Positions 1 through 37,419 of a DNA stretch of 37,419 bases are shown here, piece by piece (position 1 is the first letter of the stretch; each line of letters opens with the position of its first letter). The DNA is taken from the NCBI RefSeq assembly GCF_000381045.1, contig NZ_KB905748.1, forward strand, positions 1 to 37,419, given 5' to 3'. A program made the position numbers and the translations under genes. The notes beneath the pieces are model-generated. The model had not been told where the DNA came from. It saw only the letters and a list, made by a program, of their open reading frames with translations, and ran no database searches. Origin of the DNA: Thermus scotoductus DSM 8553. Its GTDB lineage: Bacteria > Deinococcota > Deinococci > Deinococcales > Thermaceae.

Positions 1-291
1 AGGGATACCCAGACCTTTGTCTGCCAGGCTTGTGGGCACAGGGGCAACGCCCAGGTGAACGCGGCCAGAAACCTTCTCCGGAGAAGTTCTCCGGAGGAGT
101 CCGTCATCACCTTCACCCCGAAAAGGGAGACCCTTCGCCTGCTTCTGCGGAGGTATGCGGAGAGGTCTCGCCCCGGGTCAAGGCTGAGACCCGGGATACC
201 GGGCGGAAGGAGTGCCGCCCTGGAGCAGGTGTGGGGGAAGAACCCTTACCTGAAGGGCTTTCCCGACCTGCTCCGAACCCTGGGGGGATAG
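1..291 (+). CDS. tnpB: TnpB / IS1341-type RNA-guided nuclease, C-terminal end only
   Basis: The reading frame is open from the first base to TAG at 289-291, so only the last 96 residues are present. They begin with the second half of the TnpB zinc ribbon (CQAC, residues 8-11) followed by GNAQVNAARNLL. This is the signature region of TnpB/Fanzor/Cas12f-like RuvC nucleases, where the family has an Asp two residues before NAAR (D-x-NAARN). That Asp is the third catalytic residue, and here it is Gln (codon CAG, bases 52-54). The protein is therefore predicted to be nuclease-dead, unless the residue is supplied elsewhere. The tail after NAARN is about 70 residues long and its DNA folds into stacked hairpins (see the ncRNA entry). 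The zinc ribbon and NAARN signature make the family assignment firm; activity and full length cannot be judged because the 5' part lies outside the window. Confidence 0.85.
   Translation, partial: RDTQTFVCQACGHRGNAQVNAARNLLRRSSPEESVITFTPKRETLRLLLRRYAERSRPGSRLRPGIPGGRSAALEQVWGKNPYLKGFPDLLRTLGG
172..274 (+). ncRNA. Putative omega-RNA scaffold / IS right-end hairpins
   Basis: Three consecutive hairpins lie in the 3' coding end of tnpB. Hairpin 1 pairs 172-179 with 188-195 (8 perfect pairs, 8-nt loop). Hairpin 2 pairs 201-206 with 215-220 (6 perfect pairs, 8-nt loop). Hairpin 3 is long: 222-230 with 266-274 (9 pairs), then 235-239 with 260-264 (5 pairs), then 243-247 with 253-257 (5 pairs, 5-nt loop). 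TnpB omega-RNAs of the IS200/IS605 group overlap the 3' end of tnpB and run to the element's right end, with the guide immediately downstream. By that logic the guide would begin shortly after base 274. The hairpins could instead be subterminal structures recognised by a TnpA transposase. The pairing is seen directly; the function is inferred. Confidence 0.5.
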
Positions 292-314
292 AAGGGAATA
301 AAAGGGGGAACTCC

Positions 315-757
315 GTGGCCCAGCTTTTGGTGGAGAACATCACCCTAACCTTTGGCGGCGTGGCTGCTCTTTCGTCGGTTTCCCTGGCGGTGGAGGAGGG
401 GGAGCTGGTCTCCGTCATCGGCCCCAACGGGGCGGGGAAGACTAGCCTTTTAAACTGCATATCGGGCTTCTACCATCCCCAGCGAGGTCGCATCCTCTTT
501 GAGGGGCACGAGATCACCCGCGCAAGCCCCCACGAGGTGACCCGTCTGGGCATCGCCCGCGCCTTCCAGAACATCGAGCTATTCTCTGGCCTCACGGTGC
601 TGGAAAACCTCCTGCTGGCCCGGTCCTGGAGGGGGATCGGGAGTACCTTCTGGAAAACCCTGACGTGCAGGAGTTCTACCTGGGGGTGGCCAAAGGGGGC
701 GGACGCAAGAGCTTCAAGGAGGTAAAGGCCTACAAGAGGCGGAAGCGGTTCATGTAG
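315..757 (+). pseudogene. livG: livG-like branched-chain amino acid ABC transporter ATPase, internally deleted
   Basis: A GTG at 315 preceded by AGGGGGAA (303-310) starts an ABC ATPase of the LivG family. It opens with LLVENITLTFGGVAAL, then Walker A GPNGAGKT, GFYHPQRG and FQNIELFSGLTVLENLLLAR, which is the normal first 100 or so residues. After about base 620 this frame turns to nonsense and stops at 723-725. A different frame (codons ending at TAG 755-757) gives a LivG-like C terminus (EGDREYLLENPDVQEFYLG, then a basic tail). The middle with the signature LSGGQ, Walker B and H-loop is missing, and the two ends are out of frame. This fits an internal deletion of roughly 100 codons with a frameshift at about 620-640. 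The product cannot be a working ATPase. Its position directly behind tnpB suggests the locus decayed around a mobile element. Confidence 0.8.
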
Positions 758-769
758 CCTGCCGCAGGA

Positions 770-797
770 CCCCGGCGTGGCGAGGCCCACGCTGGGG
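770..797. terminator. Strong hairpin between livG remnant and rluD
   Basis: Bases 770-780 pair with 787-797 over 11 positions (one G-U) around a 6-nt loop. No T-tract follows on either strand, so it may be a factor-independent pause site, a relic terminator of the liv operon, or an mRNA 5' structure for rluD, whose ATG lies 9 nt downstream. Confidence 0.4.
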
Positions 798-805
798 TTC
801 GTATC

Positions 806-1732
806 ATGGAGAGCGTGGTGCGCTTTCGCATGGAAGGGGTGCGCCTGGACCAGGCGGTGGCCGAGGCCTGCGGGGTAAGCCGCAGCCGGGCCCAGGAGTG
901 GATCGCCCAGGGCCGGGTCCGGGTGGGGGAAAAGGTGGTGGAGAAGGCCTCCTACCGCCTTAAGGGGGAAGAGGTGCTGGTGGTTCCCCCGGAGGAAAAG
1001 CCCTTCGTGGCCCCTCAGGACCTGGCCATCCCGGTGCTCTACGAGGACGAGGACCTCCTGGTTCTCAACAAGCCTGCGGGGCTTCTTACCCATCCGGCTC
1101 CCGGGGTATACACGGGCACCGTGGTCAACGCCCTGTTGGGGCGGTACTTTCCTCTCCAGGAGGCCGAGCGGCCCGAGGAGGTGCGTCCCGGCATCGTGCA
1201 CCGCCTGGACAAGGACACCAGCGGGGTCCTGGTGGTGGCCAAGCATGGGGGGGCCCTCGAGGCCCTGGCCCGGGCCTTCCGCGACAGGCTGGTGATGAAG
1301 CGCTACCTGGCCATCACCGAGGAGCACCCCAAGGAGGGCACCCTCATCGCCCCCATAGGCCGGCATCCCGTGGAGCGGCACAAGATGCACGTGGGGGGGA
1401 TTGCGCCCCGGTATGCGGAGACCGAGTTCCGCATTCTCGCCACTGCCGGACCCTACGCCCTGGTGGAGGCCCGGCCCCACACGGGCCGTACCCACCAGAT
1501 CCGGGTCCACCTCAAGCACCTGAAGGCCCCCATCCTGGGGGACGAGCTTTACGGCCGGCCCTCCCCCCATATCCCCCGCCAGGCCCTCCACGCTTACGAG
1601 CTTAGGATCCCCCACCCTAGGACCGGGCGCTTCTTGGAGTTCCGGGCCCCCGTGCCCCGGGACATGGTGAAGGCCTGGGGCGCCCTCGGGGGGGAGTGGC
1701 CTGAGGGGATCATCTTGGAAGACCCTGTATAA
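806..1732 (+). CDS. rluD: RluD-family 23S rRNA pseudouridine synthase
   Basis: 308 residues, the normal length for RluD/RluC-type enzymes, which isomerise uridines in 23S rRNA to pseudouridine. An S4 RNA-binding domain occupies about residues 10-70 (LDQAVAEACGVSRSRAQEWIAQGRV). The catalytic domain follows: NKPAGLLTHP (88-97), the catalytic motif HRLDKDTSG (132-140, with D135 the expected nucleophile), and the later RTHQIRVHL and GDELYG motifs. RluD versus RluC or a YlyB-type paralogue cannot be settled by sequence reading alone; the S4 domain and the length favour RluD. The ATG at 806 has no clear Shine-Dalgarno sequence and sits just after a strong hairpin. The stop codon overlaps the -10 box of the next gene. 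Confidence 0.88.
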   Translation: MESVVRFRMEGVRLDQAVAEACGVSRSRAQEWIAQGRVRVGEKVVEKASYRLKGEEVLVVPPEEKPFVAPQDLAIPVLYEDEDLLVLNKPAGLLTHPAPGVYTGTVVNALLGRYFPLQEAERPEEVRPGIVHRLDKDTSGVLVVAKHGGALEALARAFRDRLVMKRYLAITEEHPKEGTLIAPIGRHPVERHKMHVGGIAPRYAETEFRILATAGPYALVEARPHTGRTHQIRVHLKHLKAPILGDELYGRPSPHIPRQALHAYELRIPHPRTGRFLEFRAPVPRDMVKAWGALGGEWPEGIILEDPV

Positions 1733-1733
1733 T
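1728..1733 (+). promoter_or_regulatory. Leaderless -10 box for the DNA methyltransferase gene
   Basis: TATAAT lies 8 nt before the ATG at 1742 and overlaps the TAA stop of rluD. Transcription should begin at or next to the ATG, giving a leaderless mRNA. I see no convincing -35 box. Confidence 0.6.
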
Positions 1734-1741
1734 CACCCCAA

Positions 1742-2701
1742 ATGAAGCGCTCTCCGGTTCGCAGGGTGGCTCCCTTGGGCTTGGTCTCGGTGCGGGCTCC
1801 GGGTGAGGAGGCCCATGGTCCGGGTCCGTCCCCAGGGTATCCCCCTGTTGGGGAAGCGGTGGGGCCTTTCCCTACTGGGGAAGCGGCCCATTTCCTCCGC
1901 GTGGGGGACGCCCGGAAGGTGCTTGCCGAATTCCCCGAGGCCTCCGTCCATCTGGTCTTGACTTCCCCCCCCTACTGGACCCTTAAGCGGTATGAGGATG
2001 TGCCCGGCCAGATGGCCCACATCGAGGACTACGAGGCCTTTTTGGACGAGCTGGACCGGGTGTGGCGCGAGGCCTTCCGCCTCCTCGTGCCCGGGGGCAG
2101 GCTCATCATCGTGGTGGGGGACGTGGCCGTGGCCAGGAGGCGCTTCGGGCGGCACTTGGTTTTTCCCCTTCATGCCGACATCCAGGTCAGGTGCCGTAAG
2201 CTCGGGTTTGACAACCTGAACCCCATCCTCTGGTACAAACGCACCAATGCCAGCCTCGAGGTGGAGGGGCGCGGCGTCTTCCTAGGCAAGCCCTATGAGC
2301 CTGGGGCTATCATCAAAACGGAGGTGGAATACATCCTCATGCAGCGGAAGCCCGGAGGCTACCGCAGGCCTAGCCCTGAAGCCCGGGAGAAAAGCCGCCT
2401 TTCCAAGGAGGACTTCCACCGCTTCTTCCGGCAAATCTGGGAGGACATCCCCGGGGAGAGCACCCGCCTCCATCCAGCCCCCTTTCCCCTGGAGCTCGCC
2501 GAGAGGCTGGTGCGCATGTTCAGCTTCGTGGGGGATACCGTCCTAGACCCCTTCGCCGGGACCGGGACCACCCTGGTGGCCGCCGCCAAGTGGGGGAGGA
2601 GGGCCCTGGGGGTGGAGCTGGTGCCGGGCTACGCCGCCCTCGCCCGGGAGCGCTTCGCCCGGGAGGTGCCCGGGGAGGTGCTGGAGGTCGTGGGGGACTA
2701 G
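1742..2701 (+). CDS. Beta-class DNA methyltransferase (probable N4-cytosine), Type II R-M
   Basis: 319 residues. The order of motifs is that of beta-class amino-methyltransferases: motif IV TSPPYW first (74-79), a central target-recognition region, then the SAM-binding motif I DPFAGTGTT (about 269-277) near the C terminus. SPPY rather than DPPY or NPPF favours N4-cytosine methylation, though this is not absolute. The first 45 residues, before FLRVGDARKVL, are Pro/Gly-rich and look like an extra N-terminal leader. The TATAAT box 8 nt upstream supports the ATG at 1742. The next ORF starts at the base after the TAG stop, so the two are translationally coupled and probably form one modification-restriction operon. 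The recognition sequence cannot be read from the protein. Confidence 0.85.
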   Translation: MKRSPVRRVAPLGLVSVRAPGEEAHGPGPSPGYPPVGEAVGPFPTGEAAHFLRVGDARKVLAEFPEASVHLVLTSPPYWTLKRYEDVPGQMAHIEDYEAFLDELDRVWREAFRLLVPGGRLIIVVGDVAVARRRFGRHLVFPLHADIQVRCRKLGFDNLNPILWYKRTNASLEVEGRGVFLGKPYEPGAIIKTEVEYILMQRKPGGYRRPSPEAREKSRLSKEDFHRFFRQIWEDIPGESTRLHPAPFPLELAERLVRMFSFVGDTVLDPFAGTGTTLVAAAKWGRRALGVELVPGYAALARERFAREVPGEVLEVVGD

Positions 2702-3406
2702 ATGGAGCTAGGGCAGGCCCTAGAGGCTGCGGTTTGGGACGGGCTGGAAAAGCCAGCCCAGAGCAAGAGGCGTTGGGATCTTTTGGCGGACTACTGTATG
2801 GCTCGGCTGGAGGCCCGGGGCCTTAGGGGCCTTTTGGGAGGAAGCCGGGGTGAAGTGAGCGTCCGGGGTTTTGCCCGGGCGAAGGACTGGGATGTGGTCC
2901 TGCTCGCCCCCCTCCTCGCCGGCGGGGGAGGGGGACGTATCCAGCACCCAGGGGAGAAGCCTCGCCTCCTTCTTTCCCTCAAGTCGGTCCTCCGCAATCC
3001 CCTGGGTTCCCTCCCCAACCGATTGGACGACCTCCTCGGCGAGGTTTCCTCTGTCCAGATGCTCTACCCGGAGGTGGTCATCGGCTACGTTGTGGTTTTA
3101 GACCACGGGGCCTTTGGCAAAAGCGCGGGGGGGAAGGCCGCCAAGGCAGGAGGAGAGGAGTGGGAAGAGGGCTACAACCGCTTTAAGGAGCGGCTGGCCC
3201 ATTTGACCCAGCGGCGGCCTCCCTTGTGGGCCCAGGGCCTCATTGAGGGGCACTGGGTCATTGAGGTGGACAGCCGGACCCCTGGCCTTTTCCTGGACCT
3301 GGAGGCCACCCTGGAGGCGGGGGAGGCCTTCTTTGACGCCCTTGTAGGGGCCCTGAGGGAGCGGGAACCCCTCCTCTTCCTAGACCACGGCCAAAAGCCC
3401 TTTTAG
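2702..3406 (+). CDS. Unrecognised ORF, candidate cognate Type II restriction endonuclease
   Basis: 234 residues, starting immediately after the methyltransferase stop. I do not recognise the family. Position and size fit a Type II endonuclease. KDWDVVLL (61-68) followed by LLLSLKSVLRN (89-99) resembles a PD-(D/E)xK core strand pair, with D62 or D64 as acidic residue and K94 as lysine, but the usual E/D-x-K acid is Ser here (S92-L-K94). NRLDDLLGEVSSVQMLYPE (106-124) may form the following helix. Hydrophobic strands with D/E tips follow (VVIGYVVVLDH, about 125-135; HWVIEVDS, residues 183-190). The gene's last 27 bases overlap the convergent lysN end. The R-M partnership is inferred from adjacency only; it could instead be another methyltransferase-associated accessory protein. 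Confidence 0.6.
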   Translation: MELGQALEAAVWDGLEKPAQSKRRWDLLADYCMARLEARGLRGLLGGSRGEVSVRGFARAKDWDVVLLAPLLAGGGGGRIQHPGEKPRLLLSLKSVLRNPLGSLPNRLDDLLGEVSSVQMLYPEVVIGYVVVLDHGAFGKSAGGKAAKAGGEEWEEGYNRFKERLAHLTQRRPPLWAQGLIEGHWVIEVDSRTPGLFLDLEATLEAGEAFFDALVGALREREPLLFLDHGQKPF

Positions 3407-4573
3407 CGCCTGTCCCAAGCGCCGCACGCCCTCTTGGATTCTCTCCCGGTCCAGGGTGGCGTAGGAAAGCCTCAGGGTGTTCTCCCCACCCCCATTGGCA
3501 AAAAAGGGCCCTCCGGGCACGAAGGCTACGTTTTCCTCTATGGCCCGTTGGAAAAGGACCTCGGCGGAAAGCCCCTCGGGGAGGGTCATCCAGACGAACA
3601 TCCCTCCCTTGGGCCGGGTATAGGCCACCTCCTTGGGCATCTCCCGGTCCAGGGCTTCCAGCATGGCCTGGGCCTTGGCCTTGTAGGTGGTGCGGATCCT
3701 CTCCAGGCGTTCCGGGAAGCCTTCCTTCACCAGCTCGTGCACCAGGATCTGGTTGAGGACCGGGGTGTGCAGATCCACCCCCTGCTTGGCCTGGGTTAGT
3801 TTGAGAATAACCTCGGGTTGGGCTATGACGAAGGCCACCCTCAGGCCCGGGGCCAGCACCTTGGAAAAGCTACTGAGATAGATGACCCCGGGGTAGCCCG
3901 CCTCCCGGGCCAGCTCAAAAAGGCTTGGCAGACGGCTTTCCCCAAAGTAGAGCTCCCGGTAGGCGTCATCCTCCACCACCACCAACCCCCGTTCCATGGC
4001 CATTTCCAGGAGGCGCCTGCGGGCTTCCAGGGGCATGAGCCCCCCGGAGGGGTTCTGGAAGGAGGGGATGAGGTAGAGGAAGCGGGGGCGCTCCTGGTCT
4101 AGGGCTTCTTCCAGGGCACTGAGGTCCGGCCCCTCTTCCCCGGCCGGCACCGTGAGGAAACGGGGGCCGTAGGCCCGGAAGGCCTGGATGGCCCCCATGT
4201 AGCTGGGGGCCTCGAGGAGAACCGGGCTTCCCTCGTCCAAAAAGACCTTCCCCAGAAGGTCCAGGGCCTGCTGGCTTCCCGTGGTGATGAGGACCTCCTC
4301 CGGGCTCACCCCAAGCCGCTCCGCCACCCAGGCCCTTAAGGGGAAGTAGCCCTCCGTGGGCCCGTACTGCAGGGCCACCTCGCCCTTTTCCCTTAGGATC
4401 TCGGCTGCCTTGGCCGCCGCCTCCTCCTTGGGGAAGAGCTCGGGGGGGGGAAGGCCCCCGGCGAAGCTGAGGACGCCGGGGCGCTGGGTGAGCTTTAAAA
4501 GCTCGCGGATGGTGGAGGCCTGGATCCGGCTTGCCCGTTCGCCGAAAAGGGTACTCCAATCCAGGGTTTTCAC
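3380..4573 (-). CDS. lysN: 2-aminoadipate aminotransferase LysN
   Basis: 397 residues, a fold-type I PLP aminotransferase that converts 2-oxoadipate to 2-aminoadipate with glutamate in the alpha-aminoadipate lysine pathway used by Thermus. It also acts on branched and aromatic amino acids. Visible features are the N-terminal block ASTIRELLKLTQRPGVLSFAGG, which is close to T. thermophilus LysN as I remember it. The PLP-ring residues NPSGG (174-178) and DDAYRELYF (202-210), the Schiff-base lysine K238 in SSFSKVLAPGLR, and the C-terminal NTLRLSYA with the carboxylate-binding Arg are also present. The start is GTG at 4571-4573, six nt after a TAAAAT -10 box. The gene converges on the restriction ORF with a 27-bp overlap, and no terminator separates them. 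Other lys genes are not in the window. Confidence 0.9.
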   Translation of the reverse strand: MKTLDWSTLFGERASRIQASTIRELLKLTQRPGVLSFAGGLPPPELFPKEEAAAKAAEILREKGEVALQYGPTEGYFPLRAWVAERLGVSPEEVLITTGSQQALDLLGKVFLDEGSPVLLEAPSYMGAIQAFRAYGPRFLTVPAGEEGPDLSALEEALDQERPRFLYLIPSFQNPSGGLMPLEARRRLLEMAMERGLVVVEDDAYRELYFGESRLPSLFELAREAGYPGVIYLSSFSKVLAPGLRVAFVIAQPEVILKLTQAKQGVDLHTPVLNQILVHELVKEGFPERLERIRTTYKAKAQAMLEALDREMPKEVAYTRPKGGMFVWMTLPEGLSAEVLFQRAIEENVAFVPGGPFFANGGGENTLRLSYATLDRERIQEGVRRLGQALKGLLAVV

Positions 4574-4579
4574 TTATCC

Positions 4580-4585
4580 ATTTTA
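4580..4585 (-). promoter_or_regulatory. Leaderless -10 box for lysN
   Basis: Minus-strand TAAAAT ends 6 nt before the GTG start of lysN, so the transcript should start at the start codon. It sits in the 25-bp gap after dgt. No clear -35 box is visible. Confidence 0.55.
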
Positions 4586-4598
4586 TCCTTAAGCTCCC

Positions 4599-5729
4599 TC
4601 AGGGAAAGAGCTTCCGGTAAGCCTCGAGGGCATACCGGTCCGTCATGCCGGCGATGTAGTCGCACACCGCCCGCTCCACCCCCTCCTCGGGGATCCGGGC
4701 CTGGACCTCCTTGGGCAGGATCGCAGGGTACTGGGTGTAGGTGTGGAAAAGATTCTCCAAAACGATTTCCGCCTTGCGCCTCTCCCTCAGGACCTCGGGA
4801 TGGCGGTAAAAGCGCTCCATGAGAAAGGCCTTGAGTTCCCGGTGAGCCCGCTCGGCCTCAGGGGTGAGAGCAGCCAGGCGTTCAGGATGCCGGCGCACTT
4901 CCTCCGGGCTCCTCACCCCGGCCCCTTCTATCCTTTGGTGGGTGGCCTCTATGGAGGCGGTGATGAAAAAGCCCAGAAGCTGGCGCACCAGGATCCGGCG
5001 GGAAAGCTCGGTTAGCTCCGAAAGGTCCAGGCCTTCTTCCCGGGCCAGCTCCGCCAGGAAGGGCACCTCGGTGAGCTCTTGGGGGCGAAGGAGGCCACTA
5101 CGGAGGCCGTCGTCCAGGTCGTGGGCCGCATAGGCGATGGCGTCGGAGAGGTCCACCACCTGGGCCTCGAGGGTGCCCTTGCCCTCGTACTCCGGCTTGA
5201 AGCCCGGGGTATAGGCGGCCTCGTGGGTGGCGATGCCCTCCAAGACCTCATGGGTGAGGTTGAGGCCCTTGAAACTGGGGTAGCGCACCTCCAGCTGGGT
5301 GAGGATCCTGAGGGCCTGGGCGTTGTGCTCAAACCCCCCGTGGTCCCGCATGAGCTCGTTCAGGACCTTCTCCCCCGTGTGGCCAAAGGGAGGGTGGCCT
5401 AAGTCGTGGGAAAGGGCGATGGCCTCCGTGAGGTCCTCGTTGAGGCCCAGGGCGCGGGCGATGGAGCGGGCCACCTGGACCACCTCCAGGGTGTGGGTAA
5501 GGCGGGTGCGGTAGTAGTCCCCAGCCCAGTTGGGAAAGACCTGGGTCTTGTACTCCAGGCGCCGGAAGGCGGTGGTGTGAAGGATGCGGTCCCGGTCCTT
5601 CTGGAAGGGCGTGCGGTAGGGGGACTCGGGTTCCGGGTATTTCCGCCCCCGGGTGTCCCGGGCCTTCTGGGCGTAGGGTGCCAGTCTTTCCGCCTCCAGA
5701 TCCAGAAGCCTTTCCCTGGAGTAGAGCAT
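4599..5729 (-). CDS. dgt: HD-domain deoxyguanosinetriphosphate triphosphohydrolase
   Basis: 376 residues. The enzyme hydrolyses dNTPs to nucleosides and triphosphate, with dGTP the classical substrate. T. thermophilus has a studied dNTPase of this family that is activated by other dNTPs. The HD metal site is clear: H79 in RTRLTHTLEV, H108-D109 in LSHDLGHPPFGHTGE, and a later D in VVDLSDAIAYAAHDLDDGLR. The N terminus carries the family's substrate region YRTPFQKDRDRILHTTAFRRLEYKTQVF. The gene starts 3 bp after the fabF stop and has no promoter of its own in that gap, so it should be co-transcribed with fabF. Its downstream gap holds the lysN promoter. Confidence 0.92.
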   Translation of the reverse strand: MLYSRERLLDLEAERLAPYAQKARDTRGRKYPEPESPYRTPFQKDRDRILHTTAFRRLEYKTQVFPNWAGDYYRTRLTHTLEVVQVARSIARALGLNEDLTEAIALSHDLGHPPFGHTGEKVLNELMRDHGGFEHNAQALRILTQLEVRYPSFKGLNLTHEVLEGIATHEAAYTPGFKPEYEGKGTLEAQVVDLSDAIAYAAHDLDDGLRSGLLRPQELTEVPFLAELAREEGLDLSELTELSRRILVRQLLGFFITASIEATHQRIEGAGVRSPEEVRRHPERLAALTPEAERAHRELKAFLMERFYRHPEVLRERRKAEIVLENLFHTYTQYPAILPKEVQARIPEEGVERAVCDYIAGMTDRYALEAYRKLFP

Positions 5730-5732
5730 CCC

Positions 5733-6959
5733 CTAGATCCGTTTGAAGAGAAGCACGGCGTTCTGACCGCCGAAGGCGAAGGAGTTGGAGAGGGCGTAGG
5801 CCACCTTGGCCTCCCGGGGCTCGGGCACGAAGTCCAGGTCCAGCTCGGGGTCGGGGTCCTCCAGGTTGATGGTGGGAGGGATGACCCCGTGGTAGAGGGC
5901 CTGCACCGTGGCGATGGCCTCGATGCCCCCGGCAGCCCCCAGGAGGTGGCCGGTCATGCTCTTGGTGCTGGAGACCATGAGCCGCTGGGCGTGCTCCTTG
6001 AAGACCTCCTTGATGGCCAGGACCTCGGCCCGGTCCCCCACGGGGGTGGAGGTGCCGTGGGCGTTGATGTAGCCCACCTCCTCGGGGTTCACTTTGGCGT
6101 CCAAAAGGGCGCGGCGCATGGCTAAGGCGGCGCCTTTCCCCTCGGGGTGGGGCTCGGTGATGTGATGGGCGTCGGCGCTCCGGCCAAAGCCCACCAGCTC
6201 GGCGTAGATCCTGGCTCCCCGCCTCTTGGCGTGCTCGTACTCCTCCAGCACCAAGACCCCAGCTCCTTCCCCCATTACGAAGCCATCCCGGCTTAGGGTG
6301 AAGGGGCGGCTGGCCTTGGTGGGCTCCTCGTTCCGGGTGGAAAGGGCCCGCATCACGGCGAAGGCCCCGATGGCCATGGGGGTGATGGCGGCCTCCGTGC
6401 CCCCGGCCAGCACGATATCCGCCTCCCCCAGCTGGATCATGCGGAAGGCATTTCCGATGGCATCCGACCCCGTGGCGCAGGCGGTGACGGCGGTGGAGCT
6501 GGGTCCCATGAAGCCGTAGCGCATGGCGATGTGGGCCGAGGCCATGTTGGCGATCATCATGGGGATGAAGAAGGGGCTTATACGGTTCGGGCCCCTTTCC
6601 AGGAAAACCCGGCTTTGGGCCTCCCAGGTCTCCATGCCCCCGATGCCCGTGCCCACCAGGGTACCCACCCGCTCGGGATCCAGGGCGCTGGGCTCCAGCC
6701 CCGCATCCTTCAGGGCCAGCTCGGCGGCGATCAGGGCGTACTGGACAAAGCGGTCCAGACGCCTAAGCTCCTTTTTGTCAATGAACTCCTCGGGATTGAC
6801 GTCCACCTCGGCGGCGATGCGCACCGGCAGGGCCGAGGCGTCAAAGCGGGCGATGGGGCGCACCCCGCTTTTCCCGGCAAGCTGGGCCTTATGGTAAGCT
6901 TCCGCCCCCACACCGATGGGGGTGAGGGGTCCGAGGCCGGTAACCACCACGCGTCGCAT
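5733..6959 (-). CDS. fabF: 3-oxoacyl-ACP synthase II (FabF)
   Basis: 408 residues, the condensing enzyme of type II fatty-acid elongation, which joins malonyl-ACP to acyl-ACP. It carries the KAS I/II triad: C161 in [10 protein letters not shown]301 in HGTSTPVGD and H338 in [11 protein letters not shown]. The C-terminal [11 protein letters not shown] glycine-rich loop is also typical. KAS II is chosen over KAS I because of its length and because it follows acpP, the common fabG-acpP-fabF order. A terminator separates it from acpP and a TATACT box lies 6 nt before its ATG. It therefore has its own leaderless promoter and can be expressed apart from the upstream fab genes, together with dgt. Confidence 0.95.
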
Positions 6960-6965
6960 GGGGGT

Positions 6966-6971
6966 AGTATA
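6966..6971 (-). promoter_or_regulatory. Leaderless -10 box for fabF
   Basis: Minus-strand TATACT followed by 6 nt and the fabF ATG. It lies just downstream of the acpP terminator, which supports separate transcription of fabF-dgt. Confidence 0.6.
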
Positions 6972-6988
6972 CCGGGAAAAGCCCTGGG

Positions 6989-7020
6989 AAAAAGAAAAGG
7001 GGCGCGGAAAGCGCCCCTTA
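6989..7020 (-). terminator. Intrinsic terminator after acpP
   Basis: On the minus strand a 9-bp stem (7011-7019 paired with 6997-7005) with a 5-nt loop runs into a T-rich tract (TTTTCTTTTT, complement of 6989-6998). It sits 16 bp after the acpP stop and before the fabF promoter. Confidence 0.85.
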
Positions 7021-7035
7021 AAAGCCCTATTAGCT

Positions 7036-7278
7036 CTAGCCTAGCTTGGCCTGGATGTAGGCCACCGCATCCTTCACGGTGCGGATCTTTTCGGCCTCCT
7101 CGTCGGAGATTTCCAGGCCGAACTCGTCCTCGAGGCCCATGATGAGCTCCACGGTATCCAAGCTGTCCGCCCCTAGGTCCTCGATGAAGCGGGCCTCGAG
7201 GGTGATCTTCTCGGGTTCCACCGAGAGCTTGTCCGCAATAACCGCCTTCACCTTTTCAAAGATCTCCTTCTCCGTCAT
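7036..7278 (-). CDS. acpP: Acyl carrier protein
   Basis: 80 residues, the usual ACP size. The 4'-phosphopantetheine attachment site is S39 in [13 protein letters not shown], and the protein is strongly acidic, as expected. It carries the growing acyl chain between the Fab enzymes in the cytoplasm. The start is the ATG at 7276-7278, preceded by a good Shine-Dalgarno AGGGAGG. The frame stays open further upstream to 7362, but that part has no ACP similarity and runs into the fabG end. Fifty-three bp separate it from fabG, and TATACC and TAAAAT sequences in that gap could be an extra promoter for high ACP expression. It ends at a strong terminator. Confidence 0.96.
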
Positions 7279-7331
7279 GAAAACCTCCCTTGGGGATTTT
7301 ACCACGGGGTATAGCTTAGGGCCTGGCCCCT

Positions 7332-8069
7332 TCAATGGGGGGTGAGCCCCCCATCCACGCACAGGGTTTGGCCGGTGATGTAGCCCGCAGCCTCGGAGAC
7401 CAAAAAGGCCACCGCCTCGGCCACGTCCTCCGGCCGGCCGAAGCGGCCTGCGGGGATGCTTTTCAGGTAGGCCTCCCGCACCTCGGGCGGGAGCTTTTCC
7501 GTCATCTCGGTTTCTATGAACCCCGGGGCCACGGCGTTCACCGTGATCCCTCGGGCGGCGTACTCCTTGGCCACCGCCCGGGTGAAGCCGATAAGCCCCG
7601 CCTTGGAGGCCACGTAGTTGGCCTGGCCGGGGTTTCCCAGGATGCCCACCACGCTGGTGATGTTCACGATGCGCCCAAAGCGGGCCTTCATCATGAGCTT
7701 GATGGCCTCCCGGGTGGTGCGGAAGACCGCGGAGAGGTTGGCTTCCAGCACGGCTTCCCAGTCCTCGTCCTTCATGCGGATGAGGAGGGTGTCCCGGGTG
7801 ATGCCGGCGTTGTTCACCAGGGTGTCCAGGCCCCCCAGGATCTCCGCCGCCCCGTGGACCAGGCCCGTGGCGGCCTCCGCCTCCAGGAGGTTGGCCCCCA
7901 AAACCCCCACCAGGGGGCTTCCCAGCCTCCTGGCCTCCTCCGCTACCTCCTCCGCCTTCTCCCGGTTCTGCCCGTAATGGATCACCAGGGCGTAGCCCTC
8001 CCGGGCCAGCCTGAGGGCGATGGCCCGGCCGATGCCCCGGCTGGCTCCCGTCACCAGTGCCTTACGCAT
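7332..8069 (-). CDS. fabG: 3-oxoacyl-ACP reductase FabG
   Basis: 245 residues, a classical short-chain dehydrogenase that reduces 3-oxoacyl-ACP with NADPH. It shows the nucleotide motif TGASRGIG (7-14), NNAG (86-89), N111, and the catalytic S139, Y152 and K156 (YVASK), then the PG motif in [11 protein letters not shown]. The context between fabD and acpP makes FabG the right choice among the many SDR enzymes. The ATG at 8067-8069 overlaps the fabD end by 8 bp and is preceded by GGAGG, so the two are translationally coupled. Confidence 0.94.
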
Positions 8070-8979
8070 CCTCCACCTCCAACGCCTTCCTTACCCCTTC
8101 CGGGTCCCCCACGGAAAGGGCGTGCGCTTCCTTCAGGGTACGGGCCACCAGGCCTTTCAGCACCTCCCCGCTACCGAACTCCAAAAAGCGCCGGACCCCC
8201 CTCTTTTCCATGTCCTTTAAGATCTCCACCCAGCGCACGGGGGCGGTGATCTGCTCCAGGAGAAGTTCACGGATGCGGCCGGGGTCCTCCTCGGGCGTTG
8301 CGGTCACGTTGGAGTAGACGGGGAAGCGGGGCTTCCTCAGGGGCACCTGGGCCAGGTCCCGGGCCAGCCTTTCTTGGGCCTTGGCCATGAGGGAGGAGTG
8401 GAAGGGGGCGGAGACCGGGAGGAAAACCACCCGGGCCCGTTTTTCCTTTAGCCTTTCCGCCGCCTCCTCCACCGCCTCCTTCCTGCCGGAGATCACCGTC
8501 TGCTCGGGGGCATTTAGGTTGGCGATCTCCACTCCCTCTAACCTCGCCAGGGCTTCCTGGATGGCCTCGAGGGGAAGCTTCAGGATGGCGGCCATGGCTC
8601 CCTCTCCCGGGGGCACGGCCTCCTGCATGTACCGGCCCCGGAGGCGCACCAGCCGTAGGGCATCCTCCAGCTCTAGGGTGCCCGCGGCCACGTGGGCGGT
8701 CCATTCCCCCAGGGAGTGCCCGGCGGCTAGGGAGGGTTCGGTTCCCCCTTCCGCCAGGAAGGCCCGGTAGGCGGCATAGCCCACCGCCAGGAGGGCGGGT
8801 TGCTGGTTTTCCGTGAGGGTGAGGGCCTCCTCGGGGCCTTCCCACATGAGCTTTAGGAGCCCGGGCAGGGTGGCCTCGGCTCGGTCCAGCACCTGGCGGG
8901 CGGCAGGGAAAGCCTCGTAAAGGGCTTTTCCCATACCCACCTTCTGGGAGCCTTGGCCGGGGAAGAGGGCGGCGTACAT
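8062..8979 (-). CDS. fabD: Malonyl-CoA:ACP transacylase FabD
   Basis: 305 residues. The enzyme loads malonyl groups from CoA onto ACP for fatty-acid elongation. The N terminus is [12 protein letters not shown] (6-17), the serine nucleophile is S89 in AGHSLGEW, and the second catalytic His lies in SAPFHSSLM near residue 200. The ATG overlaps the fabH stop by one base (TAATG), and the 3' end overlaps fabG by 8 bp. It is therefore in the middle of a coupled fabH-fabD-fabG-acpP operon. Confidence 0.94.
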
Positions 8980-9962
8980 TAGGCTCCCCCCCAGGTGAGG
9001 ACCGTGGCGGCCCAGGTGAGCCCGGCCCCGAAGGATACCAGAAGAACGTGATCGCCTTCTTGGATCCTGCCGTCCTCCACAGCTTCCTTGAGGGCCAGGG
9101 GGATGGAGGCGGTGGAGGTGTTGCCGTAGCGGTCCACGTTGACCACCACCCGTTCCCAGGGAAGGCCCAGGCGCTCCCTGGCGGCGTCGATGATGCGTAG
9201 GTTTGCCTGGTGGGGCACGAAGACCTTGATATCCTCCGGGGTGAGGCCGGCTTTTTCTATGGCCTCGAGGGTGGCGGTGTTCATCACCCGCACGGCGAAC
9301 TTGAAGACTTCCCGCCCGTTCATGTAGAGGCGGTTGCGCATGGAGGTCCCGTCGGGAAGCCTGGGGGCCACGCAGGCGTGGTAGAGCTCCTTGGCCCCGC
9401 TACCGTCCGCCCCCAGCACGAAGGAGCGGAAGCCGAAGCCCTCCCGCACCCGGCCCACCACCGCGGCCCCTCCCGCATCGCCAAAGAGCACCGCGGTGGC
9501 CCGGTCGTTCCAGTCCACGATCTTGGAAAGGGCCTCGGCCCCCACTACCAGGACCTTACGGGCCAGGCTCGCTTCCACCATGGCGTGGGCCTGGGCCAGG
9601 GCGTAAAGCCAGCCCGGGCAACCCGCCAACAGGTCGTAGGCGAAGCCCTGGATGCCGAAGCGGGCCTGCACCAAGGCGGCGGTGTTGGGGAAGAGGGCGT
9701 CGGGGGTGTTGGTGGCCACGATGACCCCGTCCACTCCTTCCAGAGCTCCTGGGTGGCGTCCAAGAAGGTCCTCCACCGCCTTGAAGGCCAGGTCCGAGGT
9801 GTACTCGTCCTCGGCGGCGATGCGCCGTTCCCGGATGCCGGTTCGGGTCACGATCCACTCATCCGAGGTGTCTAGATAGGCCTCAAAGTCCTCGTTCCTC
9901 AAGACCCTTTGGGGAACATACGCCCCCAGGGCCAGGATGCCCGACGCCTGACCTCCCGTCAT
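8979..9962 (-). CDS. fabH: 3-oxoacyl-ACP synthase III FabH
   Basis: 327 residues from the chosen start. FabH makes the first condensation, of acyl-CoA with malonyl-ACP, and its specificity sets straight versus branched chains. The triad is visible: C115 in AGCPGWLYA, H251 in FVPHQANLRII and N281 in YGNTSTASIP. The start is ATG 9960-9962 because a TATAGT -10 box ends 7 nt before it, giving a leaderless mRNA. An in-frame ATG at 9978-9980 lies upstream of that box and would add six residues not expected in the family. It is the first gene of the fab operon and follows the rpmF terminator. Confidence 0.93.
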   Translation of the reverse strand: MTGGQASGILALGAYVPQRVLRNEDFEAYLDTSDEWIVTRTGIRERRIAAEDEYTSDLAFKAVEDLLGRHPGALEGVDGVIVATNTPDALFPNTAALVQARFGIQGFAYDLLAGCPGWLYALAQAHAMVEASLARKVLVVGAEALSKIVDWNDRATAVLFGDAGGAAVVGRVREGFGFRSFVLGADGSGAKELYHACVAPRLPDGTSMRNRLYMNGREVFKFAVRVMNTATLEAIEKAGLTPEDIKVFVPHQANLRIIDAARERLGLPWERVVVNVDRYGNTSTASIPLALKEAVEDGRIQEGDHVLLVSFGAGLTWAATVLTWGGA

Positions 9963-9969
9963 GGGCACC

Positions 9970-9975
9970 ACTATA
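9970..9975 (-). promoter_or_regulatory. Leaderless -10 box for the fabHDG-acpP operon
   Basis: Minus-strand TATAGT, 7 nt before the fabH ATG at 9962. It decides between two in-frame ATGs. It lies directly behind the rpmF terminator. Confidence 0.55.
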
Positions 9976-9988
9976 CCCATTGGCAGTG

Positions 9989-10020
9989 AAAAAAGTTGAG
10001 GCCCAAGGTTCAGGGGCCCC
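9989..10020 (-). terminator. Intrinsic terminator after rpmF
   Basis: On the minus strand 10014-10020 pairs with 9998-10004 (7 bp with one G-U, 9-nt loop). A run of six T (complement of 9989-9994) follows after AAC. It ends the yceD-rpmF transcript 15 bp after the rpmF stop. Confidence 0.7.
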
Positions 10021-10035
10021 TTATCTTGACCCGAT

Positions 10036-10218
10036 CTAGACTTCCAGAACCTTGCGCCCGTCGTAGTAGCCGCACTCCGGGCAGACGGTGTGCGGGGGCT
10101 TCATGGCTTTGCACTCGGGGCAGGGGACCAGGGTCGGGGGGGTCAGGGCATGGTGGCTCCTGCGGGCATCGCGCCGCGCCTTTGAGGTCTTCTTCTTGGG
10201 TACAGGGTGTTTGGCCAT
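10036..10218 (-). CDS. rpmF: 50S ribosomal protein L32
   Basis: 60 residues, [17 protein letters not shown] at the N terminus and two CxxC pairs (C33/C36 and C46/C49) forming the zinc ribbon of the C+ form of L32. The start is ATG 10216-10218 behind GGAGG. A TTG two codons earlier is rejected because bacterial L32 begins MA(K/V). It follows yceD with a 58-bp gap, the near-universal yceD-rpmF pairing, and ends at an intrinsic terminator. Confidence 0.97.
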
Positions 10219-10276
10219 CTCCAATCCTCCAGGGGGGCTTGGCCCCCGCTAAACCCCTGGTAGTATAGCAGACCCG

Positions 10277-10813
10277 CTAGAGTTCGGGAAGGAGGTCCTT
10301 AAGGCCGAGGAGGGGATGGTGGACCTCCGGCTCGTGGCCGCAGTCCACCAGGTTGCGGTCCGCCCCGCACACCGGGCAGAGGCCCTTGCACCCTTCCTGG
10401 CAGAGGACGGTGTAGGGCATCTCCGTCACGAACGCCTCGGTGAGGAAGGGGAGAAGGTTCAGGTCGGGTGCGCCAAAGGTGTAGTACTCCTCCTCGGCCT
10501 CCTCGTGGAAGGTGAGGTCCTCGAGGCCCTGCTGGTAGCGGAGGAGGTGCTGGAAGTGGGCGTGGATGGGGGTGGGGGTGGGCTTGAGGCAGCGGCGGCA
10601 CTCCATGAGGACCACGCCCTCCACCTCACCCGAAAGCCAGTACTCATCCCCTCCCACGGCGGAGACCGCCACCTTCCAGGTGGCCTCTCCTTCCAAGGGG
10701 AAGCGCTCCTCGCCTACAAAGAAGGCTTCCTGGACCACGCCTGTGGCGCGGGCCGTGCCCCCTTCCCGCAGGAGGCGGGCCAGGTTGATGCTTGCCACCT
10801 CGCAGTGTTCCAC
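10277..10813 (-). CDS. yceD: YceD / DUF177 family protein
   Basis: 178 residues. The family is conserved next to rpmF and is linked to 23S rRNA or large-subunit maturation; the biochemical role is not firmly known. It has the family's central C72-x-x-C75 (MECRRCL) and a C-terminal cluster CQEGCKGLCPVCGADRN with C138, C142, C146 and C149, likely zinc-binding. The start chosen is GTG 10811-10813, 7 nt after a TATACT box. An alternative GTG five codons later would give a protein starting at ASINLARLL. It is divergent from the arginase gene. Confidence 0.88.
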   Translation of the reverse strand: MEHCEVASINLARLLREGGTARATGVVQEAFFVGEERFPLEGEATWKVAVSAVGGDEYWLSGEVEGVVLMECRRCLKPTPTPIHAHFQHLLRYQQGLEDLTFHEEAEEEYYTFGAPDLNLLPFLTEAFVTEMPYTVLCQEGCKGLCPVCGADRNLVDCGHEPEVHHPLLGLKDLLPEL

Positions 10814-10820
10814 CCTTTTA

Positions 10821-10826
10821 AGTATA
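10821..10826 (-). promoter_or_regulatory. Leaderless -10 box for yceD-rpmF
   Basis: Minus-strand TATACT, 7 nt before the GTG at 10813. It is about 68 bp from the divergent arginase -10 box. Confidence 0.5.
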
Positions 10827-10893
10827 GCGCCAAAAGCCCCTTCCTCCTAGGGGGTTGGCATAAAGTTCCCAAGCGGTGCATGGGGTTTTCTGC

Positions 10894-10899
10894 TAGCAT
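10894..10899 (+). promoter_or_regulatory. Extended -10 box for arginase gene
   Basis: TGC followed by TAGCAT forms an extended -10 (TGnTANNNT). It ends 7 nt before the ATG at 10907, supporting that start over the in-frame ATG at 10898, which overlaps the box itself. Confidence 0.55.
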
Positions 10900-10906
10900 G
10901 CCCCCC

Positions 10907-11788
10907 ATGGAGCGGGTGGCCATCCTGGGTGTGCCCATGGACTTAGGCGCAGGCCGGCGTGGGGTGGACATGGGGCCTTCCGCTTTGCGCTATGCCCGGC
11001 TGGCGGAGGAGCTCGAGGCCCTGGGTCTGGCGGTGGAGGATCTGGGGGACGTGCGGGTACCCGTGGCGGAAACCCTGAGGCGAAAGGGCTTGCGCTTCGG
11101 CGGGGAGAACTACTTGGAGGAGATCCGCCAGGCGGCCCTCGAGCTCAAGGAGCGGCTTCGCTCCCTGCCGGAGGGGGTATTTCCCATCGTGCTGGGCGGG
11201 GACCACTCCTTAAGCATGGGTTCGGTGAGCGGGGTGGCCAAGGGGCCCTTTGGGGTGGTCTGGGTGGACGCCCACGCCGACTTCAACACCCCGGAAACCA
11301 GCCCTTCGGGAAACATTCACGGCATGCCCCTGGCGGTGCTCTGCGGGCTTGGGCACCCCCGCCTCACGGAGGCCTTCCAGGCGGTGGATCCCAAGAGGGT
11401 GGTCCTGGTGGGGGTGCGGAGCCTGGACCCCGGGGAGAGGCGGCTTCTTCGGGAAATGGGGGTTACCGTTTACACCATGCACGAGGTGGACCGCCTGGGG
11501 GTAGCTCGCATCGCCGAGGAGGTTTTGGAAAGGCTTTCCGGCCTGCCCCTCCACGTTTCCCTGGACGCCGACGTCCTGGATCCCACCCTGGCTCCCGGGG
11601 TGGGGACTCCGGTGCCCGGGGGCCTTTCCTACCGGGAGGCCCACCTCCTCATGGAGATCCTGGCCCAGTCGGGCCGGGTGCGGAGCCTGGACCTGGTGGA
11701 GGTGAACCCCATTCTGGACGAGCGTAACCGCACCGCGGAGATGATGGTGGGATTGGCCTCGAGTCTCCTGGGAAAGCGTATCCTTTAA
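10907..11788 (+). CDS. rocF: Arginase
   Basis: 293 residues, the ureohydrolase length. It hydrolyses arginine to ornithine and urea at a binuclear Mn centre. The metal ligands are all present: H100 in GGDHS, D121/H123/D125 in DAHADFN, and D220/D222 in SLDADVLDP. NIHGMP (136-141), GVGTPVPGGL and LVEVNP, typical of arginase rather than agmatinase or formiminoglutamase, are also there. The frame is open far upstream (from 10316), but that part is the shadow of yceD. The start is fixed by the -10 box and by the family N terminus (ERVAILGVPMDLG). It appears monocistronic apart from the tiny ORF that follows behind its own promoter. Confidence 0.93.
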   Translation: MERVAILGVPMDLGAGRRGVDMGPSALRYARLAEELEALGLAVEDLGDVRVPVAETLRRKGLRFGGENYLEEIRQAALELKERLRSLPEGVFPIVLGGDHSLSMGSVSGVAKGPFGVVWVDAHADFNTPETSPSGNIHGMPLAVLCGLGHPRLTEAFQAVDPKRVVLVGVRSLDPGERRLLREMGVTVYTMHEVDRLGVARIAEEVLERLSGLPLHVSLDADVLDPTLAPGVGTPVPGGLSYREAHLLMEILAQSGRVRSLDLVEVNPILDERNRTAEMMVGLASSLLGKRIL

Positions 11789-11791
11789 GGA

Positions 11792-11820
11792 TTGACGCCA
11801 AGGTGTGTGCTGGCTAGAGT
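11792..11820 (+). promoter_or_regulatory. Near-consensus promoter for the 33-residue ORF
   Basis: TTGACG (11792-11797), a 17-bp spacer and TAGAGT (11815-11820), followed by 6 nt to the ATG at 11827. It is one of the few promoters in the window with a good -35 and a canonical spacer. Confidence 0.7.
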
Positions 11821-11826
11821 ATCCCC

Positions 11827-11928
11827 ATGAAAACTCGTTGGTGGGTGGGGATCCTTCTCCTATTCCTGGTTTTGGGAGGCTACCTGGTTCTCTCGCCTTA
11901 CTTTGCCCTGCGAGCGGATGGTGGTTAA
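11827..11928 (+). CDS. Small membrane ORF, possibly truncated DUF2939-type gene
   Basis: 33 codons: a short basic start (MKTRWW), one hydrophobic segment of about 18 residues (VGILLLFLVLGGYLVL), then SPYFALRADGG and TAA. The SPYFALR motif directly after a membrane anchor is reminiscent of the start of DUF2939 proteins (anchor, SPY.AL..L, then a globular domain). This may be a truncated relic or a genuine microprotein. In favour of expression, it has a TTGACG-17-TAGAGT promoter and a leaderless ATG. Its last 4 bases overlap the end of the convergent hypothetical gene. The function is unknown. Confidence 0.55.
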   Translation: MKTRWWVGILLLFLVLGGYLVLSPYFALRADGG

Positions 11929-12308
11929 CCCCTAGCCTGGCTCCGCAGGTACCGTCCCAGCTTCTGCCCTCCGTGGAAGGCCAGGGCGAGGCTTTCCCAG
12001 GGAGGTTCTTTTTTGCGGTGGAGAAGAGGATCCAGGGCCTCCCTGGCCCACTGGCTCACCAGCACGGGAAAGTCCAGCCCCGTTTCCAGGAAGTACTCCT
12101 CCGCCTCCCGCCAGGCACCCTCCATGCGGCGGAAGAAGGCGGAAAGATCCTTGGGCACAGGGGCTTCCGGCCAGAGGAAGCCGCTCACCACCCCTAGGAG
12201 CCAGGCCCCCCGGAGGTCCTTGGGCAAAGCCTGGGCCCCCCGGGCCACGTAGCCCAGGGGATCCTTGTGCAGAAGCTCCCGCGGCAGGTGGGCCAGGGGG
12301 TCCTCCAT
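11925..12308 (-). CDS. Hypothetical protein, 127 residues
   Basis: I do not recognise this protein. It appears soluble and largely helical, without signal peptide or membrane segment, and has several Trp and Leu residues. Blocks such as DPLAHLPRELLHKDPLGYVARGA at the N terminus and LAFHGGQKLGRYLRS at the C terminus have no motif I can name. A TACACT box ends 6 nt before its ATG, so it is transcribed separately from the nuo operon, which terminates just upstream. Codon use matches its neighbours, and the start is supported by the leaderless promoter pattern. Confidence 0.75.
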   Translation of the reverse strand: MEDPLAHLPRELLHKDPLGYVARGAQALPKDLRGAWLLGVVSGFLWPEAPVPKDLSAFFRRMEGAWREAEEYFLETGLDFPVLVSQWAREALDPLLHRKKEPPWESLALAFHGGQKLGRYLRSQARG

Positions 12309-12314
12309 GCTTAG

Positions 12315-12320
12315 AGTGTA
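12315..12320 (-). promoter_or_regulatory. Leaderless -10 box for the 127-residue hypothetical gene
   Basis: Minus-strand TACACT, 6 nt before the ATG at 12308, immediately after the nuo operon terminator. Confidence 0.55.
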
Positions 12321-12333
12321 AACCTGAAGTGGG

Positions 12334-12395
12334 AAAAAAGCCCGGGCCCCGGGATACCTTCTGTACCCCAGGGCCCGAAAGAAGGCCCCGGGCTT
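12334..12395 (-). terminator. Intrinsic terminator of the nuo operon
   Basis: The stem starts inside the nuoN stop codon: 12384-12395 pairs with 12338-12348 (AAGCCCGGG perfectly, then CC after one bulged G). The 35-nt loop can pair further. Six T (complement of 12334-12339) follow on the minus strand. Confidence 0.8.
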
Positions 12396-13674
12396 AGCCC
12401 GCGGCCAGGGCGGGAAGAACCGCCCCGGGGATAAGGCCCAGCAGGATGAGGAGAAGGGCTACCCCCAGGGCCACCCCCCGGGCCAAGGGACGGGGATGGG
12501 CCTCGGCTGCCCCCTTCTGGAACACGGCCAAGCCCAGGGCCAGGTAGTAGTAGGCGCTCACGGCGCTGGTGATGAGGGCCAGCACCAAAAGGCCCCACTG
12601 CCCGGCCTTGGCGGCCTCGGTGAAGACCAGGTACTTGCCCCAGAAGCCAGCCAGGGGGGGAAGGCCCAGGAGGGACAAGGAGGCCACGAACAGGCCAAGG
12701 CCGAGGAGGGGGTCCCGGTGGAAGAGCCCTTTAAGGCGCTCCAGGGGCACCCGGTCCGGGGAGACCTCCGAGAGCACGGCGAAGGCCAGTCCCGTGGCCA
12801 GGACGTAGGTGAGGAGGTAAAAGCCCAAGGCCGTGGCGTTTCCCGTGTAGAGGGCCAAGGCCATGTACCCCGCATGGGCGATGGAGCTATAGGCGAGAAG
12901 CCGCTTGGCCTCCTTCTGGCCCAGGGCGGCCAGGTTCCCTAGGAGGACGGAGAAGGCGACGAGGAGGGCCAAGGCGTCGGGGACGCCGGGGGCGGCCACC
13001 CTAAGCAGGGCGGCGAAGGCTGCGGCCTTCACCCCCGTGGCCATGAAGAGCACCACGGGGGTGGGGCTACCCTGGTAGACATCCGGGGTCCAGAAGTGGA
13101 AGGGAGCCAGGGCCACCTTGAAGCCTAGTCCCACCAAAAGAAGGCCCAGGGCCAGGGCGTAGAGGGGCCCTTCGCCGGGGGTGCCCGCCAGGAGGTTTCC
13201 CGTGGCCCCGTAGTGGAGGGCGGTGCCGTAGAGGAAAAAGGCCGCGGCCAAGGCCCCCAGGAGGAAATACTTCAAGGCGGCCTCCAGGCCTTCCCCCCGT
13301 CGCCAGGTGGCCAGGGCGTAGAGGGGGAGGGAGAGGGCCTCGAGGGCCACCAGCATCAGGATGAGGTTTTGGGTGGAGGCGAGGAGGTGCATCCCCAAGG
13401 TGGCGTAGAGCACCAGCAGGTAGAACTCAAACCGCCCGCTCCGCACCAGTCCCACGGTCCAAAGGGCCCCCAAAAGGGCCAGCAGGGTGAAGACCTGGGA
13501 GATCCCGTCCACGTGGTAGGGGCCAAGGGCGAAGGGTTTTCCCCAGGTGAGAAGGAGGGAAAGGAGGGCCAGGGAAAGCCCCAGGATGGTGAATCGTTTG
13601 AAAAGGGGCACCGAGACGAAGAAGCCCAAGAGGGTGAGAGCCACGGAGAAGAGGCTAAGCACCAGGAGGGTCAT
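12394..13674 (-). CDS. nuoN: NADH-quinone oxidoreductase subunit N (Nqo14)
   Basis: 426 residues, one of the three antiporter-like membrane subunits of complex I that translocate protons. It has about 13-14 hydrophobic helices. Conserved parts are the KVALAPFHFWTPDVYQGSPTP segment with its buried Lys and His and the AKRLLAYSSIAHAGYM segment. The ATG overlaps the nuoM TGA (ATGA). It is the last gene of the operon, and its stop codon is part of the terminator stem. Confidence 0.95.
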   Translation of the reverse strand: MTLLVLSLFSVALTLLGFFVSVPLFKRFTILGLSLALLSLLLTWGKPFALGPYHVDGISQVFTLLALLGALWTVGLVRSGRFEFYLLVLYATLGMHLLASTQNLILMLVALEALSLPLYALATWRRGEGLEAALKYFLLGALAAAFFLYGTALHYGATGNLLAGTPGEGPLYALALGLLLVGLGFKVALAPFHFWTPDVYQGSPTPVVLFMATGVKAAAFAALLRVAAPGVPDALALLVAFSVLLGNLAALGQKEAKRLLAYSSIAHAGYMALALYTGNATALGFYLLTYVLATGLAFAVLSEVSPDRVPLERLKGLFHRDPLLGLGLFVASLSLLGLPPLAGFWGKYLVFTEAAKAGQWGLLVLALITSAVSAYYYLALGLAVFQKGAAEAHPRPLARGVALGVALLLILLGLIPGAVLPALAAG

Positions 13675-15080
13675 GCGCCACCTCCAAGGATCTTGGCGAA
13701 GGCTTCCGCTAAGGGCTTAAGGCCCTTTACGAAGAAGCCGGGGAAGACCCCCATGAGCACCAAGGCGGCCACCGCCAGCGCGGCGAAGGGCCACTCCGCT
13801 CCCTTCAGATCTTCGGTCTTCTGGGTACCTTCTTCCCAGAAGACCTTCTGGAAAGCGGTGAGGGCGTAGGCGGCCCCGGCGATCACCGAAAGGAAGGCCA
13901 TGGCGGTGAGCCAGGGGCTTTGTTTGTAGGCGCCCAGGAGGGTCATAAGCTCCCCGGGGAAGCCGGAAAGCCCGGGAAGCCCCACCATGGCCAGGAAGAG
14001 GAAGAGGGCCAGGGCGCTCAAGGCCGGGGCAGGGGCGGAAAGACCCCGGAAGCGACCGATCTCCAGGGTGTGAAGCCGCTCGTAAAGCCTTCCCGCAAGT
14101 AGGAAGAGCCCGCCGGTGTAAACCCCGCTGGCCGCCAGGAGGTAAAGTCCTCCTAGGGCTCCTTCCGGGGTGCCGGAGAAGGTGCCCAAGGCCGCCACCC
14201 CCATGTGGGAAACCCCGGCGTAGGCCAAAAGGGTCTTGAAGTCCTTGGCAGAGAAGGCTACCCAGGCCCCGTACAGGGCGGAGATGGCCGCCAGGAAAAG
14301 GAGAAGCCCCTGGAGCTCGGAGAATCCTTCGGGGGCCAAGGGGATGGCGAAGCGGAAGAAGGCGAAGACCCCCACCTTATAGAGGGTCCCCAAGGCATCC
14401 GCCAGGCCTGAAGGGTGGTTCTCCTGGTGAAAGGGGGGAAGCCAGGCGTGGAGAGGGAAGAGGGGGGTCTTGATGGCGAAGGCCAGGGCGAAGCCCAAGA
14501 AGACCCAAAGCGCCGCCCCTCCCTTCACCGGGTGGGCCAGGAGGTCCTCGAGGAGGAAGCTTGGGCTGCCTCCCAGGGCCTTGGCCGCCAGGACTGCCGC
14601 CAGCATGGGCAGGGAGCCCGCCAGGGTGAAGAGGAGGAAGGTGTAGAGGGCCCGCACCCGCCCCTCCCCTCCGTAGAAGAAGAGCATGAGGAGGGCGGGG
14701 ATCAAGGTCGCCTCAAAGAAGAGGTAGAAGACCAAGAGGTCCCGGGCGGCGAAAAGCCCGAGGAGAAGGCCCGACATCAAAAGGGCGAGGCCCAAAAACC
14801 GCCCCTCCACCTGGGCCACCAAGGCCCCCAGGAAGACGGTAAGACCGATGGTAAGGAAGAAGAGGGCGGAAAGCCCATCCAGCCCGAAGGCCCAGTAGAC
14901 CCCCACACCGGGAAGAAGGGGAAGGGTTACTGGGTGGGCCGTCCCCCCGGGGTGGGTGAGGAAGAGGTAGAGGTTTAAGAGGAAGCTTAGGCCCGCTCCC
15001 AAGACCCCCAGGGCGCGGGGAAGGCCCAGGAGGAGGAGAAGGCCGAAGAGGATGGGTAGGAGGATCGCCAGGATTACCAC
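13671..15080 (-). CDS. nuoM: NADH-quinone oxidoreductase subunit M (Nqo13)
   Basis: 469 residues, an antiporter-like proton channel subunit of the membrane arm. It has about 14 membrane helices, the buried lysine motif [22 protein letters not shown] in the middle, and [15 protein letters not shown]. It begins with GTG 15078-15080, overlapping the nuoL end by 7 bp, and ends in an ATGA overlap with nuoN. The sequence is very close to T. thermophilus Nqo13 as I recall it. Confidence 0.95.
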
Positions 15081-16894
15081 CGCATCACCCCCAGTAGCGC
15101 CAAAGCGCCCAGCACGAAGAGCAGGGCGTAGACCCTTAGGTAACCGGTCTGCAGGCGGGCCATCCCTTGGCCCAGGCTCCGCACCGCCCCGCCCAGGCCC
15201 AGGTAGCCGCGAAGGAGGCTGCCGTCCCCGTAGAAGAGGGCTTCCGCCAAGGCCTTCAAGGGGTTCACGATTAAGGCGTTGTACACCCGGTCGACAAAGA
15301 AGCTTTCCCGGCTCCAGGCCTCAAAGGTGAGGTACCAGGCGGGGAAGGCCTTGCGCTGGAAGAAGGTGTAGCCCAGCCAAAGCCCCAAGAGGGCCACCGC
15401 CCCCGAGAGGGCGATGAGCCCCCACTCCGCCCCCAGGGAAAGGTGGTGGGCTTCCACCTCGGCCAAGGTGGGCTTCAGGAAGGCCTCGAGGGGATTGGGC
15501 AGGGGATAGGGCAGGGCCACGTACCCGGCCAGCACCGAGCCCAGGGCCAGGAGGTGGTTGGGCCAAAGCATCACCGGAGGGGCCTCATGGGGATGGTGGT
15601 GGCCCCGCTCTTCCCCCAGGAAGACCAGGACGAACCAGCGCATGGCGTACATGGCGGTGAGCACCGCCACCAAAAGCGCCCCCAGGTAGAAGCCCAGGCC
15701 GCCAAAGGGGTAGGTGAGGGTGGCGGCCAGGATGGCGTCTTTGGACCAGAAGCCGGAAAGAAGGGGCAGGCCCCCTAGGGCCAAAGCCCCGATGAGCCCG
15801 TGCCAGCGGGTCAGGGGGAGGTGCTTCCAAAGCCCGCCCATCCTGCGCACATCCTGCTCTCCCCCCAGGGCGTGGATCACGCTACCCGAGGCCAGGAAGA
15901 GGAGGGCTTTAAAAAAGGCATGGGTGAAGACGTGGAAAAGGGCCACCCAGTAGGCCCCCACGCCCGCTGCCAGGAACATGTACCCCAGCTGGCTGATGGT
16001 GGAATAGGCCACAATTTTCTTGATGTCGTTTTGGCCAAAGGCGGATAGGGCCCCGTAAAAGGCGGTGATGAGCCCAATGACCGCGATGATGTAGGAAACG
16101 TCGGGGAGGTTGGCGTAGAGGAAGGAGCTCCGGGCGATGAGGTAAACCCCGGCGGTCACCATGGTGGCCGCGTGGATTAAGGCGGAAACCGGGGTGGGAC
16201 CGGCCATGGCGTCGGGGAGCCAGACCATGAGGGGCACCTGGGCGCTTTTGCCCACGGCCCCCAGGAAGAGGAGGAGGCCCGCCAGGGCCAGGAGGCTGGG
16301 GTTCTTCAAGGGGCCTTCCAGGGCCTCCTTTAGCTCGCTGATGGAGAGGGTGCCGTAGAGGGCCCAGAGGATGGCCATGCCCAGCATGAAGCCCAGGTCG
16401 CCGATCCGGTTCACGATGAAGGCCTTGCGGGCGGAGTCGGCGTACTGGACGTTCTTGTACCAGAAGCCGATGAGGAGGAAGCTGGCCAGGCCCACCCCTT
16501 CCCAGCCGATGAACATCACCGGGTAGCTGTCGGCCAGGACCAGGGTGAGCATCATGGCGATGAAGAAATTGAAGTAGGCGAAGAAGCGGCTATAGCCCGC
16601 ATCCCCGGCCATGTAGCCGATGGCGTAGACGTGGATGAGAAACCCCACCCCGGTGACGATGAGGAGCATGAAGCCGGAGAGGTTGTCCAAGAGAAGGCTA
16701 AAGGGGATTCCGGGAAGCCACTCCGCTTCAAAGCGGGCCCCACCTGAGAGGAGAAGCCCCACTCCCAGAAGGAGGGAGGCCAGGACCAAGAGGGAGGCGA
16801 TCACCCCGGGAAGGGGTTCTTTCATCCGTTTGCCGAAAAGCCCCAAAAGGGCGAAGCCCACGAGGGGAAGTAGGATGGTCAGAAGAAGCCACAT
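15074..16894 (-). CDS. nuoL: NADH-quinone oxidoreductase subunit L (Nqo12)
   Basis: 606 residues, the distal antiporter-like subunit. About 16 membrane helices are expected, with the long amphipathic lateral helix and a final anchor helix at the C terminus (about residues 510-606). Conserved blocks are [53 protein letters not shown] and [18 protein letters not shown]. The ATG lies 2 bp after the nuoK stop. Confidence 0.96.
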
Positions 16895-16896
16895 GC

Positions 16897-17184
16897 TTAC
16901 CCCCTAAGCTCCGAGAGATCGTCCACCGCGGTGCTCTCCCGCTGGCGGAAGATGGCCACGATGAGACCCAGGCCCACCGCCACCTCGGCGGCGGCGATGG
17001 CGATCACCATGAGGGCTGCCACCTGGCCTTCCAGGCCAAAGGCCCGGGCGAAGCCCACCAGGGAGAGGTTGGCGGCGTTCAGCATGAGTTCGATGGAGAG
17101 AAAGACCAGGATGGCCGTCCTGCGGGTCAGGACCCCGTAGACCCCCAGGGCGAAGAGGAGGACGGAGGCGTACAGGTAGCTCAC
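16897..17184 (-). CDS. nuoK: NADH-quinone oxidoreductase subunit K (Nqo11)
   Basis: 95 residues with three membrane helices, homologous to the MrpC antiporter subunit. The membrane glutamates used in proton transfer are visible, E32 in [11 protein letters not shown] and E67 in [10 protein letters not shown]. The start is GTG 17182-17184, overlapping the nuoJ TGA (GTGA). Confidence 0.96.
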
Positions 17185-17720
17185 CGCACCACCTCCTTTT
17201 CCTCCTTGCGCTCCTCAGGGCTTAGGGCGTCCAGGGGGCGGGTGGGTTGCACCAGGGCCACGGCCACCACCGTGGCCACCATGAGGAGGAAGCCCACCGC
17301 CAAAAGCACCCCGAGCCAGTCCCCGTAAAGGAGGGGCCCCAGGGCCTGGGGCAGGCCGCCCTTAAGGTCCTGGGTGAAGGCCAGGTTTAGGCCCCAAAGC
17401 CCCGAGAGGAGGACCAGGGCCACCCCCAAGGAGAGGAGGAGGGCCAAGGGGCGGCTTCGCGCCAGGGGATCAAAGCCCACCTCCCCCTGGGCGGCGTAGA
17501 GGAGCATGATGACGAAGAGGAAGAGGACCACGATGGCCCCGGCATAGGCGATGATCTGGATAAAGCCCAGGAAGCGGGCCTCGAGGGCCACGTAGATCCC
17601 GGCCAGGATCAGGAAGTTCCCGATTAGCGCCAAGGCGGCGTGGATGGCGTTTTTCAGGGTGACCACCAGGACCCCGGTGAAAAGGAGGGCCAGGAGGGCT
17701 AGGGCTTCTAAGGGGCTCAC
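17181..17720 (-). CDS. nuoJ: NADH-quinone oxidoreductase subunit J (Nqo10)
   Basis: 179 residues with five membrane helices. The conserved helix [20 protein letters not shown] (about 54-73) contains the pi-bulge region of complex I. The start is GTG 17718-17720 in a GTGA overlap with the nuoI stop. Confidence 0.95.
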
Positions 17721-18265
17721 TTTTTCCCTCCTTCCGTGGGGGCCTTAAACCCCTCCAGCTCGGGGCGGACATAGGGCACCACGTAGCCTGGTTTCACCGG
17801 TTTGCCGGTGATCTTGGCCTCGCGGCGCTGGGGCTTGGTGCCCACCACGTCCACCAGCATGTCCTCCTTGCCGTAGATGAGGTCCGAGTACTCGTAGTCC
17901 GCCATCTCAAAGTCGTAGCCCAGCACGATGGCCCCGGTGGGGCAGGCTTCCTCGCAGAGGCCACAGAAGATGCACCGGAGCATGTTGATCTCGTAGACCT
18001 TGGCGTAGCGCTCCCCCGCCGAGACCGGGTTTTCCGGGTCGTTCTCTGCCGGTTCCACGTAGATGGCGTAAGCGGGGCAAGCAGCCGCGCACAGGGAGCA
18101 GCCGATGCACTTCTCCAGGCCGTTGGGGTGGCGGGTGAGCACGTGGCGGCCGTGGAAACGGGGCTTGAGGGCCACCGGGGCGTCGGGGTAGGGCACGGTT
18201 ACCGGCTTGGAGAAAAGGTACTTGAGGGTGATGCCAAGGCTTTGGGCCAAGGCCTTAAGGGTCAT
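17717..18265 (-). CDS. nuoI: NADH-quinone oxidoreductase subunit I (Nqo9), 2x[4Fe-4S]
   Basis: 182 residues, the peripheral-arm subunit carrying clusters N6a and N6b. The two ferredoxin motifs are C53/C56/C59/C63 ([12 protein letters not shown]) and C98/C101/C104/C108 ([12 protein letters not shown]). It is linked to nuoH by an ATGA overlap and to nuoJ by GTGA. Confidence 0.96.
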
Positions 18266-19377
18266 GCGCCACCTCCTTTGGATAGCCCCTTGGGGGCTTT
18301 GCGCGCGGATTTAGGACTGTACAGGATGGCTCCCAAAAGGACCAGGAAAGCGGCCAGCGAAAGGTAGAGGAGGTAGGAGCGGGGAAGGTCTAAGGCCACC
18401 ACCAAGGCGGTCACCAGGAACCAGACCAGGGCCACCGGGAAGAGGAAGCCCCAGCCAAGGCGCAAAAGCTGGTCGTAACGGAGGCGGAACCAGGTGGCCC
18501 GGATCCAGATGAAGAGGAAGAGGAAGAAGGCGATCTTGAGGAACATCCAGAGGTAGGGCACCTCGAGGAAGGGCATGGTCCACCCTCCCAGGAAGAGGGT
18601 GGGGATGAGGGCACTGGCGGTGATGAAGTGGATGTACTCGGTCATCTGGAAGAGGGCCCATTTGATGGAGCTGTACTCCGTGTGGTACCCCCCGACCAGC
18701 TCCTGTTCGGCCTCGGGCAGATCAAAGGGGGTGCGGGCAGCCTCCGCCAGGGCGGCGATGGCGTAAAGGAGGAAGGCGGGGAAGGCGTAGAGGACAAGCC
18801 AACCGTTTTCCTTCTGCCAGTTCACGATGTCGTTCAGGTTAAGGCTCCCCACCAGGAGAACAGGGGAAAGGAGGGCGATGCCCAGGCCCAGCTCGTAGGA
18901 GATGAGGCTCGCCGAGGAACGCAAGGAGCCCAGGAGGCTGTACTTGCTCCCCGAGGCCCAGCCCGCCAGGAAGATGCCGTAGATGGCCATCTCGCTCACG
19001 GCGAAGAGGTAGAGGAGGCCCAGGTCCAGGTTCAAGACCCAGGGTTGGTAGCCGAAGAAACTTCCCGGGGGGCCGAAGGGAATGACCCCGAAGGCCAGGA
19101 GGGCGAAGACCACGCCGATCAAGGGAGCCAGGACAAAGAGCACCTTGTCCGCCCGCTCCACCACCAGGTCCTCCTTGAAGATGCTCTTGATGGCGTCGGC
19201 CACGGGCTGGAGAAGGCCCGAGGGCCCCACCCGGTTGGGGCCCATGCGGACCTGGAAGCGGGCGAGAAGGCGGCGTTCGATCAAGGTCATGAAGGCGAAG
19301 GCGATGAGGAGGCCCACCACCACCAAAAGGGCCTTTAAGGCCACCATCCAATAGGGATCCACAGGGTAAGGGTTCAT
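18262..19377 (-). CDS. nuoH: NADH-quinone oxidoreductase subunit H (Nqo8)
   Basis: 371 residues with eight to nine membrane helices. The subunit forms part of the quinone chamber and E-channel. Conserved cytoplasmic loops include [21 protein letters not shown] near residues 32-52, [12 protein letters not shown] near the middle, and [14 protein letters not shown] with its acidic cluster. The ATG at 19375-19377 overlaps the nuoG TGA. Confidence 0.96.
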
Positions 19378-21728
19378 GCCTCACCTCCCGTGGGAACCAA
19401 CACCTTGGCCTCCATCCTCCTGCCCGCAAAGGGACCGAGGGCGGAGAGGTAGAGGAAGCCCTTGGGCAGGTCTTCCCGGTGGACCACCTGGGCCAGGACC
19501 GGGCCCAAGGGGCCTTCCACCTCCACCCGGGCGCCCTCCAAGAGGGCCTCGGTCTTGGCGGTTTCCGGGTGGACCCAAAGCTCAGGGCGGACGGTCTGGG
19601 CCACCTTGCCCGTAAGCTGCCAGGCCCTCCACATGGTGGGCCTAAAGTAAAGCCTCCCTTCATGGGCCTTGGGCCGGAGTTCCTTGGTGCGGTAGGAAAG
19701 GAGGCCCAGAGGAGGAGGTACCTTACCCTTGAGGGTCTTTTCCGCCTCCAGGGCAAGCCTGAAGGGTGGCCGCACCCCAAGGGCCTCGGCCAGCAGGGCC
19801 AGGGCCTGGATGGCGCCCTCCGCCTCGCCGTTTTCGATGGGGGCGGGGTTGAGGGAAAGGACCCGCCCTTCCAGGTTCACCACCTGACCCCGCTTCTCGT
19901 AGAAGGTGGGGGCGGGGAGGACCACATCCGCATACCGCTCCGCCAGGGGGTGGAGATGGCTTAGGTGCATGACCAGGAAGCGTTTGTCCTTTAGGGCCCC
20001 TTCCGGGGGTACGAAGCCGTAGTAGGCGTAGGGGCTTCCGGGTTCGTCCCAGGCCGCCCCTTTCTCCCCGGGCCAGACCCCCAGGGCCTCGAGGCCCCGG
20101 GCATTCGCCGCCGGGGTCATGGCCAGCACCTTGGCCCCCTTGCGCTCGGCCAAAAGCCTGGCCCTTTCCGCCGCCACCGCATCCTGCAAGACCCCAGCCC
20201 CCAGGATGAGGATGGGGTTTTGGGCCTTCTCCCACGCCTCCTTGGCCTGCTTGACCGCCTCGCTCCCCTCCTTTTCCCCAAGAAGGGCCAGGAGGATATC
20301 CCGCTCCTCCCCGGGGGCGTGGACCCCTGCAATGCGGGCCCACTTCATCAAGGGGGCGCGGTAGGGGGCGAAGAGGGCCATCTTGTCGGTGCGGCGGGGC
20401 ATCCTCTCCTTGATGGAGAGGTCGGCGAAGGGGGTGCCGTGGGCGAACTTAGGGGCGGGCTTGAGGTCCCGCACGAACTCGCTTAGGCGGAGGTGCAGGA
20501 TGGGGGCTTCCTCCGTGGGATCCCCCAGGACCAGGGCGAAATCGGCCCTGAGGAGGTCCTCAAAGGTGGCGGGCACAAAGAGGCTCGCTGGGGCGGCGGT
20601 GCGGCCCTGGAAGTCCAGGTGGGGGGTGTTTAGCCCCCGGGCCAGCTCCGCCGCCATGAGGCCCTCCTCGAGGGTGGCGTCGTGGGGTAGGTAGATGCCC
20701 ACCTCCTCCTTCCTGGCCTCCTTGAGGCCCTCCCGGATGGCGGCGAAGGCCTCCTCCCAGGTGGCCTCCACGAGCCTTTCCCCTTTCCGCACCAGGGGGT
20801 ATTTGATCCGGTTCTCGTCCGCCCACTCGTGCCCGAACCGACCCGCATCGCAAAGCCAGATCTCGTTCACCTCGGGGACTTCTCGGCCCCGGATCCTTAA
20901 AAGCTCGCCGCTACGGGTGTCCGCGGTAATGCCGCACCCCACAGGGCATAGGGCGCAGGTGGAGGGGGTTTCCTCCATCTCCCAGTTGCGGGCCCGGAAG
21001 CGGGCGGTGAGGTCCAGAAGGGCCCCCACCGGGCAGATGTCGGTGATGTTCCCGGAAAACCCCGAGGGAAGCCCGAAGTCCATGGTGCCGATGAAGGTGT
21101 GCACCCCCCGCTCGATGAAGTCCAGGACCTCGTCTCCTGGGATCTCCTCAAAGTAGCGCACGCAGCGCTTGCAGTGGATGCACCGCTCCCGGTCCAGCAC
21201 CACAAAGGGGGAGAGGGGGTGGTGTTTGTCCACGTGGCGGCGGGTGAACTCGAAGCGGGTGTAGGTGGGAAGCTCGAGGGGGGCCTTCTGGTAATACTTC
21301 TCGTAAAGTCCGTACTCCACCGTTCGGTCCTGGAGCTCGCAGGCTCCCCCCTTGTCGCAGGTGGGGCAGTCCAAGGGGTGGTTGAGGAGGGTGAACTCCA
21401 CCATCCCCGCCTGGGCCTCCCGCACCACCTCCGAGAGGGTGTCCACCACCATGCCGTCCGCCACGGCGGTGACGCAACTGGCCGCCAGCTTGGGCTGCCA
21501 GGCGATCTCGGGCTCTCCCTTCTCGTTCAGGACCGGCTTGCCGTCCGGGCCCCTTTTGGGCAGGCCGATGCGCACCAGGCACATGCGGCAGGCCCCTATG
21601 GGGGAGAGGTGCTTTTCCGAGCAGAAGAGGGGCACGTCGTACCCCGCGTGGAAGACCGCGTCCATGACGCTGGTTCCCGGGGGCACTTCCACCATGCGGT
21701 CGTTGACCTTGACCTTAACCACCTTCAC
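19374..21728 (-). CDS. nuoG: NADH-quinone oxidoreductase subunit G (Nqo3)
   Basis: 784 residues, the largest peripheral subunit. An N-terminal [2Fe-2S] domain (C36, C47, C50) is followed by a second set of ligands in [17 protein letters not shown], then [13 protein letters not shown]. The CALCPVGCG region supplies the extra N7 cluster found in Thermus and E. coli. The rest is a molybdopterin-oxidoreductase-like fold without cofactor function. GTG at 21726-21728 is the start, overlapping the nuoF TGA (GTGA). Confidence 0.96.
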
Positions 21729-23038
21729 CTCCAGAGGTTCACCCTGGGCACGGGCTTCTTTTCCCGCACCAAGGCCAGGTACTGGTCCTTAAAATGCTTC
21801 AAGGAGCCTTTCACCGGCCACACCGCCGCATCCGCCAGGGGGCAGAAGCTCCGGCCCTCGATGAGGGGCAGAAGGGCCTCGAGGTTTTCCACGTCCTTCT
21901 CCTCCCCCTCCCCGGAGCCGATCTTGGCGAAGAGGTTCACCATGAAGCCCGCCACCCCCTCCCGGCAGGGGGTGCACTTGCCGCAGGACTCGTGGGCGTA
22001 GAAGCGGGTCACGTTCCACATGGCGTCCACCATGCTTACTCTCTCCGGGATGAGGATCACGCCTCCGGTGCCCAGCATGGAGCCCTGGGCCTGCAGGTGC
22101 TCGTAGCTCATGGGGGTGTCCAGGACCTCATCGGTAAAGGGCAGGGGCGGGGTGGAGGATCCCCCAGGGATGAGGGCCTGGATGGGCTCCAAAGGGCCTC
22201 CCGCCCAGTCGTAGATGAGTTCCCGGAAGGTGGTGCCCATGGGAAGCTCATAAACCCCTGGCCGCCTAACCGGGCCGGAGATCTGGTAGAGCTTCATCCC
22301 CTTGGACTGCTCGGTGCCCATGCTGGCGAACCAGTCGGCCCCCCGTTCCAGGATGGGCACCACCGAGGCCAGGGTTTCCACGTTGTTGATGGTGGTGGGC
22401 TTGCCCCAAAGCCCCGACTGGGCGGGGAAGGGGGGTTTGAGGCGGGGGTTGGCCCTTAAGCCCTCCAGGGAGTTCATGAGGGCGGTTTCCTCCCCGCAGA
22501 TGTAGGCTCCGGCCCCCCGGTGCACGTGCACGTCGAAGGAGAAGCCGCTGCCGAAGAGGTTCTCCCCCAGGTAGCCCCGGGTGCGGGCTTCCCGGATGGC
22601 GGCCTCCAGGCGGTCCGCCGCCTTGCGGTACTCCCCCCGCACGTAGATGTACCCCACCGTGGCCCTTATGGCGTAGCCCGCCAGGATCATGCCCTCGAGG
22701 AGCAGGTGGGGAACATCCTCCAGGATGTACCGGTCCTTGAAGCTACCTGGCTCGGACTCGTCGGCGTTGCAGATCAGGTAGTGCTGTTTCCCATCCTTGG
22801 GCATGAAGCTCCACTTCACCCCTGTGGGGAAGCCTGCCCCGCCCCGGCCCCTGAGCCCCGAGCGCTTCACCTCCTCGATGACCTCCTCCGGGGTTTTCTC
22901 CTTTAGAACCCGCTTGGCGGTCTCGTATCCCCCGTGCTTCAGGTAGTAGTCCAGGGTCCAGCTTCCCTCCTGGCCCACGTGGGCGTAGAGGGTTTTTTCA
23001 AACCGGGGGTCGCGTCCGGAAACGATGGGCCCGGTCAT
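21725..23038 (-). CDS. nuoF: NADH-quinone oxidoreductase subunit F (Nqo1), NADH/FMN site
   Basis: 437 residues. NADH is oxidised here and electrons pass through FMN to cluster N3. The nucleotide motif [47 protein letters not shown] and the cluster ligands in [12 protein letters not shown] are all present. The start is ATG 23036-23038 with GGAGGT before it, in an ATGA overlap with nuoE. The longer open frame to 23068 would only add residues encoded inside nuoE. Confidence 0.96.
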
Positions 23039-23580
23039 ACCTCCACCTCGTGCACGTGGTGCCCGCATTTGCCGGGGAGCTCGATCTCCTCGATGCGCTT
23101 GCCCGCCTTAAGGCCTTCCAGAAGCGCCTCAAGCCTCGCCCGGGTCACGCATTCCACATAGGGTTCGTCGTTCACCTGGACCACGGGGGCTGTGTGGCAG
23201 CTTCCCAGGCACTCCACCTTCTGCACGCTGAAAAGGCCATCCGGGGTTACCTCCCCCGGGCCGATGCCCAGGGTTTCCGTGAGGTAGTCCCAAAGCTCGT
23301 CGGCCCCGGCCAGCTTGCAGCTCAAGGTGGCGCACACCTGAAGGTGGTAGCGTCCCGTGGGCACGAACTGGTAGTAGGAGTAGAAGCTCGCCACCCCCAT
23401 GACCTCCGTGGCCGTGGTGCCCACCAGCTGGGCGATCTCCTCTATCCGTTCCGGGCGGATCCAGCCCTCCTCCTGCTGCACCCGCCTTAAGAGGGGCATG
23501 ATGGCGGAGCGTCGCCCCTCCGGTGGATACTTGGCGAAGGTTTCCTCCAGGAAGTCTTGCTTGTCGTCAAAAAACCCCAT
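23035..23580 (-). CDS. nuoE: NADH-quinone oxidoreductase subunit E (Nqo2), [2Fe-2S]
   Basis: 181 residues with a thioredoxin-like fold carrying cluster N1a. The ligands are C83 and C88 (VCATLSCKL) and C124 and C128 ([10 protein letters not shown]). The start is ATG 23578-23580 behind GGAGGGAAG, 13 bp after nuoD, the only real gap within nuoD-nuoN apart from 2 bp before nuoL. Confidence 0.95.
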
Positions 23581-23593
23581 CTTCCCTTCCCTC

Positions 23594-24814
23594 CTATCGG
23601 TCCACGTCGCCCATCACGGGGTCTAAGCTGGCGATGATGGCCACCATGTCGGGCACCTGCTCCCCCTTGCAGGCGTAGGGGAGGCTTTGCAGGTTCACGA
23701 AGCTTGGGGCCCGCACCTTGACCCGGTAGGGCATGCTGCCCCCGTCGGAGACGATGTAGTACCCCAGCTCCCCCCTGGCGGACTCCGTGGGCACGTACAC
23801 CTCCCCTTTGGGGGGATGGAAGCCCTCGGTGTAGTGCTTGAAGTGGTAGATGACCGCCTCCATGGAGGTTTCCAAAAGGTGCCTGGGGGGCGGGGTGATC
23901 TGGGGGTTGGGGTCCCGCACCGGCCCTGGTTCCAGCCTCTCCAGGGCCTGCTTTATGATCTTCACCGACTCCCGCATCTCCCGGATGCGGATGATCATGC
24001 GGTCGAACACGTCCCCGTGCTCCCCCAAGGGCACATCAAACCGGTAGGTGTCGTAGCCCGCATAGGGGTAGGCCTTGCGCACGTCGTAGTTCACCCCGCT
24101 GGCCCTTAGGGAGCCACCCGTGAGGCCCAGGTTGATGGCCACCTCGGGGGGAATAACCCCCACCCCCCGGGCCCGTTCGTAAAAGATGGGGCTTTCCGCA
24201 AAGAGGGCCTCGTACTCGTCGATGCGGTGGGGCAGGACCTGCAAAAGCTTTTTAAGCTCGGGCACGAACTCCTCGGGGAGGTCCTCCTTGACCCCGCCGA
24301 TGCGGATGTAGTTGTGGTGGAAGCGCTGGCCCGTTACCCACTCAAAGAGGTCCAGGATGGTTTCCCGCTCCCGGAAGGCGTAGAAGAAGGGGGTAAGGGC
24401 CCCGAGGTCCAAAAGCCCGGTGCCCAGGAAGACCAGGTGGCTGGCCAGGCGGGAAAGCTCATTCAAGATGATGCGGATGGTCTCGGCCCTAGGGGGTACC
24501 ACCGCCCCCACCAGCTTCTCCACCGCCAGGGCGTAGGCCAGGTCGTGGGCGAAGGAGTGGAGGTAGTCCATCCGGGGCGTATACGTGATCACCTGCGTAT
24601 ACGTCCGGTTCTCCATGTTCTTCTCAAACCCGGTGTGGAGGTAGCCGATGTGGGGGACGAGGTCCAGGACCTCTTCGCCCGATAGGGTCACCACCACCCG
24701 CAGCACCCCGTGGGTGGAGGGGTGCTGGGGCCCCACGTTTAGGGTCATCACCTCGGTGCGGAGCTCCCTGGGCTCCTCCGTTATGGGCACGTCCAGGTCC
24801 AGGTAGTCCTTCAT
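23594..24814 (-). CDS. nuoD: NADH-quinone oxidoreductase subunit D (Nqo4)
   Basis: 406 residues, the 49-kDa subunit that shapes the quinone pocket and derives from the hydrogenase large subunit. [14 protein letters not shown] near the N terminus supplies the quinone-facing His loop, and SLGGxL-like TGGSLRASG and YDVRKAYPY follow. The start is ATG 24812-24814 in an ATGA overlap with nuoC; the frame continues upstream only through a TTG inside nuoC. Confidence 0.96.
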
Positions 24815-25431
24815 TTGACCTCCTTGGCCTTCATGAGATCGGCCCAAAGGGCCCGGTACCCCTTGCGGCTACCGCCCCGGTATAGGGTGAGGCCGGGGTT
24901 CTTCCCGGTAAGGGAGGCCCGGAACTCGCTGGGCACGATGAAGCGCCCCTCGCGGAAGAGGGTGGGGGTTTCCCCCAGGGGGAAGTCCTTGCGCAGGGGG
25001 TGGCCCTCGAGGTCCTCCGGGGTCAGGATCTTGCGCAAATCCGGGTGGCCTTCAAAGACGATCCCAAAGAGGTCGTAAACTTCCCGCTCCAAAAAGTTGG
25101 CGCTTCCCCAGAGGTCGGTGACGGTGGGAAGCCTGGGGTCCTTTTCCGGCACGTAGACCCGGAGGAAGAACCGGCTTCCATCCCCGTCCTGCCACCCGGG
25201 AAGGGAGACCAGCTCGTAGACCACGGCGAAGCGCTCCGGGCGGGGGTCGGGGTATTCCAGGTAGTCCAGGCCCACGATGTCCGCCAGGTAGTTAAAGCCC
25301 AGGGCCTTGTAGTGGACCATCTCCTCCTTGAAGGCCTCCCTGGGCATCACCACCCAGAGGTTGCCGAGGCCGTTATCCTCTATGGTGTAGCCCTTGGCCC
25401 GGGCTTCTTCCAGCACCCTATTGAGCCGCAT
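24811..25431 (-). CDS. nuoC: NADH-quinone oxidoreductase subunit C (Nqo5)
   Basis: 206 residues, the 30-kDa subunit. The family signature [38 protein letters not shown] is complete. It holds no cofactor and packs against NuoD in the peripheral arm. It is a separate gene here, not fused to nuoD as in E. coli. The ATG lies 3 bp after the nuoB stop. Confidence 0.96.
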
Positions 25432-25434
25432 ACC

Positions 25435-25980
25435 TCACCCCCTGGCGCGCTTCCAGGCGGCCACGGGGGGAAGCCTCTCGCCCCGCTCGTTGACTGCCTG
25501 GCCCCGCACCTTTTTCTGTAGCTGCATCACCGCATAGATGAGGGCCTCGGGGCGCGGGGGGCAGCCGGGCACGTACACGTCCACCGGCACCACCGAGTCC
25601 ACGTTCTGCACGATGGCGTAGTTGTTGAACATCCCCCCTGAGCTGGCGCAGGCCCCCATGGAGATCACCCACTTGGGGTCGGGCATCTGCTCCCAGACCC
25701 GCCGCATGACAGGGGCCATCTTCTTGGAAAGCCGGCCCGCCACGATCATCACGTCCGCCTGGCGGGGGCTTGCCCGGAAGACCTCGCTCCCGAAGCGGGC
25801 CAGGTCGTTTCTGGCGTCGGTGGAGGCCATCATCTCGATGGCGCAGCAGGCCAGGCCGAAGGTGGCGGGCCATAGGGAATTGGAGCGCCCCCAGGCCACC
25901 AGCTTCTCCAAGGTGGTAAAGAGGATGCCTTCCCGCTCCAGCTCCTGCACGTCCCGCTCAAAGAGGTCCTTCAGTGCCAC
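25435..25980 (-). CDS. nuoB: NADH-quinone oxidoreductase subunit B (Nqo6), cluster N2
   Basis: 181 residues. The last cluster before quinone, N2, is held by the tandem cysteines C45-C46 (GLACCAIEM) plus C111 and C140 (GACASSGG and PGCPPRPE). The start is GTG 25978-25980, which gives the N terminus [17 protein letters not shown] known from T. thermophilus. The open frame upstream to 26001 lies inside nuoA. It overlaps nuoA by 10 bp. Confidence 0.95.
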
Positions 25981-26330
25981 CGCATCACCCCCTTCCACCA
26001 CTCGTAGAGGAAGCCCACGAAGAGGAGCAGGGTGAAGGCCGCCACGCCCAGGAAGCCGTATAGGCCGAGCGTGCCTGCGCTCACCGCATAGGGCCAGAGG
26101 AAGGCCACCTCCACGTCAAAGAGGATGAACAGCATGGCCACCACGTAGAAGTGGACGGGGAAGCGCTTGACCTCCCCCGCCGGGTCGTTCCCCGACTCGT
26201 AGGGCATCAGCTTGGCCTTCCCCGGCTTCTTGGGACCCAGGAGGGCCCCCACCACCAGGGCCGCCACCCCGATGAAAAGGGCCACTCCCAGATAGATCAG
26301 GATACTCACATACTCCGCGATCGGCGCCAA
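25971..26330 (-). CDS. nuoA: NADH-quinone oxidoreductase subunit A (Nqo7)
   Basis: 119 residues with three membrane helices and the conserved loop [39 protein letters not shown]. It is the first gene of the operon. The start codon is TTG 26328-26330, an unusual choice fixed by a strong Shine-Dalgarno AGGAGGGG a few nt upstream and by the expected N terminus APIAEY. Weak TTG initiation at the head of the 14-gene operon may limit expression. Confidence 0.94.
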
Positions 26331-26405
26331 GGTCCCCTCCTTTCGTGCATCTCTTCACGAGGTAAGGGCCCAAAACCATCGAGGCCCCCACCTCAGTTCC
26401 CGCCC

Positions 26406-26411
26406 ATCTTA
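26406..26411 (-). promoter_or_regulatory. Candidate extended -10 promoter of the nuo operon
   Basis: Minus-strand TAAGAT preceded by TGA (TGnTANNNT). It implies a leader of about 70 nt before the TTG of nuoA, unlike the leaderless genes around it. I see no good -35; the region further upstream holds the TACACC repeats. Confidence 0.4.
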
Positions 26412-26442
26412 TCACCCCAGGTGCGGGGCAATAGGGGTGGAC

Positions 26443-26470
26443 TACACCGAAGGGGAGGCTAATCGGTGTA
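26443..26470. repeat. Inverted repeat upstream of the nuo promoter
   Basis: TACACCGA at 26443-26450 is a perfect inverse of TCGGTGTA at 26463-26470, with a 12-nt spacer. It lies 32 bp upstream of the candidate nuo -10 box and shares its TACACC half-site with the palindrome at 26500-26513. It could be an operator, or on RNA a hairpin without a T-tract. Confidence 0.65.
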
Positions 26471-26498
26471 AGCCATTTGATTATCGGCTGCTAAGACA

Positions 26499-28052
<1,554 letters not shown>

Positions 28053-28056
<4 letters not shown>

Positions 28057-28697
28057 CCCTTAAGCAGGGCCCTGAGCTCCCCGTAAAGCCGCTTGGTTTC
28101 CTCGGGGGTTTTGCCATAGCCGCCGTACCTGGTAACGATTTTGGCGGCCTCCTTGCCCAGGCCCTTTTCCTTGAGCCTTTCCAGAAGCTGGTCGATGAGC
28201 CGGTAGGCCTCGGGCTTTTCCTCCTCGAGGCCCTCCTCCTCGCCAGGGGAGGGTTCGGGCAGCTTGGGTGGGGTGAAGCGGCCCTTCTCCGGGTCGTAGT
28301 CCACCCACTGTTTCTCGAGGCGGTAGAGGTACCGGCCCACCCCGAACTTCACCGCAGCCCTCTTCAAGGCATCAGAGAAGGCCGCCTTCAGGGAATCCCC
28401 TTCCCCCACGTCCTCCTTGGTCACCCCCAGGACCGTGAGGCGGCACTTCACCTCCACCAGGCGTTCCCGCCGCTCCCCCCGCTCGTCCCTCACCGCACGC
28501 TCGGCGTCGGCCAGCACCTCGTAGGCGTCCTGCCACCCCTCGGGACCCACCACCCGGTCCAGCCGGTCCAAAACAGTGCGGGCATCCACATAGGGGACCA
28601 CCAGGGCGCGTTTTTTGTCCCGGGAGAGGGCCTCGATGCGCCACTGCACCTCGCCGGGGGGGAAGGGTTCGGAGAGTTTTTGCCAGACTTCGTCCAT
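28053..28697 (-). CDS. ddrA: DdrA-like Rad52/22-family DNA end-protection protein
   Basis: 214 residues. The N-terminal 130 residues match the Rad52/22 double-strand-break repair family, as in Deinococcus DdrA, which binds and protects 3' single-stranded DNA ends after damage. Key blocks are PYVDARTVLDRLDRVVGPEGWQ and VEVKCRLTVLGVTKEDVGEG, then the signature SLKAAFSDALKRAAVKFGVGRYLY. An acidic linker (EEEGLEEEKPE, about 156-166) joins to a C-terminal helical region. The ATG at 28695-28697 is 6 nt after a TACACT -10 box that lies in a perfect palindrome, so expression is probably controlled. It heads an operon with a phosphoesterase and rsmA. Confidence 0.88.
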
Positions 28698-28699
28698 AG

Positions 28700-28715
28700 C
28701 TAAAGTGTACTTTAG
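28700..28715 (-). promoter_or_regulatory. ddrA promoter with 16-bp operator-like palindrome
   Basis: CTAAAGT (28700-28706), GT, ACTTTAG (28709-28715) is a perfect inverted repeat. The minus-strand -10 box TACACT (28704-28709) sits inside it, 6 nt before the ddrA ATG. A repressor bound here would block RNA polymerase directly. The sequence is not the Deinococcus radiation/desiccation response motif. Confidence 0.65.
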
Positions 28716-28747
28716 GCCACCCTCAGGGGTTAGGGGAAAGGATGGGT

Positions 28748-28753
28748 TAGGTT
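28748..28753 (+). promoter_or_regulatory. Leaderless -10 box for the 120-residue exported protein
   Basis: TAGGTT followed by 6 nt and the ATG at 28760. It is divergent from ddrA, 32 bp from the palindrome. No good -35 is seen. Confidence 0.45.
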
Positions 28754-28759
28754 AAGGCC

Positions 28760-29122
28760 ATGCGCAGGATATTCGGGATGCTACCCTTGCTGGTTCTGGC
28801 TTGGGCCCTCGAGGTAAATCCCTCCGGCTCCATGGAACTCCGCATCACCGCCACCCTCTCCTTTAACCTTTTCCCCCAGGCGGTGGTGGTGGAGCGCCTT
28901 CCTGAGCCCCAAGGGCTTTTGGTGGTCTACCGTTACTCCCAGGCGGAGGCCATCTTCCGCTACCACGACCAGGACCTTCGCCGAAGAGGCTGGGTGCGGG
29001 TCAAGTACGAGGTGAAGAAGGACGAGTGGAAGGCGGAGTACAAGAAGGGTAAGGCCAAGGCCAAGCTTTCCGTGAAGGACAAGAAGGGCCGGGTGGAGGT
29101 GCGGCTTAAGGAAGGGGACTAG
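28760..29122 (+). CDS. Small exported hypothetical protein, lysine-rich
   Basis: 120 residues with a short signal peptide (MRRIFGMLPLLVLAWALE, cleavage likely near residue 17). The mature part first has beta-strand-like hydrophobic stretches (MELRITATLSFNLFPQAVVVERL, LLVVYRYSQAEAIFRYHDQDLRRRGW). The last 40 residues are alternating charged and strongly basic (YEVKKDEWKAEYKKGKAKAKLSVKDKKGRVEV). I do not recognise a family. It may be a periplasmic or envelope-associated protein. It is transcribed divergently from ddrA and its stop codon overlaps the -35 of the tRNA gene. Confidence 0.75.
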   Translation: MRRIFGMLPLLVLAWALEVNPSGSMELRITATLSFNLFPQAVVVERLPEPQGLLVVYRYSQAEAIFRYHDQDLRRRGWVRVKYEVKKDEWKAEYKKGKAKAKLSVKDKKGRVEVRLKEGD

Positions 29123-29148
29123 ACAAGGCCACGGCCCCCCGCTACCAT
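29120..29148 (+). promoter_or_regulatory. Promoter of tRNA-Ala
   Basis: TAGACA (29120-29125), 17-bp spacer, TACCAT (29143-29148), 11 nt before the mature tRNA 5' end. The -35 shares bases with the stop codon of the preceding gene. The fit to consensus is fair. Confidence 0.5.
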
Positions 29149-29159
29149 ATAGGGCGCGT

Positions 29160-29235
29160 GGGGCCGTGGCGCAGCTGGGAGCGCGCCTGAATCGCACTCA
29201 GGAGGTCACGGGTTCGAGTCCCGTCGGCTCCACCA
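29160..29235 (+). tRNA. tRNA-Ala (anticodon CGC)
   Basis: A complete 76-nt cloverleaf. The acceptor stem pairs 29160-29166 with 29225-29231 (one G-U). The anticodon stem CCTGA/TCAGG flanks the 7-nt loop ATCGCAC, giving anticodon CGC, which reads GCG alanine codons. The T arm has GGGTTCGAGTCCC, and the CCA end (29233-29235) is encoded. It marks the left edge of the defence island. Confidence 0.95.
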
Positions 29236-29429
29236 GCACCAGGACGATGCTTTCGCCCCCTGGGGGAGACTCCAGGGGGCGGCTGTGTAGCTATAGGTGT
29301 AGCAAAAGGCTAGGTGCCCCGGGTCCTAGGGAGGTAGTTCCCCTTTTGGAGGAGGAACCTACCGTGCCTCTCTTATTGATCTGCCTGTTGCCTGCCAACG
29401 GATTTTGGCGGACGGAAGCTACAGGTGGG
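29236..29429. other. Structured non-coding stretch between tRNA-Ala and darG
   Basis: Beyond the hairpin at 29254-29281 there is a second stem (29333-29341 with 29354-29363, one bulge). A third, large inverted repeat extends into darG (29387-29400 with 29447-29460). I find no credible ORF. It may be darG 3' UTR and terminator, an island boundary, or a small RNA. Confidence 0.45.
29254..29281. terminator. Perfect 10-bp hairpin after tRNA-Ala
   Basis: 29254-29263 pairs with 29272-29281 without mismatch around an 8-nt loop, 18 nt after the tRNA CCA. No T-tract follows on the plus strand, so it may be a T-less terminator or a 3' processing structure. Confidence 0.5.
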
Positions 29430-29460
29430 CTAGGCCTCTTGAGCCACGTTGGCGGGCAAC
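29387..29460. repeat. 14-bp imperfect inverted repeat across the darG 3' end
   Basis: 29387-29400 and 29447-29460 are inverse copies with 13 of 14 matching, separated by 46 bp. The right copy encodes part of the darG C terminus. No T-run follows on the minus strand. It could be an mRNA-stabilising hairpin or a scar of an inserted element. Confidence 0.6.
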
Positions 29461-30512
29461 TTGGGGGGGCGGTCCTGCCACTCTTCTGGGCGGAGGGCAC
29501 CCCGCTTTAGGAGGGCATCTAGGGCCACCTGAAGGTGGGTCTTGGGGAAGGTAGCCTTGCGAGGGTTCCAGGCTTGGAGCCCTTTTTGCAGGCTAGCCCA
29601 GTCCCGGGCTCCTTCGTGGCGTACGGCCCAGTGAACCGTGGCCAGGAGTTCTAGGCCGTAGGGGGTTTCAAATCCCTTGACCCAGTCCGCCGCCCGGGTA
29701 GCGGCTTCGTCGGCCTTGGGGTAGTCGGCGAGGAAGAGGACGGCCTCGTCCAAGGCCTGGAGTTTAAGGCGTATTTGGGAGACCCCCGTACGATCTCCGA
29801 AACCCTGGATATAGTGGCCCTCGAGGCGGGCTAGCACGTGGTTCAGGGGCTCGGCGTAGGGGCCAAACTGCTTGCGGGCGAAGTCAAGCTTTAGATCCAG
29901 GCCAGCTTCCTGCAGAAAGTAGGCCAGCTTCTGAGCCTCGAGGCGGCCCAAAGGCTCCCCCAATGCCCCGTATAGCCCGAAGAGCTTGAGTAGGGCAGCC
30001 CGTGCGGGGGTGAGGCGGGGCTTGGTTTTCAGAGGGACGATGGAGTGAGCTTTAGGGTTTTCTACTGGCTCGTAAACCCAAACCTCCACGCCCTCAAGGG
30101 TCTCGAGGGCCTCCTGAATACGTTGTTTGACCTCGGGCCAAGGCAGGCCTCCGTTCCCGGCCCCCAAAGGGGGCAGAGCGATAGAGCGGACCCGAAGCTC
30201 CTGGATCCGGCATACAAGGTCCTTGAGGCCCTCCTCTACGTATTCCATACGGGAAGGGTGGCGCCAGTGCTTCTTGGTGGGGAAGTTGAAGATGTAGCGG
30301 GGCTGGGCTAGGGGGCCCCGGTCGTAAACGAAGATGCGGCCAATCTGGACCTGGCCCCGCTCGCAGGCTTTCACGTAGGCCTGGTAGTTGTCTGGGAAAG
30401 CCCGTTTGAACTGCAAGGCCACCCCCTTGCCCATGACCCCCACGGTGTTCACCGTGTTCACCAGGGCTTCTACCGGGGCCTCGAGAAGGTTGCCTTGCAC
30501 GAAGCGGAGCAT
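29430..30512 (-). CDS. darG: DarG antitoxin (macrodomain DNA ADP-ribosylglycohydrolase)
   Basis: 360 residues in two parts. Residues 1-155 form a macrodomain: QGNLLEAPVEALVNTVNTVGVMGKG binds ADP-ribose, and FPTK80 and PPLGAGNGGLPW are conserved. The domain removes ADP-ribose from thymidine in DNA and so reverses DarT. K80 coincides with the catalytic lysine position I recall for T. aquaticus DarG. The C-terminal 190 residues form the second domain, which in this family binds and inhibits DarT directly (KLFGLYGALGEPLGRLEAQKLAYFLQEAGL and following). It starts 8 bp after the darT stop, an operon in the standard toxin-first order. Its 3' end lies in a large inverted repeat. Confidence 0.93.
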   Translation of the reverse strand: MLRFVQGNLLEAPVEALVNTVNTVGVMGKGVALQFKRAFPDNYQAYVKACERGQVQIGRIFVYDRGPLAQPRYIFNFPTKKHWRHPSRMEYVEEGLKDLVCRIQELRVRSIALPPLGAGNGGLPWPEVKQRIQEALETLEGVEVWVYEPVENPKAHSIVPLKTKPRLTPARAALLKLFGLYGALGEPLGRLEAQKLAYFLQEAGLDLKLDFARKQFGPYAEPLNHVLARLEGHYIQGFGDRTGVSQIRLKLQALDEAVLFLADYPKADEAATRAADWVKGFETPYGLELLATVHWAVRHEGARDWASLQKGLQAWNPRKATFPKTHLQVALDALLKRGALRPEEWQDRPPKLPANVAQEA

Positions 30513-30520
30513 AAGCGCTT

Positions 30521-31150
30521 CTAATAGTACCAGCTTCGGCGCACCCGCACCGGGGGATGGGGAAGATGGGGGAACTGGGCAAGGATGCTCTCCACCTGGG
30601 CCTGGATGGTTTCGTCCATCACACCGATTTCCTCAATCAGCTTCCACGGGAAAAGGTCCTTCACCAGGAACTCGGCCTGCTTTTTCTCGCGCACATTGGC
30701 CCAGTAAGAGGCCTGGATGGCTTGCCAGTCTAACGCTTTCAGGTGTTCTAGCTTATGGAAGAAGCGAACATACTGCACGGCCGCATGGCGGTCCGTGAAC
30801 ACGAAGGGGATGCGGGCTTCCGCCACCTTTTGCGCGGAGGAGACCAGGTGCAGGATAGGATGCTGGCCCCCTTGATAGTCGGTTTGTTGTGTGTGAATGG
30901 CGTAGAGCATTGGGGAACGGGGGCAGAAGTAAAACGGCACGTAATCGTGGAGCTTGCCTCTCGGGCCTACGGGTACCACGACTTGAGCGCGGCGGGCCTG
31001 GATGTGCCCGTAGGCCATGTTCTGCCGCACGGGAGGTCTTTTGGAGTAGGGGAGGAGGCCTCCTCTTTGAAGGATGCCCTGGAGGTTATTCAGGTGGGTG
31101 ATGTGGTAGATGAGCGTGGGCACCGGGTAGGCTAGGCCTTGCTGTGGCAT
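30521..31150 (-). CDS. darT: DarT toxin (DNA thymidine ADP-ribosyltransferase)
   Basis: 209 residues from the chosen start. DarT (DUF4433) transfers ADP-ribose from NAD+ to thymidine in single-stranded DNA, blocking replication; many act in anti-phage defence. YHITHLNNLQGILQRGGL (15-32) is the NAD-binding start, followed by AYGHIQARR (46-54), VPFYFCPRSPMLYAIH (71-86) and the catalytic glutamate E160 in KKQAEFLV. With this start E160 has the same number as the catalytic Glu I recall for Thermus DarT, which supports ATG 31148-31150. So does a TATAAT box 6 nt before it. The open frame to 31231 would run back through the promoter and into the divergent mod gene. Confidence 0.93.
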   Translation of the reverse strand: MPQQGLAYPVPTLIYHITHLNNLQGILQRGGLLPYSKRPPVRQNMAYGHIQARRAQVVVPVGPRGKLHDYVPFYFCPRSPMLYAIHTQQTDYQGGQHPILHLVSSAQKVAEARIPFVFTDRHAAVQYVRFFHKLEHLKALDWQAIQASYWANVREKKQAEFLVKDLFPWKLIEEIGVMDETIQAQVESILAQFPHLPHPPVRVRRSWYY

Positions 31151-31156
31151 GGTTCC

Positions 31157-31176
31157 ATTATATCCAGGGATATACT
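31157..31176. promoter_or_regulatory. Bidirectional promoter of darTG and Type III mod-res, with central palindrome
   Basis: Minus-strand TATAAT (31157-31162) lies 6 nt before the darT ATG. Plus-strand TATACT (31171-31176) lies 7 nt before the mod ATG. Only 8 bp separate the two -10 boxes. TATATCC-AG-GGATATA (31159-31174) is a perfect palindrome that overlaps both. RNA polymerase cannot occupy both at once, and one bound protein would control both operons. Confidence 0.7.
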
Positions 31177-31183
31177 CTTCTAC

Positions 31184-32776
31184 ATGCCAGCCCTGGAGTG
31201 GATCGGCAAGCGGGCGGTAGTGCGGCACCACTTGGAGGTTCCCTACCGCATTTTGGAGCCCGTGCCTAAACTCTCCTTCGGTGAGGGCGATAATCTTCTA
31301 GTGGAGGGGGACAACCTCGAGGCCCTAAAAGCCCTCCTCCCCCAGTACCGGGGGCGGGTGAAGCTGGTCTACATAGACCCTCCCTACAACACCGGCAACG
31401 AGGGCTGGGTCTACAACGACAACGTGAACAGCCCCGAGATACGGGACTGGCTGGGGAAGGTGGTGGGCCCGGAGGCTGAAGACCTCTCCCGGCACGACAA
31501 GTGGCTTTCCATGATGTACCCCAGGCTGAGGCTTTTGCACGAGCTCTTGCGGGAGGACGGAAGCCTTTGGATGAGCATTGACGACAACGAGGTCCACCGA
31601 GCGAGGATGCTCCTGGACGAAATCTTTGGACCACAGAACTTTATAGCTACAGTGATCTGGCAGAAGAAGTTTTCCCTCCAGAACGATGCCACCTACTTCT
31701 CCGACATGCACGATTACATCTTAGTCTACGCTAAGCGAAAAAAGTTCCATAGTAATGACCCCGCAGGGTGGACTTTAAACAAGCTTCCACCCACCCCGGA
31801 GAAGGTAGGCCGCTACCAAAATCTGGATAACGACCCGAGAGGCCCTTGGCAATCAGTAGACTACACATGCGCAAAAACTAAAGAAGAGCGACCCAATCTT
31901 TACTACCCCATCGTCAATCCCAACACCGGCGAGGAGATCTGGCCGTCCCCCACCCGGGTCTGGGCCTTTTCGCGCGAGGAGCACGAGCGCCACCTAAGGG
32001 AGAACCGCATATGGTGGGGGAAAGATGGCAGGGGAAGGCCCCGGATCAAGAAGTTTTTGAGCGAGGTCCAGGCCACCATGGTGCCCACCACGCTTTGGTT
32101 GCGGGAGGATGTTGGGGACACCCAGGAAGCCCGCAGAGAGGTGCGCCAGACCCTGGAAGGAGAGGACTTCCCCACCCCTAAACCCACCCGCCTTCTCCAG
32201 CGGATTCTGCAGATCGCCACTAACCCCCATGACGGGGACATCGTCCTGGACTCCTTCGCCGGTAGCGGCACCACGGGGCACGCGGTGCTCAAGCAAAACG
32301 CCGCCGACGGAGGCAACCGGCGCTTCATCCTGGTGGAGCTGGACCCCCACATTGCCCAGAACATCACCCGGAGGCGTCTGGAGTATGCCGCCCGGGAACA
32401 CGGGAGCGGCTTTCAGTACCTGCGCCTAGGCGAGACCCTCTTCACGCCGGATGGGCGAATCCGGGAGGGAGTGGACTACCTGACCTTGGCCCGGTACGTC
32501 TACTACCGGGAGACGGGGGAACCCCTGCCTTCCACCATCAGCCCGCCCCTTCTTGGGGTGTCCCAGCGCGGGGTGGCGGTTTACCTACTCTACAACGGGG
32601 TGCTCAAGGACCGGTCTCCCAAAGGGGGCAACGCCCTTACCCGGGAGGTCCTGGCCCACCTGCCTCCCCATGACGGCCCCAAGGTGGTCTACGGCACCTC
32701 CTGCCGCCTGAACCCGGCGACCCTGACGGCGTGGGGCATCACCTTTCGGCACATCCCCTACGAGGTGGCCCAGTGA
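31184..32776 (+). CDS. mod: Type III R-M modification subunit (adenine-N6 methyltransferase)
   Basis: 530 residues. The order is that of beta-class Mod proteins: EGDNLEALKALLPQYRG then motif IV IDPPYNTGNE (64-73). A central target-recognition region follows at about 130-330, then the SAM motif DSFAGSGTTGH (from residue 356). DPPY indicates N6-adenine methylation. Mod provides the recognition for the Res partner encoded next. The start is ATG 31184, 7 nt after TATACT; an earlier ATG at 31139 would run through the divergent darT promoter. The region 31,630-31,930 is visibly AT-richer than its surroundings, suggesting an exchanged recognition module. The stop overlaps the res start (TGATG). Confidence 0.9.
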   Translation: MPALEWIGKRAVVRHHLEVPYRILEPVPKLSFGEGDNLLVEGDNLEALKALLPQYRGRVKLVYIDPPYNTGNEGWVYNDNVNSPEIRDWLGKVVGPEAEDLSRHDKWLSMMYPRLRLLHELLREDGSLWMSIDDNEVHRARMLLDEIFGPQNFIATVIWQKKFSLQNDATYFSDMHDYILVYAKRKKFHSNDPAGWTLNKLPPTPEKVGRYQNLDNDPRGPWQSVDYTCAKTKEERPNLYYPIVNPNTGEEIWPSPTRVWAFSREEHERHLRENRIWWGKDGRGRPRIKKFLSEVQATMVPTTLWLREDVGDTQEARREVRQTLEGEDFPTPKPTRLLQRILQIATNPHDGDIVLDSFAGSGTTGHAVLKQNAADGGNRRFILVELDPHIAQNITRRRLEYAAREHGSGFQYLRLGETLFTPDGRIREGVDYLTLARYVYYRETGEPLPSTISPPLLGVSQRGVAVYLLYNGVLKDRSPKGGNALTREVLAHLPPHDGPKVVYGTSCRLNPATLTAWGITFRHIPYEVAQ

Positions 32777-35256
32777 TGGAGCTCAAGAGCTACCAGAAGG
32801 AGGACCTGAGGGCACTGGAGGACTTCCTCCATCGGGTAGGCGCCTACGAAAAGGATCTGCCCAACTTCCTGGATCAGGCCTTCCGGGAGGTGGCCGCGCG
32901 GTACATGGAAAACCCTCCTCCCTACCTGGAGCCGAAGGGCCTCGAGGGCATCCCCTACGTGTGCTTCCGCATCCCCACGGGCGGGGGCAAGACCCTTCTC
33001 GCGGCCCACGCTCTGGCCCCGGCCCGGCGCTTTTTGGGCCAGGATGCCCCTATGGTGGTCTGGCTCACCCCCACCGAGGCTATCCGCACCCAGACTCTGA
33101 AGGCCCTCAAGGACACGCGCCACCCCTACCGCCAAGCCCTTGAGCAGGCCTTAGGCCAGGTGCGGGTCATGGACCTGCAAGAGGCCCTGGCCCTGCCCCC
33201 GGGGGACGTGGGCGCGGTGGCCCTGGTCATGGTGGCTACCCTGCAGGCTTTCCGGGTAGAGGAGACCGAGGGGCGCAAGGTTTACGAGGAAAACGGACAT
33301 CTCATGGGCGTTTTTGACCTGCTGGCCGGATCGGTGCCGGAAGATAAGCTGGCGCCTCCCGAGGGGATAGGAAGGTACTCCCTGGCCAACCTCCTCCGCA
33401 TCATGCGCCCCATCGTGGTGGTGGACGAGGCCCACAACGCCCGCACCCCCCTTTCCTTTGACACCCTGGCCCGCCTGGAACCCGGGGTCATCCTGGAGTT
33501 CACGGCCACCCCCAGGGAGGACTCCAACGTTCTCTTTGCCGCCACCGCCCATGAGCTCCACCGGGAGGGCATGATCAAGCTACCCATAGAGCTCGTGGTC
33601 CTGAAGGACCAGGAGGCGGTCCTCCAGGCGGCTATGGCCAAACAGAAGGAGCTTGAGGCCCTGGCCCAAAGAGGCCGGGAGTACCTCCGGCCCATCGTCC
33701 TCATCCAAGCGGAGCCCCGGCGTGGGGGGGATCCGTACACCTGGGAAAAGGTGAGGGCCTTTCTACTGGAGCGCGGGGTGCGGGAGGAGGAGGTGGTGGT
33801 CTCCGTGGGGGAGCGGGATGACCTCACCGGCCAAGACCTCCTTTCGCCCTCCTCGCCCGTGCGCTACGTCATCACCGTAGACAAGCTCAAGGAGGGATGG
33901 GACTGCCCCTTCGCTTACGTGCTGGCCTCGGTGCGTCCCCTGAAGTCGCCCACGGCCATTGAGCAGGTGCTGGGCCGGGTGCTCAGGATGCCGGGGGCCA
34001 GGCCCAAGGAGCAGGAAGCGCTCAACAAGGCCTACGCTTTCACCGTGTCCGAGAACTTCTGGGAGGCGGCGGAAACCCTCCGGGAGGCTTTGGTTCTGGA
34101 GGGGTTTGAGCGCTACGAGGCCGAAAGGACCGTGCGCACCGTGGGCCTTGGCTTGGAGGAACGCATTCACCTCGAGGCATCCCCTAGTCCCTTAGCCCTC
34201 GCTCCCTTGGGGCCAAAGGTGGAATACGATCCAAAAGTTAGGGTGCTGGTCATCAAGGAGCCCCTGAACCCCAGTGAGAGGGCGGTACTCCGACAGGCTT
34301 TAGCGGAGAAGGATCGGCAGAAGCTTCCCCACACCGTCCGCACCCCCTCCGAGGAAGGCCGGGTGCTGGAGGTGCCCCTCCTCGCCTGGCATGGAGAGCC
34401 CCTGGAGGTTGAGCACTTCCTGGAGGAGGGTTGGAGCCTAGCGGGCCGGGACGCTCACCTGGACTTTGTTCCCCAGCCCCTGGGGGAAAGAGGGGAGATC
34501 GGCCTAGATGGGGGGCGGGTGCGCATCGCCCGCCTGGAGCGGCTGGACCAGGCCGGGAGGCTCTTTGGTTCCCACGTGGGCTGGACCTTGGATAGCCTTG
34601 CCCTCTGGCTGGACCGCCACATTCCCCACCCCGACCTACCCCAGGAGGAGACCTTGCCCTTCATCTACAGGGCCCTAGGAGAGCTTTTGGGGCGAGGCTT
34701 TACCCTAGAGGACCTGGTGGCGGAGAAGAGGCAGTTGAGGAACCTCCTAGAGGCCAAGATCCGCGGCCACCGGGAGGCGGCCCAAAAGGAAGCCTTCCAA
34801 CGCCTCTTGAAAGATACGCCTCCCAACCTCGGCACCATCACGCTTCGCTTGGAAGGGGACTACTTCCCGCCCAACCCCTACCGGGGGGCTTATGACTTCC
34901 AAAAGCACTTCTTCCCGGTCATCGCCGATCTCCAGGACGGAACGGAGGAGTTCCAGTGCGCCCGCCTCCTGGACGGGCTGGAGGAAGTGGAGTTCTGGGT
35001 GCGCAACTACCCTACCTGGCGCCACGCCTTCCGCCTTCCCTACCCCGGGGGCAACTTCTTCCCGGACTTTCTGGCCAGGCTGCGAGACGGGACCCTCCTC
35101 GTGTTGGAGTACAAGGGAAAGCATCTGGCGCACACCCCCGAGACCTACGAGAAGGAGGCCGTGGGGCAACTCTGGGCCCAGAAGACGGGCAACCTGTTCC
35201 TTATGGTGCGCACGCTTGATGGGCTGAACGCCATTTACCAGGCGGTTCGGCGCTGA
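32776..35256 (+). CDS. res: Type III R-M restriction subunit (helicase-nuclease Res)
   Basis: 826 residues. An SF2 helicase core has Walker A PTGGGKT (67-73), DEAH (217-220), FTATPRED (motif III region) and motif VI EQVLGRVLRMPG (from about 396). The C terminus carries a PD-(D/E)xK nuclease, with D764 in FPDFL, E778 and K780 in LEYKGK. All parts needed for ATP-dependent cleavage between head-to-head recognition sites appear intact. The ATG shares its A with the mod stop codon TGA, so translation is coupled. It ends 10 bp from the convergent TPR gene with no terminator visible. Confidence 0.92.
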   Translation: MELKSYQKEDLRALEDFLHRVGAYEKDLPNFLDQAFREVAARYMENPPPYLEPKGLEGIPYVCFRIPTGGGKTLLAAHALAPARRFLGQDAPMVVWLTPTEAIRTQTLKALKDTRHPYRQALEQALGQVRVMDLQEALALPPGDVGAVALVMVATLQAFRVEETEGRKVYEENGHLMGVFDLLAGSVPEDKLAPPEGIGRYSLANLLRIMRPIVVVDEAHNARTPLSFDTLARLEPGVILEFTATPREDSNVLFAATAHELHREGMIKLPIELVVLKDQEAVLQAAMAKQKELEALAQRGREYLRPIVLIQAEPRRGGDPYTWEKVRAFLLERGVREEEVVVSVGERDDLTGQDLLSPSSPVRYVITVDKLKEGWDCPFAYVLASVRPLKSPTAIEQVLGRVLRMPGARPKEQEALNKAYAFTVSENFWEAAETLREALVLEGFERYEAERTVRTVGLGLEERIHLEASPSPLALAPLGPKVEYDPKVRVLVIKEPLNPSERAVLRQALAEKDRQKLPHTVRTPSEEGRVLEVPLLAWHGEPLEVEHFLEEGWSLAGRDAHLDFVPQPLGERGEIGLDGGRVRIARLERLDQAGRLFGSHVGWTLDSLALWLDRHIPHPDLPQEETLPFIYRALGELLGRGFTLEDLVAEKRQLRNLLEAKIRGHREAAQKEAFQRLLKDTPPNLGTITLRLEGDYFPPNPYRGAYDFQKHFFPVIADLQDGTEEFQCARLLDGLEEVEFWVRNYPTWRHAFRLPYPGGNFFPDFLARLRDGTLLVLEYKGKHLAHTPETYEKEAVGQLWAQKTGNLFLMVRTLDGLNAIYQAVRR

Positions 35257-35266
35257 AAGGGATTCG

Positions 35267-37162
35267 CTAGGGGCCCAGAAGCCACTCCACGAAGGCGTTG
35301 ACCACGTCGTTTTCCCCCAGGGCCTCGGGGTTTTCCAGGACGTGCTCGTAGAAGGCCCGGACCAGATCGGGGCTTGGGTTCTTGAGGATCTCCTGGACGC
35401 TTTTCCCCCGGTAAGGCCCCTTGGGGAGGGGCGCCGTGAGGGAGGGGGAGGTGGCCAGGGGGGCGGCCTCCTTCAGGGCCTCCAAGGTCCTCTCCAGAAG
35501 AAGCCTTTCCCCTTCGGGGCCTAGGGCCTCCTTGGGGTTGAGGAGGAGGGTGCCGTCCAGGTCCCGCACCTCGAGGCCCAGGGCATAAAGCTTCCGGGCC
35601 AGGCTTTCGGGTCCCACCTCCAGGGGGATTAGGGCCTGGGCCTCGCCGTAGCGCACCTCCAGCACGTACCTGCCCGGCTCGGGCAGGGTGACGGCGGGGG
35701 CCACCTCCTCGAGGGCGGCGGTGAGGGGAGGGAAGCCCAAGGGCTTCTTCTCCTGGGCCAGGAGGGCCCCTTCCTTGTAGAGGAGGGTTTCCAGCTGGTG
35801 GCGGGGGAGGTAAGGGGTGCCGCTGAGCCTCACCTCGGGGAAAACGGCCTCTGAAGCCCTAAAGGGCCGGGCGTCCAGATCCCCAGGGATTAGGGAAAGC
35901 TTCCTCACCTCCAGGGAAAGGGTTTCCTCCCCCAGGTTCTCAAGGGCCCTTTTCGCCCGTGGGGTCAGAGGGTGTTTTGGATAAGCCTTCAGGAAGGCCT
36001 GGTATATCTCCTTGGCGGGAAGGCCCACCCTTTCCGAGAGGTAGGCGCGGAAGTAGAGGGTGAGGGGTTCTTGCCTTTCCTCCAGGTCCTTTAGGGCCTC
36101 CGGGAAATCCTCCCCCTCGTCCAGCCGCAAAGCCCGGTCGTAGGCGGCCTTGGCCCCCAGGAAGTCCCCGTAGATGGCCTTAAACAGGCCCAGGTTGTAG
36201 TAGGCGGTGGCGTTGGGCATGAGCTCCACCGCCCGCTTTGAGGCCAGGATGGCCCTGGGAAGATCCCCCGTGAGGTAGTAGGCCCAGCCCAGATTGGTCC
36301 AGTAAAGCCAATAATCCGGCCTTAGCTTTAGGGCCTTCAGGAGTGCCTCCTTGGCTTCCTCCCCCTTCCCTTCCGCGAAGGCGGCGAAGCTCACCTCCTC
36401 CCAGGCCAGGGGAAGCTCAGGGAAGGCCTGGGCCAGGGTGCGGGCGGATTCCTTCCAGCGCTCGTCTTCCAGGGTCCGCAGGAGAAGGTGGGCCGCGGTC
36501 CTTTCCAGGACATCCCCCAAAAGCAGGTTCCCGGCCTCCTTGAGCGCCTCTTCCCGCTTCCCTTGGGAGAGAAGGGAAAAGGCCTGGTATGGAGGGGAGA
36601 GCTTCCCCTGCCAGAGGAGGAGGAGTTTTTGAGGCAAAAGCCCTTCCAAAAGCCCAGCCCCCCGCCCCTCCTTAAGGTCCAGGGCGGACTGGTGCAAGGG
36701 ATCGGGGTTCTGCCCTTGGGCGAGGGCCCTAAGTGCTTCCTCCGACTGGGTGGGACTGGGCAAGGGGGCCCACTTGGGGGCCAAGCCCTCCTTCTGCAGC
36801 CAAAGCCAGGCCAGGCCTGGGGTGGCAAAAAGCCCCTCCTTGACCCCATCCTTGCGGGCCAAAAAGAGCCTAAGCCCCCTTTCCTCCTCTCGGCCTAGGA
36901 GGACCCAGTCTGCTCCGGTGGCCGCTTGGGCCAGACGGGCCCCGGCCTTGGTGTAAAGCCCCCCCACCAGGTCGTAACTGCCCTGCCAGGGAAGGTTGGG
37001 AAGGAGGAGGGCCAGGAGGGTAGGGGGTGGGGCCTTAAGGCCCTCGGCAAAGGCCTGGGCCAGGCGGAAGCCCTCCCTTCCCTCGAAGGGGAGCACCAGG
37101 CCCTGGGCCAGGCCGAGCCCCAGGATCAACAGGAGGGCAGGGAGGCGCCTCAGGGTTACCAT
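35267..37162 (-). CDS. Secreted or periplasmic TPR-repeat protein, function unknown
   Basis: 631 residues. A signal peptide is clear (VTLRRLPALLLILGLGLAQG, cleavage near residue 20). Residues about 20-120 resemble a beta/alpha domain (VLPFEGREGFRLAQAFAEGL, GADWVLLGREEERGLRLFLARK). Residues about 255-365 hold tetratricopeptide repeats (EEAKEALLKALKLRPDYWLYWTNLGWAYYLTGDLPRAI, then NLGLFKAIYGDFLGAKAAYDRALRLD). A C-terminal part of about 230 residues has extended strands and no motif I know. TPR proteins of this kind commonly scaffold envelope or assembly complexes; the partner is unknown. TAGAAT lies 6 nt before the ATG at 37160-37162, with a consensus TTGACA further up. Confidence 0.82.
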   Translation of the reverse strand: MVTLRRLPALLLILGLGLAQGLVLPFEGREGFRLAQAFAEGLKAPPPTLLALLLPNLPWQGSYDLVGGLYTKAGARLAQAATGADWVLLGREEERGLRLFLARKDGVKEGLFATPGLAWLWLQKEGLAPKWAPLPSPTQSEEALRALAQGQNPDPLHQSALDLKEGRGAGLLEGLLPQKLLLLWQGKLSPPYQAFSLLSQGKREEALKEAGNLLLGDVLERTAAHLLLRTLEDERWKESARTLAQAFPELPLAWEEVSFAAFAEGKGEEAKEALLKALKLRPDYWLYWTNLGWAYYLTGDLPRAILASKRAVELMPNATAYYNLGLFKAIYGDFLGAKAAYDRALRLDEGEDFPEALKDLEERQEPLTLYFRAYLSERVGLPAKEIYQAFLKAYPKHPLTPRAKRALENLGEETLSLEVRKLSLIPGDLDARPFRASEAVFPEVRLSGTPYLPRHQLETLLYKEGALLAQEKKPLGFPPLTAALEEVAPAVTLPEPGRYVLEVRYGEAQALIPLEVGPESLARKLYALGLEVRDLDGTLLLNPKEALGPEGERLLLERTLEALKEAAPLATSPSLTAPLPKGPYRGKSVQEILKNPSPDLVRAFYEHVLENPEALGENDVVNAFVEWLLGP

Positions 37163-37168
37163 GGGCGC

Positions 37169-37198
37169 ATTCTAAGTGCCAACCCCTTATCATGTCAA
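37169..37198 (-). promoter_or_regulatory. Promoter of the TPR-protein gene
   Basis: On the minus strand TTGACA (37193-37198) and TAGAAT (37169-37174) are separated by 18 bp, and the -10 ends 6 nt before the ATG. The -35 overlaps the -10 region of the divergent IS630-type gene. Confidence 0.6.
37188..37193 (+). promoter_or_regulatory. Leaderless -10 box for the IS630-type transposase
   Basis: TATCAT, 6 nt before the ATG at 37200. It abuts the consensus -35 of the divergent TPR gene, so the two promoters exclude each other. Confidence 0.45.
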
Positions 37199-37199
37199 C

Positions 37200-37419
37200 A
37201 TGGCAGCCCCTCTTCAGATCCAGCTGACCCCTGAGGAGGACCGGCTCCTGCTGGAACTCTCCCTGGACCCGAAGACCCACAAGAAAACCCGCCTCTGGGC
37301 CGCCATGGTCCGCCTGGCCGCCGAGGGCTGGACCGCCCCAAGAATCGCCCGCCACTTCCACAAAGACCGCTCCACCGTCTACCTCGTCCTCAGGCGCTTC
37401 CTGGAACAGGGCCTCCCGG
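37200..37419 (+). CDS. IS630-family transposase, N-terminal HTH part (runs off the window)
   Basis: The frame is open from ATG 37200 to the end of the window, 73 codons. It begins MAAPLQIQLTPEEDRLLLEL and contains a helix-turn-helix of the IS630/Tc1 type (VRLAAEGWTAPRIARHFHKDRSTVYLVLRRFLEQGLP, about residues 37-73), the usual DNA-binding head of these transposases. The DDE catalytic domain lies beyond the window, so I cannot tell whether the element is complete. The terminal inverted repeat should lie in 37163-37199, but its edge cannot be fixed without the other end. An HTH regulator is a less likely alternative. Confidence 0.7.
   Translation, partial: MAAPLQIQLTPEEDRLLLELSLDPKTHKKTRLWAAMVRLAAEGWTAPRIARHFHKDRSTVYLVLRRFLEQGLP

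Follow-up and report, generated by a model that had tools for sequence, protein, structure and literature searches.

We analysed a stretch of 37,419 nucleotides from Thermus scotoductus DSM 8553, hereafter the window, which makes up a whole contig and in which the genes of a DarTG toxin-antitoxin pair and those of a Type III restriction-modification system lie back to back. The genes, and the block that they form together with its counterpart in another genome of the genus (G048), are as follows.

29430..30512, minus strand: darG, a macrodomain antitoxin of 360 aa (NF048014, E 4.3e-125; PDB 5m31, the T. aquaticus DarG macrodomain, E 9e-102)
30521..31150, minus strand: darT, a DNA ADP-ribosyltransferase toxin of 209 aa (NF048013, E 3.7e-72; PF14487; PDB 7omv, E 1.2e-78; catalytic Glu160 position present)
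31184..32776, plus strand: mod, a Type III DNA methyltransferase subunit of 530 aa (PADLOC MTase_III, E 1.7e-193; EcoP15I Mod, 4zcf, E 2e-43; DPPY at residue 65)
32773..35256, plus strand: res, a Type III restriction subunit of 827 aa (PF04851; PADLOC REase_III, E 2.7e-116; GGGKT, DEAH and a C-terminal PD...EYK)
29425..35216, no strand: four-gene block darG-darT<>mod-res, in common with G048, where it lies at another chromosomal site (blastn, 83-86% identity, abrupt borders at the gene ends, with a gap in the middle region of Mod)

Both DarT and DarG score above the cut-offs of their family models (NF048013 and NF048014), E160 of DarT lies within a QAEF motif and darG adjoins darT, and a toxin with its catalytic Glu beside a macrodomain antitoxin marks the pair as a DarTG system by sequence. 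Likewise, a Mod subunit with DPPY and FxGxG-type motifs is followed by a Res helicase-nuclease, as in Type III restriction-modification systems. All four genes read as intact in the window. The start codon of darT is backed by its ATG and MPQQ, which are kept in G048 and in three further genomes of the genus (G029, G039 and G040), and that of mod by its MPxLxWIGK, which aligns from residue 1 with viral-contig Mods of about 50% identity. The closest named DarT relative found belongs to Thermus sp. 2.9 (L002). Gene calls and family scans of the block revealed no regulator gene, nor was a small repressor gene of the RptR type called there. In DarG, no DNA-binding domain model was matched, the matches being confined to the macrodomain and the DarG C-terminal region.

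The region between darT and mod contains the following features.

31151..31183, no strand: intergenic region with two predicted divergent, leaderless core promoters; of equal length in G048, G029 and G039
31157..31162, minus strand: darT -10 box, TATAAT, with the ATG 6 nt downstream; unchanged in the same three genomes
31159..31174, no strand: 16-bp palindrome TATATCC-AG-GGATATA, assessed below against these relatives and a null model
31171..31176, plus strand: mod -10 box, TATACT, with the ATG 7 nt downstream; unchanged in the same three genomes

The ATG codons of darT (31150, minus strand) and mod (31184, plus strand) are separated by 33 bp. On the minus strand TATAAT (31162-31157) is followed by GGAACC and the darT ATG, and on the plus strand TATACT (31171-31176) is followed by CTTCTAC and the mod ATG. 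The opposing -10 boxes flank an 8-bp spacer (31163-31170), and the palindrome, which has no mismatch, covers part of both boxes. The geometry given in the initial annotation, with start codons 33 bp apart, -10 boxes 8 bp apart and a palindrome overlapping both, is thus exact in the sequence. No Shine-Dalgarno sequence was found at darT or mod, and neither gene has a convincing -35 box (at most 3/6 matches by eye; a sigma-70 scan placed no site here). The 33 bp contain no TAGCTA, the site repeated in the RptR-controlled island that is compared below. Both genes therefore show the -10-adjacent leaderless pattern, that is, TANNNT 6-7 nt before the start codon and no Shine-Dalgarno sequence, and the leaderless transcripts proposed for them earlier are probable on these grounds. 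The predicted transcription starts would lie about 33-34 bp apart.

This promoter class has been described: in Deinococcus-Thermus, a -10 motif lies 6-7 nt before the ORF, giving leaderless transcripts, in about 30% of ORFs (PMC12340547). The darT and mod promoters resemble it in having TANNNT 6-7 nt before the ATG, no Shine-Dalgarno sequence and no need of a -35 box, but here two of them stand head to head, and divergent or bidirectional arrangements go unmentioned in the text of that study. To estimate how frequent the layout is, we called genes in 800 kb of G048 by a simple codon-usage method, which makes the numbers approximate. TANNNT occurs 5-8 nt before the start of 207 of the 757 called genes, as compared to 51-56 at control offsets of 20-30 nt. 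The 800 kb include 118 adjacent divergent pairs; a box on each side within 85 bp was seen in about 25 of them, and within 38 bp in 14, and the boxes overlap in many of the close pairs.

The divergent arrangement, the search for which the initial annotation had suggested, recurs in G048, G029 and G039, each time with 33 bp between the darT and mod starts. These genomes are about 98% identical around the locus, and thus amount to roughly one independent lineage. All three have the same 33 bp, in which five positions depart from the window: three lie in the 8-bp spacer and two directly before the mod ATG. Neither of the -10 boxes is affected, nor is GGAACC. The palindrome, in contrast, reads TATACCTGGGGATATA in the relatives as against TATATCCAGGGATATA in the window, and two of its three pairs outside the TATA are broken. 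The relatives therefore keep the promoter pair and its spacing, not the symmetry; where the gene pair recurs, the palindrome is lost in 3/3 cases, against the shared control that had been read into it. In G040, darT is frameshifted and its -10 box is altered.

Judged against shuffled DNA, the palindrome is more than chance would give: random sequence is expected to yield 0.21 matches per window at up to 3 mismatches, and the actual site has 0. However, we preferred a null of two divergent Thermus leaderless promoters to one of random sequence, and drew random pairs from 182 observed promoters of this kind, set 8 bp apart. At least 7/8 symmetric pairs arose in 2.1% of the random promoter pairs, and in 9.5% when both boxes were TATA. 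Head-to-head Thermus promoters are partly palindromic by construction, because all their -10 boxes start with TA and tend to have G immediately upstream. The window palindrome is more perfect than those of the sampled divergent pairs, and a lineage-specific use of it may exist.

A scan of 27 genomes of the genus, with one mismatch allowed, returned the darT/mod site, one site in G040 and one site common to five genomes, namely that of the window (G000:C6:2913-2928; L201 2505-2538), G025, G026, G030 and G044. In the genome of the window, this last site lies between a hemQ-like gene (chlorite-dismutase family, PF06778) and mscS, where TATATT and TATACT, with 8 bp between them and an ATG 6 nt downstream of each, form a near palindrome, TATACCCGGGGATATA, with a 15/16 match to the pattern. 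The same design at these genes shows that the layout is used by unrelated genes. The palindrome at darT/mod is probably a side effect of placing two promoters head to head; its reading as a conserved operator is rejected on the evidence of the relatives, of the Thermus-promoter null and of the recurrence at hemQ-like/mscS.

We therefore consider it very likely that the locus holds two separate, weak, sigma-A-type leaderless promoters placed back to back, with a palindrome that is not an operator, in a cassette that moves as a block. Each promoter would consist of a TANNNT -10 box 6-7 nt before the ATG, with neither a good -35 box nor a ribosome-binding site, one driving darT-darG and the opposite one mod-res. 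RNA polymerase would occupy one orientation at a time, so that initiation events compete sterically; at ordinary promoter strength, expression of both sides would probably be low and more or less constitutive. The palindrome would derive from the TATA in both boxes and the G-rich upstream context usual in Thermus promoters, and the two modules would stay linked as one compact cassette. We infer promoter activity, leaderless 5' ends, polymerase competition and constitutive expression at darT/mod from the DNA itself. Of the single palindromic bidirectional promoter first proposed, the overlapping divergent promoters stand, whereas the palindrome as a shared operator, broken in the relatives and part of a layout that recurs at unrelated genes, is not supported.

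The nucleotide homology with G048 (29425-35216) runs from just beyond the darG stop to close to the res stop and is abrupt at both ends. In the window, the cassette sits between tRNA-Ala(cgc) and the gene of a TPR protein, as does a decayed copy in G040, whereas in G048, G029 and G039 it lies at another site, near tRNA-Arg(cct). Given two chromosomal sites and sharp ends, the cassette has moved or been exchanged as a block, and darTG<>mod-res is a mobile four-gene cassette. Integration by duplication of a tRNA 3' end was considered; some 190 bp separate the tRNA-Ala end from the start of the shared block, and the sole tRNA match between the two sites reflects general tRNA similarity. No copy of the whole cassette was found in plasmid and phage collections, and no darT accompanies the viral-contig Mod relatives within the flanks examined.

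The junction of tRNA-Ala(cgc) and the TPR gene (window 29160-29235 to 35267) is an insertion site, occupied here and in G040; in several other Thermus genomes (L156, L168, L171, L172, L173 and L175), tRNA and TPR gene are direct neighbours, only a short stretch apart. A gene of the Rad52/Rad22 family (PF04098; window 28053-28697) is separated from the cassette by the tRNA and keeps its synteny in G040.

The copies in the relatives are damaged in different ways. G029 and G039 have kept mod (92% identical) as well as res, the res of G039 having an apparent frameshift. Beside the kept mod, two deletions have reduced darT and darG to stubs (L102 10025-10274; L103 7534-7783) comprising darT 1-27, darG 3-30 and darG 333-360. 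In G048, both darT and darG are open, and mod is interrupted near its 3' end by a transposase-bearing element (IS). This element (L101 about 9350-10520) is about 1.15 kb long, has inverted ends (GAGCTCTCATCACTTT) and carries a transposase-like ORF of 365 aa. In G040, mod and most of res are lost and darG remains open beside the frameshifted darT. The halves of the cassette thus decay independently.

The middle region of Mod, which is likely to be the target-recognition region, cannot be aligned at the DNA level between G048 (L101 8388-8912) and G029/G039 (L102/L103), while its flanks are about 98% identical, and a swap of the Mod recognition domain between these genomes is likely. Regulation by Mod of its own promoter is disfavoured, the 33 bp being identical in G048 and G029/G039 despite their differing Mod middle regions.

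It has been suggested that the cassette is a combined restriction and abortive-infection unit. In such a unit, DarTG would serve as a back-up or as an addictive stabiliser of the restriction genes. The presence of the sharp-ended block at two chromosomal sites is consistent with this, as is the order darT-darG-mod-res, all on one strand, at a locus of a Lysobacteraceae MAG (L018). We nonetheless regard one functional unit as rather unlikely, since mod survives beside the darTG stubs in G029 and G039, and darTG or darG remains open beside an interrupted mod in G048 and a lost one in G040. Elsewhere in the Thermaceae, darTG occurs in six genomes that have no close Mod relative, and a Mod relative occurs in four that have no darT. 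Across bacteria, a Mod relative is near only 2 of 80 darT loci, L018 being one of them, and neither is divergent from darT. What holds of the suggestion is that the block relocates as one; an obligate unit is not supported, the halves being lost independently.

That competition between polymerases alone acts as a switch, the stronger side silencing the other so that toxin and restriction are expressed alternately, is improbable. The boxes are only 8 bp apart and polymerase footprints overlap, and an E. coli bidirectional promoter that is strongly activated in one direction is repressed in the other (PMC12825309). However, the basal activity of the E. coli promoters tested in that study is too low for either direction to affect the other, and at darT/mod both promoters lack good -35 boxes and neither an activator site nor an activator gene was found. 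The E. coli examples are alike in having divergent starts too close for two polymerases and a near-symmetric -10 sequence, but they share their -10 elements and have opposing starts 10-23 bp apart, whereas the darT and mod boxes are separate and do not overlap and the expected starts are about 33-34 bp apart. The absence of cross-effects at basal strength also runs counter to the statement in the initial annotation that transcription of darTG and mod-res must be mutually exclusive or jointly controlled.

Least probable of all is a palindromic operator at which DarG, the DarT-DarG complex, Mod or a host repressor, bound as a dimer, would repress both gene pairs jointly or switch them together: its perfect 7-bp arms reach into both -10 boxes and there is a precedent in RptR, yet none of the three relatives that retain the pair has the palindrome intact, a similar site lies between the unrelated hemQ-like and mscS genes, the cassette has no regulator gene and DarG matches no DNA-binding domain model. 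RptR is a repressor that acts on a palindrome over the -10 box in a DarTG2/Type I restriction-modification island of EPEC (PMC12255303), and by this analogy an operator at darT/mod would be reasonable in kind. Both loci place DarTG beside restriction-modification genes and palindromes over a -10 box, but the EPEC island is of Type I, runs in one direction and has a dedicated repressor gene and repeated 6-bp sites, whereas that of the window is of Type III, is divergent and has no repressor gene. We give equally little credence to a version limited to the lineage of the window, in which a protein of the cassette, DarG and the DarTG complex being the most plausible candidates, would repress both leaderless promoters through the sharpened palindrome. 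If it were true, loss of the antitoxin during infection would induce the toxin-antitoxin pair and the Type III enzymes simultaneously.

Leaderless -10-adjacent promoters, closely opposed divergent promoters and the linkage of DarTG to restriction genes have all been described. The insertion of DarTG in Type I restriction-modification operons, that of T. aquaticus included, was noted in 2016 (PMC5179494); the physical linkage is alike, but in the window the system is of Type III and the two modules are back to back. The Thermus phage phiMa carries a related darT-darG (MH673674, PMC11437467; 73% nucleotide identity), which has no mod-res alongside and in which, unlike in the window, a leader containing GGAGG separates the TATAAT of darT from the ATG. 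A search of titles and abstracts found no description of a mobile DarTG and Type III cassette with divergent halves. The cassette is a variation on the Type I case of 2016.

With this cassette, a Type III system joins the known cases of DarTG physically linked to restriction genes, and the natural deletion and insertion variants of the cassette indicate that either half can go while the other remains open. Head-to-head leaderless promoters are a normal layout in Thermus, and palindromes over opposing -10 boxes should therefore not be called operators without cross-species comparison.
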